A stretch of 64,000 bases of DNA from Terriglobia bacterium (lineage in GTDB: Bacteria > Acidobacteriota > Terriglobia > Bryobacterales > UBA6623): positions 1 through 64,000 of the forward strand of contig VXMF01000055.1 in NCBI GenBank assembly GCA_009841225.1. Reading direction: 5' to 3'. Position 1 is the stretch's first letter; each line of letters begins with the position of its first letter. Below are positions 1 through 64,000 of this stretch, in pieces. Under the pieces are notes generated by a model, which was not told the DNA's origin, ran no database searches, and was given only the letters and a program-made list of their open reading frames with translations. Both the position numbers and the translations under genes were made by a program.

Positions 1-65
1 TTCTTTTTACCACCCTCCACCCCCCACCCCCTATTGCCCCTTGTCGCGGCGGCCCGGACATGTGA

Positions 66-1424
66 AACACATACGGGGGTTGGGGGCAGGGGGTATGCGC
101 CGGAGACGTCGACCAAGACGGCTATATGGACCTGTTTGTCACTAATTGGGGTGCGGACTCCCTATTGCGTAACCTCGGCGGCACGGGCTTCAGCGACGAA
201 GCAGAGCAGCGGGGGCTGGCGGGCGGGCCGGATCGCTGGAGTACCGGCTGCAGCTTTCTCGACTTCGACCGTGACGGGGACTTGGACCTTTTCGTGGCCC
301 ACTACGTGGAGTTCGACCAAGCCACTACCCCGCTGCCGGGCGAAGCCCCTCAATGCGCGTGGAAGGGAGCGCCGATTCCGTGCGGACCGCGCGGCTTGGC
401 CGCCGAATCTATGTCTCTGTTCGCCAACGACGGGTCGGGCTTCTTCGAAGACGTCTCGGTAAGCTCAGGCGTCGCGACAGCGAAGCGCTATCACGGGCTG
501 GGAGTGCTCAGCTCCGATTTCGACAGCGATGGCTGGCCTGACGTCTTCGTGGCCTGCGACTCAACTGCCAACCTGCTTTTTCGCAACGCCGGCGACGGGA
601 CGTTCGAGGAGATCAGCCTCATTTCCGGTGCCGCCTACAACGAGGACGGCCATGAGCAGGCAGGCATGGGCGTGGCAGCCGCGGACTACGACGGCGATGG
701 ACGGAGTGATCTGTTCGTGACCAACTTCGCGGCCGATACTAATACGCTCTATCGAAACACGACCGCAGGTCAGTTCCGTGACGCGACGGTAGTGGCGGGC
801 CTCGCTACGGTGACGGCATTTGTCGGCTGGGGAGCCGAGTTCCTTGATTTCGACCTCGATGGCTGGCCAGACATCTTCGTGGCCAACGGGCACGTTGCGC
901 CGAGCGTGAATGAAGCGGGCATCGGCGAAACCTTCGCCCAGCCGCGCCTGCTGTTCTGGAATCGAGGCGACGGTAAGTTTCATCCGATCTCGACTCAAGC
1001 GGGGAGCGCCTTCAGCACAGCACACCCGTCACGCGGAGCGGCGACGGGCGACCTAGATAACGACGGGGACGAAGAGGTCGTGGTCGTCAATGTCGGCCAG
1101 TCCCCTTCCTTGTTGCAGGATCGCGGCGAGCGATCAGCGAACTGGCTAGCAGTGCGAGCGGTCGCCGCGTGGGGCGGGGACGCCATAGGCGCGCGGGTGA
1201 CAGTCCGGGCAGACGGGTTCCAACGCACTTCGGAAGTTCGGAGCGGAGGCGGGTATTTGTCGCAAAGTGATCTTCGCCTGAACTTTGGCCTAGGAGACCT
1301 GCGTTCGGCGGAGATCGAGATCCTGTGGCCCTCGGGCCTTAGCAGGAGCGCTGGAACCTTTGCGGCTAACCAGATCGTGACGATTTCGGAGCCACGGCAG
1401 TCACCTGCCGCCAGCACTCCATGA
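66..1424 (+). CDS. CRTAC1/UnbV-type FG-GAP repeat protein, 5' end disrupted
   Basis: Likely extracytoplasmic beta-propeller of the CRTAC1 (ASPIC/UnbV) family; molecular role unknown. Calcium-loop-like FG-GAP blades recur (DVDQDGYMD, DFDRDGDLD, DFDSDGWPD, DYDGDGRSD, DFDLDGWPD, DLDNDGDEE). The C-terminal ~90 residues, from about NWLAVRAV to LWPSG, are the ASPIC/UnbV domain. The first ATG is at 126, but the family motif GWGQGV, leading into DVDQDG, is encoded just upstream and the frame is open back to 66. An in-frame TGA at 63-65 and the cytosine-rich first 65 bases, which do not resemble the family, mean the N-terminus and signal peptide are missing. The window edge probably lies inside the gene or in poor sequence. 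In related bacteria such genes often sit beside TPR or multiheme cytochrome genes; one of each occurs in this window. Confidence 0.85.
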   Translation, partial: NTYGGWGQGVCAGDVDQDGYMDLFVTNWGADSLLRNLGGTGFSDEAEQRGLAGGPDRWSTGCSFLDFDRDGDLDLFVAHYVEFDQATTPLPGEAPQCAWKGAPIPCGPRGLAAESMSLFANDGSGFFEDVSVSSGVATAKRYHGLGVLSSDFDSDGWPDVFVACDSTANLLFRNAGDGTFEEISLISGAAYNEDGHEQAGMGVAAADYDGDGRSDLFVTNFAADTNTLYRNTTAGQFRDATVVAGLATVTAFVGWGAEFLDFDLDGWPDIFVANGHVAPSVNEAGIGETFAQPRLLFWNRGDGKFHPISTQAGSAFSTAHPSRGAATGDLDNDGDEEVVVVNVGQSPSLLQDRGERSANWLAVRAVAAWGGDAIGARVTVRADGFQRTSEVRSGGGYLSQSDLRLNFGLGDLRSAEIEILWPSGLSRSAGTFAANQIVTISEPRQSPAASTP

Positions 1425-1767
1425 CGCGGGTCTTCGGAAGCAGCCCTACGCCCCGCACCTCCTCTAGCGATAGGTCACAGCTGACACAGATAGTGGCAGC
1501 TACGCTAGTCGAGCCGGTGACTGCGCTCCGCCGCTGATGTCGCCCCCGAGGAGCCAGCTAGGCTCCGACGTCCACAGCTACCGGCGGTGCTCGACGGGTG
1601 CTGCCGTGCCCCTGCCCCCGGGCGTGTCCCGCGCATCGCGCGGCGTGCGGTCCCGCAAGCGCGCCGCCGCAGTTGAGGCGTGTGTCGGCCGAGCCCGGAT
1701 TGAGCCGCATGAAGACGGACCGGGACTGGTCTAGACCTTGCGGGGGCTGTCGCCGATCGCTGCGCCG
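1425..1767. other. Intergenic, no gene seen
   Basis: This GC-rich stretch lies between two convergent genes. Short open frames exist on both strands, but their arginine- and proline-rich translations look like frame shadows. I see no hairpin with a T-run that would make a convincing bidirectional terminator. Confidence 0.5.
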
Positions 1768-4374
1768 TCACTTCGACGTGGGTACCCTGCTCTGGTACGC
1801 CGAAATGAGCTGCAAGGATATCTTGATATCTTCATCCGAGGGGAGTAAGCCAGACGCCACTCGGAGCGATGCCTCCGCCTTGTCCAGATTCCCCGATCGA
1901 GCGTAGATTATGCCTAGGTTCTTGTGGAGCAGAGCCTTGGTTGGGCACTCGCCGCAGACGTGGATCGCTTCTAGCAGCTGTCCGACCGCCTCAGGCCAGT
2001 CGCGTGCGTCGGCGGAGGCGAGCGCAAAGTTTCCAAGCGTCTCCGCACGATCCGTGATGCGGCGCTCCTCACGGTGCTTTCGGAATCTCTCCTGGAAGGC
2101 AGCGGCTTCCGCCGGGTTGGTATCCCGCAGTGCCCGAGCGAGGTTATAGAGCGCTTGCCCATGATCCGGGTTGACGCCCACGGCGCGTCGCCAATACCCG
2201 ATAGCTGTCTGCATGTCATCGGCTTGGGAATGGTTGAGCCCCAGTTGGTAGAGGGCGTCGGCATCGGAAGGTCGTGCCGAGACGACCTGCTGCAACAGCT
2301 CGCGCGACCGGGCGGCGCTGCCCCGTTGTTTCTCGATCATTGCAAGCAAGTAAACGGCCTCGGCCACACCCGGGGCCATCTCGAATTCCGCACGAGCGTC
2401 TTCGTGTCGGCCCAGGTCATACAGAACGCGGCCCTTGTTGTAACGGGTTGCCGCCGATTCTGGGGCCAATTCGACCGCGGTCGTGAAGGATGCGAGCGCT
2501 CCCTCCAAGTCGTAATGATCGGCCTGCGCTATGCCGAGGTTTAGGTGTGCTTCAGCCGAATTAGGATTGGCTCGGGCAATCTTGGAGAACCTCTCTATGG
2601 CCTCTCCAAGGTGTCCCTGTTTAGCCAGCGCGATGCCCAAGGATGTCTGAATCTCGGTGTCGGTCGGCGCGAGCGAGAGTGCCTCGCGTATCTGGTCCTC
2701 GGCGTCTTGGAGTTGACCTTGATCCGCCAGCACCAGGCCGAGGTTCAAGTGCGCCCTAGCGTAGTTCGGCTTCAACTCGATGGCCCTTCGAAAGAGTTCC
2801 ATGGCACGTTCGGAGCGGCCGTTCCGAGCCACCACAAAGCCGAGGTTGTTCGCGGCTTCGGCGAAGTCGGGGTTCAGCGACAAGGCCCTCTCGAACGCCG
2901 CCTCAGCCTCCTTAACTGTCCCGTCCGCAAGATAGGCCAGCCCGAGATCGTTGTGGGCTTGGTACATCTCGGAATCGAGTTCGACAGCCCGCTCAAGGGC
3001 GCTTCGTTTCCCCTCTTTCTCCCCAAGCCGCCCCAGGGCGATCGAAAGGTTGTAGTAAGTCTCGGCGCTGGTCCCACTGAGATCTAGTGCCGCTCGGTAC
3101 AGCTCCGCCGCGCCCTCGGGATCGCCTTCTCGGAGCTTGTCGTTGCCCCGGTTTGCCAGCATCGAGGCCTCGTTGACCTGTTGGCCGCCCTTCTTGCGCA
3201 GCTCAAATTCTGCAAACTCCCTCCGTGCTGCCTCTGTCTCGTCCAGCCGCAGCAGCACATTGCCGAGTTGGTATTGGATGTCGGCGTTATCCGGACCGAG
3301 CTCTTTTGCTCGCTCTAGGTGCCGCCTCGCCTGTTCGAGTTGCCCTCGGCGCATCAGGACGAAGCCGAGGTTGTAGCGCACATCAGCATGATCTGGATTG
3401 AGCTCGTTGGCCCTCAAGAGCGCACCTTCCGCTTCGTCCAAGCGTCCAAGCTGCCGTAGCGCGACGCCTTGGACGTGCTTGGCATCAAACTCGAAAAAGG
3501 GCTGCGGACGACTCGCGATGTATCGGGTCGCAGCTTGCAACGCCTCACTGTATTTGTGCAGGCGAACGAGAACCTTGGCGAGAGCCAGCCGGGCGGCTTC
3601 GTGGCTGGTCTCGATTGCCAGCGCCTCTCGAAGAGATCGCTCCGCGGCTTCGTAGCGTTCCTGTCGGGCGTATACGGTTCCCAGATTGAAGTGCGCGACC
3701 GCGGCCCGCGAGTGGACCCGCGCAGCGTCCTCCAACACTTCGATGGCTCGCTCAACGAGGTTGCTCTCTGCATACGCTATGCCGAGACTCAGATGGATGT
3801 CTAGATCGTAGGGACGCAGCTGGGCGAGCTGGCGCAGGGGTGGGATGGCCGCCTCCGGTCGACCTGCTGCCATCCAAGCATCTGCCAGAGCTTGCGCTGC
3901 GTCGACCGACTGTGGATCTATTCTCTGGGCAGCGGCGAATTCCCGAGCGGCGACTGCATGATTGCCTGACTCTGCTAGCGCTGTACCGTGAGCCATCCGT
4001 CCCTCGAAGAAATCGGGAGCATTTCGGCTGAGCTCTGCTAGGTGCCGCACAGCCTCCGGCAGATGCCCTCGTTGCATGTGGGCGAGCCCTAGGTTGAACC
4101 TAGACTCAACCGAGTCGGGATCGAGCGTCAGGGCATGGCGAAATGCCGCGACGGCACATGCAGCATCCGACCGCTGTGCGAAGTGCGCTCCGAGAGCGTT
4201 ATAAAGCTCGGCCGAACGTTCTTGTGCCATCGCCTGGCGGGCAGCGGGAGGGGGTTCGCATCCGGCCGGAAGCTGGGCCGATGACGGGAGGCCACAGAGC
4301 GCCGCGATCCCCAGAAGGCAAGCCCCGACAGGGCCAGCCGTCGCAGAGCCTCGTCCGATGCGCGGCATCGTCAA
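1768..4374 (-). CDS. Exported tetratricopeptide-repeat protein
   Basis: An 868-residue TPR solenoid, probably a periplasmic scaffold for protein-protein contacts. The N-terminus has a hydrophobic stretch (GACLLGIAALCGL) consistent with a Sec signal peptide ending near SSAQ. From about residue 55 to the end there are roughly twenty 34-residue repeats with the usual W/L-G-Y-A-P pattern, for example FNLGLAHMQRGHLPEAV, YNLGFVLMRRGQLEQA and NNLGFVVARNGRSERAMELF. No catalytic domain is visible. It converges on the CRTAC1 gene. The family commonly occurs near UnbV-type and cytochrome-TPR genes in Acidobacteriota, but the actual partner here is unknown. Confidence 0.85.
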   Translation of the reverse strand: MTMPRIGRGSATAGPVGACLLGIAALCGLPSSAQLPAGCEPPPAARQAMAQERSAELYNALGAHFAQRSDAACAVAAFRHALTLDPDSVESRFNLGLAHMQRGHLPEAVRHLAELSRNAPDFFEGRMAHGTALAESGNHAVAAREFAAAQRIDPQSVDAAQALADAWMAAGRPEAAIPPLRQLAQLRPYDLDIHLSLGIAYAESNLVERAIEVLEDAARVHSRAAVAHFNLGTVYARQERYEAAERSLREALAIETSHEAARLALAKVLVRLHKYSEALQAATRYIASRPQPFFEFDAKHVQGVALRQLGRLDEAEGALLRANELNPDHADVRYNLGFVLMRRGQLEQARRHLERAKELGPDNADIQYQLGNVLLRLDETEAARREFAEFELRKKGGQQVNEASMLANRGNDKLREGDPEGAAELYRAALDLSGTSAETYYNLSIALGRLGEKEGKRSALERAVELDSEMYQAHNDLGLAYLADGTVKEAEAAFERALSLNPDFAEAANNLGFVVARNGRSERAMELFRRAIELKPNYARAHLNLGLVLADQGQLQDAEDQIREALSLAPTDTEIQTSLGIALAKQGHLGEAIERFSKIARANPNSAEAHLNLGIAQADHYDLEGALASFTTAVELAPESAATRYNKGRVLYDLGRHEDARAEFEMAPGVAEAVYLLAMIEKQRGSAARSRELLQQVVSARPSDADALYQLGLNHSQADDMQTAIGYWRRAVGVNPDHGQALYNLARALRDTNPAEAAAFQERFRKHREERRITDRAETLGNFALASADARDWPEAVGQLLEAIHVCGECPTKALLHKNLGIIYARSGNLDKAEASLRVASGLLPSDEDIKISLQLISAYQSRVPTSK

Positions 4375-4894
4375 CAGTATGGCGCATTCATCCCATATCG
4401 AAGCGCGGGCGTGTCCCCCAAGCTCGAGCTCGGCGGACCCACGAAACGCTGCGTGGCGAGGAAACTTTCCACCAGATAGACTGCGTAGGAATTCGATCAG
4501 AACATCCGGCTGTCCGTTGACTGTGGTTTCCGATCACGCGCGAGTTGCGGTGCGCAAGTCTGCCACAGAACTGGGACGCTGGCGCCTTGAACTGCACGGC
4601 ATTCTCAAGCCCCTAGGACTGCAGGCCGTGAGATGTGCGCCCGCAGCTCCCGCGCGATAACCGGGTGGATCATTCAAGACTGGACTAGAAAATGGCCTCG
4701 CGAATCATGTAGCTATTGACGATCTTGCGGATCTATCGTCCGAGTCCTCGAAGCTCGTTGACAGCATCGGGAAGCGGTGGTATTCTCCTACCGCCCGAGA
4801 AAATTCGGGATCGGCGCGCAGGAGCTACTCACTTCATTTCAAGGGTGGCGAGAGTACGCCGTCGCGAGATCGTGCGATCAGGAGGATCCGCCCC
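4375..4894. other. Divergent intergenic region upstream of the TonB receptor
   Basis: A 520-base non-coding stretch between the divergent TPR and TonB-receptor genes. It contains the predicted receptor promoter at 4758-4786 and the ribosome-binding site AGGAGG at 4880-4885. I see no further gene. Confidence 0.6.
4758..4786 (+). promoter_or_regulatory. Predicted sigma70-like promoter of the Oar-type receptor
   Basis: A perfect -35 hexamer TTGACA (4758-4763), a 17-base spacer and a -10 hexamer TATTCT (4781-4786) precede the receptor start by about 100 bases. Transcription would begin near 4793, giving a ~100-nt leader that ends in AGGAGG nine bases before the ATG. This is prediction from sequence only. 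Confidence 0.5.
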
Positions 4895-7800
4895 ATGCCC
4901 TCACCTACTGCGCTGAGAAATGTGACTGCGTCGCTTGCCATTGCGTTGGCATGCATATTCGTCGTCCTACCCAACCACTTGCCAGCACAGGTGTCTACGG
5001 CCACCATCAACGGCACGGTCCGAGACGCAACCGGCGCTGTCGTCCCAGAGTCCGACCTAGTCCTGCAGAGCGTTGAGACCGGCATCGAGCGCCGGAGCGT
5101 GAGCAACTCGGTCGGCGTGTATACCTTTGTGAGCATCACACCTGGAATCTACGTGCTCTCCGCCACCAAGGAGGGATTCAGGACTAGCTCGCTTCAGCCA
5201 TTCACGCTGGCGGTCAATCAAACCGCAACATTCGACTTTGCATTGGAGATCGGCGCTGTGGCGGAGACCGTGACGGTGGAAGCCGTTGGGGCCGAGGTGC
5301 AGAGTTCGACTGCTGAGCTGGGATCCGTGATGGCGGAGAACCAAGTAGTCGACCTGCCTCTGAACGGCCGCAACTTCACGCAGCTGTTGACGCTCACTCC
5401 CGGCGCATCGCCTATCAGCACTTCGCAGAATCGCGGGGGCTTTGGCAGTTCGGCAATCGGCGAATTCGCGTTTCCGGCGATGAACGGGCAGAGCAATCGA
5501 AGTAACTTCTTCCTTACCGACGGCGTGATCAATCACGGTTCGATGGTAAGCACCTACGCAACTCCGCCGATCATCGACGCGATTCAGGAGTTCAAAGTCC
5601 AGACTCATAATGACCAGGCGGAATTCGGTCAGGGGACTGGAGGGATCGTCAACGTTGTCACAAAATCCGGCACGAATGAACTGCACGGCACGCTCTGGGA
5701 GTTCATTCGCAACGACAACCTTGACTCGCGGAACTTCTTCCGCCGGAACGTGGTGCCTCTCTCCCAGAACATGTATGGAGCGACAGTGGGCGGCCCGGCC
5801 GTCCGCAACAAGACGTTCTTCTTCTTCGCGTGGCAGGGATTTAAGAGGCGTACACCCGCCAACCGCCTGTACCGCGTTCCCACGGACGCGAACCTAATGG
5901 GTGACCACAGCGACTGGCCTGCCCAGATCTACGACCCCCAATCGACACGCGAGGACGCAGCAAGTGGCACGTTCATTCGTGATCCGTTCGCGAACAACAT
6001 GATCCCGCAGAGCCGACTCGATTCGGGATTCGTAAGTTACGCGCAGCAAACCATACCCAAGCCGATCTCTACCGGCGTAGCGGACCGCAATCAGCTCGAC
6101 ACAACGAATTCGTCGCTGGACCAAGACGAATTCAACGTCCGCGGAGATCACAACTTCAGCGCGAACGACATGATTTGGGGGCGCGTTAGCTGGTCGGACC
6201 TCGGTCAAACCGGGTCGGCAGGCCGACAGGGCCTAGGTAGCCTTGTCAACATTAGGACGATGAACATCGGGGCCAGCTGGGTCCATACCTTCAGCCCAAC
6301 GAGCATCCTGCAGTTCCAGTTTGGGCGAACACTGATCAATCGAGACACCGGCAGCTCGTTCACGAGCGAGGTGGATCCCACCAGCTTTGGCTTTGAACCG
6401 CTATTCTGCTGCAGCTTCAGGAGCGACCTAGCCCTGATGCCATCCGTCAATGTGGCGCAGTTCTTCTCAGGCGGAGAGCGCGTCGCCAACAACCGTACCT
6501 CCGACATCTACGCGTACAAGGGGAACTTCACCAAGATCCTTGGCAATCACCAGTTGAAGATTGGTGCCGAGTACAGCACGAATCGACATTTCGGCGTGAC
6601 CAATGATCACAACGTGGCGTTTGTCCCGGCGAACACAGCAGACCCGCAGACCGCCACAGGAGGGAGCCCGCTCGCTTCATGGTTGCTCAACGTGCCCAAC
6701 AATGCCGGACGCCGGGACTTCTTCAAGCGCCTGCATCGTGGTGCGATTGGCGGCTTCTACGTGCAGGACAACTGGAAGGTCACGTCAAAGCTGACGGTCA
6801 ACATTGGCTTGCGATACGACCGGACATGGAGTCCAAGGGTTGGTGACTACGAAGACAGGGGCATTTTCGCTGGGACTCCGGACTTCGAACGGGTCCACGG
6901 CGGTCTGTACGTCATTCAAGCGAAGCCGGATTCGTGCGCCGCACTGCAGTCGGCACCTTGCATACCGACACCAGACGGCAGCTTGCCTGACGAGGTTCGA
7001 GTGTCGCCCACTCAACGGCTCATCGGGGATTGGACGGACAACTGGCAACCGCGAGTCGGAATCGCATATCGGGTCAGCAACCGAACTGCGATTCGCGCGT
7101 CGGGCGGCATCTTCTACGACAGCTGGGCTGGAATGAACCAGATGATGCAGGCTCAGGGTCATACATGGCCGGATGTCGGCCAGCAGCAATCGGGCAACCT
7201 CAATACGCCGACAAGCGGCAACCCGGTCCCCGGCGTCTCGGCAAAGAATCCGTTTCCGGCAGGGCTGCTGCCCGGCCCCACGCCGTTCAACCGCGTGGCT
7301 TGGTACGCAGATCCCAGTGTCAAGAACCAGTACTCAATGCAGTGGAACTTCGGCCTCCAGCACCAACTGGCGGGTGACACCCTTATTTCCGCCAACTACG
7401 TAGGATCGGCGAATCGCCGGGCTCCGCTCGATCATTTCTACAACACGGCAACGACGCCCGGGCCAGGAGATCCCGCCGAGCGTAGCCCATATCCGTTCAT
7501 CGTGCCGACGTTCTGGCAACGGAGTGTGGGGAGAGCCAACTACAACGCCTTCCAGTTTCAATTGACGAAGCGTGCGCGCGCATTCACTTACATGGTGAAC
7601 TACACATGGTCTAAGACGATCAACTTGGCGTGCGACGGATGGTACAACGTCGAAGGGTGCTCCACTCAAACACCGTATGACCATGTCCGCGACAAGGGTG
7701 TAGCTGGCCACGATCTGACGCACATCTTCAATTTCAACTGGGTCTACCGAATTCCGATCGGTCCGGGCATGAAGTCGACCGGAAGCAAGCTTGCCGACTA

Positions 7801-8257
7801 TGTGGTTGGGAATTGGCAGATCAATGGGATCGCAAACCTCTATTCGGGGCGACCCTACCACATCAACGTAAGCGGCGACATTGCCAATACGCGGAACCGA
7901 AACGGGTACATGCGGGCCGATCAAGTAGGGGATCCTCATCTGAGTAATCCCACTCCATCCCGCTGGTTTAACACCGATGCGTTCCGTGCTCCCGCTCCCT
8001 TCACATTCGGCAACTCGGGCAGGCACGCCCTGCGCTCTGACGGGGTAACGAACTTTGACTTGTCCCTGTTCCGAGACTTCCCCTTGCCCGGACGGGAAGG
8101 AATGAAGCTTCAATTCCGTGCCGAGTCGTTCAACGCATTCAACCACGCGGACTTCGCAATCCCAGTCCAGAATCTGAGTCGAAGTAACTTCGGTGTGGTG
8201 ACCGCGACGCAGCGACGCGCACGGCAATTCCAGCTGGGCTTGAAGTTCATCTTCTAG
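4895..8257 (+). CDS. Oar-like TonB-dependent receptor with carboxypeptidase-regulatory domain
   Basis: Outer-membrane receptor of 1120 residues, typical of the very large Oar-type family expanded in Acidobacteriota. Residues 1-32 form a signal peptide ending at LPAQ. Residues ~33-115 form a CarboxypepD_reg-like beta-sandwich (ATINGTVRDATGAVVPES). The plug follows, with the family motif LPLNGRNFTQLLTLTPG and later GGIVNVVTKSGTNELHG. The rest is the beta-barrel, ending in the aromatic outer-membrane signal LGLKFIF. The start is supported by AGGAGG at 4880-4885. The substrate cannot be read from sequence; the sulfatases downstream suggest oligosaccharides or glycopeptides, but that is inference. 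Confidence 0.92.
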   Translation: MPSPTALRNVTASLAIALACIFVVLPNHLPAQVSTATINGTVRDATGAVVPESDLVLQSVETGIERRSVSNSVGVYTFVSITPGIYVLSATKEGFRTSSLQPFTLAVNQTATFDFALEIGAVAETVTVEAVGAEVQSSTAELGSVMAENQVVDLPLNGRNFTQLLTLTPGASPISTSQNRGGFGSSAIGEFAFPAMNGQSNRSNFFLTDGVINHGSMVSTYATPPIIDAIQEFKVQTHNDQAEFGQGTGGIVNVVTKSGTNELHGTLWEFIRNDNLDSRNFFRRNVVPLSQNMYGATVGGPAVRNKTFFFFAWQGFKRRTPANRLYRVPTDANLMGDHSDWPAQIYDPQSTREDAASGTFIRDPFANNMIPQSRLDSGFVSYAQQTIPKPISTGVADRNQLDTTNSSLDQDEFNVRGDHNFSANDMIWGRVSWSDLGQTGSAGRQGLGSLVNIRTMNIGASWVHTFSPTSILQFQFGRTLINRDTGSSFTSEVDPTSFGFEPLFCCSFRSDLALMPSVNVAQFFSGGERVANNRTSDIYAYKGNFTKILGNHQLKIGAEYSTNRHFGVTNDHNVAFVPANTADPQTATGGSPLASWLLNVPNNAGRRDFFKRLHRGAIGGFYVQDNWKVTSKLTVNIGLRYDRTWSPRVGDYEDRGIFAGTPDFERVHGGLYVIQAKPDSCAALQSAPCIPTPDGSLPDEVRVSPTQRLIGDWTDNWQPRVGIAYRVSNRTAIRASGGIFYDSWAGMNQMMQAQGHTWPDVGQQQSGNLNTPTSGNPVPGVSAKNPFPAGLLPGPTPFNRVAWYADPSVKNQYSMQWNFGLQHQLAGDTLISANYVGSANRRAPLDHFYNTATTPGPGDPAERSPYPFIVPTFWQRSVGRANYNAFQFQLTKRARAFTYMVNYTWSKTINLACDGWYNVEGCSTQTPYDHVRDKGVAGHDLTHIFNFNWVYRIPIGPGMKSTGSKLADYVVGNWQINGIANLYSGRPYHINVSGDIANTRNRNGYMRADQVGDPHLSNPTPSRWFNTDAFRAPAPFTFGNSGRHALRSDGVTNFDLSLFRDFPLPGREGMKLQFRAESFNAFNHADFAIPVQNLSRSNFGVVTATQRRARQFQLGLKFIF

Positions 8258-8996
8258 TCGGTCGGCTCGCTCTGGGTTCAAGGCAGTCTAGAGCGGGCCG
8301 CTACGGGGATGCGCGGGATTCCAAGCAGCCCGTGGGCTCTTACGCCGCACTGCCACTCGCCGCCGACGGCTCGCTCAGCGTCGGCTGCGACTGGAAGCCG
8401 CGCGGTGCGGACACGCGCTGATGCAACGGCTCCAGATCGCTCGGCGCCGCGCCGCCAAGCACTTGGGCGTATTTCAACTCCACCGCGCTGAGCGTCCCCA
8501 CGCCGGCTAACTGATCGGCGAAACCTTGCGCCGGCAGGCTTTCTTCAGCTTGCCGTTGTGCCAATAGCTGCGCGGCTAACCGATTTGAGGCAAGGGGTTA
8601 CGCGCCAAACGGAAGGCCCGCAACACCCTGTGGGAAAGGAAGTAGACGCTGCAAGGTTGCGAGAACCGAGCAGTTTCGGTAATTGCTCGTGACGCGTCTC
8701 ACTTGAAAGGTCCTTCCCTCGGCCAGGACTTAGGCGATGTCGCTCGACCGTGGTGCCTGCGCTTGTCAAGCTGGCCTTCATGGTGGATCGTCGGAACATA
8801 TTGCGTGGCGCAGTCATGGCGCGACACAGAATCGCTTCCTGACGGGACCAGACGTGCCTATTGGGGCGTGGACATCTCTCCCATTGGCCTTCTCGCTTGG
8901 CAGGCTTGGTGATCGCTCGCGCTGGAATTGCCTGAGCCAGAGTGGGCACTGTGTCAAGTCTGCCAACCGGCAAAGCCGGTCGGTTAGGATAGGGCG
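8258..8996. other. Long intergenic region with a possible gene remnant and a hairpin
   Basis: This 739-base stretch contains no intact gene that I trust. It holds the possible reverse-strand remnant described separately at 8340-8564 and a stem-loop ACCGGC-AAA-GCCGGT at 8966-8980, only 16 bases before the next start codon. Confidence 0.5.
8340..8564 (-). pseudogene. Possible efflux outer-membrane protein C-terminal remnant
   Basis: The reverse strand encodes an Ala/Gln-rich stretch (AQRQAEESLPAQGFADQLAG, then GTLSAVELKYAQVLGG) ending in a stop. The helical pattern loosely recalls the C-terminal hairpin of NodT/TolC-like efflux lipoproteins. There is no start signal or upstream domain, and the GCG-heavy codon choice looks unlike the neighbours. 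It may instead be a chance frame. Identification is weak. Confidence 0.25.
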
Positions 8997-10394
8997 ATGA
9001 CTGACCTGACAAGACGTTGCTTTCTGGGCACCGTGGGTGCCACGATTTGCACTGGCAGTTGGGCTCAAGCGCAAGCATCGAAGCCAAATCTGGTCATCAT
9101 CTACACCGATGACCAAGGCACCCTGGATGCGGGCTGCTTCGGCTCAGACGACATCCACACCCCGAACATCGACTCCCTTGCGCGACGCGGCGTGCGGTTC
9201 ACCCAAGCCTACGCCCACACGGTTTGCTGCCCGTCGCGGTCGCAGCTGCTGACCGGGAGAGTTCCCCAGCGAGGCGGCGTGACGAACTGGCTGTCGAACA
9301 ACCCTGCTGACGAGAACGGCCGCAACATGTACACGAGCGAGATCACGCTGGCGGAGATCTTGCGCGACCACGGATACCGCACGGGGCTATCGGGCAAGTG
9401 GCATCTCGGTGCAAAGCCCGGCCACCAGCCGCTGGACCAAGGGTTTGACGAGGCCTACGGCCATCTGGGCGGATTCATCGACAACTTCGAGCACAAGTTC
9501 CTGCATTCGAACCCCCGGCGGCCGCCGTTTCACGACCTCTACCGCAACGGCGAGGAGGTCGACGAGACCGGCCGCTACTTTCCCGATCTAGTGGTGCGCG
9601 AAGCCACGCGATTCATCGTCGAAAACAAGGACCGGCCCTTCTTCCTTTACTGCGCCTTCAACGTGCCGCACTATCCCGAGCAGTCCGATCCGAAGTTCGA
9701 AAAGATGTACGACAGCATGGCCATGCCGCGCCGGTCGTACGCGTCGATGATCACGACGACCGATGACCGCATTGGGCAAGTGCTGAAGACGCTGGAGACA
9801 TGGGGCCTGCGTGACAACACGCTCGTGATCTTCATGAGCGACAACGGCCACTCGACCGAGGAGTTCAACAACTGGGGCGTCAACTACGGCGCGAATGGCG
9901 GCGGCGGAAACACGGGGGATTGGCGCGGAGCCAAGGCAAGCATGTTCGAGGGGGGCATTCGCGTGCCTTCGGTGATCAGCCTGCCCGGGCGCATCCCGCA
10001 GGGCGAAGTCCGGGACCAAGCGATTTCCAACATGGACTTCTTCCCCACGATATTGGAACTGTGCGGTATCGACCCTCCCGCCTACGAGGTGGACGGCAAG
10101 AGCCTCTGGCCGGTACTCAAGTCAGCCGATGCGCCCTCGCAACACGAAGTGTTTCACTGGATGTGGCAAGACCAGTGGGCCATCCGCGAAGGGAACTGGA
10201 AGCTGATTGGCAACGGTCGGGATACCACAGGACTCAAGTCCCGCCATGCACCGCGCAAGGATATGGGTGAACTCTATCTCGCCAACCTTGCTGACGGGCC
10301 TCCGGAATCTATCAATCATGCGGCCAATCAGCCGGATTTGGTCAAGCGCCTCCACCGCATGCACGACGAATGGCTCGAGGCGACCGAGCGCTAA
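8997..10394 (+). CDS. Tat-exported sulfatase
   Basis: Type I (formylglycine) sulfatase of 465 residues that hydrolyses sulfate esters; the substrate is unknown. The N-terminus TRRCFLGTVGA is a twin-arginine signal, so the enzyme is probably folded before export. The metal-binding NLVIIYTDDQG lies at residues ~31-41. The sulfatase signature CCPSRSQLLTGR begins at Cys77, the residue expected to become formylglycine. Further motifs are SGKWHLG, FNVPHYPEQ and MSDNGH. It is followed 13 bases later by the propeller-PHP gene, probably in one transcript. The Cys at position one of the signature requires a sulfatase-maturating enzyme, which is not in the window. Confidence 0.93.
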   Translation: MTDLTRRCFLGTVGATICTGSWAQAQASKPNLVIIYTDDQGTLDAGCFGSDDIHTPNIDSLARRGVRFTQAYAHTVCCPSRSQLLTGRVPQRGGVTNWLSNNPADENGRNMYTSEITLAEILRDHGYRTGLSGKWHLGAKPGHQPLDQGFDEAYGHLGGFIDNFEHKFLHSNPRRPPFHDLYRNGEEVDETGRYFPDLVVREATRFIVENKDRPFFLYCAFNVPHYPEQSDPKFEKMYDSMAMPRRSYASMITTTDDRIGQVLKTLETWGLRDNTLVIFMSDNGHSTEEFNNWGVNYGANGGGGNTGDWRGAKASMFEGGIRVPSVISLPGRIPQGEVRDQAISNMDFFPTILELCGIDPPAYEVDGKSLWPVLKSADAPSQHEVFHWMWQDQWAIREGNWKLIGNGRDTTGLKSRHAPRKDMGELYLANLADGPPESINHAANQPDLVKRLHRMHDEWLEATER

Positions 10395-10407
10395 CCATCC
10401 CAGCACC

Positions 10408-13281
10408 ATGCATCTCTCAGCCTCGTACTCGACGCTGGCGGCGATATTGCTGGCCGCACCCGGCTTGGCGCAGTCACCGGATCTTGTCGACACACCGCAG
10501 AGCGAATCGCCGGTGTCGATTCGACTGATGTTCGGCACTGACCGGCACACACCGCAGCGCTGGGACGGATCGGTGGCGGTCACCGGCGGTCGTGTGCTGT
10601 ACGTAAGCGGAGTCCACTTCGAGGGCCGCGATGAAATCGTTGGGCAGAACGGATGGAAGCTGACCAACCGCGTCACGCGCTATGCAGACTCCACCACCCA
10701 GCGTGGCTACGACCCGGTCCACACGCGGCCCTTCGCCATGATTCCGAATGGCGTCGTTGCGACGGTCGAGGCCGCGGAAGCGTCTGAAGTCGAAGTCACA
10801 ACCGAGCAGGGGACGTTCTCGTTCCCGCTCAGCCAGCTGCCGTTTGGCCAAACCTTGGAGTTTCTCAACGGCACGGCATCCGCCCAGCGCATTCCCACAA
10901 CCGCAGACATCACTGCAGGCGAGACCGAAAACGACTACCCTGCCCTAACCACTGCTGCTGACGGTACTGTCTGGATTTCCTGGATTTCATACCAAGACGA
11001 ACGAGATGCCGTTTGGCTCGCACGCTGGGACGGCTCAGGCTGGGTCGAACCGACACAGGTCTCGCCAACCGGCTACATCGACAACTTCCGCACGGCGATC
11101 GCAGCAGACGCCTCGGGGGGGCTCGTTGTCGTCTGGACGGGCAAGTCGCCGACAGGCTCGTGGGGCATCTTTTCGCGCAGGCTGAGCGACGGTGCACTCT
11201 CAGCGGCCACCAGCCTTGCAAGCGAGGGTCCGAACCTCTACCTTCAGGCCGCGGCGGACAGCCAAGGCAAGGTGCACGTAGTCTGGCAGGGCTTCCGCGA
11301 CCGCGTCGCTCAGATTCTGTACGCACACTGGGATGGTTCCCGATGGTCGGCCGAGGCGGCGATCTCGGACTCCAGCGCGGACAGTTGGGCTCCCGCCATC
11401 ACCGCCGACTCTGTTGGCGGAGTTTGGGCCGGCTGGGATGGCTACCACTCCGGCGACTTCAACGTCTACGTGCGGCACCGCAATGCCAGCGGGGCGTGGC
11501 AGCCGCAACGCCAGGTGACGCGCTCGCTCGGATTTGACGCCAACATCTCACTGGCGTGCGACGCGGCGGACCGGCTCTGGATGGCATGGGACCACGGCGA
11601 AGCGAACTGGGGCAAGGACTGGAGCAGCCAACGCTTCCGGCCCGGCGGCGGAGCAGGCCTTTACCGCGTACGATCCGTCAAGGTCGCAGTACTCGAAGGG
11701 GATCGAGTCGCCGAGGCTGCCGGCTTCATGGGGGCGGTGCCACCCGCTTCCAAGGACTACATGCAGCAGGCCCGCCTCATCGTCGATGGCAGCGGCCATG
11801 TCTGGGCCATGGCCCGCTCGCTAACCAGCACCACGACCCGAGTCGACAACAACTGGGGTGCCGGCGGCATCTGGGAAATGCTGCTCGCCCGCTTGGACGA
11901 GAACGGTTGGTCGCCCGTGACGAAGTTGCACGCTACGAACGGCAGAAACGATGTCTGGGCAGCAGCTACGGTCGATGGCGGAGGCAAGCTGTGGTTCGCG
12001 TGGTCCCGTGATGCGCGGCCCTTCGGCTCGCCGCGGCGCTCTGTGAACCGCGGGTCGCCGCAAGCTCAGACCACCCACGTTTCGCATAGCGTAATCGACC
12101 CGTCGCATACGGCTTGGCGCGGATCGGGCGAACCGAAGCGGTCGGAGTTCAGCGAGCCGGAATTGGGCGCCCTGCCGGTCCACGCCAACGAGGAGCAAGA
12201 CACCGCCGCCATCCGGGCGTACCGCTACGAAGTAGGCGGCAACACCTATAGGATTCTTCGAGGCGACCTGCACCGGCATACCGACATCTCGGCCGACGGC
12301 ATCGGCGAGGGTGGCCTGATTGACTTCTACCGCTACGCCTTCACCGCCGGTCAGTTCGACTTCATGATGGTGGGCGACCACCAGTACGGCGGCAACAGCG
12401 TCCCGGGCGTGGAGTACAACTGGTGGAGGACCGAGAAGTCCGAGGACATCTTCTTGGTCGACGGCAGGTTCTGGCCGCTGTTTGGTACCGAGCGCAGCGT
12501 GACGTACCCCAACGGCCATCGCAACACCGTATTCGCTCAGCGAGGCGTCCGCTGGATGCCGATTCAAGCTGGCGAGCGAAACGGCTCGATCAACACCGGC
12601 GAAGTGCTGTTCCCCTACCTGCGGCGCTATGGCGGCATCTCGACACCGCACACTTCAGGCTCTGAGCAGGGCACGGATTGGCGCGAAAGTGACGAAGAGC
12701 TGGAGCCGATCGTGGAGATCTACCAGAGCTTGCACGCCTCGTACGAATACCCCGGCGCTCCGCGGGCTGAAACGCCCGACAAGCGCTACTACCACCACGG
12801 AGAGCCATGGTTGCCCAAGGGATTCGTTTGGAACGCATGGGCCAAAGGTATCAAGATCGGTGTGCAGGCGAGTTCCGATCATGTGGGCACGCATGACTCG
12901 TACGCTTGCGTGCTGGTCCCGGGCGACAAAGACATCACGCGGCAGGACTTGATCGACGCCATGAAGCGGCGCCACACCTACGCCGCAACCGACAACATCA
13001 TTCTGGACATGCGCATTGGCGATCACATCATGGGCGACTCTTTCGCCATGTCGGAACAGCCTGTTGTCCAAGCCAAAGTTGTTGGAACCGGGCCGATCAA
13101 GCGGGTAGTCTTGATCAAGAACAACAAGATCGTTTACACCGACACGTCTGGGGCCAAGGAGGTCGCTTTCGAATACCGCGACGATTCAGCCCAACCGGGC
13201 GACAGCTACTACTACGTCCGAGCGGAGCAAGCCGACGGTTCTCTAGCCTGGGGCAGCCCGATCTGGGTCTCGTACCGCTAG
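10408..13281 (+). CDS. Secreted beta-propeller / PHP-like hydrolase fusion
   Basis: Predicted exported protein of 957 residues. The start at 10408 gives a proper signal peptide (MHLSASYSTLAAILLAAPGLAQ); the open frame further upstream only overlaps the sulfatase gene. Residues ~170-560 carry repeated blades rich in tryptophan and aspartate (GTVWISWISYQDE, GGLVVVWTGKSP, KVHVVWQGFRD, GGVWAGWDGYHSG), suggesting a sialidase-like propeller. From about residue 610 the motif RGDLHRHTDIS and later MMVGDHQYG mark a PHP/amidohydrolase-like metal site, with further His residues in STPHTSGSEQ and SSDHVGTHDS. It resembles DUF3604/PHP phosphoesterases. It is 13 bases behind a sulfatase, so a phospho- or sulfo-sugar substrate is possible but unproven. 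Confidence 0.8.
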   Translation: MHLSASYSTLAAILLAAPGLAQSPDLVDTPQSESPVSIRLMFGTDRHTPQRWDGSVAVTGGRVLYVSGVHFEGRDEIVGQNGWKLTNRVTRYADSTTQRGYDPVHTRPFAMIPNGVVATVEAAEASEVEVTTEQGTFSFPLSQLPFGQTLEFLNGTASAQRIPTTADITAGETENDYPALTTAADGTVWISWISYQDERDAVWLARWDGSGWVEPTQVSPTGYIDNFRTAIAADASGGLVVVWTGKSPTGSWGIFSRRLSDGALSAATSLASEGPNLYLQAAADSQGKVHVVWQGFRDRVAQILYAHWDGSRWSAEAAISDSSADSWAPAITADSVGGVWAGWDGYHSGDFNVYVRHRNASGAWQPQRQVTRSLGFDANISLACDAADRLWMAWDHGEANWGKDWSSQRFRPGGGAGLYRVRSVKVAVLEGDRVAEAAGFMGAVPPASKDYMQQARLIVDGSGHVWAMARSLTSTTTRVDNNWGAGGIWEMLLARLDENGWSPVTKLHATNGRNDVWAAATVDGGGKLWFAWSRDARPFGSPRRSVNRGSPQAQTTHVSHSVIDPSHTAWRGSGEPKRSEFSEPELGALPVHANEEQDTAAIRAYRYEVGGNTYRILRGDLHRHTDISADGIGEGGLIDFYRYAFTAGQFDFMMVGDHQYGGNSVPGVEYNWWRTEKSEDIFLVDGRFWPLFGTERSVTYPNGHRNTVFAQRGVRWMPIQAGERNGSINTGEVLFPYLRRYGGISTPHTSGSEQGTDWRESDEELEPIVEIYQSLHASYEYPGAPRAETPDKRYYHHGEPWLPKGFVWNAWAKGIKIGVQASSDHVGTHDSYACVLVPGDKDITRQDLIDAMKRRHTYAATDNIILDMRIGDHIMGDSFAMSEQPVVQAKVVGTGPIKRVVLIKNNKIVYTDTSGAKEVAFEYRDDSAQPGDSYYYVRAEQADGSLAWGSPIWVSYR

Positions 13282-13339
13282 TGCACGGCCGCGCAACTTG
13301 CCTGCAATTCTGCTTGCCGGAAATGCGGGCTCCAGATTG

Positions 13340-14251
13340 ATGATGGAAAACGATTTCAACTGCATTGATGTCGAGACGGCCAACAGCTCGTGGTCGAGCA
13401 TCTGCCAGATCGGGCTGGTTGTAGTCCGCTCGGGGCAGTTTGCCGAAGCCTGGCAGCGCCTTGTGAATCCCAAAGTCGACTTCTTGGGCCGGAACGTTGC
13501 CATCCATCACATCACTGCGGATCGTGTCCGCGAAAGTCCTGAACTGCCGGACATTTGGGACGCACTCCGGGAACTTACGAAGGATCGGCCCTTGGTCTAC
13601 CACAGCCACGCATGGTTTGACCGACATGCCTTGAACCAGGCTGCGAAAAAACACGGGCTGCCGCGGCTCGACGTGGAGTGGGTCGACAGTTCTCGCATCG
13701 TGCGGCAGACATGGCCGGATCGGTATGGTCAGCGGGGGTTCGGTCTCGCAGACCTTTCGCGCGACTTCAAGATCGAATTCCAGCATCACGACGCCCTTGA
13801 GGACGCGAGGGCAACAGCTTCGATCACATTGGAGGCGCTGAAGGACTCCGGAACGTCGATTCGCGAGTGGGTCCAAGAGCTACCGAGTCCACCTGTAAGA
13901 ACGCGGACCCGGCCTGAACGGACTTCCACCGTTCCTAGAGAGAACGTCAAGAAGAGCAGAGCCAACGATCAGCTCGTCGGCCAACGCATCGTGTTTACGG
14001 GCAGGCTCGCAGTTTCGCGGCACGAAGCCAGGAGGACGGCGGAGGAAGCCGGCGGCGAAGTGCATGCTAGCGTGCAGGCGGCAACCACGATTCTTGTGGT
14101 GGGTGGCCACACAGAGGCGAACCTGAACCAGATGAAGGGCCCGTCCAAGAGCAGCAAGCAGCTCCAAGCGGAGAGGCGGATTGCGGCCGGCCAGCAGATC
14201 GAGATCCTGACCGAAGGCGAATTCTGGGATCTCCTATGCCCGAATCCATAG
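13340..14251 (+). CDS. DEDDh 3'-5' exonuclease with C-terminal BRCT domain
   Basis: A DnaQ/DNA polymerase III epsilon-like exonuclease of about 303 residues. The DEDDh residues appear as CIDVETANSS (Asp-x-Glu, residues ~7-16), an Asp in the AWFDRHALN region and HHDALEDARAT (His and Asp). Residues ~215-300 form a BRCT domain (LVGQRIVFTGRL, AEEAGGEVHASV, ILVVGG), joined by a basic linker. The start at 13340 or 13343 fits the usual short N-terminus before the first motif; the open frame from 13298 adds residues not typical of the family. The pairing of exonuclease and BRCT suggests a DNA-repair or nick-processing role. It seems unrelated to the flanking catabolic genes. Confidence 0.88.
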   Translation: MMENDFNCIDVETANSSWSSICQIGLVVVRSGQFAEAWQRLVNPKVDFLGRNVAIHHITADRVRESPELPDIWDALRELTKDRPLVYHSHAWFDRHALNQAAKKHGLPRLDVEWVDSSRIVRQTWPDRYGQRGFGLADLSRDFKIEFQHHDALEDARATASITLEALKDSGTSIREWVQELPSPPVRTRTRPERTSTVPRENVKKSRANDQLVGQRIVFTGRLAVSRHEARRTAEEAGGEVHASVQAATTILVVGGHTEANLNQMKGPSKSSKQLQAERRIAAGQQIEILTEGEFWDLLCPNP

Positions 14252-14806
14252 CCCTATTCAGTGAATTTGCATTCATATTGAGGTTTATATTTAACATAAA
14301 TCGGAATGCACCGAGAATCTGGCGGTGCACGCGCAATCAGCGGTGCCCGATTGATACCGTGCGCCGGAAAGGCTCGTAATGCTGGCACCGACTCGTAGGA
14401 CCGTGCGGGCACAGCTTGCTTGTCGCGGCTGCTCAGGGCTGTTCGACCAGTCCACGCGAGCACCAGCAACAGCCTCGCCTTGGAAGCTCGCCATCGGCCT
14501 CAATGGACTGGGCTCGTCCGAGACCCATCACGGCAAGCGCTAAGTCTACGAAGCCACGTTGTTAGCTTGCCCGGACTGTGGCCTCGACCAGCAGCAGTTG
14601 CGGCAGATCCAGTGCTTCCGCAAGTCCACCACCCGGCCCCGAACTGGGCGTGTTCTCCAGTCACTTACAGGTGTCCACTTCGACGGGCCGCGCTGCTCCA
14701 AGGGCACCCCGGGGCCGCTGTGAGAATTGGGCGTGAGTCACATGCGGGAGCCTGAGGTCCGACAAGCGTCCGCTCGCCTTCCCTCTATGCTGAATCAGTA
14801 CCTTCT
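14252..14806. other. Intergenic region holding a dead isomerase duplicate
   Basis: The first ~60 bases are unusually AT-rich. They are followed by a stem-loop (TGCACCG at 14307-14313 pairing with CGGTGCA at 14323-14329, 9-base loop, no T-run). The region then contains the pseudogene at 14379-14560. The remainder up to the aminotransferase start shows no recognisable gene. Confidence 0.6.
14379..14560 (+). pseudogene. Truncated duplicate of the TIM-barrel isomerase gene at 17950
   Basis: From the ATG at 14379 the translation tracks the N-terminus of the gene at 17950 almost residue for residue: MLAPTRRTVRAQLAC here against MLTPTRRTVLAQLAC there, and LGSSETHHGKR against FGSSETHHGKR. At 14541 a TAA replaces the tyrosine codon TAC, and after VYEA the similarity fades. 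About 40 bases upstream of both ATGs also look alike. This is direct evidence of a segmental duplication followed by decay. The two copies flank the aminotransferase and a sulfatase gene. Confidence 0.85.
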
Positions 14807-16084
14807 GTGCCCACTTCGCTCAATCTCAACGTACGCGGTATCGGCGCGTCCGCAACGCTCGCGATCAACGAGGAGTCCAATCGTCTTCGGACGGCCGGAC
14901 GCACTATATACCGCCTGGGTCTAGGACAGTCACCCTTCCCGGTACCGGAGACGGTCGTAGAGGCGCTGCGCGCCAACGCCCACCAGCGGAACTACCTAGC
15001 GGTGCGAGGACTGCCGGACCTCCGGCAAGCCGTGGCCGACTACCACCGAAGGCGCAGGCAGCACTTCGAGTGCACCGCCGACGATGTGATCATCGGTCCC
15101 GGCTCTAAGGAACTGATGTTCCTGCTGCAGCTCTGCTATTACGGCGACCTCGTAATTCCTACCCCTAGCTGGGTATCCTACGCGCCGCAGGCCCATATCC
15201 TCGGGCGCCACGTGCGCTGGCTCAGGACAGATGCTGCCAACCAGTGGCACCTCACAGCGCATGAGCTCGACGCACTCTGCCGCAGCGACCCGGATCGACC
15301 GAGGCTGGCGATCCTCAACTACCCATCGAATCCTTGCGGCAACACGTACCGTCCAGACCAACTTGGCGAACTCGCCGAGGTCGCCAAGAAATATTCAGTG
15401 ATCCTTTGTTCGGACGAAATCTACGGGGAGCTTCATCACCAAGGCCGCCACGTGTCTATCGCACGCTACTACCCGACCGGAACAATCGTGTCGAGCGGGC
15501 TGAGCAAGTGGTGCGGGGCGGGTGGCTGGCGTCTTGGGACCATGACCTTCCCTCCCGGCCAGCGCCAACTCTTAGAGGCAATGGCGAGTGTCGCGAGCGA
15601 GACCTTCACATCCACCAGTTCTCCGATCCAGCACGCGGCCGTCAGTGCGTTCATGCCACATCCATCGATCGAGCGCTATCTCGTCCAAGCCCGGCGCATT
15701 CTCGCCGCCTTGGGCTTGGAGTGCGCGGTCCGACTGCGGGATGCCGGGGTGGCTGTCGATGATCCCGAGGGAGCGTTTTACCTGTTTCCGGATTTCGAGC
15801 CTCACCGCAACACCCTCGGTGCCCGCGGCATTGCGACGTCATCCCAACTTTGCCGACGACTTCTGGAGGAAGCCGGCGTCGCGATGCTCCCGGGCAGTGC
15901 TTTCGGCCGCTCCGAGGAGGAGATGACAGCAAGGCTCGCCTACGTGGATTTCGACGGAGCATCGGCGCTCGTCGCAGCGGAATCCGTCCCCCTCGACCAG
16001 ACCCTCTCGGTGCGGTTCTTGGAGGATCATTGCGGCCCGGTCCTGCGGGCGCTCCGCCTGATCAAGGAGTGGCTCGCTTTATAG
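14807..16084 (+). CDS. PLP-dependent class I/II aminotransferase
   Basis: Fold-type I aminotransferase of 425 residues, cytoplasmic. Characteristic sites are NYPSNPCGNTY (substrate and cofactor loop), CSDEIYGEL (Asp contacting the PLP ring) and SSGLSKWCGAGGWRLG, where the lysine forms the Schiff base. The early motif LGLGQSPFPVPE is typical of aspartate-type and valine/alanine-type enzymes. The start codon is GTG at 14807 with no strong ribosome-binding site, so the exact N-terminus is uncertain. The C-terminal ~45 residues (from about VPLDQTL) extend beyond the usual end. The substrate cannot be assigned, and the neighbours do not suggest an amino-acid pathway. Confidence 0.9.
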   Translation: MPTSLNLNVRGIGASATLAINEESNRLRTAGRTIYRLGLGQSPFPVPETVVEALRANAHQRNYLAVRGLPDLRQAVADYHRRRRQHFECTADDVIIGPGSKELMFLLQLCYYGDLVIPTPSWVSYAPQAHILGRHVRWLRTDAANQWHLTAHELDALCRSDPDRPRLAILNYPSNPCGNTYRPDQLGELAEVAKKYSVILCSDEIYGELHHQGRHVSIARYYPTGTIVSSGLSKWCGAGGWRLGTMTFPPGQRQLLEAMASVASETFTSTSSPIQHAAVSAFMPHPSIERYLVQARRILAALGLECAVRLRDAGVAVDDPEGAFYLFPDFEPHRNTLGARGIATSSQLCRRLLEEAGVAMLPGSAFGRSEEEMTARLAYVDFDGASALVAAESVPLDQTLSVRFLEDHCGPVLRALRLIKEWLAL

Positions 16085-16209
16085 TCCGGCCCTGCGGCCA
16101 ATTCCCGGATTGTCGCGCTCTCTTCTATGGCGCTAGCGGGCTCTCACGGACGAAGCCAGTTCTATTTCTAGTCCCCGCCTGGCAGGGACTGTCGATAAAA
16201 TAGCGGGCC

Positions 16210-17670
16210 ATGCGTCGGACAATACCGCTCACCGCTTACGCGGACTCTCGGGCAGCGACAACGCTGCTAGCCGCAGTCATGTTCCTGGGCTGGCCCGGAT
16301 GTGAAACACCTCCCAGCCGCCCGAATGTCGTCGTAATTATGACCGACGACCACGCCACGCAGATGATGTCGGCATACGGTTCCAAGCGCGCGTCCACGCC
16401 GAACCTAGATCGGATTGCGCACGAAGGGATGATCTTCCGCAACGGCTTCTGCACGAATCCACTCTGCGCGCCCAGTCGCGCCACGCTGATCACGGGCAAA
16501 TACAGTCACAAGAACGGGCAGCGCAGCAATCGAGACACATTCGATGGAAGCCAGCCCACGCTTCCGAAGCTGATGCGGGAAGCCGGATACCGGACAGCGA
16601 TGATCGGCAAGTGGCACCTGAAGAGCGAACCGACCGGTTTCGACTACTGGAACGTACTTCCCGGCCAGGGCCGTTACCGGGATCCGTCGATGATCGAGAT
16701 GGGCACGGAGCGGCGCCACAGCGGTTATGTCTCAACACTCATCACCGATTTCGCGATCGATTGGATTCGCAACCGGGATAAGACACGCCCGTTCCTGCTA
16801 TTCCTCCACCACAAGGCACCCCATGGACAGTGGGTGCCCGACACCAAGCACGAAGACCTGTTCGCGAATCAGGATGTGCCTCGACCGGAATCGTTTGACG
16901 ACAGCTATGCCGGGCGGGCCAGTCCCATCCGCGATGCCACGAACCGGCTGGTTCCGCACCTGCTCGCCCGCTGGCGAACGTGGGGTGCAGCACTGGCGAA
17001 AGAGGACCCTGGGGACCTTGCAGGAGAAGAGCTCACCGACTGGATGTATCAGCAATACGTCAAGGACTACAAGCGTGTGATGGTCTCGGTCGACGAAAAC
17101 GTAGGGCGGTTTCTGGACTTTCTCGAGGAGGAAGACCTCGCGAACGACACTCTCTTGATCTATACCTCAGACAACGGGAAGTTCGTCGGCGATCATTCGA
17201 TGTTCGACAAGCGCCTGGCGTATGAGGAATCGCTCCGGATTCCGCTCGCGATCCGATATCCAAGAGAGATCGCGCCTGGAAGTGAAACAGAGGCCTTTGC
17301 GCTAAATGTCGACATTGCGCCCACAATCCTCGACTTTGGCGGGGTCGCCGTGCCTGAAGACGTGCAGGGCCGCAGCCTGCGGGCACTCCTGGAAGGGCAT
17401 CAACCTTCCGACTGGCGGAACTCGTTCTACTTCCAGTACTTCGAACCGCCCGGAGGCCACAATGTCGCTCCTCACTATGGCGTCCGCACAACGCGCCATA
17501 AGCTTGTCCGCCACGAAGTCGGCGATGGCATCTGGGAGTTGATCGACCTTGCACTGGACCCGCTGGAGTATCGCAACGAATACCAGAATCCGAGCTACTC
17601 AGCCGAAGTCAGTGCGCTTCGAGAGGAGCTCCAACTTCTGAGGCGGAGTCTCGAAGTGGCTGACGAGTAA
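16210..17670 (+). CDS. Exported sulfatase, possibly a lipoprotein
   Basis: Formylglycine sulfatase of 486 residues. The N-terminal hydrophobic segment ends in FLGWPGCETPP, so Cys31 may be lipidated, although the lipobox is not ideal. Metal ligands lie in VVIMTDDHAT (Asp46-Asp47). The signature CAPSRATLITGKYSH begins at Cys86, and MIGKWHLK and YTSDNGKFVGDH follow. It shares long stretches with the sulfatase at 34972-36507 (GKYSH..G, KWHLK..PTGFD, VLPGQG), so the two are paralogues, close in pattern to N-sulfoglucosamine or GlcNAc-6-sulfatase-like enzymes. It stands alone with 125 bases upstream and 279 downstream. Confidence 0.92.
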   Translation: MRRTIPLTAYADSRAATTLLAAVMFLGWPGCETPPSRPNVVVIMTDDHATQMMSAYGSKRASTPNLDRIAHEGMIFRNGFCTNPLCAPSRATLITGKYSHKNGQRSNRDTFDGSQPTLPKLMREAGYRTAMIGKWHLKSEPTGFDYWNVLPGQGRYRDPSMIEMGTERRHSGYVSTLITDFAIDWIRNRDKTRPFLLFLHHKAPHGQWVPDTKHEDLFANQDVPRPESFDDSYAGRASPIRDATNRLVPHLLARWRTWGAALAKEDPGDLAGEELTDWMYQQYVKDYKRVMVSVDENVGRFLDFLEEEDLANDTLLIYTSDNGKFVGDHSMFDKRLAYEESLRIPLAIRYPREIAPGSETEAFALNVDIAPTILDFGGVAVPEDVQGRSLRALLEGHQPSDWRNSFYFQYFEPPGGHNVAPHYGVRTTRHKLVRHEVGDGIWELIDLALDPLEYRNEYQNPSYSAEVSALREELQLLRRSLEVADE

Positions 17671-17949
17671 AGTGTCCCCACGCAAGTGCCCGTTCGGGGA
17701 GAGCGCGGCTCCAGCGCCGGCCGAGAGATCGGGACGTTCTCGCATCCACCTTGAGGGCCGGTTCCGTGCGGGTATCGAGTGGATCGAAACGTGTTTCGGA
17801 ATTCGAGGATCCGCTAGACCCGACTGGATGAAGAGGATGTGCGACCATGCTCAGCAACACGCTCGGTATGGAACGGCCCGTGTTGAAGTGCCTGCGCAGC
17901 ACCCTAGGCCAGCGGCGCCAATTGGTATTGGTCGCAAAGATAGGTCGCA

Positions 17950-18945
17950 ATGTTGACACCGACGCGTAGAACCGTGCTTGCACAGCTGGCCTGTTGCGGC
18001 TGCTCAGGACTCTTTGAAGAGTCCACCAGGCCATCGACAGCCTCGCTGCCATGGAAACTTGCCATCGGACTCAACGGCTTCGGCTCGTCAGAGACCCATC
18101 ACGGCAAACGCTACGTGTACGAGGAAATCCTCCAATTCGCCCGCGACGAGGGCTTCGACGGAATCGAGCTTTGGCGCAACTGGCGCGATGGCTACCCCGA
18201 TCCCGAAGATGACGACGCGATCGAAGCGGCTCGCCAGCAGATCGAGTCCTACGATCTGCAGGTGTTCTCGATCCAAGCCGGGGTCAGAGGCGTCAATCCG
18301 GTCTCTGACGACCCGTCGGAGCAAGCAGAATACACGCACCAACTCACTCAACAGGTCGATCTAGCGCTCAAGTTCGGATGCGATTGCATGGGCCTGTGGT
18401 CCGCTGGCCGGCCGCCCGACGACGCAAGCGAGGATGAAGTAATCGAACGGTTGGCTGGTGTCGTGAGGCCAGTCTGCGAATATGCGGTCGATCACGGGAT
18501 CGTGCTGGCGATCGAAGGCGAGCCGCCGTTGATCATTAACTCGGTGGAGCGCTATCACAAGCTCTTCGCCGCTGTCGGGATGGACGAGTTCAAGGTCATC
18601 TTCGACCCCTCTCACTTCGATGTGTTGGGCGGAGCAGTTGGACGCCCTCAAGACCTGCTGCTTGACCTCGGTGTTGATCGGGTCGGCTACATCCAGTTTT
18701 GCGATGGGGACTCCACGCTACGCCCGTTTCCGAACGGCGGATCGGGTACCTCGAAACATCTGCCCTGCGGCGAGGGTGTCTATGACATCCCCGGCTTGTG
18801 CTCGATCCTCTACGAGGGCGGCTTCCGAGGTTGGTTCCAGATGGATAGCTGGGGTACCGAAGATGCCTACTGGACCTCGAAATCCTGTAAGGACTCGGTC
18901 TTGGACTATCTGCGTGCGGCAGCTACGGGGTCTGATCGCGGCTAG
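17950..18945 (+). CDS. Sugar phosphate isomerase/epimerase family TIM barrel
   Basis: Xylose-isomerase-like TIM barrel (AP-endonuclease 2 superfold) of 331 residues. The N-terminus TPTRRTVLAQLACCG is twin-arginine-like, followed by a Cys that could be a lipidation or signal-cleavage site, so the protein may be exported. Barrel strands carry likely metal ligands: GFDGIELWRNW (Glu), LAIEGEPPL (Glu), VIFDPSHFDV (Asp and His), QFCDGDS and the late FQMDSWGTED. Such proteins interconvert keto and aldo sugars or epimerise them; the substrate is unknown. A decayed copy of its 5' end lies at 14379. The ATG at 17950 is supported by conservation in that copy. Confidence 0.88.
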   Translation: MLTPTRRTVLAQLACCGCSGLFEESTRPSTASLPWKLAIGLNGFGSSETHHGKRYVYEEILQFARDEGFDGIELWRNWRDGYPDPEDDDAIEAARQQIESYDLQVFSIQAGVRGVNPVSDDPSEQAEYTHQLTQQVDLALKFGCDCMGLWSAGRPPDDASEDEVIERLAGVVRPVCEYAVDHGIVLAIEGEPPLIINSVERYHKLFAAVGMDEFKVIFDPSHFDVLGGAVGRPQDLLLDLGVDRVGYIQFCDGDSTLRPFPNGGSGTSKHLPCGEGVYDIPGLCSILYEGGFRGWFQMDSWGTEDAYWTSKSCKDSVLDYLRAAATGSDRG

Positions 18946-18962
18946 CGGAATTTCGTTCGAAA

Positions 18963-19041
18963 TGGTAGGCCCGAGCGGACTCGAACCGCTGACCTCTACC
19001 GTGTCAAGGTAGCGCTCTAACCAAAACTGAGCTACGGGCCT
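18963..19041 (-). tRNA. tRNA-Val(GAC)
   Basis: The reverse strand folds into a complete cloverleaf. The acceptor stem AGGCCCG pairs with CGGGCCT (7 bp), the D-stem GCTC with GAGC, the anticodon stem CTACC with GGTAG around the loop TTGACAC (anticodon GAC), and the T-stem AGCGG with CCGCT around TTCGAGT. The discriminator is A and CCA is encoded. Total length is 79 bases, with an 11-base D-loop. It reads valine codon GUC (and probably GUU by wobble). Confidence 0.96.
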
Positions 19042-19328
19042 ACGCGGACCAGCTCGGCTGGCACCGAGCTTGTTGCAAGTCAAGGCCGAATACCCAGCCT
19101 CCCTGCTCGTTGTCTGCACCGAATCATATCACAGGACGGATTCTTCGCCCCCCTCTTGCCCCGATGAACGCCCCCGCTACCCCCGGATCGTTCGGCGGTG
19201 CCCCAGGCCACGTGACCGAACGGGATTTCCCGTAACGTTTGGCATCCTGCCTCCCGCATGTTGTATGTTGGACGCGCTTTCCCAAAGGGACCGACATGCG
19301 GGTTCCGGGCGGACGACGATTGCAACCC

Positions 19329-20189
19329 ATGAAACCACGACTCCTACTCTGCACCTGTCTGGCACTCTGCTGGGCTCTTCCTCTCCTCCTCGTCGGGCCG
19401 GCCCCTGCCCAGACGATTGCCATACCCGCTGATGCCGAATCCGCGCTGGATGCGCTGAACAGCTCGCCACGCCACGGGGAATGGATCGACATTGGTGAGG
19501 GGCGGTCTAGCACGAACCGTTGGGGCGACACGATTCGCTCGTGGGTCGTTTACCCCGAACGAGCGACCCGCGCCCCCGTCGTCGTAGTGATCCACGAAAT
19601 CTTCGGCCTGACGGACTGGATCCGCGCAGTGGCCGATCAGTTCGCGGCGGAGGGATTCATCGCAATAGCGCCAGACTTGCTATCCGGCCACGGCGCGGAC
19701 GGAGGAGGCACTCCAACAGATCGCCAGCAGGCCGTAGCTCTGGTTCGATCCCTGCGCGTCGAGGATACGACTCGGCGGCTGTCGGCGGTTGCCCGCTATG
19801 GGATATCGCTGCCGGCATCTAACGGTAGGTTCGGCGGCGTTGGGTTCTGCTGGGGCGGGAGCACGAGCTTCAATTTCGCAGCCAACGAAGAGAACTTGGA
19901 CGCAGCTGTCGTCTACTACGGAAGTTCTCCGAGCCGCACGATGCTGGGCCGCGTCGAAGCCCCAGTCCTTGGCTTGTACGGCGGCGACGACGCCCGTGTT
20001 AACGCCACCATTCCAGATGCGATGCGCGAGATGCGAAGGCTCGGGAAGTTCTATGAACCTCACCAATTCGCCGGGGCAGGCCACGGATTCCTGCGACAAC
20101 AGTCCGCCCGTGACGGCGCGAACATGAGCGCCGCCAAGGCGGCCTGGGCGCAGACCATCGAGTTTTTCCGCCAGTACCTCGAGAACTAG
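19329..20189 (+). CDS. Secreted dienelactone hydrolase family protein
   Basis: Alpha/beta hydrolase of the dienelactone-hydrolase family, 286 residues from the start at 19329. That start gives a clean signal peptide (MKPRLLLCTCLALCWALPLL ending near PAPAQ); longer in-frame starts at 19239 and 19296 add a non-hydrophobic extension. The catalytic triad appears as Cys in GVGFCWGGST, Asp in LYGGDDARV and His in GAGHGF. The oxyanion region is VVVIHEIFGL. The usual enzymes open lactone or ester bonds. Export suggests action on an extracellular ester. The next gene, a sulfatase, starts 10 bases after the stop, so the two are probably co-transcribed. Confidence 0.9.
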   Translation: MKPRLLLCTCLALCWALPLLLVGPAPAQTIAIPADAESALDALNSSPRHGEWIDIGEGRSSTNRWGDTIRSWVVYPERATRAPVVVVIHEIFGLTDWIRAVADQFAAEGFIAIAPDLLSGHGADGGGTPTDRQQAVALVRSLRVEDTTRRLSAVARYGISLPASNGRFGGVGFCWGGSTSFNFAANEENLDAAVVYYGSSPSRTMLGRVEAPVLGLYGGDDARVNATIPDAMREMRRLGKFYEPHQFAGAGHGFLRQQSARDGANMSAAKAAWAQTIEFFRQYLEN

Positions 20190-20199
20190 AGCTAGTCCC

Positions 20200-21648
20200 A
20201 TGCGCCCGACTCTGCCAATTCCCTTCCAGATCGCCATCGGCCTAGTTGTGCTCGCGATGCCGGTTCCGTCGGCCACCAACGTGGTTTTCATGATGGCCGA
20301 CGACCTCGGTTGGAATGACGTGGGCTACCACGGGAGCGAGATCCGCACGCCGCAGATCGATTCCATCGCGCAGCGCGGCATCCAACTCAACCGCTACTAC
20401 GCTACGCCGCTTTGCAGTCCGACGCGAGCTGCGTTGCTGACCGGCCGTATCCCGCTGCGGTACGGAGTTGACCGACCGATCGAAACGCAGGGAGGTCTGC
20501 CGGAAACAGAGCTCCTGCTGACGGACGTGCTCAAGGCTGCCGGATACGAAACGGCAGTGGTAGGCAAGTGGCACTTGGGATTGGCGCACGTCAAGTTTCA
20601 CCCCTACAACCGCGGCTTCGACACTGCATATGGTCATTTGGGACCCGCCGTCGACTATTGGACGCACATCTGGGACGGCGGTCTCGACTGGCACCGCAAC
20701 GGCGGCGTGCTGAACGAGGAGGGCTACACGACCGAGTTGATCGGCAAGGAAGCGGAGCGCGTGATCTCGGAGCGCGACAAGACCAAGCCGTTGTTCCTGT
20801 ACGTCGCATTCAATGCGCCGCACGGCCCTCTGCAAGCTCCGGCCGAATCCGAGTCCGCATACGATTCGATCCAGAATCCGCGCCGCCGAACCTATGCAGC
20901 GATGGTGAGCGAGATGGATCGAGCAGTCGGCGGGATCCTAGGAGCACTGGAGCGAGAGGGGCTGACTGACGACTCGTTGATCGTATGGTGCAGCGACAAC
21001 GGAGGAGCCGTTCGTCTGGGAGCGGACAATTCGCCGCTCCGCGGCGGCAAGGGCGGTTCGTTCGAAGGCGGAATTCGCGTACCCGCTACAGTTTGGATGC
21101 CAGGCAGCATCGAGGGCGGCCGGACGTTCACCCCAATGATGACGGTGGCGGACTGGTTTCCGACCATCGCGACCGCCTTAGGGATCGACCTTGAAGCGGA
21201 TAGTCCGCTGGATGGCCTTGACATGTGGCCGGCCCTCACCAAGGGTGATGTTGTAGACCGCACCGAGCCATACGTAGTCGGCGTCTTCGATAGCGTTGCG
21301 CTGATCGACGGGATTTGGAAGTACGTGGAACCCCTGCCCAGAGGTGGCAGGGGCGTGGCACACCTGTTCCGCCTAGATCAGGATCCCAATGAGCGTGAGG
21401 ATCTGGCAGAAGTGGAGCCGGAAAGGTTCGAGGCAATGCGAGAGCGGCTCCGCGGTTTCCCTCGCACAGCCACGATCGCACCAGACGTGATTCCTCCTCC
21501 TGGACCTCGGGGGGGTCGCCCGGGGGGCCGGCCGCCTCCTAACGCTGGCGGCGAAGGTGCCAGAAGGCCGCCGGGTCGCGGCGGTGGAGCGGTCGATGGC
21601 TGGAAGGAAATCACGAAGCCACCTTGGGTCGAGACGGCTAACAGGTAA
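20200..21648 (+). CDS. Exported arylsulfatase-type sulfatase with Pro/Gly/Arg-rich tail
   Basis: Formylglycine sulfatase of 482 residues, resembling arylsulfatase A/B-like family members. It has a signal peptide (IAIGLVVLAMPVPSAT), metal site VVFMMADDLGWND, signature CSPTRAALLTGR at Cys72, VVGKWHLGL and WCSDNGGAVR with GGKGGSFEGGIRVP. After the domain ends near residue 430 there is a proline-, glycine- and arginine-rich tail (PPPGPRGGRPGGRPPP and following), like the linkers in the YHYH proteins at 23749 and 26290. The start is 10 bases after the dienelactone-hydrolase stop, consistent with an operon. Confidence 0.92.
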   Translation: MRPTLPIPFQIAIGLVVLAMPVPSATNVVFMMADDLGWNDVGYHGSEIRTPQIDSIAQRGIQLNRYYATPLCSPTRAALLTGRIPLRYGVDRPIETQGGLPETELLLTDVLKAAGYETAVVGKWHLGLAHVKFHPYNRGFDTAYGHLGPAVDYWTHIWDGGLDWHRNGGVLNEEGYTTELIGKEAERVISERDKTKPLFLYVAFNAPHGPLQAPAESESAYDSIQNPRRRTYAAMVSEMDRAVGGILGALEREGLTDDSLIVWCSDNGGAVRLGADNSPLRGGKGGSFEGGIRVPATVWMPGSIEGGRTFTPMMTVADWFPTIATALGIDLEADSPLDGLDMWPALTKGDVVDRTEPYVVGVFDSVALIDGIWKYVEPLPRGGRGVAHLFRLDQDPNEREDLAEVEPERFEAMRERLRGFPRTATIAPDVIPPPGPRGGRPGGRPPPNAGGEGARRPPGRGGGAVDGWKEITKPPWVETANR

Positions 21649-21939
21649 TCTTGGAACGAGCCGCACCGACTGTGCATGATCGACTTGCACGGGTTCCGCG
21701 ACGAGTTGTAGAAAGCCATCGGCTGACGGCGGTCCAGCAAGGAGCGGACCCCCTCGGACCCAGTCGCCGGCAAGCAAGGCGGGCGGCTGAATGGCTCTGG
21801 GGTCCCTTGAGTGCGCGGCGACGCAGATGCCTCAGTCCGTGATCTACGAAGAGGACGCCGACGAGACTCAGCACCCTGCTCAAGGAGGGAGGCGCGTGGC
21901 GTCGCCGCTCGCCTGCCGCAGTCTACTCGAGCCGCGAAG

Positions 21940-23487
21940 TCACGGGTTGGAATTGCCCTGCCTTGCCACCTGCAACTGACCCAGATCGCGTGCGAGCGAT
22001 TCCTTGCGCCGAAAGTCCGCAGATGTCTCTGCAGGGTTCCAGTACCAAGGGTGGTCGACGTGCTCTCCGTGCATGATCCGCTCCATTTCAGCTACGACCT
22101 CCGGGTATGCGTCCGCAAGGTTTCGCTCGCACCGTACGTCTTCCTCGATCAGAAACAGCTCCATAGAGTTGTCAGGAGTTGCGCGGTAGGCCTTCCACGG
22201 ACCCTTGCGGACCGCCTGTTCCCTCGCGTTCTCCCAATACAGTGGCCTGTCTGAGGAGAACCTCGCCGGATCGCCAGTCAATAGTGGGACAAGGCTGGAC
22301 CCGTCATTTGGTGGGACAGGGCTGGTTCCCGCCAGCTCAGCGAATGTCGGAAGCAAGTCGACGAGCCATACGGGCACGCTGGACACGCCGGCCTTGATCG
22401 TGCCGGGCCAGTTCACGAAAAAGGGGATGCGAATGCCCCCTTCAAGCAGGGAGAATTTCCCTCCCCGAAAGGGCCCCTTGTTTTGAAAGAACGGATCGTC
22501 CGGCCAATTCGCGGACTGGTTCCCGCGCGCGAAATACCCGCACATTGAGTAGCCGTTGTCCGACGCGAAGACCACGAGAGTGCGATCCCGGATCCCGAGG
22601 CTTCCAAGCAGGTCAACCAGTTCGCCCGCGAACCTGTCGATCCGCAGCACCATGGAAGCCCACTCCTTGTGTGCTGTAGAAGGAAAGTCCGCTCGGTTCA
22701 GGAATGGGCCGAGGGCGTCGGTCACGACCGGCCCGTGGGGCAACTGGGTCGCGAAATAGAGGAAGAACGGTTGGTCCCGGTTGCGCCGCACGAAGCCGAT
22801 GGCTGCCTCCTCGAGCACGTCCTCGGAATAGACTGCCTGCGAACGGTCTCGGACGCCGGGCGGAATGAAGCGGCCATCGCTATCGTAGTGAGTTGAGGAC
22901 TCTCTGGATCCGGGCGGTTTCTGGTTCTCCTCGTACATGTGGCGCATGTCGAAACCGAGGTTCCCCGGATAGTCGACCTTGCGTCCATTGCGATACAGGT
23001 AGTGGGGGAAGAACGTGTGAGCGCGGCGCTGATCGTAGAATCCGAATGCCTCGTCAAAACCCTGCTTTTCTGGCGTCCCCGGAGTGTCGGGAAGGCCAAT
23101 GCCCCACTTGCCGAAGAAGCCGGTCGCATACCCGGATCGCTTCAGCATCTCGGAAATCGTCACGTCCGAGTCCGCCAAGTGATCCTGCCCTCTCGCGCTG
23201 CGGTTATCGCGAACTGATGCGTGCCCCGTATGGAGTCCCGTCATAAGGGTCCCTCGGGAAGGAGCGCATTCTGGGGCGCCGGCGTACGCTTGTGTGAAGC
23301 GAACTCCCTCCGCCGCAAGCCGATCTAGGTTTGGAGTCGAGAAGCGGGTCTGTCCCCAGATACTGAGATCCCGGTAGCTGAGATCGTCCGCCAGAACGAC
23401 GACGATGTTCGGCTTGGTTCCGGGCAGCGGCCGCTGGGCCTGCAGGGCTCCTGGAATGAGCATGAGGCAGATAACCGCGAAATGCAT
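21940..23487 (-). CDS. Exported sulfatase
   Basis: Formylglycine sulfatase of 515 residues on the reverse strand. A signal peptide (MHFAVICLMLIPGALQAQ) precedes IVVVLADDLSYRD (metal site), the signature CAPSRGTLMTG (Cys74), GFFGKWGIG (where most relatives have GKWHLG, so the His is replaced by Gly), and ASDNGYSMCG. An insert of about 90 residues around FGFYDQRRAHTFFPHYLYRN is typical of arylsulfatase A-type enzymes of the S1 family. It converges with the sulfatase at 20200, with 291 bases between the stop codons and no clear terminator. Confidence 0.92.
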   Translation of the reverse strand: MHFAVICLMLIPGALQAQRPLPGTKPNIVVVLADDLSYRDLSIWGQTRFSTPNLDRLAAEGVRFTQAYAGAPECAPSRGTLMTGLHTGHASVRDNRSARGQDHLADSDVTISEMLKRSGYATGFFGKWGIGLPDTPGTPEKQGFDEAFGFYDQRRAHTFFPHYLYRNGRKVDYPGNLGFDMRHMYEENQKPPGSRESSTHYDSDGRFIPPGVRDRSQAVYSEDVLEEAAIGFVRRNRDQPFFLYFATQLPHGPVVTDALGPFLNRADFPSTAHKEWASMVLRIDRFAGELVDLLGSLGIRDRTLVVFASDNGYSMCGYFARGNQSANWPDDPFFQNKGPFRGGKFSLLEGGIRIPFFVNWPGTIKAGVSSVPVWLVDLLPTFAELAGTSPVPPNDGSSLVPLLTGDPARFSSDRPLYWENAREQAVRKGPWKAYRATPDNSMELFLIEEDVRCERNLADAYPEVVAEMERIMHGEHVDHPWYWNPAETSADFRRKESLARDLGQLQVARQGNSNP

Positions 23488-23748
23488 TACGGGGGCAAGA
23501 ATAGCAGCCTAGTACGAGCCCACTTCGTGAACAAGACGACCTTCAACACAATCGTCGGGCTCGGCTGTGGCCCCGCTCAGCACACGGACCGCACAACGTT
23601 CTTGCGTCCGTTCCTCTAGCAGCTGCCGACCGCGTCTGCGTTGATGCTTCCTAGGACTGGTTGCACTTCTCCGATCTACTCCGTAGCCCGCTCGAATCTC
23701 ACGAGACCGTATCGCTTCAAGGTATGATGCGCACTGAGGACGATTGCG

Positions 23749-24990
23749 ATGATGAGAATTCCATTGATCTTGCTTGCCTTTACGAGCGTTGCTGCGGCGC
23801 AGTCAGGACCTTGCATGGCGGACGCCTTCCTTGACGTTTCGGAGGCACCCGGAGCCGGCCCCGCCTATCCCCGCCCCCGGGTCGAAGCTACCTGCGAGGG
23901 CGATGAGCTGGTAGTTCGTTCCAATGGCATCCCGCACTACGAATTTGTCCAAGTCACCCCAAACCCGCTCTTGGAGCGGAACAACGAGTTCCGCCTGCCT
24001 GCCAGTCCCGCGCTGGCCGACAAGCCGGTGCCGATCCCCCTGCTTGGCGGAATCGGCGTAGCAGTCAACGGCATCGTGATATTCGGCCCGAACGAAGGCC
24101 CCGTGCCGGCAGAGGAACAATTCGGCGATCCCGTGTTCAACGCCATCATGGATACGTGCATGGGCCACACGGCGCTGGAATACCACTATCACGCCATGGT
24201 GCAGCGCTGCCTTAGCGTAGGCGCGAAGGATGGCAAACCGTCGCCCGTCCTAGGCTTCGCCTACGACGGCATTCCGATCCACGGTCCGTGGGGCTGCGTC
24301 GACGCCGACTGCAGCAAGGTGGTGCGCCACCGCAGCAGTTGGGAAGAGGTTCGCGAGCCACATCAAGATGCTTGGGACGCCTACGAATACGTCGAGAAGG
24401 ACGGACCGGAGTACCTCGACGAGTGCAACGGGCACAGCCATGGTGACGGCGACTACCACTACCACGTGACCGAGACTTGGCCGTACATCCTTGGCTGCTA
24501 TGCCGGCACCCCGAGCGGCGGACCCATCCGCGGTCGCCGTCGGCCTCAAGTAAGCCAAGCGCCTCCTGGACAGCGGGGCCAGCGCCCGCCGGGCGGCCCG
24601 GCCGGGAACCGACCTCCCGGGGCTGCACGGCGGGGCGGCCCGCCGCCCGGTGGCGGCCGTCCCGGGCCGGACGAAGTGCAGGCCGTCGCCGCGGCCCTGA
24701 ACAAGGATGCGAGCGAAGTTGCCAAAGCCCTGCGCGTGGAGCCCGGTGGCATCAAGCCGACCAATCTTGCGGCTTCCGCGCGGACGCTCGGGGTGGACAC
24801 CGGCAAGTTAATCGAATCCATGGGAAGGACCCAGCCGCCGCCGCGCCAGCGACAGAACCAGGCCCCGCCGGGCGAGCCGGAGTGCTTCTTCCGCTGCGGC
24901 CAGAGCGATGAAGACGCCGTCGGCTGCACTCTGACGCCGGATCACAAGGTGCTGTGCTTCAGGCCTTGCGACGACAACAAGTGCGGGTAA
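23749..24990 (+). CDS. Secreted YHYH-domain protein
   Basis: Exported protein of 413 residues with a signal peptide (MMRIPLILLAFTSVAAAQ). Residues ~20-260 form a YHYH domain (Pfam-type, function unknown) with the diagnostic histidines EYHYHAM and GDYHYHVTETWPYI. It has conserved features GIPHYEFVQVTPNP, NEGPVP and CMGHT. A Pro/Gly/Arg-rich linker follows (residues ~265-305), then a helical segment with two similar units (AAALNKDASEVAKAL, ASARTLGVDTGKLIESMG), and finally a Cys-rich tail (CFFRCG, VGCTL, KVLCFRPCDDNKCG) with six cysteines. It overlaps the next gene and is paralogous to 26290-27456. The clustered His and Cys suggest a metal or redox role, which is inference. Confidence 0.85.
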   Translation: MMRIPLILLAFTSVAAAQSGPCMADAFLDVSEAPGAGPAYPRPRVEATCEGDELVVRSNGIPHYEFVQVTPNPLLERNNEFRLPASPALADKPVPIPLLGGIGVAVNGIVIFGPNEGPVPAEEQFGDPVFNAIMDTCMGHTALEYHYHAMVQRCLSVGAKDGKPSPVLGFAYDGIPIHGPWGCVDADCSKVVRHRSSWEEVREPHQDAWDAYEYVEKDGPEYLDECNGHSHGDGDYHYHVTETWPYILGCYAGTPSGGPIRGRRRPQVSQAPPGQRGQRPPGGPAGNRPPGAARRGGPPPGGGRPGPDEVQAVAAALNKDASEVAKALRVEPGGIKPTNLAASARTLGVDTGKLIESMGRTQPPPRQRQNQAPPGEPECFFRCGQSDEDAVGCTLTPDHKVLCFRPCDDNKCG

Positions 24991-26123
24991 TTCGGCCAGC
25001 GCTGTTGGCGTTGGCCATCATCGCTGGAATCGCAGCTTGGCCGCAGGAACCGTTCCTGCCGGCAGTTGACCACTCCCAGCACCCCTTGATCGAGGTGGAC
25101 GAGGCCGAACCGACACCGTCGATGCGGATCCACATGGACGCCGATTCCATGGATGGCTTCAACATCTTCTTGGAAACGCAGAACTTCCGCTTCACCCCTC
25201 AGAGCGTGGACACGCTCCCGGTCTCGAACGAAGGCCATGCGCACCTGTATGTGAACGGGGAGAAGGTGGCTCGCATGTACTCGCCCTGGCACCATCTCTC
25301 CAGCAAGCTGCTTCGCGACGGGATCAACCGTGTCGAGGTCGAGTTCAGCACCAACGACCATTCGGTTTGGGCCCTAGCCGGCGTGCCGATCGGCGCGGAC
25401 GTGCTCATTGATACACGCGTCCTGGAGGGCGATCCAATCCTTCGCGAGGACGTCAGCTATACGCTGGACTGGGATTGGGGGGCGGCGGACCCGCGCCCAG
25501 ACGGTGGCTGGACGGTGCAGACGGACAAGGGCTACCACGTGCAGGTCGACAGCGGTCAGATTGTCAGCCGAAATCTCGAACTGGTTCCGTGCCATGTAGC
25601 GCCCCCGCCCGCGCCGCAAGCGTCGATATTCGGCTGGCCCGGGCCGAGCCGGGTGTTTGCAGGGCACAGCAGCTTGATTCCGAACGAATCGAAGATCACA
25701 GCTTCATACGTGGAGGATCTGGCAACACCGCGGGAGATCTTTCTGGAGAAGCGGGTCGTCACTGATCCGGAGTATTGCCAAGCACACTACCTCTTGGCCC
25801 GCGCGCGAGGATCCCCTCCGGGGTCTCTAACACTTGATGTTTCAGGTACGTGGGGCAACTCTTCTGAGAAATCACGCAAGCCGTTCAATATCAGGTCCAC
25901 TGCTGCTTACGGGGAGTTTAGGCCATTGCAGCTTCCTGACGGTGCCAAGCTGGGCCGACGCCTGATCGTGGGGGGGATCGACGCTAGAGTGCGCCGTTCT
26001 CTGGACACTTTGTTGAACGGAATTGACTTCGCGGACGGCACCTCGGACTCTGACGGTATGCGGGTTCTGCGAAACCTGGTGGCAGGCACCTCGGTGCTGG
26101 TCAGCGATGTTGAAGGCCTCTAG
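24954..26123 (+). CDS. Secreted protein of unknown function between two YHYH genes
   Basis: Protein of about 389 residues; no family was recognised with certainty. Starts: GTG at 24954 (preceded by AAGGTG), overlapping the previous gene by 37 bases, or GTG at 24981, which gives a compact signal peptide (VIRPALLALAIIAGIAAW). Residues ~55-140 (MDADSMDGFNIFLETQNFRF, SNEGHAHLYVNGEKVARMYS, EVEFSTNDHSVWALAG) resemble a beta-sandwich seen in secreted marine proteins, with His in GHAHLY and NDHS that could bind copper. The second half (EYCQAHYLLARA, FNIRSTAAYGEFRPL, GIDFADGTSDSDGMRVL) is unassigned. Overlap with the upstream YHYH gene argues for translational coupling and joint function. Confidence 0.75.
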   Translation: MLQALRRQQVRVIRPALLALAIIAGIAAWPQEPFLPAVDHSQHPLIEVDEAEPTPSMRIHMDADSMDGFNIFLETQNFRFTPQSVDTLPVSNEGHAHLYVNGEKVARMYSPWHHLSSKLLRDGINRVEVEFSTNDHSVWALAGVPIGADVLIDTRVLEGDPILREDVSYTLDWDWGAADPRPDGGWTVQTDKGYHVQVDSGQIVSRNLELVPCHVAPPPAPQASIFGWPGPSRVFAGHSSLIPNESKITASYVEDLATPREIFLEKRVVTDPEYCQAHYLLARARGSPPGSLTLDVSGTWGNSSEKSRKPFNIRSTAAYGEFRPLQLPDGAKLGRRLIVGGIDARVRRSLDTLLNGIDFADGTSDSDGMRVLRNLVAGTSVLVSDVEGL

Positions 26124-26289
26124 TGCCGGTGCGCTTCGAATGGTAAAGAGCTTGCAATAGTGGCGCTCCGTCACTGCGATTGGATTCCGGCTTGGAAACA
26201 ACGGCGCTCTAACCAGCGTCTTGCACAGTAGCCGGGCGGGAGTCATTCACCGAGCAATCCGCCTGGCCAGACTCAGGAGATTGAATAAG

Positions 26290-27456
26290 ATGCCCGCGAG
26301 ATCCCTCGTCTTCGCTGCCGTCGGGCTGGTCGGCCTGTCGCTGGCATTGCCCGCGGCCGAAGCAAGCAACCCGTGTCCCAGCGATGCATTTATGGATGTG
26401 AGCAATTCGCCGGGCGCGGGCGACGGTTATCCCCGTCCGCGGCTAGAGGTCCAGTGCGATGGCGACGAACTCGTGGTGAGCAGCAACGCCATTCCACACT
26501 ACGAGTTTGTTCAGATCACGCCCAACCCGCTGGTCGAACTCAATCGGGACTACCGCATGCCACTGGACCCGAAGCTGGCCGAGCAACCGAGCCCGCTGCC
26601 GCTGCTTGGGCCGTCCGGCGTCGCGATCAACGGCATTCCGCTGTTCGGACCGAACGAGGGCCCGGTGCCTCCTCCGGGCTTCGGAGACCCGGTCTACAAC
26701 GCAATCATGGACTCGTGCATGGGGCACACGGCGCGCCAGTACCACTACCACGCTCTGATCGAGACCTGCTTCGACATAGCAAGGGAGGCAAACGAGCCAT
26801 CGCCGATCCTCGCTTTCGGCTGGGACGGCTTCCCGGTCTACGGCCCGTTCGGCTGCCGCGACGAAGATTGCTCGGAGATCATCGAGTACCGGAGCAGTTG
26901 GGAGCAGTTACGCGCACCCCGAATTGACGCATGGGACGCGTATCGCTTCGTCCCGAAGGACGGCATCGAGTACTTGGACCGATGCAACGGGCACAGCGGC
27001 GACGATCAGGGCGGTGCCTACCACTATCACGCTACGGCGACATGGCCGTACATCATGGGATGCTTCTCCGGCACGCCCTCGGCGGATGCAGGCAGGGCAT
27101 CAGACCGCCAACTCAGCCGTCGCGATGGCGGGCGGGGCCGCCCCCCGGGCGACGATCCCCGGCCCACCGTCGAGCAAGTGTCTCGAGCGGCGGAAGCACT
27201 GGCGATTGACGAGGCGAAGCTCGCGGAAGCACTGCGCTTGACCGGTGGTCGCGTCGCGCCCATGAACTACGTCGCGGCCGCACGCGCGCTCGGCATCGAC
27301 GCACGAGACCTATATGAGGCGCTGGGAGTGACGGCGCAGTTGCCTCCGCCCGGCGCTCGGGGCGGTCCGGGCGGTCGCAGACGTGGCGTCGGGCCGCCGC
27401 TTCGAGGGATCGGACCACGACGTGCGCGTCCGCCGCCAGGGCGTCAGCGACCTTGA
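26290..27456 (+). CDS. Secreted YHYH-domain protein, second copy
   Basis: YHYH-domain protein of 388 residues. The start at 26290 is supported by AGGAG at 26275-26279 and yields a signal peptide (MPARSLVFAAVGLVGLSLAL ending at AAEA). The domain mirrors the copy at 23749: SDAFMDVSNSPGAGDGYPRP, IPHYEFVQITPNP, CMGHTARQYHYHALI and AYHYHATATWPYIMGCF. A short Pro/Gly/Arg linker leads to the same two-unit helical module (AEALAIDEAKLAEAL, AARALGIDARDLYEALGV). A second Gly/Arg/Pro-rich tail replaces the Cys-rich end of the first copy. Function unknown; probably one gene set with 23749 and 24954. Confidence 0.85.
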   Translation: MPARSLVFAAVGLVGLSLALPAAEASNPCPSDAFMDVSNSPGAGDGYPRPRLEVQCDGDELVVSSNAIPHYEFVQITPNPLVELNRDYRMPLDPKLAEQPSPLPLLGPSGVAINGIPLFGPNEGPVPPPGFGDPVYNAIMDSCMGHTARQYHYHALIETCFDIAREANEPSPILAFGWDGFPVYGPFGCRDEDCSEIIEYRSSWEQLRAPRIDAWDAYRFVPKDGIEYLDRCNGHSGDDQGGAYHYHATATWPYIMGCFSGTPSADAGRASDRQLSRRDGGRGRPPGDDPRPTVEQVSRAAEALAIDEAKLAEALRLTGGRVAPMNYVAAARALGIDARDLYEALGVTAQLPPPGARGGPGGRRRGVGPPLRGIGPRRARPPPGRQRP

Positions 27457-27731
27457 TGGTGCGGGTGCCAGCGAATATCCGATCGTTAAGGCGCAATAGC
27501 ACTCTATGACTCGTGAAGCCCCTTACTAAGCATTCAAGAGCGTTCTGATAAGGGCCCGCAATAGGGGCGGTGTTGTAGTAATGTAGGTTCGAGTTGACGA
27601 TGGCTTTGGCCGCCTGCCGGATCGCGTTCCGATTTGCGTACTAGCTGGCCGCCAGAACCCTCAGGAACCACATCGTTGCTTTGCGCATTGGCCTGCCTTC
27701 GCTTGACGGCGGGTGCCCACAGGAGAATGAC

Positions 27732-28946
27732 ATGCTCTCAACCCGCCTAATTCTGTCCGCCAGCCTAGTGATCGCAGTGTTTGCCGCATGCGGCGGAACG
27801 GATCAGTCCGCCGAAACTGGCGGCGACGGCCAGGCTGTCCGATCGCTGACTGCGGAGGAGTACTACGACAAGATCCACGGTGCTTGGCTTGGCCAGGCGG
27901 TCGCCGGTGCGCTGGGAATGAGCGTGGAGGGCATGCACCACAGCGACCTCAAGCCCTTCCTCACCGACTTGGGGCAGTGGCCGCTCACCGATTACATCAA
28001 GGCCTTGCATCCCCGGAGAGATCCGCAACGCAAGCAATGGTATACGGCGGACAACTGGGGCCCAACCGGCTTCGGGCCAGACGACGACTCCCTGTACCAG
28101 ATCGCGAACCTCCTGCTGCTCGAGGAGAAGGGTCCTGACATCACAAGCCAAGATATCGCCGACAAGTGGCTAGCTTCGTTCTCTGTGTTCGAGGCTCAGA
28201 ACTGCGGAAGGGCGGTCAGGGTCGCCGAAAAGCTCCTGAAGGAAGGCGTCAAGCCTCCCGAGTCCGGCAAGCACGAACTCGGCGAGTTCATGGGCGGCCA
28301 GATGAAGGGCGAGTTCTGGGGCTTCATGCTGCCCGGCAATCCCGAGGCGGCGGCCGAGTACGGGCGCATCGATGCCGAAGTCTCGTTCCATACCGACGGC
28401 GTCTACGGCGAGATGTTCATGGCGGCCCTCACCGCCGAGGCATTCTTTGAATCGGATCCGACGAAACTGCTCGAGGCCGGTCTTGCGACCATCCCCGAGG
28501 ACTGCGACTACGCCCGTTGCATCCGGGACGTGATGACTTGGCACGGGCAGTGGCCCGACGACTGGGAAAAGACCCACGAGCAGATCGACGCCAAGTGGGC
28601 GCCGGAGGGAAGCGAGAAGCAGCGCCGGGTGTTCCCGAACAACGCTGTCAACGCCCTAGCGCTGCTATACGGCGAGGGTGACTTCGACAAGACGATCTCG
28701 ATCGCTGTCATGGCTGGCTGGGACACGGACACGAACGCGGGCGACGTCGGGCCGGTCATGGGGGTCATTCTGGGGCCCGGAGCGATCGCCGAGAAGTGGA
28801 CGGCGCCCATCGCGAACATCTTTCGCTCTGATGTCAAGGGCGCGGAGGAGTGGAAGATCGATGAACTGGCGCGGCGGACGGCCGATATGGGCATGCGCAT
28901 GACCGAGGCAAAGTCCTCCGGACTTGTTGAGATTGTGAGCGAGTAG
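27732..28946 (+). CDS. ADP-ribosylglycohydrolase family lipoprotein
   Basis: Predicted lipoprotein of 404 residues. The start at 27732 follows AGGAG (27721-27725) and gives a lipoprotein signal with lipobox VFAAC; the longer frame from 27681 has no signal. The ADP-ribosylglycohydrolase fold is shown by KIHGAWLGQAVAGALGMSVE near the N-terminus, GPDDDSLYQI (first metal-site acidic cluster) and AGWDTDTNAGDVGPVMG (second, DTD motif). Classical members remove ADP-ribose from arginine or bind ADP-ribosyl groups in the cytoplasm. An exported version more likely acts on another N- or O-glycosidic nucleoside or sugar, which is inference. The next gene is a sulfatase in the same direction. Confidence 0.88.
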   Translation: MLSTRLILSASLVIAVFAACGGTDQSAETGGDGQAVRSLTAEEYYDKIHGAWLGQAVAGALGMSVEGMHHSDLKPFLTDLGQWPLTDYIKALHPRRDPQRKQWYTADNWGPTGFGPDDDSLYQIANLLLLEEKGPDITSQDIADKWLASFSVFEAQNCGRAVRVAEKLLKEGVKPPESGKHELGEFMGGQMKGEFWGFMLPGNPEAAAEYGRIDAEVSFHTDGVYGEMFMAALTAEAFFESDPTKLLEAGLATIPEDCDYARCIRDVMTWHGQWPDDWEKTHEQIDAKWAPEGSEKQRRVFPNNAVNALALLYGEGDFDKTISIAVMAGWDTDTNAGDVGPVMGVILGPGAIAEKWTAPIANIFRSDVKGAEEWKIDELARRTADMGMRMTEAKSSGLVEIVSE

Positions 28947-29022
28947 AGATCCTGCTGCCTGTCCAGCTCCCCGGGCAAAGCGCGGTGTACCTGCACGATC
29001 TGCGCCGCCGCCCTCGCAGCCG

Positions 29023-30504
29023 ATGGCTTGCGCAACTCGGCCCGGCCTAGGAACCAACGTGAACTCCAACTCCGGCACCGGCACACTTCGGCGGCGGGAC
29101 CTCTTCGCGCTGGGAGCGGCCACAGCACTTGCCGGCTGTCGGCAGGACGCTGCGCCTCGTCCGAATATCCTGCTTGCGATCTCCGACGACCAGTCCTTTG
29201 CTCACACTGGTGCTTCCGGCGATCCTGTCGTCCGCACGCCTGTGTTTGACCGAATCTCCTCCGAGGGAGTCCGGTTTGAACACGCTTTCTGCAATGCGCC
29301 GTCATGTACCCCGTCCCGGGGAGCGATCCTGACGGGACAAGAGTGCTACCGCCTCGAAGAGGGCGTCAACCTGTGGAGTTCCCTGCCCGCCAAGTTCGCC
29401 ACCTACCCAGACTTGCTCGAAGCGGTGGGCTATCACATTGGCTATACGCGCAAGGGGTGGGGCCCTGGAAGCATCGAGGCCGGGGGCCGCTCTCGCAATC
29501 CGGCAGGTCCAAGGTACGAGGACTTCCAGTCCTTCTACGAGGCCAATCCGTCCGGATCTCCGTTCTGCTTCTGGTTTGGCAGCACCGACCCGCATCGCGC
29601 CTACGAGAAGGGTTCGGGCGTAGCCAGCGGCCTGCGCCCGGAGGAAGTGCCGGTCCCTCCATTTCTCCCTGACGACCCCGAGGTTCGCAGCGACATCCTG
29701 GACTACTACTTCGAAATCGAACGCTTCGACCGCGAACTCGGCGAAATCCTGTCGTTCTTGGAAGAGCGAGGTCAACTCGCGAATACCATCATCATCGTCA
29801 CCAGTGACAACGGCATGCCGTTTCCGCGCGCCAAGGCGGACCTCTACGACTACGGGGCGCGGGTTCCGCTAGCCGTCCATTGGCCAGAAAGTGTCCCAGG
29901 CGGCCGCGTGGTCACCGACTTCGTCAGCTTGGTCGACATGGCCCCGACCATCCTCGAGTCCGCCGGAATCCAGGTTCCAAGCGATATGACAGGCCGCAGC
30001 CTGCTGACGCTGCTGAAGTCCGGCGAAGACGGCCGCGTCGACTCCACTCGCGATCACGCGATCTCGGTCCTCGAGCGCCACACGCCGTGGCGCGAAGGCA
30101 GGGTGGGATATCCAAAGCGCGCGATCCGCACGGATCAATTCCTGTACATCCGGAACTACGAGACCGACCGCTGGCCAGGGGGCGATCCTCCGATCTTGGG
30201 AGAGGTCGATCCGTCGCCCACCAAGGACTTGATGCGCGCTCGCAAGGACGAACCGGGGTTCGAGCGCTACTACGAAGCGGCGTTCGCCAAGCGCCCGAGC
30301 GAGGAATTGTACGACGTCGAGCGCGATCCCGGGCAGATGAACAATATCGCAGCCGACGAGGCGTACGCTGACATCAAGAGCGACTTGGCCGCGAGGCTTG
30401 ACCAGCACCTTCTCGCAACGGCTGATCCGAGGGCCCTCGGGCACCCCCCTACTTGGGAGTCGGATCCGCACCACGGCAGACTCACGGTGGAACAGCGCCG
30501 CTGA
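29023..30504 (+). CDS. Tat-type sulfatase, heparan-N-sulfatase-like
   Basis: Formylglycine sulfatase of 493 residues from ATG 29023. A GTG at 29059 could be the true start, since the twin-arginine signal TLRRRDLFALGAA with a possible lipid Cys (ALAGC) begins only at residue ~21. The metal site is LLAISDDQSFAHTG and the signature CTPSRGAILTGQ is at Cys95. It lacks the usual GKWH motif and has TRKGWGPGS instead, a pattern seen in sulfamidase-like members. VTSDNGMPFPRAK follows. It is only 76 bases after the ADP-ribosylglycohydrolase gene, so joint transcription is possible. Confidence 0.9.
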   Translation: MACATRPGLGTNVNSNSGTGTLRRRDLFALGAATALAGCRQDAAPRPNILLAISDDQSFAHTGASGDPVVRTPVFDRISSEGVRFEHAFCNAPSCTPSRGAILTGQECYRLEEGVNLWSSLPAKFATYPDLLEAVGYHIGYTRKGWGPGSIEAGGRSRNPAGPRYEDFQSFYEANPSGSPFCFWFGSTDPHRAYEKGSGVASGLRPEEVPVPPFLPDDPEVRSDILDYYFEIERFDRELGEILSFLEERGQLANTIIIVTSDNGMPFPRAKADLYDYGARVPLAVHWPESVPGGRVVTDFVSLVDMAPTILESAGIQVPSDMTGRSLLTLLKSGEDGRVDSTRDHAISVLERHTPWREGRVGYPKRAIRTDQFLYIRNYETDRWPGGDPPILGEVDPSPTKDLMRARKDEPGFERYYEAAFAKRPSEELYDVERDPGQMNNIAADEAYADIKSDLAARLDQHLLATADPRALGHPPTWESDPHHGRLTVEQRR

Positions 30505-30729
30505 CGAACGAGGCCGGGATCCTCGGGGCGCTCATCCCAGGCTGGTTGCCGGGCGCGATGGAGCGCTCATTGCGTAGGCCGAGATCTTGGCGTCGTTAGC
30601 TAGACTAGGACCGGCTAGCCTCTCCACCTGCTCGCCATCGGGATCGGCGCCCGCGCCCTCGATGGCCGCCATTGGCAACGGGAATTGATGTCGGAGAGCA
30701 TTAGCTGGGTACGAAGGAGTACGACCGCA

Positions 30730-32133
30730 ATGTCTCATCGTGTTATCCGCTCGGCCGCACTCGCGTGCGGAATCCTGCTCGCTGTTTCTCCTGTATCAGC
30801 TCAGCTCGGAGAAGCAGCTGCCGACGCCCGGGTCAAGCCCACACACGCCGACTTCTCCTACGGCGACCATGTCCGGCACGTGCTGGACTTCTATCAAGCG
30901 GAGTCGTCGGACCCGACTCCACTGGTGCTGTACATCCACGGGGGCGGCTTCACGCGAGGCGACAAGCGTTCGGTCAACCAAGAAACCCTGAAGGCACTGC
31001 TGGCTGCCGGGATCTCCGTCGCTGCAATCAACTATCGGCTCGCCGGCCAGGTACCGCTGCCAGCAGCCCACGAAGACGCCCAACGAGCCGTGCAGACGTT
31101 GCGGGCAAGAGCTTCGGAATGGAATTTCGACAAGGATCAAGTCGGCGCGTTCGGAGGATCAGCCGGGGCTCAGTTGTGCATGTGGCTGGCCTACAGCGAC
31201 GACCATGCCGATCCATCGAGCAACGACCCGATCGCGCGCGAGTCGACTCGGCTGGCCTACGTGGCGCCGCTCAACGGCCAGAGCACGAACGACTTCGACT
31301 GGTGGCTGGAGAACCTACCCGGCTACGACGAGCTACATCGCGACCCAGCGGAGATCTTCGGCACATCCGACAAGGGCAAACAGGCGGCAATCGCCGCGAA
31401 AATCTCGGCAATCGGGCTGGTGTCCGCCGACGATCCGCCGACGTTCATGCGCTATGGAATGGCGCCTGGGGACCCGGTTCCCGACGGAGATCGTGCTCAA
31501 GGGTGGAAAGTCCACCACGTCAACTTCGGGATCGCACTGAAGGCAAAGCTCGATGCGCTCGGCGTCGAGAACTTTCTGCACTACCCGGGTGCGGACTCGG
31601 CCTACGCAACCCCGGCGGACTTCTTCATCGGCAAGTTCGGCAAGTCGGAAATCCGGCACCTGACCCACGCGGAACTTTCGGACTATCACCTAGAACTCGT
31701 CAGGCTGCTGAAGCAGAACCCGAACCAGACCGGCGAGGTCTACCGGCAGGGCGTCTCTGGGGGCGTCGGCGGCTGGACCCCATTGCGAGAGGACTCGGAC
31801 CGCAACCACTACCTGTCGATCCTGCATCGCGGAGGCAACAGCTGGGCCGAGTCACATGACCAGAAAGCTGACTTCTACATCATGCTCGAGGGGTCCGGCA
31901 CGCTTCTGCTGGGAGGCAAGATGGTGGACGCGATTCAAGCCGAGGGGCGTCCCGGCGAATGGCGGGCACCACGCCTCGAAAATCCGCGCCGCATTGAAGC
32001 CCGCAAAGGCGATCTCATCAACATCCCTATAAAGACACCCCATCAATGGGACCTCACCGAGGGCGAGTCCGTCACTTACGTAATCGTGAAAGTCGTCGAG
32101 CGTGACGAGGAAATCCGGGATCGTCCTGATTGA
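30730..32133 (+). CDS. Secreted alpha/beta-hydrolase (esterase) fused to a cupin
   Basis: Exported protein of 467 residues. AAGGAG at 30714-30719 and a clean signal peptide (MSHRVIRSAALACGILLAV to SAQ) fix the start at 30730. Residues ~45-320 form an HSL/BD-FAE-like esterase with oxyanion motif YIHGGGFTRGD and nucleophile elbow GAFGGSAGAQ. Residues ~345-460 form a double-stranded beta-helix cupin (GGNSWAESHDQKADFYIMLE, GSGTLLLGGK, IPIKTPHQWDL), whose His and Glu/Asp could bind a metal or a sugar acid. Esterase-cupin fusion is uncommon. A role in removing ester groups from sugars is suggested by the sulfatases around it but not shown. Confidence 0.87.
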   Translation: MSHRVIRSAALACGILLAVSPVSAQLGEAAADARVKPTHADFSYGDHVRHVLDFYQAESSDPTPLVLYIHGGGFTRGDKRSVNQETLKALLAAGISVAAINYRLAGQVPLPAAHEDAQRAVQTLRARASEWNFDKDQVGAFGGSAGAQLCMWLAYSDDHADPSSNDPIARESTRLAYVAPLNGQSTNDFDWWLENLPGYDELHRDPAEIFGTSDKGKQAAIAAKISAIGLVSADDPPTFMRYGMAPGDPVPDGDRAQGWKVHHVNFGIALKAKLDALGVENFLHYPGADSAYATPADFFIGKFGKSEIRHLTHAELSDYHLELVRLLKQNPNQTGEVYRQGVSGGVGGWTPLREDSDRNHYLSILHRGGNSWAESHDQKADFYIMLEGSGTLLLGGKMVDAIQAEGRPGEWRAPRLENPRRIEARKGDLINIPIKTPHQWDLTEGESVTYVIVKVVERDEEIRDRPD

Positions 32134-32191
32134 CGGCATGACGGAACGGCGAGGAAGAGTTCTGGCTGCTCGAGCGGCATTGGGAGACGGC

Positions 32192-33169
32192 ATGGATTGG
32201 AAACATTCTGCGTGGGGACGGGCCTTGGCCTGCGTAGGCATAGTCCTGATCTTTTTGGCCGCGCCTGCCGGTCTGCAGGCCGAGTCCATGCGCGTGACGC
32301 TGCTCGGTACTGGCACGCCGAATCCTCACCCGGAGCGATTCGGTCCGGCAACGCTCGTGGAGGCCGGTTCGCAGCGGCTCCTGTTCGACGCCGGAAGGGG
32401 CGTCACGATTCGTCTGAACCAGCTCGGCATTCCGATGCGCGAGGTCACCGCAGTCTTCATCACTCACTTCCACTCCGATCACTTGGTGGGCCTTGCGGAC
32501 CTGTGGCTGATCGGATGGCTGCCGCCCAACTACGGTCGCCGTCAAACGCCGCTGCGCATCTGGGGCCCTAGCGGGCTGGGAAAGATCACGGCGGGCATGG
32601 AGCAAGCGTACGCGACCGACATCGCGATCCGAGTCAAAGACGAGGCCCTGCCACGTTCGGCCGCCAAGTTCGATGTGAACGAGTACACCGAAGCCGGGAT
32701 CATCTATGAACATGACGGTGTCACGGTAACCTCGTTCGAAGTCAACCACGGGGATCTGATCAAGCCGGCATACGGCTATCGGATCGACTACGCCGGACGA
32801 TCCGTAGTGATCTCAGGGGATACACGCTTCGACGAGAACCTGATCGATGCGGCCAAGGGAGTAGATCTGCTCGTTCACGAAGTGGTCGCGATCCCTAAAG
32901 CGCTCTTCGCCGTCAACCCGGCGATGAAGCGGGTCGAGGCTCACCACACCACGCCGGAGGAGGTCGGCACCGTGATGTCCGAGGCGCGGCCGAGACTGGG
33001 AGTCCTGACGCACTACGTTCTGACCTCTGGCCCGGGCATCCCACCGGAGACCAAGGATCAAGTCCTAGCTCGCGTGAAGACCAATTATTCCGGCCCGGTC
33101 GTTGCGGGCCATGACTTGATGGCTATCGAAGTCGGCGAATCGGTCGCGGTTGTCGGTGGTGAACCTTAG
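32192..33169 (+). CDS. Exported metallo-beta-lactamase-fold hydrolase
   Basis: MBL-fold protein of 325 residues. The start at 32192 has GGGAG just upstream and produces a signal peptide (ALACVGIVLIFLAAPAGLQA); longer starts at 32102 and 32138 lack hydrophobic support. The dinuclear zinc site is seen as FITHFHSDHLVGLAD (HxHxDH), with later ligands in FEVNHGD, ISGDTRFDEN and a His in RVEAHHTTPEE. Its pattern is that of the ribonuclease Z/AtsA-like branch, some members of which are zinc alkyl- or arylsulfatases and others hydrolyse phosphodiesters or lactones. It lies 58 bases downstream of the esterase-cupin gene in the same direction. Confidence 0.88.
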   Translation: MDWKHSAWGRALACVGIVLIFLAAPAGLQAESMRVTLLGTGTPNPHPERFGPATLVEAGSQRLLFDAGRGVTIRLNQLGIPMREVTAVFITHFHSDHLVGLADLWLIGWLPPNYGRRQTPLRIWGPSGLGKITAGMEQAYATDIAIRVKDEALPRSAAKFDVNEYTEAGIIYEHDGVTVTSFEVNHGDLIKPAYGYRIDYAGRSVVISGDTRFDENLIDAAKGVDLLVHEVVAIPKALFAVNPAMKRVEAHHTTPEEVGTVMSEARPRLGVLTHYVLTSGPGIPPETKDQVLARVKTNYSGPVVAGHDLMAIEVGESVAVVGGEP

Positions 33170-33228
33170 GAAGTTGGCGGCAGCATCCATCCTGTGATGC
33201 AAACCTAACTCTGCTGAAGGTTCGAATC

Positions 33229-34098
33229 TCAATCCGATCTATCGAGCGCAGCTCCAGCCGCAGGCATTAGAAGGGCTTCGAGTGCCTCGACAACCTCGGG
33301 AAGAGACACACGGGCTGCCACGATATCCTGCATGAATGCACCCCATTGGCGTTGCTTCAAAGCATCATTGGCGAATTCCGGCGACAACGCGTCCGGAGTT
33401 TCATGTGGAATCACCGTCCGACGCCGATCAAACGTCGCGGTAATAGCCCTCGCGAGCCGCTCTCGCTCGAACTCGTGTGATTGGCTCAGCATCCAAATAT
33501 CAAAGTAATCCTTCATGCGGCTGTTCGCGCGGCCAAGAACGACCATGGCATGGAACTTTTCCGCCACGACTGTCTCAGGGGCGTAACCGCGCAGCCGCGG
33601 CCCTGGCATTTCGAGCAAGACGGGATAGTCGACTATCTTTGGCTCGGGATCGGTCGCATCCCCAAATGCGACGTCAATGCTCGCTGCGATGCGGGCTCCG
33701 CCGATATCGGCCCTTGTGCGGATTCGGAACCCACCGTATCCGCTGTCTACTCGGATGCGATCAATGCGCGCTTCACGTGCATCGAAGCGGACCCCGTCGA
33801 ACCCCTCGATCTCGAATATCTCCCTGAATATCTCGAGGACTGCCTCGGGGATCGGCTCGATATAGGCCAGCAGATCGAGGTCCCGTGAAACCCGGTACGG
33901 TTGGTCGAACCAAGTCATCAGCAGCATAGCTCCCTTCAGCACGAAGCGATCGGCATGGCGCGACTGCGTGAGCCGGTAGAGTAGCCGCTCGATCACGTAG
34001 CGGTTGAGAATGAGATCGTAGTTCTGCCCAGACTGCTTTGCGACCTGCAAGAGGCGGGCGCGGACGGATGCGCCAACGTTGCGGATCTGCCTAGCCAT
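33229..34098 (-). CDS. AbiEii/AbiGii-type nucleotidyltransferase toxin
   Basis: Toxin of a type IV abortive-infection pair, 289 residues. AbiEii proteins are DNA polymerase beta-like nucleotidyltransferases; some relatives modify tRNA. The core motif is seen as FVLKGAMLLM followed by YRVSRDLDLLA (the G-[AT]-x-L and R-x-S-x-D-[LI]-D-L elements), ASIDVAFGD, and the late PETVVAEKFHAM and MKDYFDIWML with conserved Lys and Asp. Its start overlaps the antitoxin stop by 8 bases (34091-34098), so the two are translationally coupled. Both genes look intact. Confidence 0.9.
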   Translation of the reverse strand: MARQIRNVGASVRARLLQVAKQSGQNYDLILNRYVIERLLYRLTQSRHADRFVLKGAMLLMTWFDQPYRVSRDLDLLAYIEPIPEAVLEIFREIFEIEGFDGVRFDAREARIDRIRVDSGYGGFRIRTRADIGGARIAASIDVAFGDATDPEPKIVDYPVLLEMPGPRLRGYAPETVVAEKFHAMVVLGRANSRMKDYFDIWMLSQSHEFERERLARAITATFDRRRTVIPHETPDALSPEFANDALKQRQWGAFMQDIVAARVSLPEVVEALEALLMPAAGAALDRSD

Positions 34099-34729
34099 TG
34101 GCAGTCAGGGCTTCCAGATAGGGGCGCACCACACCGGACACCCGGCCACGGGCCGCGTGACGGGCAATTTCGGCAGGTGTCGCCTTTCGCTGGCGGAGAG
34201 CCTCCTGCAGCCCCTCCAAGGCGACAGACTGCCCGACCGTCCTCCTGTGTCGGAAACAGTCGGCGATCGTCTTGGCGACACCGAATATCTTCACTGGCAC
34301 GCCTTCGATCCGCTCGGTGATTACATCGTTCGACAGAAACGCGTTCGTGAATCGAACGATCCTGACTGCCGGCATTCCGCCATTCGAGCCCCAGTCTTTC
34401 GTGCCGACCGCCATCCACACTGCGGGGGGCAGTTGATCGGTCAGTTCGTGGAACGCAAGTGCGGATACGAGGCACACAACACCTCGCGGCATGCGTTTGG
34501 CAGCTTCGGCGAGGCTGTGATTGGCGTCGAGTTCCGCGTCGGGCAGCTGATAAAGTCCCCGTGCGAGGCGAACAATCTCGCCGCCACGACACATCCTGCC
34601 GATGGCGGCTGCAGTGATGCCGCCACGAAGGAATTCTGAAAGGCGTACGATGCCCTGCTGTCGCAGCATGTCGTGTGCCAGACGACGCTGAGTGCCATCC
34701 TTAGAAATTGATATAAAATCTCGGTTCAT
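34091..34729 (-). CDS. AbiEi-family antitoxin and autoregulator
   Basis: AbiEi-like antitoxin of 212 residues. The N-terminal winged-helix domain spans residues ~15-65 (MLRQQGIVRLSEFLRGG, IGRMCRGGEIVRLARGLYQL), followed by the AbiEi C-terminal domain (ALAFHELTDQLP, VWMAVGTKDW, IRIVRFTN-like stretch, AKTIADCFRHRRTVG). Known AbiEi proteins neutralise the toxin and repress their own promoter by binding inverted repeats. Here a matching inverted repeat spans the promoter and codons ~5-8. The gene pair lies among catabolic genes and may be a mobile accessory insertion, but no insertion boundaries are visible. Confidence 0.88.
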   Translation of the reverse strand: MNRDFISISKDGTQRRLAHDMLRQQGIVRLSEFLRGGITAAAIGRMCRGGEIVRLARGLYQLPDAELDANHSLAEAAKRMPRGVVCLVSALAFHELTDQLPPAVWMAVGTKDWGSNGGMPAVRIVRFTNAFLSNDVITERIEGVPVKIFGVAKTIADCFRHRRTVGQSVALEGLQEALRQRKATPAEIARHAARGRVSGVVRPYLEALTANG

Positions 34730-34757
34730 TGACCCTATACTTCATGTTTTTATATCA
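34709..34757. promoter_or_regulatory. Inverted-repeat operator of the AbiE pair
   Basis: Perfect 10-base arms TGATATAAAA (34709-34718) and TTTTATATCA (34748-34757) are separated by 29 bases. One arm covers the predicted -10 element, the other lies within the first codons of the antitoxin gene. The paired-arm layout matches cooperative operator binding described for AbiEi autoregulators. Confidence 0.65.
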
Positions 34758-34777
34758 CATTATCGCGTCGTCGTCAA
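34749..34777 (-). promoter_or_regulatory. Predicted promoter of the AbiE operon
   Basis: Read on the reverse strand, TTGACG (34777-34772) is followed after exactly 17 bases by TATAAA (34754-34749). Transcription would start near 34742, about a dozen bases ahead of the antitoxin ATG. Confidence 0.65.
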
Positions 34778-34971
34778 GTCCAGTCTTCGAATCGGACAGT
34801 CGGAGTCTCGCCCAATGCACCCAAGTGCGCCGCACTAAGAGCGACGCGCTATGCAGCGGTCCCATTCCAGCAGGTGGAACTCCCCCATCCGAGGGCCGAT
34901 CTTAGGACCACTTCGGCGGAAGTGTCGGTGAGGTCGGCAGGATACATGACGAGCGCAGACAAGTATTGCTA

Positions 34972-36507
34972 TCACTCGTAGGCTGGCTCGGTCACCCCGT
35001 AGGTCTTCCGCAATCGTCCAAGCTCTTTCTTCAACTCGGCGGTAACGCTCTCCATCCCTGCTTGGCCGTAGACGCTCTGCGTCTCCTCTGGATTGCGTTC
35101 GAGGTCAAAGAGCTCCCACTCGTCGCTTTCGTAGAACCGGATCAGCTTGTATCGGTGGGTCCTGACCCCCTCGTGTGCCGGAACGCCGTGCGCGACCTGG
35201 CTCTCGTAGTAGTGGTAATAGAACGAGTCGCGCCAATTCCTCGGAACATTGTCCTGCAATAGCGGCACCAGACTGCGACCCTGCATGTCCGGCGGAACGT
35301 CTACGCCGGCGATTTCCAGAAATGTCTCGGCGTAGTCCAGGTTCGAAACCAACTCGCGGCTGGTCGAACCGGGCTTGACAACCCCCGGCCAGCGCACCAC
35401 CAGCGGCGTCCTCAGCGACTCCCGATACATCCAGCGCTTATCGAACCAGCCATGCTCGCCTAGGTAGAAACCCTGATCCGAGCTATAGATGACGACCGTG
35501 TTCTCAGCCAATCCCGTCTCGTCGAGGTAGCGCAGGATCCTGCCGATGTTGTCATCCACGGAGGCGATGCAGCGCAAGTAGTCCTTGATATAGCGTTGGT
35601 ACTTCCAGCGGATCAGGTCCTTCCCTTGGAGGTTTGCCTTCTGCATCGCCTCGTTCTTGGGGCCGTAGACGGCATCCCACATCGCCTTTTGCGCCGGGGT
35701 CAGCCGCCCGTAGCTGTTCATCCACTGCCGCAGCACGCGGTCGTCCTCCGGCGTGTCGGGCGGAGGATTGATCTTCAGGTCATGCGCGGAGACCATGTGG
35801 CGGCCGATCTCCATCCGGTTGGCCGCTGCTGGCGAAGCCCGTCCCGAGTAGTCGTCGAACAGCGTGGGCGGCTCCCAAATGTGCTGTCCGTCGTAAAGAG
35901 AGAGGTGTTCCGGGCCGGGCATCCAATTGCGGTGGGGCGCCTTGTGCTGGCTCATCAGCATGAAGGGCTTGTCTTGATCGCGCCGCTCCTTGAGCCACTC
36001 CAAGGAAAGGTCGGTGATGATGTCCGTCGTATATCCCTCGTGGCGCCGACGCGTGTCGTCCGGACCGGCCCGCATGTCAGGGTTGTAATAGGCACCTTGG
36101 CCCGGTAGGACCTCCCAAGCGTCAAATCCGGTGGGAGCCGTCTTGAGGTGCCACTTGCCGAAAATGGCGGTCTGGTAGCCCGCCGCTTGCAACAGCTTCG
36201 GAAACGTCTGCTGCGAGCCGTCGAAGCGCAGGCGGTTGTCTAGGACGCCATTGAGATGGCTGTACTTCCCCGTCAGAATCACTGCGCGGCTCGGCGCGCA
36301 GATCGAGTTCGTGACCAGGGCCCGGTCGAAGCGCATGCCCTCACGGGCGATCCGGTCGATGTTCGGGGTGTGGTTGATCATCGATCCATAGGCACTGATC
36401 GCCTGATAGGCGTGATCGTCCGTGAAGATGAAGATGATGTTCGGCTTGTCGGTCGCAAAAGACAGCGATGGCGCAAGGGCCAAGGCAATCGTGGCAAGGA
36501 TTCGCAT
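34972..36507 (-). CDS. Exported sulfatase, paralogue of the one at 16210
   Basis: Formylglycine sulfatase of 511 residues. The start at 36507 opens directly into a signal peptide ([18 protein letters not shown]); the longer frame from 36597 adds 30 residues before it. Sites: [10 protein letters not shown] (metal), [15 protein letters not shown] at Cys70, [27 protein letters not shown]. Long shared blocks with 16210-17670 include the GKYSH signature, KWHLK..PTGFD and VLPGQG. It carries an extra ~40-residue segment around [18 protein letters not shown]. The pattern is close to N-sulfoglucosamine and GlcNAc-6-O-sulfatase-type enzymes, but substrate assignment is inference. Confidence 0.92.
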
Positions 36508-36669
36508 ATCGCTGTGAATTCTACCGAATTGCCGGTCTTCGGGGCACGCCGCGCGGTGACTCGTGGTTGCTGACGGCACCTGTGTGAACCAATCCACGCG
36601 GGTTGCAACTCGTGGGATCGCGCCTCCTCGTGAGCACTTCGACCCGCTGTCTCAATACAATGGGCAGAA

Positions 36670-37359
36670 GTGAGCGACGTGCTCATCGAAGTGCGGGACT
36701 TGTCATTCCGCTACCCTGACGGGTCTGAGGCCCTGCGCGGCGTGAGCTTCGTACTGCGCAGGTCCGAGACCGTCGCCATCCTAGGTGCCAACGGTTCGGG
36801 GAAGACGACCTTTCTGAACCATCTGGTCGGCCTGCTCCACGGCACCGGCTCAGTCCACGTTTGCGGCATGCCCGCCGAAGGTTCCAATCTCGCCGAGATC
36901 CGCCGCCGGGTCGGCATGCTATTTCAGGACTCGGACGACCAGATCTTCATGCCGACGATCGAGGAGGACGTGGCCTTCGGCCCGCTCAACCTAGGACTGG
37001 ACGAGGCGGCGGTGCGCGAGCGCGTCGATCGCTGCCTGCGGCAGGTCGGACTCAACGGCCAGCGCACGAGGCCCCCGCATCACCTCAGCGCCGGAGAGCG
37101 CCGCCGCGCCGCGCTCGCTGGCGTCCTCGCCACCGAGCCCGAGATCCTGCTGCTTGACGAGCCAGCGACGTTCTTGGACCCTCCCGGCAAGAGAAGCCTC
37201 GTGGAAACGCTGCGCTCCCTGCCCCAATCCAAGATACTCGTAACCCACGAAATCGGCCTCGCGGCCGCCCTAGCCGATCGCGCGGTGTTCTTCGAGGGCG
37301 GCCGCGTCGCTGCCGAAGGGAGCGTGGAAGACCTCGCGGCGCGCTTCGACTGGCGCTGA
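36670..37359 (+). CDS. CbiO/EcfA-like ABC transporter ATP-binding protein
   Basis: ATP-binding subunit of 229 residues, of the energy-coupling-factor type used for cobalt, nickel or vitamin uptake. Walker A is GANGSGKTT, the Q-loop MLFQDSDDQIF, the family-typical VAFGPLNLGL follows, the signature is LSAGERRRAALAG, Walker B ILLLDEPA and the H-loop LVTHE. The start is GTG at 36670. No membrane subunit (CbiM/CbiQ/EcfT-like) is encoded next to it: the following gene is a reverse-strand sulfatase. It may serve a permease encoded elsewhere. A CobN-like gene lies 1.5 kb downstream, which is suggestive only. Confidence 0.9.
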   Translation: MSDVLIEVRDLSFRYPDGSEALRGVSFVLRRSETVAILGANGSGKTTFLNHLVGLLHGTGSVHVCGMPAEGSNLAEIRRRVGMLFQDSDDQIFMPTIEEDVAFGPLNLGLDEAAVRERVDRCLRQVGLNGQRTRPPHHLSAGERRRAALAGVLATEPEILLLDEPATFLDPPGKRSLVETLRSLPQSKILVTHEIGLAAALADRAVFFEGGRVAAEGSVEDLAARFDWR

Positions 37360-37367
37360 ACCCGCCA

Positions 37368-38801
37368 CTACCGGTCTGCCAGCCTTGGCGAGGGATGCTG
37401 GGCACCCATTCGGTCCCACCACGCCTCAAGCCGCTTCGTGAGTGCCGCTGCAATCTCCGGAGTCTCGCCAGCGAGATTGCGTTGTTCGCCGAGGTCGTCA
37501 GCCAGGTTGTAGAGTTCGACGCGCGAATCTTCGTAGTAGCGCAATAACTTCCAGTGCCCCACGCGCAGCGCGCTCACGGGAGACGTGGTGGCGTAATAGT
37601 GCGGATAGTGAAAGTACAGCGCCGCCCGGTCAGGGACGCGGTCAGGGTCCTTGAGCAGAGGCATCAGGTCAATGCCGTCCACGGTTCGGTTGTACTCACG
37701 GTCGCCAGGCAGGCCAGCTGCCGACAGGATCGTGCGGTAGTAGTCGATGCTGCTGATGGGAACGTCAGTCTCGGTCCCGGGCCGCGTGACGCCGGGCCAG
37801 CGGATAACGGCCGGCACGCGGATCCCGCCCTCGTAGAGCGATCCCTTACCCGAGCGCAGCGGTGTGTTGTCGGTGACCTGCATCCCGTCGAACCTGTTGA
37901 TGTACCCGCCGTTGTCTGAGGTAAGGATGACCAAGGTGCTATCGGACACACCGAGATCGTCCAGTGCGTCGAGCACCCTGCCCACGTTCTCGTCGAGAGC
38001 ATGGACCATCGCGGCGTAGTGTGGGTTGCGGTGCAGCATGCCTTCCCGAATTCTCTGCCGGTAGCGTTCCACGACCGCAGGCTTGCCTTCGATAGGCGTG
38101 TGCACGGTGTGGAACGCCAAGTGCATGAAGAAGGGCTTGCCGCGCTCGGTTCGCAGAATCCGAATGGCCTCCGACGTGAGCCGATCTGTCAGATATTCGC
38201 CTGCTTGGCCGCCGCCAAGGTGGGGCACGTATCGTAGCCCCGAAAACGTCTGCGATCCGCTGTAAGGGTAGAAGAACGTCTGCGGGGCTCCCCACAACGT
38301 GCCGCCGACGTTGTAGTCAAAACCCTGCGTCTGCGGGTAGTACTCGGCCGTCCCCAGATGCCACTTGCCTACGTGCGCTGTCATGTATCCGGCCTCGTGT
38401 AGGACCTCTGCAATGGTGACTTCGTCGTGGGGCAAGCTGTCCCGCGTGATTGGCGGGAGCAAGGGCCGGTCGAGGGGCGGTCGCTTGGCGGCTTCCCGCC
38501 ATATCGTCATGTGCAATTTCGCCGGGTGCTTGCCGGTCATGATGGACGCCCGCGTGGGACTGCATACAGGCGACGCTGAGTACGCGTTGGTAAAGCGCAT
38601 GCCTTGGTCGGCCAGCGCATCGATGTGCGGCGTGTGGTGCAGGTCAGAGCCGTACCCCTCCAGATCCGTCCACCCCATGTCGTCGACCAAGATGAAGAGG
38701 ACATTGGGCCGCTCTTGCGCGCCCGCCCACGACACCAACAGGAATGCAGGCAGGGCGCTGCGCAAGCAGCTCTTGATAACGCTTGTGAAGTCAGTTCGCA
38801 T
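37368..38801 (-). CDS. Exported arylsulfatase A-type sulfatase
   Basis: Formylglycine sulfatase of 477 residues with a signal peptide (SALPAFLLVSWAGAQ). Sites: VLFILVDDMGWTDLEGYG (metal), CSPTRASIMTGKHP at Cys80, HVGKWHLGTAEYYP, LTSDNGGYIN and KGSLYEGGIRVP. The overall pattern is arylsulfatase A-like, closest in this window to 20200-21648. Its stop codon is only 8 bases from the stop of the convergent ATPase gene, so any terminator must overlap coding sequence. Confidence 0.92.
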   Translation of the reverse strand: MRTDFTSVIKSCLRSALPAFLLVSWAGAQERPNVLFILVDDMGWTDLEGYGSDLHHTPHIDALADQGMRFTNAYSASPVCSPTRASIMTGKHPAKLHMTIWREAAKRPPLDRPLLPPITRDSLPHDEVTIAEVLHEAGYMTAHVGKWHLGTAEYYPQTQGFDYNVGGTLWGAPQTFFYPYSGSQTFSGLRYVPHLGGGQAGEYLTDRLTSEAIRILRTERGKPFFMHLAFHTVHTPIEGKPAVVERYRQRIREGMLHRNPHYAAMVHALDENVGRVLDALDDLGVSDSTLVILTSDNGGYINRFDGMQVTDNTPLRSGKGSLYEGGIRVPAVIRWPGVTRPGTETDVPISSIDYYRTILSAAGLPGDREYNRTVDGIDLMPLLKDPDRVPDRAALYFHYPHYYATTSPVSALRVGHWKLLRYYEDSRVELYNLADDLGEQRNLAGETPEIAAALTKRLEAWWDRMGAQHPSPRLADR

Positions 38802-38897
38802 GGCTCAAGTTTGGAATCGGCCAGAATCTCGCGGGGGCGGCACTAGCTAGAATAAGGGTTCGGCGGCATCCCTCCTGGGCTCCGCGCTCAGAGCCCT

Positions 38898-41800
38898 ATG
38901 CCACTGCCCTTCCCTAGATCGCGCAGAGCGCTTTGGTTACTCGGCTTGGCGTTCGCCGTCCTGGCCTCGGTCGGAGTGTACCTAAACTCTCGGCCCGACA
39001 TCCTGTTCCTCGGCTTCCCCAGCATGTACCGCTTCTTGCTGGCGGAAAGCGCCAGCCAAAGCGGCGTGCGATACCACTATTGGAGTCCGGAGAAGTTGGA
39101 CAACCCCAAAGCGGGCCAGCCGGATTTCAGCCGATACACGGTGATCTATGTCAGCGGCCGGCGCTCCGATCCGCTGAGCCGGCCGGTGCGCCACGCCCTT
39201 CAAGAGGCTGGAGAGTCCGGCTCCAAGGTGATCGTGCTGCCCGCCCATGACACGGCCCGGCTCGGCGTAGGGAACGCCGACTTCCAGACGGAAGACCGCT
39301 GGATCGACGACTACTGGCGGTTCGGCGGCGTGACCAACATGGCCCGTCTGCTGCAGACATCGGCTGCTCGCTACTCGGGCCGAGACGCCGAAATACTCCC
39401 GCCCGAGCCGACGCCGGACGATGGCTACTACCATCCCGATTCCCCGAACCTCTTCACCACAACCGCAGACTACGAGGGCTGGTACACACGCTCCGGCCGC
39501 TTCCAGCGAGGCAGTCCAAAGGCCTTGATCGACTTCGCCGACGGCTGGCGGCTGGGCATGAGTGAAGCAACCGATGCCATCGTGCGGGCGTTCGAAGATG
39601 GAGGCTTCAACACGGCTGCCATCTTCGGCACGGCCCAGGCCGCCCCCTTTGCGCTGGAGTACCGCCCCGACATATTGATCTCGCGCAAGCACGGGCGCTG
39701 GTGGCTCGGAGAGCAAGGCGTCGAAGTGCTGGAAGAAAGACTCGACATCCCGATCCTGCGAGGTCTCTCGCTGTTGTTCACCGGCGAGACGTTCGGCGAT
39801 TACCAGAAGACCCGTGCCGGCATCCGCGACGCCGGGCTGATCATGGGCGCGATGGTGCCTGAGTTGGACGGAGCGATTCAGCCAACCCTGATCGAGGGCT
39901 TGGATTCGGCATGGTACGGCCGCCGCTCCGAGGCCTTCCGCGCCGAGCGCATCGACTTGCTGGTGCAGCGGGCCCGGCGCTGGGTCCGCTTACGCAAGCT
40001 TGCCAATGCGGAGAAGAAAGTCGCGATCTTTTACGTGTCAGGAATCGGCAAGGGTCGAATCACCGCGGCCAGTCTCAACGTGCCGCGCAGTATGCTGCGC
40101 TTCCTGGCCGCACTGCGGCGAGACGGCTACGCGGTCTCTGACACACCATCGGACGAGCAGGCGTTGCTGACGGAGATGCTCGACAAGGGCCGCAATGTGA
40201 GTTCGGGGCGGCCGCGCGACTTGGACCGGCTAGCCGAACGCGAGGGCGTGCTGCTGCTCCCGGTAGATGGATACCTGAGTTGGTTCGAGGGACTGCCGGA
40301 AGCGATGCGGGCTGAGGTGATCGATTCCTTCGGGCCGCCACCGGGCGATCTGATGACTGTCGAACGGGACGGCCGGCAGTTTTTTGTTTTGCCCAAGCTT
40401 GACTACGGAAACGTGGTCGTGCTCCCCCAGCCTGTGCGCGGAGCTCAGATGGATGCCAAGCTTCAGCACAACGACAAGGTTCCCCCTCCTCACCAGTACC
40501 TTGCGGTGTATTGGTGGCTGCGCGAAGACTGGAGAGCCGACGCTATCGTTAACTACGGCACGCACGGCACGCATGAATTCTTGCCCGGACGCCCGCTCGG
40601 CCAATTGGCCGACGATTGGTCAGATCGCACGATTGGCCCGTTGCCCAACCTGTATGTCTATGTCATGGACAACGTAGGCGAGGCCCTGATCGCAAAGCGC
40701 CGAGGGGCGGCCGTGACGGTCAGCCACCAGATTCCGCCGGTGGAAGCCGCCGAACTCTCTGCAGGCGAGCCGAAGATCGCGTCTCTCTACCGCGCGTCCC
40801 GGCAGTTGCTGGATGCCGCGCCCGGCGCTCTCAAGGAACGCCTGCGAGAACAGGTCCGCACGATAGGCGCGGATCTCGGGATGGACCGCGACATCGACAC
40901 CGACTGGGCGATCGAGGCCCCTTCAGACGCCGAGGTGGAGAGGCTCGCGAACCACATCCACCTCATTAACGAAGACCGCATTCCGCTGGGCCTGCACGTG
41001 CACGGCCAGCCCAACACCCCGGACGAGCTAGCGCCGATGGTCACGGCCATGCTCAGCAAGGAACTCATGGCAGGTTCGCCATGCCGCCCGGGCGCGGATG
41101 CGACCTGCTCCACCCAAGCCCGCCAGCGAGCCGAGGCCGCAGTCCGCCGCGCCCTGGCTAGCGATGCCGCGGTTCCGGCCTTGGGAGCGCTCGGCCCCCA
41201 GGTCGAGAGGATCGGCGCTGCCCTTGCCCAAACTCCCAACGAGATCAGCCACACGCTAGGCGCTCTGGCGGGGGCATACGTGCCGCCCGGTGGCGGCGGC
41301 GATCCAGTGCGCAATCCTCAGGCACTGCCGACGGGCCGGAACCTGCACGGAATCAATCCCGCAGAAGTGCCGACCTCGGCCGCTTGGGAGATCGGCGTCA
41401 ACCTAGCGGAGGCACAGCTCAAAGCGGAATTCGAGCGTCTCGGGCGCTGGCCGAGGAAGATAGGCTTCACGCTGTGGAATACCGAACTGATCCGCCAGCA
41501 CGGCACCGACCTAGCGCATGTGATGCACCTGCTCGGGGTGCGCCCGATTTGGGACCACAACAACGTGGTGGAAGACGTGGAACTGATACCCAGCGCCGAG
41601 CTGGGGCGCCCGCGCGTGGACGTGGTGATCCAAGCGGCATCGCTATTTCGAGACACCTTTCCGGATCGGATGAAGCTTCTCGACAAGGCTGTCCGGCTGG
41701 CTGCAAGCGCAACAGACGGTGAGAACTACATCGCCGAGCACGCCGAAGAGGCCGAGCGCGAGCTCAAGCGATCCGGCATGGCCGCCAAGGATGCCAAGAC

Positions 41801-42803
41801 GCTGGCCGTGGCTCGCATCTTCAGCAACTCCGCGGGGGGTTACGGTACCGGCTTGGTCGGCGCTATTGAGCGCAGCGGCAGTTTCGAATCGTCGGAAGGG
41901 CTCACGGAGGCGTATCTTGCCAGGACCGGAGCCGTCTACACCGAAGGCTTCGAATGGGGCCGGCTTGCGCCGAACGCCTACCGCACGCACCTGCAGCACA
42001 CCGATGCTGTCACGCTGAGCCGCTCCACGAACGTGGTCGGTGCCCTGACACTGGACCATTACTTCGAGTACCTCGGGGGCATGACCATGGCCGTGCGCGA
42101 CACGACCGGCAGTGCTCCCGAAACCTACCTAGCGGACGTGCGCGATGCCTACCAGCCCCGCGTGGAGACAGTACGGGAAGCGTTAGTTCGCGGGCTGCGC
42201 GGCAAGTTCTGGAATCCCAAGTGGATCGATGCCCTGAAGGCCGAAGGCTTTTCCGGGGCCGTGGAAATGGCTCAGACGGCGACCAACCTGTTCGGCTGGC
42301 AGGTCACCAAGCCGGAAGCGGTCGGCAGCGAGGCTTGGCAGAATGTTCACGCGATCTACGTGGACGACTCGCTGGGCTTGGAACTGCCGCAATGGTTCGA
42401 CGCGAACAACCCGTTCGCCTTCCAAGAAATGATGGCTGTTATGCTCGAGTCGGCGCGCAAAGGATATTGGAACGCCCAACCCGACACCCTCAACTCGCTG
42501 GCACTGGAATACGCCCGCTCGCTGGAGCGCCACGGCGCATCGGGTAGCCCGCGCACGACGGGAAACCGTCCGTTCGAAGAATTTGTCGAGGTGCTGGTCG
42601 CGGCATCCGCCGAGCCGGATCTGATCTCGGCGCTGCGCGAAGAACTCAGGGATGGCTCCAGCCCGCGCGTGGAGGGTCGCAGACTGGTCGAACACGCGGG
42701 GCCGAGTGCTTCTGACGGCTTAAGCGTTAGCGCGCAGACTGCTCTGGCTGCAGTTTTTCTACTGCTGGGAGTGTTCGCGCTAGGCTGGCGTCGCCTGCGC
42801 TAG
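38898..42803 (+). CDS. Membrane-anchored CobN/BchH-like chelatase subunit
   Basis: Large (1301-residue) member of the CobN/Mg-chelatase subunit H superfamily, which handles metal in tetrapyrroles. An N-terminal hydrophobic segment (residues ~11-27, LWLLGLAFAVLASVGVYL) and a C-terminal one (~1280-1296, LAAVFLLLGVFALGW, followed by RRLR) suggest anchoring at both ends, with the catalytic body probably periplasmic. The family centre is seen as NYGTHGTHEFLPGR (residues ~552-565), then LPNLYVYVMDNVGE and AKRRGAAVTVSHQ. Soluble CobN works with CobS and CobT, which are absent here. Double-anchored CobN-like proteins include HmuS-type heme dechelatases of Bacteroidetes, so heme or cobamide metal removal is an alternative to cobalt insertion. 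Confidence 0.85.
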   Translation: MPLPFPRSRRALWLLGLAFAVLASVGVYLNSRPDILFLGFPSMYRFLLAESASQSGVRYHYWSPEKLDNPKAGQPDFSRYTVIYVSGRRSDPLSRPVRHALQEAGESGSKVIVLPAHDTARLGVGNADFQTEDRWIDDYWRFGGVTNMARLLQTSAARYSGRDAEILPPEPTPDDGYYHPDSPNLFTTTADYEGWYTRSGRFQRGSPKALIDFADGWRLGMSEATDAIVRAFEDGGFNTAAIFGTAQAAPFALEYRPDILISRKHGRWWLGEQGVEVLEERLDIPILRGLSLLFTGETFGDYQKTRAGIRDAGLIMGAMVPELDGAIQPTLIEGLDSAWYGRRSEAFRAERIDLLVQRARRWVRLRKLANAEKKVAIFYVSGIGKGRITAASLNVPRSMLRFLAALRRDGYAVSDTPSDEQALLTEMLDKGRNVSSGRPRDLDRLAEREGVLLLPVDGYLSWFEGLPEAMRAEVIDSFGPPPGDLMTVERDGRQFFVLPKLDYGNVVVLPQPVRGAQMDAKLQHNDKVPPPHQYLAVYWWLREDWRADAIVNYGTHGTHEFLPGRPLGQLADDWSDRTIGPLPNLYVYVMDNVGEALIAKRRGAAVTVSHQIPPVEAAELSAGEPKIASLYRASRQLLDAAPGALKERLREQVRTIGADLGMDRDIDTDWAIEAPSDAEVERLANHIHLINEDRIPLGLHVHGQPNTPDELAPMVTAMLSKELMAGSPCRPGADATCSTQARQRAEAAVRRALASDAAVPALGALGPQVERIGAALAQTPNEISHTLGALAGAYVPPGGGGDPVRNPQALPTGRNLHGINPAEVPTSAAWEIGVNLAEAQLKAEFERLGRWPRKIGFTLWNTELIRQHGTDLAHVMHLLGVRPIWDHNNVVEDVELIPSAELGRPRVDVVIQAASLFRDTFPDRMKLLDKAVRLAASATDGENYIAEHAEEAERELKRSGMAAKDAKTLAVARIFSNSAGGYGTGLVGAIERSGSFESSEGLTEAYLARTGAVYTEGFEWGRLAPNAYRTHLQHTDAVTLSRSTNVVGALTLDHYFEYLGGMTMAVRDTTGSAPETYLADVRDAYQPRVETVREALVRGLRGKFWNPKWIDALKAEGFSGAVEMAQTATNLFGWQVTKPEAVGSEAWQNVHAIYVDDSLGLELPQWFDANNPFAFQEMMAVMLESARKGYWNAQPDTLNSLALEYARSLERHGASGSPRTTGNRPFEEFVEVLVAASAEPDLISALREELRDGSSPRVEGRRLVEHAGPSASDGLSVSAQTALAAVFLLLGVFALGWRRLR

Positions 42804-42907
42804 CGCGCGGGTCGGGCTCCACAGCGCGATTGCTATACTGCGCTTAAGCCGCTAGAGCGCTGCCTCCGTGAGCCGTCAAGTCGGCGGTTCGGTTGGCGGT
42901 TGGAATC

Positions 42908-44269
42908 GTGCCGAAGACCTTCTACATCGAGACTTTTGGCTGTCAGATGAACGTGCATGACAGCGAGAAGGTGCGCGGCATGCTCGAAACGCGCGGCTAT
43001 TCCAAGGTGCCGACGCCCGACGAGGCTGGCATGCTGCTCTACAACACCTGCAGCATTCGAGACAAGGCCGAGCAGAAGGTCTTCTCGCGGCTGGCGGGCC
43101 TCAAACGCAAGGTCGGCGGCAAGACGGTCGGCGTCTTAGGCTGCGTGGCGCAACACAATGGCGAGGATATCTTCGACCACGCCCCGCACGTCGATTTTGT
43201 ATGCGGGTCGGCCAGCTACACCTCCCTGCCCGCGATCTTGGACCGCGTCGAGGCGGGCGAATCACGCGTCACCGGACTGGCGCTGGACACCGACGAAACC
43301 TTTGACGTCCCATCCGTGGAGCGCGACCGCCCGTACAGCGCCTACATCACGATCATCGAAGGCTGCGACAAGGAATGCACCTACTGCGTCGTGCCCTTCA
43401 CCCGGGGGCCGGAAAGAAGCCGTGCCAGTGAATCGGTGATGCGCGAAGCCAGGGACCTCGAAGCCCGTGGGTATACCGAGATCACGCTGCTCGGGCAGAC
43501 AGTAAACAGCTACCGGGACCCCTCTCCGGCGGGCTGGAGCTTCGCGAGATTGCTGGACGAGATTGGCCGGCTGCCACGCATCCGGCGGGTGCGGTTCACC
43601 ACATCGCACCCGGCCGACTTCACGCCCGACATCGTGCAGGCCATTGATCGCAACGAGTCGCTCTGTGACTGGGTCCACTTGCCGGTCCAGTCAGGATCCA
43701 CTGATGTCTTGCGGGGCATGCAGCGAACGTACAGCCGGGACGAGTATTTGCGCTGCATCGACATGCTCAAGGGCGCCGATCGCACGATCGAGCTGAGCAC
43801 CGACATCATCGTCGGATTTCCGGGCGAGACCGAGCGGGATTTCGAAAAGACCCTCTCCCTGCTCGACGAGGTTCAGTACGCCTCGGTCTTCTCGTTCAAG
43901 TACTCGCCTCGACGGGGAACCGCAGCAGCGGAGATGCCGCAGGTGCCTGAAGAAGAAAAGAGCCGCCGCCTGCTGGTACTCCAAGAACACCAGCGCCGCA
44001 TTCAGCTCCGGCGCAACACGGCTCTCATCGGAGGGCTGCAAGAAGCACTGGTCGAGGGCCGCAAGGAGCGCTTCGACCAGTGGGTGGGCAGGACAACCCA
44101 GAACCGGGTGCTCAACTTCACAGATCCGTCCGGCTTAGCCGGCGAGCGCGACCTCCGCGGCAGGTACTGCCAAGTGCGCGTGACTGCTTCGGGGCCAAAC
44201 TCGCTGGTGGGCGAGTTGGCGGATGCCGTGTCCCAACCGGGTTTCCAGGGGCTCCACATTCTCAACTAA
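42908..44269 (+). CDS. miaB: tRNA 2-methylthio-N6-isopentenyladenosine synthase MiaB
   Basis: Radical-SAM methylthiotransferase of 453 residues that adds a 2-methylthio group to i6A37 of tRNA. The N-terminal MTTase domain binds one cluster through the Cys of ETFGCQMN, YNTCSIRDKAE and LGCVAQ. The radical-SAM cluster motif is EGCDKECTYCVVPFTRG. A C-terminal TRAM domain closes the protein (from about EALVEGRKE). The GTG at 42908 places the first motif at the usual distance; a TTG at 42893 would add five residues. The next gene starts 10 bases after the stop, so the two are probably co-transcribed. Confidence 0.95.
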   Translation: MPKTFYIETFGCQMNVHDSEKVRGMLETRGYSKVPTPDEAGMLLYNTCSIRDKAEQKVFSRLAGLKRKVGGKTVGVLGCVAQHNGEDIFDHAPHVDFVCGSASYTSLPAILDRVEAGESRVTGLALDTDETFDVPSVERDRPYSAYITIIEGCDKECTYCVVPFTRGPERSRASESVMREARDLEARGYTEITLLGQTVNSYRDPSPAGWSFARLLDEIGRLPRIRRVRFTTSHPADFTPDIVQAIDRNESLCDWVHLPVQSGSTDVLRGMQRTYSRDEYLRCIDMLKGADRTIELSTDIIVGFPGETERDFEKTLSLLDEVQYASVFSFKYSPRRGTAAAEMPQVPEEEKSRRLLVLQEHQRRIQLRRNTALIGGLQEALVEGRKERFDQWVGRTTQNRVLNFTDPSGLAGERDLRGRYCQVRVTASGPNSLVGELADAVSQPGFQGLHILN

Positions 44270-44279
44270 GGGGGAAGCG

Positions 44280-44768
44280 ATGCGGGAAATCGAGATGCGA
44301 ATCTGTGGCCTGATGATGGATCCCATCACCAACATGCCCATCGTGGTGCTCAAGGATCTGCAGAACGAGACCGTGCTGCCGATCTGGATCGGCGTCTACG
44401 AGGCCAACGCCATCGCCTTGGAGATCGAGAAGGTCGCCACGCCCCGGCCGATGACGCATGACTTGGTGCGCAACATCCTGCTCGGCTTCGACGCCCAACT
44501 GCGCAAGGTTGTGGTCACGGAATTAAAGGACGACACCTTCTTCGCAGTGCTGTGGGTCGAGCGCGAAGGACAGCTCTACGGTATCGACTCGCGCCCGAGC
44601 GACGCGTTGGCACTGGCGCTGAGACTGGACTGCCCGATCTGGGTGACGGACGATGTGATCGCGTCCTCGAAGCTATCGCCTACGCTCAACGAGAAGGCGA
44701 ACAGCGAGGAACTCCGCAAGTGGCTCGAGAATCTCGGTGAAGAGGACCTCGGCGAGTACAAGATGTAG
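44280..44768 (+). CDS. Bifunctional nuclease (BFN/DUF151) family protein
   Basis: Protein of 162 residues matching the DUF151/BFN domain over its full length: MRICGLMMDPITNMPIVVL, LPIWIGVYEANAIALEIEKV, MTHDLVRNIL and IDSRPSDALALALRLDCPIW are all family hallmarks. Plant members have DNase and RNase activity; bacterial roles are largely unknown. The start at 44280 has AAGGGGGAA directly upstream. A short charged tail (KANSEELRKWLENLGEEDLG) ends the protein. Proximity to miaB suggests an RNA-related task, which is inference. Confidence 0.93.
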   Translation: MREIEMRICGLMMDPITNMPIVVLKDLQNETVLPIWIGVYEANAIALEIEKVATPRPMTHDLVRNILLGFDAQLRKVVVTELKDDTFFAVLWVEREGQLYGIDSRPSDALALALRLDCPIWVTDDVIASSKLSPTLNEKANSEELRKWLENLGEEDLGEYKM

Positions 44769-44847
44769 CTCAGCCACATCGCGGCTAGCGATCGCGAAGA
44801 GATCTCCGGGGAGCCCCAAGGCCCCTGAACTGTTGCGAGGCGATGCC

Positions 44848-45789
44848 TCAGACCACAGGTCCGCGGTGTTCGCCTAGTTCGGCCGCCCTCCGCTTGCCCT
44901 CCGCCATGGCTTCGCTGAGCTCGGCACCCTCGAGTGGCTCGAAGGCGTTGACCGTTGCCACAGCCTTGTCGAGCTCGGCTACCGACTTCATGCCCATGAT
45001 CGCCACGGACAAGCCGGGAATCCCCAGCGCGTAACGGACGGACCGTCCGTAGTGCGGCTCGTCGGACAGGATCGCGCCGTCGCCCTGCGTTCCGCCCAAG
45101 ATCTTCATCGCTACGATCCCGATGCCTCGCTCGGCCGCCTCCGAGAAGACCGTGCCTTCGAAGTCGTAAATATGGCGGTCGATGCAGTTGACTGCCGCCA
45201 TGACGACCTCCACGCGACCTGACCGCATCACCGGCAGGGCGCGGCGCGGCCGCAGGTGACACGTCATGCCGACGTGCTTCACCAACCCTTGCCGCTTGAG
45301 GTCCTCCAAGGCTGCCAAGGCACCATCTTCGCCCAGCAGGATGTCCAAACTCGGAAACCTATCCGTGCGCCCGACGTTGTGCACGTGGACTAGGTCGAAA
45401 TACTCGGCGCGGGTCTTCTGCAGGCTCTCCTTGACCTGCCAAGTGGCGTCCTGCTTGGATGTCGCTTCCACCTTCGTGACGAGTACGAACTTGTCGCGCT
45501 TGCCCTTCAGGGCCGGGCCGAGGCGTCTTTCCGCTTGGTTGTAGATCGGAGCGGTATCGAGGTAGTTCACGCCGTAGTCGGCGGCAGCCGCGATGACGTT
45601 GTTCACCTCATTCTGGGACACACCTTGCTGGCCGAGCGGCCCGGTGCCGATGCCAAGGACACCGACCTCAAGCCCAGTTTTTCCCAACTGACGCTTGCCG
45701 ACCTGCGCGGCATGGGCTTCCACCCCCGCTGCCAGCGCCCCAGCGATAGCCGCGCCCTTGCCAAGGTCCCGACGTGTGATCCGTTCCAT
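44848..45789 (-). CDS. Tat-exported aldo/keto reductase
   Basis: NAD(P)H-dependent aldo/keto reductase of 313 residues. The N-terminus RITRRDLGKGAAIAGALAAG is a twin-arginine signal, so a cofactor-loaded enzyme may be exported folded. The catalytic tetrad is visible: Asp and Tyr in YLDTAPIYNQAE, Lys in VLVTKVEA and His in LVHVHNVG. The C-terminal cofactor region includes IGIVAMKILGG and SVAIMGMKSVAELD. It converges on the BFN gene with 79 bases between. The substrate is unknown; a sugar or uronate derivative would fit the region. Confidence 0.9.
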   Translation of the reverse strand: MERITRRDLGKGAAIAGALAAGVEAHAAQVGKRQLGKTGLEVGVLGIGTGPLGQQGVSQNEVNNVIAAAADYGVNYLDTAPIYNQAERRLGPALKGKRDKFVLVTKVEATSKQDATWQVKESLQKTRAEYFDLVHVHNVGRTDRFPSLDILLGEDGALAALEDLKRQGLVKHVGMTCHLRPRRALPVMRSGRVEVVMAAVNCIDRHIYDFEGTVFSEAAERGIGIVAMKILGGTQGDGAILSDEPHYGRSVRYALGIPGLSVAIMGMKSVAELDKAVATVNAFEPLEGAELSEAMAEGKRRAAELGEHRGPVV

Positions 45790-45997
45790 GGATGTCCTCC
45801 GTCAACAGTGTAGCGACATCCGCAGTGGGGGTGGTAGCCCCCGGCGATACGCTGCGGTCGTGAGCGAAGGCCTGTTGCGACCATGCGTAAGGGATGCCGT
45901 ATCGATGCCAGGCTCAAGGCCGCACTCGCTGAGGTCGCCTTCCGCCGGCAGAGCCAGCCACTGCAGCGCCGCTCTCGTTTGTCTGCGCAAGAAGCGT

Positions 45998-48271
45998 CTA
46001 CTCGACGCCGAACGACCAGCGCATCCCAACTCGGAACGTCCGCCCGGGATCGGCTCGGTAGAAGGTTGGGTCTGGTCCGCCGAGGGCGGAATCGATCGAG
46101 TCGAAGAGATTGTCGACCGCCCAGTAGAGTTCCAACCCCTTACCAAGGGGTTTGGCCAAGTACCAGTCCCAGAGTTGGTAACCGTCGGCGATCAGCGTGG
46201 CCCTGCGCCCCACGATCGGCCATTTGCCGAGATATGTGCCGCGAAAGTTTGTGCGCAGCCCGCCGAGCCGGTCCGACGTCCACCAGATACGGAAGTTGCC
46301 GTGGTGCTTGTGCCTCTGGCTCAGGAACGCTCCTGTCTGCGTGTCTCGGGCATCAAGATAGGTGTAAGCAGTCGAGACCACCAGTTCTCGCGTCAAGCGG
46401 AGCTGTACCCTGCCCTCCGCTCCGGTCGTGTAGACGTTCTCGATATTGCGATACAGGTAGGTTAGGCGGTTGAGCCCTGGAGCGAATGCGGAGTCCACAC
46501 CGAATTGCGTCAGGATCTGGTCCAACTGTTCGGGAGTCCGAGGCCGACCGAGCAGGTCAGTTTGAATCAAGTTCTTGATCCCGTTCCAAAAGTAGGTCGC
46601 GCTGAAACGGACCCGACCGTGCCCACCGTCCACACCGAGTTGGGTGGTCGTCGAGGACTCTGGACTCAAGGCAGGGTTGCCGATGATCTGATACAGCCCG
46701 GAAGGCGTCAGGAAGCGGTAGTACAGCTGGCCCAGATCGGGAGCCCGGAAGCCTTGCCCGTACGACGCCTTGACCCGGAAGTTCTCCGAGACCCGGAACA
46801 GCAGCCCGGCCCTCGGCACCATGCGCGAGCCATAGGCCGAATGGTCCGTCAGGCGCCCGCCGATGGTCAAACTCAAACGCGGATGCGCTTGGATGCGGTC
46901 TTGGAACCACGCATCGGCCATCCGGATCGACACTCCGGCGTTGTCTCCGAGCAGGCGGTTGTACCCGCGATACTCGTTGCTCGTCCAATCGAAGCCGCCC
47001 TGCAACAGCTGACGATTGCCCAACACGTGCGACAGGCTGGTATCGAAGCGGTACAGCCGCTCGTTGAGATTGGCGGTGGAGTTGACCAAGCCCGGGACGT
47101 TGGCAAGGTCAACGGCGGAATTTTCGTCGTACTTGCCGTAGTAGGTTCGCGCTTGCAGCTGGGTGCGTGACGTCAGGCCAGCGCTCAGAGTCATGCCGTA
47201 ATTCTGGGCACTGTCGTTGAGCGTAGTGGTCTGGGAGCCGCCGCGTCCGGCATAGATGCTCCTCTCTCGGTTGTCGAAGGCATTCGCCAGGAAGCCGATC
47301 TTGAACGTTTCGGAGAGGTCGAAATTGACCTTCGCCATGTAGTCGTATCGGCGGAATCCCGGCCCGGTCGTGTCAAAATCCTGAGGGGTCAAGTCGTACG
47401 GGTTGCGCTTGTGGCGCTCGACTGCCAGAAAGCCGGACCAGCGGTCCCGCACGAAGCCGGTATCTGCACGCAAGTCGGCCGCCCCCAGAGACCCGCCCGA
47501 CGCCGTGATGTTCGAGTCGAAGCGCCTCCGCGGCTCGCGCGTGATCATGTTGATTACGCCGCCGATCGCGTCAGAACCGTACAACGCGGAAGAGGCTCCC
47601 TTGACGATTTCGACCCGCTCTAGGCGATTGGTGGACTGGCGGTCCATGTTGATGATGCCGCTCTTGACGCCTCTGGCGCCAACCATCGGAAAACCATCGA
47701 GCAGGACCAGCGACTGCCTGGAATCGATGCCGTGTATCTGGGTTCCTCCCCGGCTACCCGGAGAGCGGCTCGTGCGCGTGACGATGCCGGGCTCTTCCGA
47801 CAGGATGTCGGTCACCCGCTCGTAGCCAGAGTCAAGCAGCTGGCTGCGGGCAATTACCTCCACCTTCGCGATCGAATCTTCGCGCAAGACCTCCTCGCGC
47901 GATCCTGTCACCACGATGGACTGCGTCAGGATCGCCGGAGAGAGCACCAGCTCGAGCGGGGCCCGCCCGGCATCCACGATCTTGACCGTCTCGGAAGCAG
48001 TTTCAAAATCGGTCTGCGCCGCGCTGACGCGGTAGGTTCCAGCTCGCATCTCAACGGCGAACGCTCCTGTCGAGTCGGCACGGTGTGCGGTTTCCAGCCC
48101 GGTTGCGAGGTCGCGCACGAATACCGACGCGCCGGGCACGGCGGCACCGGTAACGTCCTTAACCCACCCCCGCAACTCGATCCTCTCCTGGGCCGCGCCA
48201 GTCGCAAGCGCTGCAATTAGCAGTGCCAAGATCCGCATTGAGGTCTTTGTGGCCAACTTGATTTCTGTCAT
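45998..48271 (-). CDS. TonB-dependent receptor, FepA/BtuB-like
   Basis: Outer-membrane receptor of about 757 residues. The start at 48271 is preceded by GAGGA and leads into a signal peptide (SMRILALLIAALATGAAQ); starts at 48364, 48286 and 48238 are also in frame. Residues ~35-115 form a CarboxypepD_reg-like domain (GWVKDVTGAAVPGASVFV). The plug contains SIVVTGSREEVL, LDGFPMVGARG and VEIVKGASSALYGSDAIGGV, the pattern of siderophore, heme and cobalamin receptors. The barrel ends near FRVGMRWSFGVE. It lies downstream of the DUF3386-like gene (117-base gap), probably in one transcript controlled from the palindrome-bearing region at 49265-49315. Confidence 0.92.
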   Translation of the reverse strand: MTEIKLATKTSMRILALLIAALATGAAQERIELRGWVKDVTGAAVPGASVFVRDLATGLETAHRADSTGAFAVEMRAGTYRVSAAQTDFETASETVKIVDAGRAPLELVLSPAILTQSIVVTGSREEVLREDSIAKVEVIARSQLLDSGYERVTDILSEEPGIVTRTSRSPGSRGGTQIHGIDSRQSLVLLDGFPMVGARGVKSGIINMDRQSTNRLERVEIVKGASSALYGSDAIGGVINMITREPRRRFDSNITASGGSLGAADLRADTGFVRDRWSGFLAVERHKRNPYDLTPQDFDTTGPGFRRYDYMAKVNFDLSETFKIGFLANAFDNRERSIYAGRGGSQTTTLNDSAQNYGMTLSAGLTSRTQLQARTYYGKYDENSAVDLANVPGLVNSTANLNERLYRFDTSLSHVLGNRQLLQGGFDWTSNEYRGYNRLLGDNAGVSIRMADAWFQDRIQAHPRLSLTIGGRLTDHSAYGSRMVPRAGLLFRVSENFRVKASYGQGFRAPDLGQLYYRFLTPSGLYQIIGNPALSPESSTTTQLGVDGGHGRVRFSATYFWNGIKNLIQTDLLGRPRTPEQLDQILTQFGVDSAFAPGLNRLTYLYRNIENVYTTGAEGRVQLRLTRELVVSTAYTYLDARDTQTGAFLSQRHKHHGNFRIWWTSDRLGGLRTNFRGTYLGKWPIVGRRATLIADGYQLWDWYLAKPLGKGLELYWAVDNLFDSIDSALGGPDPTFYRADPGRTFRVGMRWSFGVE

Positions 48272-48387
48272 GATTCGTCCTCGCATCACTTGGATTCGCC
48301 AATCCCCTGACCAGCTAACGGCCCCGCGGGCCGAACGGACGTCGCGTCCGATCACGGCCATCAAGAGCTGCAGTCAGGATCGGGCCG

Positions 48388-49209
48388 TCAATCGCCGGAT
48401 ACCCCGTCGAGCAGTTCGATGTCGTCCCACTCGATCAACATCGCGCTGGTGTCGCCCTGCCCGGCGCGAATCACCTGCCGCGAGAGGGGCAAGTAGTCGC
48501 TGCCAAGCCGCTGGAACTTGCTCAAGTAGCTCCAAGCCTCTTGGACCGCACCCGTCTCCTCGTCGAAACGGACCGCGAAGACATGCCTTGGCAAGTAGCG
48601 GCCACTCACCGTGGTTTCCGTTTCCATCACGTTCAAGACGAGCCGACTGTTGTCCCCGAAGCCCCGACTGACCTTCAAGATCTGTCGGTCTCGAATGCGG
48701 TATGCCGACCTATAGCTGTCTGCCAGCATGATTTGGCGGCCCAGCGGGTCAGCATCCACGGCTGCGTAGCCCACGCCTTCGTCAGCCGCGTCGCGATCCG
48801 AAGGCACGCGGTGCATCAGCATCGACCGAATGGTTGCCTCGACCGTCTCTGGGAGCCTGCCGTCTTCCATGTCGACATCAAGCCGATCCGGCATCCGAAA
48901 CGTGCAGGTGCCGTGCATCAGGGTTCCGTCGACGCGCACGTTCAACGTGCTGCGGAACCCCACGAAGCCATCCGAAAAGACCTCCCGGTTCTCGCGAGCC
49001 TGTTGCAACAGCTCGTTAGCCGAAACCTGATCAGTCTCCGTACGGTTACCCGCGTTCACCGATAGCAAGGCCCCGAAAGCGAAGATCATCGCCGACGCCA
49101 GCAAGGCGATGCCCATCGCTCCGCGCACGCCAGCGCTCCGCGGCGTGACCTTGTCCTGCTCCAGTTGTTGCAAAATGCTTGCGTTAGATGACATCTCTCG
49201 AATCTCCAT
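48388..49209 (-). CDS. DUF3386-like membrane-anchored protein
   Basis: Protein of 273 residues with one predicted membrane segment (residues ~29-52, GAMGIALLASAMIFAFGALL) after a cytoplasmic-type N-terminus. The rest lies outside and resembles the DUF3386 fold (lipoprotein-carrier-like beta-sheet): ELLQQARENREVFSDGFVGF, VRVDGTLMHGTCTF, HVFAVRFDEETGAV. Function is unknown. AAGGA lies just before the ATG. It is the first gene of a probable unit with the TonB receptor, and its promoter carries an 18-bp palindrome, so a part in uptake of a metal or tetrapyrrole is a reasonable guess only. Confidence 0.7.
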   Translation of the reverse strand: MEIREMSSNASILQQLEQDKVTPRSAGVRGAMGIALLASAMIFAFGALLSVNAGNRTETDQVSANELLQQARENREVFSDGFVGFRSTLNVRVDGTLMHGTCTFRMPDRLDVDMEDGRLPETVEATIRSMLMHRVPSDRDAADEGVGYAAVDADPLGRQIMLADSYRSAYRIRDRQILKVSRGFGDNSRLVLNVMETETTVSGRYLPRHVFAVRFDEETGAVQEAWSYLSKFQRLGSDYLPLSRQVIRAGQGDTSAMLIEWDDIELLDGVSGD

Positions 49210-49264
49210 TGTTCCTTGTTAAATGAAGCTAAAGCCTCTTTCCAGAGGCCTAAGCACTTCAGAG

Positions 49265-49294
49265 ACTGTACCAAATAACGCAATCAGATATCAA
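49265..49294 (-). promoter_or_regulatory. Predicted promoter of the DUF3386-like/TonB receptor unit
   Basis: On the reverse strand TTGATA (49294-49289) and TACAGT (49270-49265) are separated by 18 bases. Both hexamers are partial matches to the sigma70 consensus. The 18-bp palindrome at 49298-49315 lies immediately upstream of the -35. Confidence 0.4.
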
Positions 49295-49297
49295 TAA

Positions 49298-49315
49298 TGA
49301 TTCTGGCCAGAATCA
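49298..49315. promoter_or_regulatory. 18-bp perfect palindrome, candidate operator
   Basis: TGATTCTGGCCAGAATCA reads identically on both strands. It abuts the -35 element of the DUF3386-like/TonB receptor unit, a usual place for a dimeric regulator. It does not match the Fur consensus and the binding protein is unknown. Confidence 0.55.
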
Positions 49316-49664
49316 GCCACAGAAGCTCTATTCGAGCTATAAGATATTTAAAATGAGTGTTTTATGTGCAGAATCTCAAGATTTTCGGGTCGTCAGCCTT
49401 ACGGATATTCGGATAATTGTTGCAAAACTCTTACATTAAAAGCGATCTCGCGCGAGTCGCGCGTCCGTTTCGGCCCAGATCCGCCAAGAGTTCGGCGTCT
49501 GGCCACCTCTGCCGGCATCCCGGTATCTATCGCCGGGCACGGCTAGAATTGGAAGTGGGCCGGGCGATCATCCCGGAACTCACATTCCTGTCGCCATGGA
49601 TGTTGACTCGAACCGGCCGCCCAAAATGCCGCGGCCCACTCCGCAGTGTCATCCGCCCCTTGCC

Positions 49665-50171
49665 ATGAACCTGCGCGCTTGGCTCAGGGACATCCTGCTC
49701 TCGCTACTGATCGCGACCGCTGTGGTCGTATTCCTGTACCAGCCGGTCAAGGTCGAGGGCACCAGCATGCTGCCGCAACTGGTCGACGAGCAGAGAATCT
49801 TCGTCAACAAGTTCGTCTATCGCCTCGACAACATCGAACGCGGTGACGTGGTCGTCTTCCGGCTGCCCGAGAATCCGGGCCGCTCGTACATCAAGCGCGT
49901 GGTCGGGCTGCCCGGCGAGACCGTCGAGGTCCGCATGGGCAAGGTTTATGTAGACGGCGGGCGGATCAACGAGGAGCAAGTCCCGCCGCACTACCGCGAC
50001 TACACCAGCCATCCAAGTGTGACGGTCCCTCCGGACGAGTATTACGTGCTGGGCGATCACCGCAACACCTCCAAGGACAGCCGTTCCTGGGGCACTGTTG
50101 CGCGGTCGCAAATTACAGGCAAGGCGGTCTTTGCCTACTGGCCGATCGAAAGGTTTGGTGCGGTCCGCTAG
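49665..50171 (+). CDS. lepB: Signal peptidase I
   Basis: Leader peptidase of 168 residues that cleaves Sec signal peptides at the outer face of the inner membrane. One N-terminal membrane segment (ILLSLLIATAVVVFLY) is followed by the catalytic serine in EGTSMLPQL and the catalytic lysine in RSYIKRVVGLPGE, then YYVLGDHRNTSKDSRSWG (boxes D and E). The start at 49665 begins just before the membrane segment. The carA gene starts 18 bases after the stop. It would process the many exported proteins encoded here. Confidence 0.95.
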   Translation: MNLRAWLRDILLSLLIATAVVVFLYQPVKVEGTSMLPQLVDEQRIFVNKFVYRLDNIERGDVVVFRLPENPGRSYIKRVVGLPGETVEVRMGKVYVDGGRINEEQVPPHYRDYTSHPSVTVPPDEYYVLGDHRNTSKDSRSWGTVARSQITGKAVFAYWPIERFGAVR

Positions 50172-50189
50172 GCCCGGAAAGCGCGATCC

Positions 50190-51320
50190 ATGAGTTTTCC
50201 AGCCACGCTCGCCCTCGAAGACGGGCGCTGTTTTCACGGCCGCGGAGCCGGGGCTCGCGCCGAGGCGTCCGGCGAAGTGGTTTTCAACACCGGTCTGACC
50301 GGCTACCAGGAGATCTTCACCGATCCGTCGTACAGCGGCCAGATCGTGGTGCTGACCTATCCGCATATCGGCAACTACGGCACGAACCCCGACGACAGCG
50401 AGTCTGAGCGGCCCTATATCGAGGGTCTGGTGGCACGAGAGTTCTCGGCCGTCACCAGCAACTGGCGCTCTGCGCAGTCAGCCCACGAATTTCTAGCTTC
50501 GCGGGGCATTCCGATCATCACGGAGATCGACACACGCGCCTTGGTGCGCCACATCCGCAAGCACGGTGCTTTGCGTGGAGTGCTCTCCACGCAGGAGACT
50601 GCCCGAGAAGAGCTGGTAGCCAAGGCCCGCTCGATTCCTAGCATGGCCGGCCAAGACCTAGCCAGCGGGGTGTCCACGGCCGATCGCTACAGCTGGACTG
50701 CCGGCCCGCCGGACTGCTTGCCCTCCTCCCTTCCCAAGGCCGCCGCGCGCGGCAGCTTTCACGTGGTGGCGTACGATTTCGGGATCAAGCGCAACATCCT
50801 GAGGCAACTGGCAGATATCGGCGCGCGCGTCACCGTGGTGCCGTGCGGGACATCCTCCGAGGACGTCCTCAACATGAACCCCGACGGCGTGTTCGTCTCG
50901 AACGGCCCGGGAGATCCCGAGCCGCTCCACGGCCCGGCCGCCGAGATCCGCAAGCTGGTCGGCCGCGTGCCGATCTTCGGCATCTGCCTGGGCCTGCAGG
51001 TGCTCGGCCAGGCCCTCGGCGGCAAGACCTACAAGCTCAAGTTCGGGCACCACGGGTGCAACCATCCCGTGCTTAACCTGATCACCAACAAGGTCGAGAT
51101 CACCTCCCAGAACCACGGCTTCGCGCTGGATCCGGACTCGCTCGCCGCGGAGGCCATCGAACTCACCCACATCAATCTCAACGACCGGACGGTCGAGGGC
51201 TTCCGCAGCCGCAAGGACCCGCTGTTTTGTGTCCAGTACCACCCGGAAGCGGCGCCCGGGCCACACGATTCCCAGTACCTGTTCGAGGACTTCCGCCAAT
51301 TGATGGACGCTGCGCGCTGA
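50190..51320 (+). CDS. carA: Carbamoyl-phosphate synthase small (glutaminase) subunit
   Basis: Glutamine-hydrolysing subunit of 376 residues supplying ammonia to CarB for carbamoyl phosphate, the precursor of arginine and pyrimidines. The N-terminal CPSase_sm domain (residues ~1-135) includes FNTGLTGYQEI and THxG-like GNYGTNPDD. The class I amidotransferase domain has the nucleophile Cys in FGICLGLQVLGQ and the catalytic His in VQYHPEAAPGP. Length and order are standard. carB begins 41 bases downstream, so this is a classic carAB unit. Confidence 0.97.
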   Translation: MSFPATLALEDGRCFHGRGAGARAEASGEVVFNTGLTGYQEIFTDPSYSGQIVVLTYPHIGNYGTNPDDSESERPYIEGLVAREFSAVTSNWRSAQSAHEFLASRGIPIITEIDTRALVRHIRKHGALRGVLSTQETAREELVAKARSIPSMAGQDLASGVSTADRYSWTAGPPDCLPSSLPKAAARGSFHVVAYDFGIKRNILRQLADIGARVTVVPCGTSSEDVLNMNPDGVFVSNGPGDPEPLHGPAAEIRKLVGRVPIFGICLGLQVLGQALGGKTYKLKFGHHGCNHPVLNLITNKVEITSQNHGFALDPDSLAAEAIELTHINLNDRTVEGFRSRKDPLFCVQYHPEAAPGPHDSQYLFEDFRQLMDAAR

Positions 51321-51361
51321 CACCTTGAATCCCGTGCAACTCTGCCTCCCTGACTTCCACA

Positions 51362-54580
<3,219 letters not shown>

Positions 54581-54654
54581 GGGCATCAGCAGCCCTCCGC
54601 GCCCATTCCGACCGGGCCGGGATACCGAATTCGTGCGCCCTACAATGGTCCATT

Positions 54655-56205
54655 ATGGCGGCGATCCGGCGGGCCCTTCTCAGCGTTACCAACAAGCAAG
54701 GCGTAGTCGGATTTGGCCGTCAGCTAACTGATCTCGGAGTGGAGCTGATCTCTACGGGCGGCACTGCCCGGGTGCTCCGCGAATCCGGTCTGGCCGTTCG
54801 CGACGTTGCGGACGTGACCGGCTTCCCTGAAATGTTGGACGGGCGGGTCAAGACCCTCCATCCACGCGTGGCAGGCGGCATTCTGGCGGTGCGCTCAAAC
54901 GCCGAGCATATGCAAGCCCTGAAGTCGCACGAGATCGAAACCATCGACATGGTCGTGGTCAATCTCTACGCGTTCGAAGCTACAGCCGCCAAGGAGGGCG
55001 CGACTTTCGACGAGTTGATCGAGAACATCGATATCGGTGGCCCCTCGTTGATCCGGGCCGCCGCCAAGAACTTTCGCGACGTCGCGGTCGTAACCGACCC
55101 TTCCGACTACGAGGCAATCGGCGCGGAACTCGCCGTGGCTGGATCCCTGACCGAGGAGACGCTTTGGAAGCTAGCCCAGAAAGCATTCGAAGCGACGGCC
55201 AGTTATGACCGGGCGATTGCCGGAACGCTCAGCGCCCTGGATGCCGGGGATGCCCCGGCAAGCATCGCCGGAGACCTGGCGCCGCCGACCTTGGATCTCC
55301 GCGTGCCGCGCAAGCAGGTACTACGCTACGGCGAGAACCCCCATCAGCAAGCAGCGCTGTACAGCGATGGCCATTCTGGTGTCGGCGGCGCTCGCCAGCT
55401 GCATGGCAAGGAGCTCTCCTACAACAACCTCGTGGACCTTGACGCGTCCTGGCAGCTGGCATGCGAGTTCGACCAGCCGGCGGTGGCGATCATCAAGCAC
55501 ACCAATCCGTGCGGCTGCGCCCAGGCTGATTCGTTGGCGGAAGCCTACCGCAAGGCCCTGGCCTGCGATCCCGTGTCGGCCTTCGGGTCAGTGATCGCCG
55601 TGAGTCGGGCCGTAGACCGCGAAACGGCCGAAGAGATGTCCAAGCTATTTGTCGAGGCCATCGCAGCACCAAGCTTCGACCCGGATGCGTTGGAACTGTT
55701 ACAGGCCAAGAAGAACATCCGGCTGCTCGAGATCGGCTCCCCCGCCCCCGGCACCGTCGTGAAGAGTATTTCGGGCGGCTTTCTGGTGCAGAGCGAGGAC
55801 CGGCCCGAGACCAGCCCGGATCGGTTCGAAGCCGTGAGCCAGCGCCCCCCGTCCGACGCCGAAGCCCAAGCGTTGCGCTTTGCGTGGAAGGTCGCCAAGC
55901 ACGTGAAGTCCAACGCCATCCTCTACGCCCGCGACGGGCAGGCGCTCGGAGTGGGGGCCGGTCAGATGAGCCGTGTGGACGCCGCCCGCCTCGGTGCCAT
56001 GAAGGCCGCTCTGCCTCTCGAGGGATGCGTGGTTGCGTCGGACGCCTTCTTCCCTTTCGCGGATGGAGTGGAAGAGATTGCCAAGCACGGTGCCACGGCC
56101 GTGATCCAGCCTGGCGGCTCGCGGCGGGACGCCGAGGTGATCGAGGCGGCCGATCGTCTCGGCTTGGCCATGGTGTTCACGGGGGTGCGACACTTCCGTC
56201 ACTGA
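54655..56205 (+). CDS. purH: Bifunctional AICAR transformylase / IMP cyclohydrolase
   Basis: Enzyme of 516 residues carrying out the last two steps of IMP synthesis. The N-terminal IMP cyclohydrolase (MGS-like) domain has [28 protein letters not shown] and [16 protein letters not shown]. The AICAR transformylase domain has [26 protein letters not shown] and the closing [20 protein letters not shown]. The ATG at 54655 begins exactly at the family N-terminus; the same frame is open far upstream inside carB, but that is coincidental. It follows carB by 74 bases. Confidence 0.97.
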
Positions 56206-56264
56206 ATCGGTTCCGCTCGCAATCCCTATCCGAACCGCAGGCGCTATAGACTGATCCATGAATC

Positions 56265-57554
56265 ATGCATTGCCTGAAGCCTCCTCTCCATCCGGCCGGG
56301 CTCTCTAGGAGGGACTTGCTGCGGGTCGCGGCTGTCTCGGCGGCACCCGTGCTAGGCCCCCAGGGCACGCTTGCTGCCGCTCGGGAGAAGGCCAAGCCCC
56401 TCGACTTGCGTGTCACGGACCTGAAGTCGTGGATTGTCAACCACTCAACAAGCAAGAACTACGTCTTTTGCAAGATCTACACCAACCAGGGCATCGTCGG
56501 TGTCGGCGAGGGATCGGTCACGTCCAAGGCGACCACCATGAAGGCGGCGATCGACGAGCACCGGCGATACCTAGTCGGCCTAGACCCGACGGACATCGAA
56601 ATGCACTGGCAGGCGATGTACCGCTGGCCGAGATGGCGGGGCGGCCCCATCCTCAATTCCGCGATCAGCGCGGTCGAGATTGCGCTCTGGGACATTCTCG
56701 GCCAGGCCGTCGGCCAGCCGATCTACAAGCTGATCGGGGGCAAGGCCCGGACCCGTGTCCAGATGTACGTGCACCCGGGCGGCGGCCCGACGCCCGAAGC
56801 CTACGCCGAACGATGGGTCGCGGCCCGCGAGGCTGGCTGGACCGCCGGAAAGGGCAGCTTTGTCACAACTCACGACGACGTGATCGAGCCGGTGCGTTCC
56901 GTCAGGGAAGGCATCGCCAACCTAAGGGCCGTGCGCGAGGCGGTCGGCGATGCCTTCGCGATCTGCATCGACGTGCACGGCAAGGCAACGCCGACCATGG
57001 CGAGTTCGTTTTGCAGGCAGGCCGAGCCGCTGGACCCTTACTTCGTGGAGGAGGCGACCCAGATCGAGGATTTGGAGGAGCTGGCGCGGCTGCGCTCGAT
57101 GACAACCATACCGCTCGCCACGGGGGAGAGGCTGTTTACCAAGTACGGCTTCTCCCAAATTTGCCACAGGCACCTTGTCGACTACATCCAGCCGGACGTG
57201 GTGCATTGCGGCGGGATTCTCGAGCTTAAGAAGATCGCCGCGATCGCCGAGGCGAACCGCATCGAGCTATGCCCGCACAATCCGCAGAGCGAGATATCGA
57301 CGCTGGCCTCGCTGCACGTGGACTTCTCGACGCCGAACTTCGCGATCCAAGAGATCTCGTCGGGGAAGAGGGCTCCGTTCTGGGACGACTTCTTCCTCGG
57401 GGGCGGACCCCGCTACGAGAACGGTTTCGCGCTGCCGCCGGACAGTCCGGGCCTGGGCGTAACGTTCGACGAGAAGGTCGGCGAGCGCCGACCGTACGTC
57501 CCGGTGACTCGCCAGCAGCTGCGATTCCCGGACGGCGGAGTCGCGGACCACTGA
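56265..57554 (+). CDS. Tat-exported enolase-superfamily dehydratase (mandelate racemase/muconate type)
   Basis: Enolase-superfamily enzyme of 429 residues, likely a sugar-acid dehydratase of the galactonate/mandelate-racemase branch. The N-terminus LSRRDLLRVAAVSAAP is a twin-arginine signal. The three metal ligands appear in ICIDVHGKAT, YFVEEATQIE and LATGERLFTKYG. A C-terminal His is in ELCPHNPQSEI. The capping domain is residues ~45-165 (ISAVEIALWDILGQAVGQPI). Its 3' end faces a convergent pair of paralogues 17 bases away. Substrates in this family are acid sugars; the exact one is not readable from sequence. Confidence 0.9.
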   Translation: MHCLKPPLHPAGLSRRDLLRVAAVSAAPVLGPQGTLAAAREKAKPLDLRVTDLKSWIVNHSTSKNYVFCKIYTNQGIVGVGEGSVTSKATTMKAAIDEHRRYLVGLDPTDIEMHWQAMYRWPRWRGGPILNSAISAVEIALWDILGQAVGQPIYKLIGGKARTRVQMYVHPGGGPTPEAYAERWVAAREAGWTAGKGSFVTTHDDVIEPVRSVREGIANLRAVREAVGDAFAICIDVHGKATPTMASSFCRQAEPLDPYFVEEATQIEDLEELARLRSMTTIPLATGERLFTKYGFSQICHRHLVDYIQPDVVHCGGILELKKIAAIAEANRIELCPHNPQSEISTLASLHVDFSTPNFAIQEISSGKRAPFWDDFFLGGGPRYENGFALPPDSPGLGVTFDEKVGERRPYVPVTRQQLRFPDGGVADH

Positions 57555-57570
57555 GCGCAATGGTCGCCGT

Positions 57571-58881
57571 TCACCAAGCGGCGACGCTTCCATCCTCGTG
57601 CCAGACGCGGCTCATGGGCTTGGTGCCCTTGAACGGATGCCTCGCCAGTGCCCGCTCGTCGACCTCGAATCCCAGGCCGGGCTTGTCTGGCAGGGGGAAA
57701 TACCCGTCCACCATTCGCATTGCCGGGAAGCCCAACCAGTCCTGCCACAGCAGCTCCTTGAACGTTGGCTCCACACCGGAGCAGATCTCTTGGACCATGA
57801 AGTTGGGCATCGCCGCGTCCACGTGTAGAGTTGCAATGCCCCCGATGGGTCCCTCGCAGGCATGCGGGGCCATGTAGCATCCCGACGCCTCGGCCATCGC
57901 GCCCACCTTCCAGAGCGCAGTGATTCCTCCCACATGGTTGATGTCGCACTGGAGAATGTCGACAGTGCCGTCCTCCAGCAGCTGCTGGGTGGAGTAGTGC
58001 GCCACGAGGCGCTCGCCTGTGGCGATCGGGACCGTGGTTCTACGCGCGATCCGAGCCATCGCCTTGTAGTTCTCCGGGGGGCACGGCTCCTCGATGAACA
58101 TCAGGTGGAGCGGCTCGACCTCCCTGCAGATGATCGACGCTACGGTCGGGCTGGTCTTGGCGTGGAAGTCGATGCCAATGTCGATGCCGTCCCCGAGTCC
58201 TTCACGGAGCATCTGGATTCGCTGGACCGCGTCGTTGATCCGCTGGTTGGTCTCGATCCACTCGTAGTATCCGGAGATCCCACTCTTGAATGCCGTGATC
58301 CCGAGATCCTCCGCGGACTCGCGCAGCGCGGCGAGCTGCTCGGGCGTGTTCGCACGGACATGGTAGTAGCCGCGGACGCCGCGGGGATCGACGGGCCCTC
58401 CCAGCAGGCGGTACACCGGCTGGCCGAGCACTTTCCCGCGGATGTCCCACAGTGCCTGGTCGATGCCGGCAATCGCCGAGCCGAGGATGGGCCCAGCGCG
58501 GTAGAACGCATGGATGTACATGCTCTGCCAGATGTGCTCGACGCGCATGGGGTCCTGGCCGATGTAGAACTCCTTGAGGTCGTCGATGGTCTGCAGGACG
58601 GCGCCAGCCTTGCCTTCTAAAGTGGCCTCTCCCCAACCCACGACGCCTTGGTCTGTCTCCAGCTTGACGAAGACGTACGGCCGGTCGGAGTCGTCCTCCC
58701 ACGTAACACCAAACGTCTTAAAGCCGGTGACGCGAATCGGACCGGGCGCTGCCGCGAGGGCCGCGGCGGCAACGGGAGCGCACCCGCACCCCGGGAGCGC
58801 CGCCGCATGTCGGGCCGCTCCAGCGACCGCGGACGAAGCGCCCGCCATCACGGCTCCTCCGAAGAACTGGCGTCGGTTCAT
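57571..58881 (-). CDS. Tat-exported enolase-superfamily dehydratase
   Basis: Second enolase-superfamily protein, 436 residues, with a Tat-like start (MNRRQFFGGAVMAGASSAV). Ligand motifs are intact: IGIDFHAKTS, LMFIEEPCPPEN and IATGERLVAHY, with the late His in YMAPHACEGPIGG. A barrel lysine lies in ITAFKSGISGYYEW. It resembles galactonate dehydratase-type enzymes more than the copy at 56265 does. It overlaps the upstream gene (58878-60032) by ATGA, so the pair is translationally coupled. Confidence 0.9.
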   Translation of the reverse strand: MNRRQFFGGAVMAGASSAVAGAARHAAALPGCGCAPVAAAALAAAPGPIRVTGFKTFGVTWEDDSDRPYVFVKLETDQGVVGWGEATLEGKAGAVLQTIDDLKEFYIGQDPMRVEHIWQSMYIHAFYRAGPILGSAIAGIDQALWDIRGKVLGQPVYRLLGGPVDPRGVRGYYHVRANTPEQLAALRESAEDLGITAFKSGISGYYEWIETNQRINDAVQRIQMLREGLGDGIDIGIDFHAKTSPTVASIICREVEPLHLMFIEEPCPPENYKAMARIARRTTVPIATGERLVAHYSTQQLLEDGTVDILQCDINHVGGITALWKVGAMAEASGCYMAPHACEGPIGGIATLHVDAAMPNFMVQEICSGVEPTFKELLWQDWLGFPAMRMVDGYFPLPDKPGLGFEVDERALARHPFKGTKPMSRVWHEDGSVAAW

Positions 58882-60032
58882 GCGGCGTACTCCTGCAATG
58901 CGGCCTCGTCAATCTCGAGCCCAAGTCCCGGGCCTGTCGGCAGCTCGAAAAATCCGTTGACGACCTGCGGCACGGAGTCGCCAGCAATCGCAGTGTGCAT
59001 CCTCCGCTCCGCTGCGTCCGTCGAAAAGGCCACTTCCTGAACCACGAAGTTGGGGATCGACGCTGCGACCTGCAGCGCTGCAGCAGCGCCGATGGGTCCG
59101 CCCCGGTGGAACGGCGCCACCGCCGTGTAATAGGCCTCCGCCAGCGAAGCCAACTGGCGCACGCCGCTGATTCCATGAAGCCCGATGTCCGGCCTGAGCA
59201 CGTCGATGACCTGCATGCGCAGCAGATCCTGGAATCGACCGCTGGACGTGAGAAACCTGCCCCATCCAACTGGCGTGACGGATTCGTGCGAGATCTTCTC
59301 CAGCGCGGAGTCGCTGATCGGGCTGGTCGGCTCATCCATCCACATCAGATGGAATGTCTCAAGGCGGGCGGCCAGTCCGGCCGCCTCGGCCGCAGTGGTG
59401 CGCCCGGCACAGTCGAGAACGAGGTCGGTCGCGCCAGCCTGGCGCAGCCGCCGGAGCATCGCTTCGGTGTTAGCAAAGAACTCCCTTCCACGGGTGGGTG
59501 TCCCCTGAGGAAGCAGCGCGGGCACCGAGAACGCCCGGAAGCCGGAATTCCGGGCAGCAGAGAGTTGCTGGCTCAGTTCCGCTTCGCTGCTCCCTCGCAG
59601 AGAGGCCATGGCCCGCGCCTTGTCGCGGGTCCGCCCCGCAAGCAGGTCATACACCGGGGCATCCGCAATCTTCCCCCGCACGTCCAGGAGAGCGATGTCG
59701 ACTGCACCGCGGATTGCCGGTGCGGCTGCAGACAGCGAGACCCGGACGGCCATGCTTGCCATGGCATCCTTGCCGACCAACGCGTTGGCGTGCCGCAGCG
59801 CCTCGGCGACTGACGAGGCGGGATCCGCACCAGCGCTAGTCTCACCGTAGCCGGTCACTCCTGCACTGGTTCGCAAGGCGATAACCAGCCGCGGGACAGC
59901 CTCCGGACTCGAGCGGATCGCCCAGGCATCCAGACCGCTGATGGCGATCTCAGGCGTCGGGCCTGTGGCCGCCGCAGTGCCCGCCGCCAGCGACGCCAAT
60001 CCGAACCGCTTCTTCGACCGACCAGACGACAT
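58878..60032 (-). CDS. Degenerate enolase-superfamily protein (probable pseudoenzyme)
   Basis: Third enolase-superfamily member, 384 residues, with the capping domain (AVDIALLDVRGKIADAPVYD) and barrel but altered active-site positions. Where its siblings have IDFHAKTS it has LDCAGRTT, where they have EEP/EEA it has MDEPTSP, and where they have ATGER it has GWGRF, so the third metal-binding Glu is gone. The region holding the barrel lysine in 57571 (AFKSG) reads AFSVP here. The N-terminus (RFGLASLAAGTAAA) is a weak signal. The stop overlaps the start of the active-looking paralogue by ATGA, suggesting a structural or regulatory partner. Confidence 0.85.
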   Translation of the reverse strand: MSSGRSKKRFGLASLAAGTAAATGPTPEIAISGLDAWAIRSSPEAVPRLVIALRTSAGVTGYGETSAGADPASSVAEALRHANALVGKDAMASMAVRVSLSAAAPAIRGAVDIALLDVRGKIADAPVYDLLAGRTRDKARAMASLRGSSEAELSQQLSAARNSGFRAFSVPALLPQGTPTRGREFFANTEAMLRRLRQAGATDLVLDCAGRTTAAEAAGLAARLETFHLMWMDEPTSPISDSALEKISHESVTPVGWGRFLTSSGRFQDLLRMQVIDVLRPDIGLHGISGVRQLASLAEAYYTAVAPFHRGGPIGAAAALQVAASIPNFVVQEVAFSTDAAERRMHTAIAGDSVPQVVNGFFELPTGPGLGLEIDEAALQEYAA

Positions 60033-60065
60033 GGCTCACGTGTGGCTGGCATTGTACCGCCGAAA

Positions 60066-60959
60066 TCAGGCCTTGCGCGATGCTCGTCGCCTTGGGATAG
60101 GGGAATTTAGAGTCAGTTCGGAGTCAGTGGCAGTCCACAGCGAGGCTGGGCGCCCGCTGCGAGTCATCGGTCGGCTAGGTATGCGTTGGAACACCTCGTC
60201 AGGCCAAGGAGAAGCCATCTCCGCGCTCGCAACTACCCCGTCGGGAGGGTCCCAACTCTCCTGAGCACGCTCGAAGTAAACCTCCCGAGCGCTCAGATCA
60301 GGCGCTGCTTGGTCCGCCGCCGCTGGCACGGATCGGCCAACTTTCTGGAACGAGCGGTTCTCGCGCACCTTGCGCTGAAAGTTTCCAGGGTCGAGCTTGG
60401 TGTTCCAAATGGTCTCGTAGACCTTCCGGAGTTCGCTGATGGTGAATTCCGAGGTACAGAACCTGGCTGCGAGCGCGGTGTACTCAAGCTTCGCCCGGAC
60501 GCGCTCCAAGGCGTCGGAGACGATCACCCCGTGATCGAACGCCAGCTCGATCTTGCCATCCTCGATCTCTGACACGGGCACGAGTTCCGCCTCCGCGGCA
60601 TCGCTACCGCCCATTGGCGAGGGAAGTTCGGCACATGCTCCCCAATAAGCGACCGTGACCACCCGCATGCGCGGGTCCCGTCCTGGTGAGCCGTAGCTGC
60701 GCAGCTGTTCCAAGTAGACGGAGTCTTCAGCGACGCCTGTCTCCTCGGCGAGTTCGCGGGCTGCCGCGGCATCCAAGCCCTCGTCAGGTTGGACGAAGCC
60801 TCCGGGCAAGGCCCAAGCTCCCGCGAACGGCTCGATTCCCCGCTGGATCAGCAGGACATGGAGCTCGTCTCGTCGAATCGCGAACAGCGCCACGTCGACG
60901 GTGACTGCGACTGGAGCGTAGTCGCCGGGGTTGTAGCCGAGATTGCCGTCGGAGCTCAT
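60066..60959 (-). CDS. NrtR-like Nudix-winged helix protein
   Basis: Protein of 297 residues. Residues ~12-140 form a Nudix domain with a complete Nudix box from GGFVQPDEGLDA to RELAEETGV. Residues ~165-225 match the winged helix of NrtR repressors (CTSEFTISELRKVYETIWNT, DPGNFQRKVRENRSFQKVG). NrtR proteins sense ADP-ribose-type ligands and repress NAD-metabolism genes; many have a broken Nudix box, unlike this one. The last ~70 residues are low-complexity and unassigned. The start at 60959 (ATG) was chosen over GTG 60989 because the family begins close to the Nudix strand. It is divergent from the ARPP-1 gene across the palindromes at 61055-61125. Confidence 0.85.
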   Translation of the reverse strand: MSSDGNLGYNPGDYAPVAVTVDVALFAIRRDELHVLLIQRGIEPFAGAWALPGGFVQPDEGLDAAAARELAEETGVAEDSVYLEQLRSYGSPGRDPRMRVVTVAYWGACAELPSPMGGSDAAEAELVPVSEIEDGKIELAFDHGVIVSDALERVRAKLEYTALAARFCTSEFTISELRKVYETIWNTKLDPGNFQRKVRENRSFQKVGRSVPAAADQAAPDLSAREVYFERAQESWDPPDGVVASAEMASPWPDEVFQRIPSRPMTRSGRPASLWTATDSELTLNSPIPRRRASRKA

Positions 60960-61054
60960 CGGACACCTGCCACTTGAATATTGACACACCCGAACTTCCG
61001 CGTACGACCGCGAGAGGACGCCCGCAGACCAGCCGCGGAAATTTTTCTTCGTTA

Positions 61055-61077
61055 ATTATTGACATCATAACAATAAT
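61055..61077. promoter_or_regulatory. 23-bp inverted repeat, first operator candidate
   Basis: Arms ATTATTG (61055-61061) and CAATAAT (61071-61077) are perfect, with a 9-base spacer. The half-site TTATTG recurs in the larger palindrome downstream, suggesting one protein binds both. The site covers the -35 hexamer of the rightward promoter. Confidence 0.6.
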
Positions 61078-61087
61078 CCTGCATACT
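61059..61087 (+). promoter_or_regulatory. Predicted promoter of the ARPP-1 gene
   Basis: A perfect -35 TTGACA (61059-61064) is followed after 17 bases by CATACT (61082-61087), 4 of 6 to the -10 consensus. Both hexamers are overlapped by the inverted repeats, as expected for a repressed promoter. Confidence 0.5.
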
Positions 61088-61125
61088 TATTGTCAGATTG
61101 ATAATATCAGTCTGACAATAAGTAT
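61083..61125. promoter_or_regulatory. 43-bp nested palindrome, main NrtR operator candidate
   Basis: Perfect 15-base arms run from 61083-61097 (ATACTTATTGTCAGA) and 61111-61125 (TCTGACAATAAGTAT). The 13-base centre contains its own palindrome TGATA-A-TATCA (61099-61109), leaving one mismatched pair in the whole element. It lies between the -10 element and the ribosome-binding site of the ARPP-1 gene and ahead of the divergent NrtR-like gene. Confidence 0.7.
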
Positions 61126-61151
61126 TGGAGCGCATGCACAGGAGGCAAGCC

Positions 61152-62111
61152 ATGACCAACCACTCACATCTTCCGAACCTCGAGACCGCAGCCATCGGCA
61201 GTCCGATCACCCGGCTGGGAGTGTCGTTCTTCCCCATCTACTTGATGGATGCCGACCTTCCGGAAATCTCGACCGGGCAGGACTCGGGCCTCGTCATCAA
61301 GGAGCTTGAAAACCCGACAGTTCCGACCCTGCTGGCGCACAACCCCACTCGCACGCCGATCTTGGTGGTCGAAGGCCAGCACTTCCTGGGCGGCAAGCAG
61401 AACCGAACGATCAATGGAACCGTACTCGTTCCCGCCATGACCAAGCTGGAAATCCCGGTCTCGTGTCTTGAGGAGGGACGCTGGGGACGCGCGGAGGCGT
61501 ATCGGCAAGCCGAGACCTTCGCTCCTCGCACGGTGCGCCTGCGGAAAGAGGAGTTTGTCAACCAGTCCATGCGCCACAGCGGGTCGCGGCAGGGCGATCA
61601 GGGCGCCGTCTGGAACGAGGTCGCCGACGTGCTGCAGGCCGCGGAAGCTCACTCGGAGACCTCGGCGGCGTCTGTCATCGACGATGTGTACCGCCGAGAC
61701 AGCCGCCGGTGTGACGCCGTCGCGGAGCTCGTGGGCCGAGGGCCGCTTCCGCGCCAGAGCGGGATCGCCGTCACTCACGGGCGCTGGGTAGCAGCGATCG
61801 AGCTGTTCGGCTCGCCGGAACTGCTCAAGGCGCACTGGGAGGCCTTGATCCGGTCGTACCTGCTGGAAAGCGTTAGGGCACTGGGGCGCCCGTCTCCGAC
61901 GAGAGTGCTCCGGATTCTCAGGCGCTTCGGGTCGCTCAAGTCACAAGACGCACGGGGGGTTGGGCTCGGAATGGATCAGCGAGTGGAGGACCGGAGGATC
62001 GTGGGGCAGGCGTTGACCCTCGACGGGGTGATCGTGCATGGCAGCGCCTTTGCTCGCACTTCGAATGACTTGGAGCATCCAACTGGGACTGCGGCCTATC
62101 ACCAGGCATGA
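61152..62111 (+). CDS. ARPP-1/DUF6569 family protein
   Basis: Cytoplasmic protein of 319 residues. It resembles the ARPP-1 (DUF6569) family, named in comparative genomics for association with ADP-ribosylglycohydrolase and NAD/ADP-ribose operons; its activity is unknown. Recognisable blocks are GSPITRLGVSFFPIYLM, IKELENPTVPTLLAHNPTRT, LVVEGQHFLGGKQNRTINGT and LEIPVSCLEEGRWG. Later WVAAIELFGSPELLKAHWEA and a C-terminal VIVHGSAFAR are visible. The start at 61152 has GGAGG six bases upstream; a TTG at 61125 is inside the palindrome and unlikely. Divergence from an NrtR-like regulator is strong context for a link to ADP-ribose. Confidence 0.8.
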   Translation: MTNHSHLPNLETAAIGSPITRLGVSFFPIYLMDADLPEISTGQDSGLVIKELENPTVPTLLAHNPTRTPILVVEGQHFLGGKQNRTINGTVLVPAMTKLEIPVSCLEEGRWGRAEAYRQAETFAPRTVRLRKEEFVNQSMRHSGSRQGDQGAVWNEVADVLQAAEAHSETSAASVIDDVYRRDSRRCDAVAELVGRGPLPRQSGIAVTHGRWVAAIELFGSPELLKAHWEALIRSYLLESVRALGRPSPTRVLRILRRFGSLKSQDARGVGLGMDQRVEDRRIVGQALTLDGVIVHGSAFARTSNDLEHPTGTAAYHQA

Positions 62112-62281
62112 TGCCCGGTTGCCTACTGGCTATGATGCGATCCCGTGGAGGTGGTCGCACATCGCCTAAATGGCGGAGTTCAGCTAGGGAGCTAAGGCCT
62201 CTTGGCCGGACTCCGTCGCCAGATCCCAAGATAGCGCGTTGGGCTAGATCAGGGATCGGTCGACCGGAGCGGCTGCGATGC

Positions 62282-62677
62282 TCACGGCTGACGCTTCTCC
62301 TCCGTGATCTGGATCAAGTTGCCGCACGTATCGTCGAACACTGCGGCAATCACACTCCCGAGGTCCGTTGGCGGCTGCACGAATCGAACGCCGCTTGCCA
62401 CGAGACGATCGTACTCGGCTCCGATATCGTTGGCCGCGAAGGAGGTACTGGGGATCCCGTCTTCCACAAGCGCCTTCCGGTATGGACGAACTGCGGGGTG
62501 GGCATCGGGCTCCAGCAGCAACTCTGTCCCGTCCGGAGCTTCCTCGGATACGACTGTGATCCAAGCGTGTTCTCCCAGAGGGATGTTGTGCTTTACACGG
62601 AAACCAAGGGTCTCTGTGTAGAACCGAAGCGCCTTCTGTTGATCGTCTACGAAGACACTGGCTAGGTAGATCCTCAT
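62282..62677 (-). CDS. VOC-family (glyoxalase-like) protein
   Basis: Protein of 131 residues with the vicinal-oxygen-chelate fold: VFVDDQQKALRFYTETLGF starts the first beta-alpha-beta unit, GTELLLEPDAHP ends it, and IGAEYDRLVASGVRF with VFDDTCGNLIQITE forms the second. Such small proteins often confer resistance or act as dioxygenase- or glyoxalase-like enzymes; the activity is unassigned. Its ATG overlaps the stop of a truncated ArsR-like frame (ATGA, 62674-62677), an arrangement typical of intact ArsR-VOC operons. Confidence 0.9.
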   Translation of the reverse strand: MRIYLASVFVDDQQKALRFYTETLGFRVKHNIPLGEHAWITVVSEEAPDGTELLLEPDAHPAVRPYRKALVEDGIPSTSFAANDIGAEYDRLVASGVRFVQPPTDLGSVIAAVFDDTCGNLIQITEEKRQP

Positions 62678-62946
62678 TTCTGGATGTCCTCCTCAATTGG
62701 GTTTGAAGTGCTCTGATCGGTCGCGTTCGGCCCCCGGCAGCCTTCGGCGGTACCGCCAACGAACGAGTGGAGCTTCGACCTCCCCTCGCGCCTCGTGCGA
62801 ATCAGCCGGGTGGCTTCTGCAACGCCCAAGCATTGCGAGATCACCTGCCGCAAGGAGTCGATGCCATGCTTCAATGTCAGCCGTGAGCATAGTTCGAAGA
62901 GCGATTGACCTGACCGATCGACGAGCTCAATCGGCCCCGTCCACAA
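62674..62946 (-). pseudogene. Truncated ArsR-family regulator remnant
   Basis: The frame encodes the recognition-helix half of an ArsR-type repressor (GQSLFELCSRLTLKHGIDS, RQVISQCLGVAEATRLIR, TRREGRSKLHSF), the layout seen in ArsR partners of VOC genes. An in-frame TGA sits directly before its TTG start, and no N-terminal half (the usual DPTRR region) can be found upstream. Several conserved positions also look altered (for instance QCLGVAEA where relatives usually have QHLxVLEA). It may still be translated, coupled to the VOC gene by an ATGA overlap, but is probably not a working repressor. Confidence 0.7.
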
Positions 62947-63052
62947 TCAGCACTCCGGTCTCAAGTGGACGACACGAATTATGTCGCTGACTGGTTCGCG
63001 TCTAGACTAGCACCAGCGGCGGCCGTCAACCGCGATGGGCTGTACTCGGCAC

Positions 63053-64000
63053 ATGGGGCGCAAATCAGCAAGGCCAAAGCGCGCAAGGGACGCCCAGCCA
63101 TCCCAAGAGCCGCCACGATCCCTACGATCGTATTTCGTACTGGCAGCCATCGGTCTCACCATCATCGGCGCCGGCAGTTTGACCTACTCTTGGCTGAGCC
63201 AGCAGAACGCGACCCACCTGCAATCCACCGGCATCGCAGAGCCAGCGAAGTTCACTGATCCCCAGCTTTGCCAGCCATGTCATTCGGACATCTGGGATTC
63301 GTATCAGCAGACCGGGATGGCGCGTTCATTCTATGAACCGGGACCCGAAAACACGGTCGAGGACTACAACCGCTCAGATGCCTTCCGCCATGCGGCTTCA
63401 GATCGCTACTATCGCATGCTCCTCCGAGACGGGCGCTACTTCCAGCGCCGCCACCAAATTGATGCTCGCGGCTCAGAGATTAATGTGTTGGAGCGCGAGA
63501 TCCACTTCGTATTGGGATCTGGCAATCATGCCCGCAGCTATCTCCACCTGGCGCCGAGCGGAAAGCTAACGCAGCTGCCGCTGGGCTGGTACGCCCAGGA
63601 CGGCGGCAGATGGGGCATGAGCCCCGGCTACGACCGACCGAACCACGATGGTTTCCAGCGGGTCGTCGCTTACGACTGCATGTTCTGCCACAACGCCTAC
63701 CCGACGGTTGCGCCACGATCGGACCGGCCAGGCAGGCTCCCGCGCTATACCGGCGAGATCCCGGAAGGCATTGACTGCCAGCGCTGTCACGGCCCTGGAT
63801 CGGACCACGTGGCGGCAGCCACAGCAAGCGGTCCCGAAGCTGAACGAATCAAGGCGTCGATCGTCAACCCGGCGAATCTCTCGCCGGAAGCAGCAATGGA
63901 GGTCTGCATGCAATGCCACCTCGAGCCGACTAGCCGTCCGCTGCCCAACATCGTGCACAAGTACGGACGCGGGTACTTCTCATATCGTGCCGGCGAACCG
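63053..64000 (+). CDS. Multiheme cytochrome c protein, 3' end cut by the window
   Basis: The frame is open from ATG 63053 to the last base (316 codons, no stop). A membrane segment at residues ~27-47 (YFVLAAIGLTIIGAGSLTY) would place the protein in the periplasm. Four c-type heme motifs are visible: CQPCH (Cys73), CMFCH, CQRCH and CMQCH. Further family traits are GSGNHARSYL, SPGYDRPNHDGF and EGIDCQRCHGPG, as in cytochrome c554-like/TPR proteins of Acidobacteriota and Planctomycetes, so a TPR region may follow outside the window. An ATG at 63035 is an alternative start. Confidence 0.85.
   Translation, partial: MGRKSARPKRARDAQPSQEPPRSLRSYFVLAAIGLTIIGAGSLTYSWLSQQNATHLQSTGIAEPAKFTDPQLCQPCHSDIWDSYQQTGMARSFYEPGPENTVEDYNRSDAFRHAASDRYYRMLLRDGRYFQRRHQIDARGSEINVLEREIHFVLGSGNHARSYLHLAPSGKLTQLPLGWYAQDGGRWGMSPGYDRPNHDGFQRVVAYDCMFCHNAYPTVAPRSDRPGRLPRYTGEIPEGIDCQRCHGPGSDHVAAATASGPEAERIKASIVNPANLSPEAAMEVCMQCHLEPTSRPLPNIVHKYGRGYFSYRAGEP

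Follow-up and report, generated by a model that had tools for sequence, protein, structure and literature searches.

What does an NrtR-type regulator control when the gene encoded head-to-head with it specifies an ARPP-1 protein? A sequence-only reading of the window (the whole 64-kb stretch of DNA analysed here) had proposed such a divergent pair, with ARPP-1 as the regulated target and a shared control region dense with palindromes. The pair was borne out by Pfam matches above cut-off, with NUDIX (73 bits, cut-off 21) and NrtR_WHD (40.5 bits, cut-off 27) recognised in the regulator, and PF20208 ARPP-1 (206 bits, cut-off 27) in the protein encoded at 61152-62111, which places the latter in DUF6569 as had been claimed and agrees with its RefSeq name, "DUF6569". 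The mechanical open reading frame of the regulator (60066-60989, minus strand) begins at GTG 60989, and the likely start is ATG 60959, the same ATG used by orthologues in an alignment (Table 1). The regulator is the only NrtR_WHD (PF21906) protein in the whole genome, and the solved structures 3GZ5/3GZ6 (SoNrtR) and 5BS6 (AraR) align with it over about 190 residues. Against the NCBIfam equivalog NF050029 (ADPR-responsive repressor) it scored 131 bits, below the curated cut-off of 400. ARPP-1 appears, from the gene arrangement, to be monocistronic and to have no operon partner, because the next gene downstream (62282-62677, glyoxalase-family) is convergent.

Table 1. Features of the NrtR/ARPP-1 locus and their positions in the window
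Feature	Position	Strand	Basis and remarks
NrtR-type regulator (Nudix + winged helix)	60066-60959	-	Pfam matches; start ATG 60959 preferred
NrtR winged-helix DNA-binding domain	60330-60455	-	PF21906 match, E 8.8e-10
Nudix box GFVQPDEGLDAAAARELAEETGV	60732-60800	-	Sequence; canonical GX5EX7REUXEEXGU
Operator O1 TTATTGACATCATAACAATAA	61056-61076		Pattern match; covers -35 hexamer
Sigma-70-type ARPP-1 promoter	61059-61087	+	Consensus scan, 10/12
43-bp near-perfect palindrome ATACTTATTGTCAGATTGATA-a-TATCAGTCTGACAATAAGTAT	61083-61125		Inverted-repeat search; contains O2 and O3
Operator O2 TTATTGTCAGATTGATAATAT	61087-61107		Pattern match; overlaps end of -10 hexamer
Operator O3 ATAATATCAGTCTGACAATAA	61101-61121		Pattern match; overlaps O2
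Shine-Dalgarno-like AGGAGG before ARPP-1 ATG 61152	61140-61145	+	Sequence
ARPP-1 / DUF6569 protein, 319 aa	61152-62111	+	PF20208 match

Side-by-side comparison of orthologous regions yielded a 21-bp operator, TTATTGTCA-N3-TGACAATAA. The consensus occurs three times in the window, always between the two genes (0.04 sites expected by chance; 0/100 shuffles gave three). O1 matches a looser pattern with zero mismatches and is unique in the genome. The 43-bp palindrome (two inverted arms of 21 nt that are 95% complementary and flank a single central nucleotide), which together with the three operators substantiates the palindrome-dense control region, is kept in same-genus relatives. The predicted ARPP-1 promoter consists of TTGACA (61059-61064), a 17-nt spacer and CATACT (61082-61087), such that the -35 element falls within O1 and the -10 element touches O2, and relatives show the same layout.

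Operators were restricted to this locus. Scanning the 5.74-Mb genome with up to two mismatches returned the sites described above and one two-mismatch match on contig C13, which corresponds to the control rate; beyond chance, the genome holds no operator elsewhere, so that operator position did not mark the regulator as one of NAD biosynthesis. The only nadA of the genome lies on contig C26 and has no operator there, in agreement, for the NAD gene searched, with the earlier observation that no NAD biosynthesis gene is nearby. None of the nine ADP-ribosylglycohydrolase (ARG) homologues in the genome has an operator either. Most same-genus genomes keep the pair with its operators. G001-G006, G008 and G010 carry sites with 0-1 mismatch at the ARPP-1 locus only, and two-mismatch sites elsewhere in same-genus genomes are few and comparable to a control pattern. 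G007 has one 0-1 mismatch site, on a contig different from that of its ARPP-1, and G009 has none, its ARPP-1 being a fragment with an in-frame stop. At one locus (L016, on G006:C113) ARPP-1 and the operators are intact with no adjacent NrtR; the sequence diverges just upstream, with recombination, insertion or a misjoined contig as options.

The check proposed by the sequence-only reading, operator conservation at orthologous loci, was run across phyla and passed. An ARPP-1 alignment, used to scan 84,980 species genomes, gave at least 80 loci (a nearest-first, biased sample), and a divergent NrtR is present in 35 of the 80 listed; by record title these belong to Acidobacteriota, Alpha- and Gammaproteobacteria, Rhodothermales, Dadabacteria, Acidimicrobiia and others. 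Operators were scored with a fixed consensus at a cut-off of five mismatches in 35 listed loci with NrtR and 42 without. They were found in 30/35 of the former versus 1/42 of the latter (Fisher 4e-15) and, outside the window's own family, in 22/27 versus 1/42 (Fisher 3e-12), values which treat loci as independent although related loci are not. At the sole operator-positive locus without NrtR (L050), a regulator would not be visible because the contig begins ~230 bases upstream of ARPP-1. Five listed NrtR loci have no recognisable operator at this cut-off. An iterated weight matrix, trained partly on the same sites, recovered them again. For loss of operator and NrtR, 3.5 of five phylogenetically independent pairs agreed and none disagreed (p 0.125, too few pairs). 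NrtR and ARPP-1 distance matrices correlated in a mirror-tree comparison (r = 0.88; 0/2000 permutations as high). Operators overlap the hexamers of the best ARPP-1-strand promoter in 25/35 listed NrtR loci, an overlap that is partly built in, as the TTGACA half-site is itself similar to a -35 hexamer. The operator pairs of NrtR loci fall into two spacing groups, with starts about 22-26 or 30-36 bases apart. At L072 (4995-5984), ARPP-1 lies in two frames, NrtR is present and no operator is recognisable, possibly a decaying pair.

With the exception of L077, the ARPP-1 proteins that have an NrtR form one supported clade of 42 rows, some members of which have no adjacent NrtR. Phyla are interleaved within it, which suggests transfer, although bins and titles can mislead. 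By this comparison NrtR and ARPP-1 are the conserved two-gene unit, because flanking genes other than these two and the ARG and VWA partners are common mainly to close relatives. Those partners differ between lineages. ARPP-1 is fused to an ARG (ADP_ribosyl_GH) in L043 and L066 and adjoins one in L048, L054, L057, L068 and L070. In several Acidimicrobiia, ARPP-1 is fused to a VWA protein or lies downstream of one. A VWA-domain protein is fused to the ARPP-1 N-terminus, or encoded beside it, at a number of loci (L061, L064, L067, L075, L092; L059, L060, L062, L065; L042, L050, L069); the parts of the 2022 ARPP paper considered here do not name this partner (PMC9503650), and no relative of it was detectable in the window's genome. 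The pair in the window has no ARG in its neighbourhood; the nearest, 32 kb away, is an ARG-family open reading frame with a lipoprotein-like signal and no operator (27681-28946, plus strand), which adjoins a sulfatase-like one (29023-30504). Three consecutive enolase-superfamily (MR_MLE) genes (56265-60032) lie directly beside the regulator, and four close relatives have the same genes adjoining the pair. Defence genes were absent from the flanking genes examined.

Contacts of SoNrtR with ADP-ribose, which include R41, R98, Tyr10, Phe15 and the alpha-phosphate contacts Asn43 and Lys76 (PMC4666351), were mapped through a phmmer alignment in which a 3-residue tag offset fits every named residue. 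R41 and R98 correspond to R40 and R97 here, each present in 36/36 NrtRs paired with ARPP-1; Tyr10 corresponds to Y9 (31/36) and Phe15 to Y/F14 (34/36), and neither N43 nor K76 is conserved among the 36. K76 occupies one of two Nudix glutamate positions lost in SoNrtR, and both are glutamate in 36/36 of the paired regulators, in which the REUXEE glutamates E69, E72 and E73 are conserved throughout. MsNrtR has RQUXEK at this motif and its hydrolase activity was undetectable (PMC6800001). The motif is intact in 2FML, which carries the annotation MutT/nudix family protein. Judged by these residues, the regulator has a pocket of the nucleotide-binding type and an intact catalytic motif, since R40 and R97 are kept and the Nudix glutamates are present in 36/36; the regulator may thus be a hydrolase. 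The conserved contact residues, some of them common to the arabinose-sensing branch, point to ADP-ribose as a candidate ligand.

Comparison of 53 ARPP-1 relatives showed 24 invariant residues, among them Q83, R85, C105, E107, R110 and W111. The absolutely conserved cysteine and glutamine that characterise the family are present as C105 and Q83 in the 53 sequences, and the invariant set would fit an enzyme. An AlphaFold2 model (pLDDT 91.5, pTM 0.90) has beta-rich N- and C-terminal parts around helices; the published description of the ARPP-1 fold is a duplicated beta-meander with an inserted barrel. Foldseek comparison of the model gave no convincing match in the PDB (best E 0.14) and none below 0.001 among viral models, and a sequence search of solved structures returned nothing. 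DnaN clamps and pilus chaperones were considered as fold relatives and set aside as weak (VIA-align best Z 3.6). Of the genomes sampled from this phylum, about one in five encodes an ARPP-1 protein. Phage records gave no match, plasmids gave two weak Pimelobacter matches, and viral contigs gave one partial relative; the plasmid relatives bear the annotation 'DUF6569 family protein'. The literature on ARPP-1 with ARG, or on DUF6569, yielded nothing beyond PMC9503650 and no reported activity. The earlier statement that the family is tied to ADP-ribose metabolism holds in that the link has been published; as described in the parts of that study considered here, it is a link to ARG systems and a prediction (PMC9503650).

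Taken together, these observations favour a model in which the locus is a two-gene, self-contained module: NrtR is predicted to repress ARPP-1 until an ADP-ribose-type ligand relieves repression, a reading that we hold to be reasonably probable. An NrtR dimer would bind two 21-bp operators, here three overlapping ones. Since both the -35 and the -10 hexamer of the ARPP-1 promoter lie under operators, which are also upstream of nrtR, NrtR would repress ARPP-1 and probably itself. As the ligand rises it would fill the Nudix pocket, the repressor would leave the DNA and ARPP-1 would be made. ARPP-1 may then handle the ligand itself or a ribosyl product related to it, acting alone at this locus and together with ARG in Alphaproteobacteria. 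With its catalytic Nudix glutamates preserved, the regulator may in addition hydrolyse its own ligand and so reset the switch. The proposal that ARPP-1 is the regulated target gains support from operator position on its promoter and from restriction to the locus. ARPP-1 is probably the only thing that NrtR controls, because the operator occurs only here genome-wide, operators track NrtR and the distances of the two proteins correlate. A bolder form combines a catalytically active, ligand-destroying repressor, which senses an ADP-ribose derivative, releases ARPP-1 and hydrolyses the ligand to reset, with an ARPP-1 that acts on ribosyl groups and represents a new class of enzyme with a fold of its own; we regard this form as doubtful.

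Other explanations differ in which part of this model they replace. If the operators belonged to another regulator, the neighbouring NrtR would be incidental, as the NrtR-less L016 locus might indicate; however, the operators go with NrtR from phylum to phylum, and the genome has none away from this locus, leaving this idea very improbable. The ligand could instead be a sugar or nucleotide other than ADP-ribose, sensed by a protein of the NrtR branch in the manner of AraR, with ARPP-1 acting on another sugar. The arabinose-pocket residues R34, R86 and H131 of BtAraR are conserved here as R40, R94 and H143, the ARPP contexts described in the parts of PMC9503650 considered here include a polysaccharide deacetylase, and the neighbouring genes are of the enolase superfamily. 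Yet in BtAraR the place of the nucleotide is taken by Gly89 and Phe36 (PMC4666351), whereas the regulators considered here have an invariant R97 and no aromatic residue at position 42, and ARPP-1 is elsewhere fused or adjacent to ARG; we consider this explanation unlikely.

A further possibility leaves the regulation as in the preferred reading and changes its purpose: the pair would be what remains of an ARG-centred anti-phage or anti-toxin (conflict) system after loss of its ARG core, with ARPP-1 retained for defence. ARG systems in which ARPP accompanies a Nudix-HTH regulator have been described (PMC9503650, as far as considered here), and a single ARPP-1 clade mixes loci with and without ARG or VWA, with phyla interleaved. 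PADLOC gave no match for ARPP-1, the flanking genes examined include no defence gene, and retention of the pair and its operators in most same-genus genomes looks more like a stable housekeeping trait. Such an origin is conceivable, though we do not favour it. Under the repressor-target model, a one-target repressor with defined operators would offer a direct route to ARPP-1 biochemistry, as the ligand that frees NrtR from its operators would likely be the ARPP-1 substrate or a relative of it. The intact Nudix motif also makes this NrtR a test case for the idea of these regulators as dead enzymes.

Like the Shewanella and Mycobacterium NrtRs (PMC4666351, PMC6800001), the regulator described here combines a Nudix domain with a winged helix, keeps most ADP-ribose contact residues and has, at its own promoter, a palindromic operator some 21-23 bp long. 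Unlike them, it controls no recognisable NAD gene, its operator sequence differs, and its Nudix glutamates are intact, in contrast to the two K residues of SoNrtR and the RQUXEK of MsNrtR. With BtAraR it shares the domain layout and the R34/R86/H131 pocket, but it keeps the ADP-ribose-contacting arginine (R97) in place of a filled nucleotide site (PMC4666351). The closest precedent is a 2022 study of NAD-ADP-ribose systems, in which, as far as considered here, ARG systems carry Nudix-HTH or WYL regulators and ARPP, predicted to act on the ribose of ADP-ribose, and two-gene ARPP contexts comprise HIRAN, WYL and polysaccharide deacetylase, not NrtR alone (PMC9503650). The locus resembles those systems in joining a Nudix-HTH regulator to ARPP, and related Alphaproteobacterial loci carry ARG, fused or adjacent; it differs in having neither an ARG nor a rhodanese-phosphatase gene, and in an operator of a kind not described in the parts of that study considered here. 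The ARG-less NrtR/ARPP-1 pair is thus a variant of a known arrangement, most likely derived, as a two-gene offshoot, from the ARG-centred ADP-ribose systems of the 2022 study (PMC9503650).
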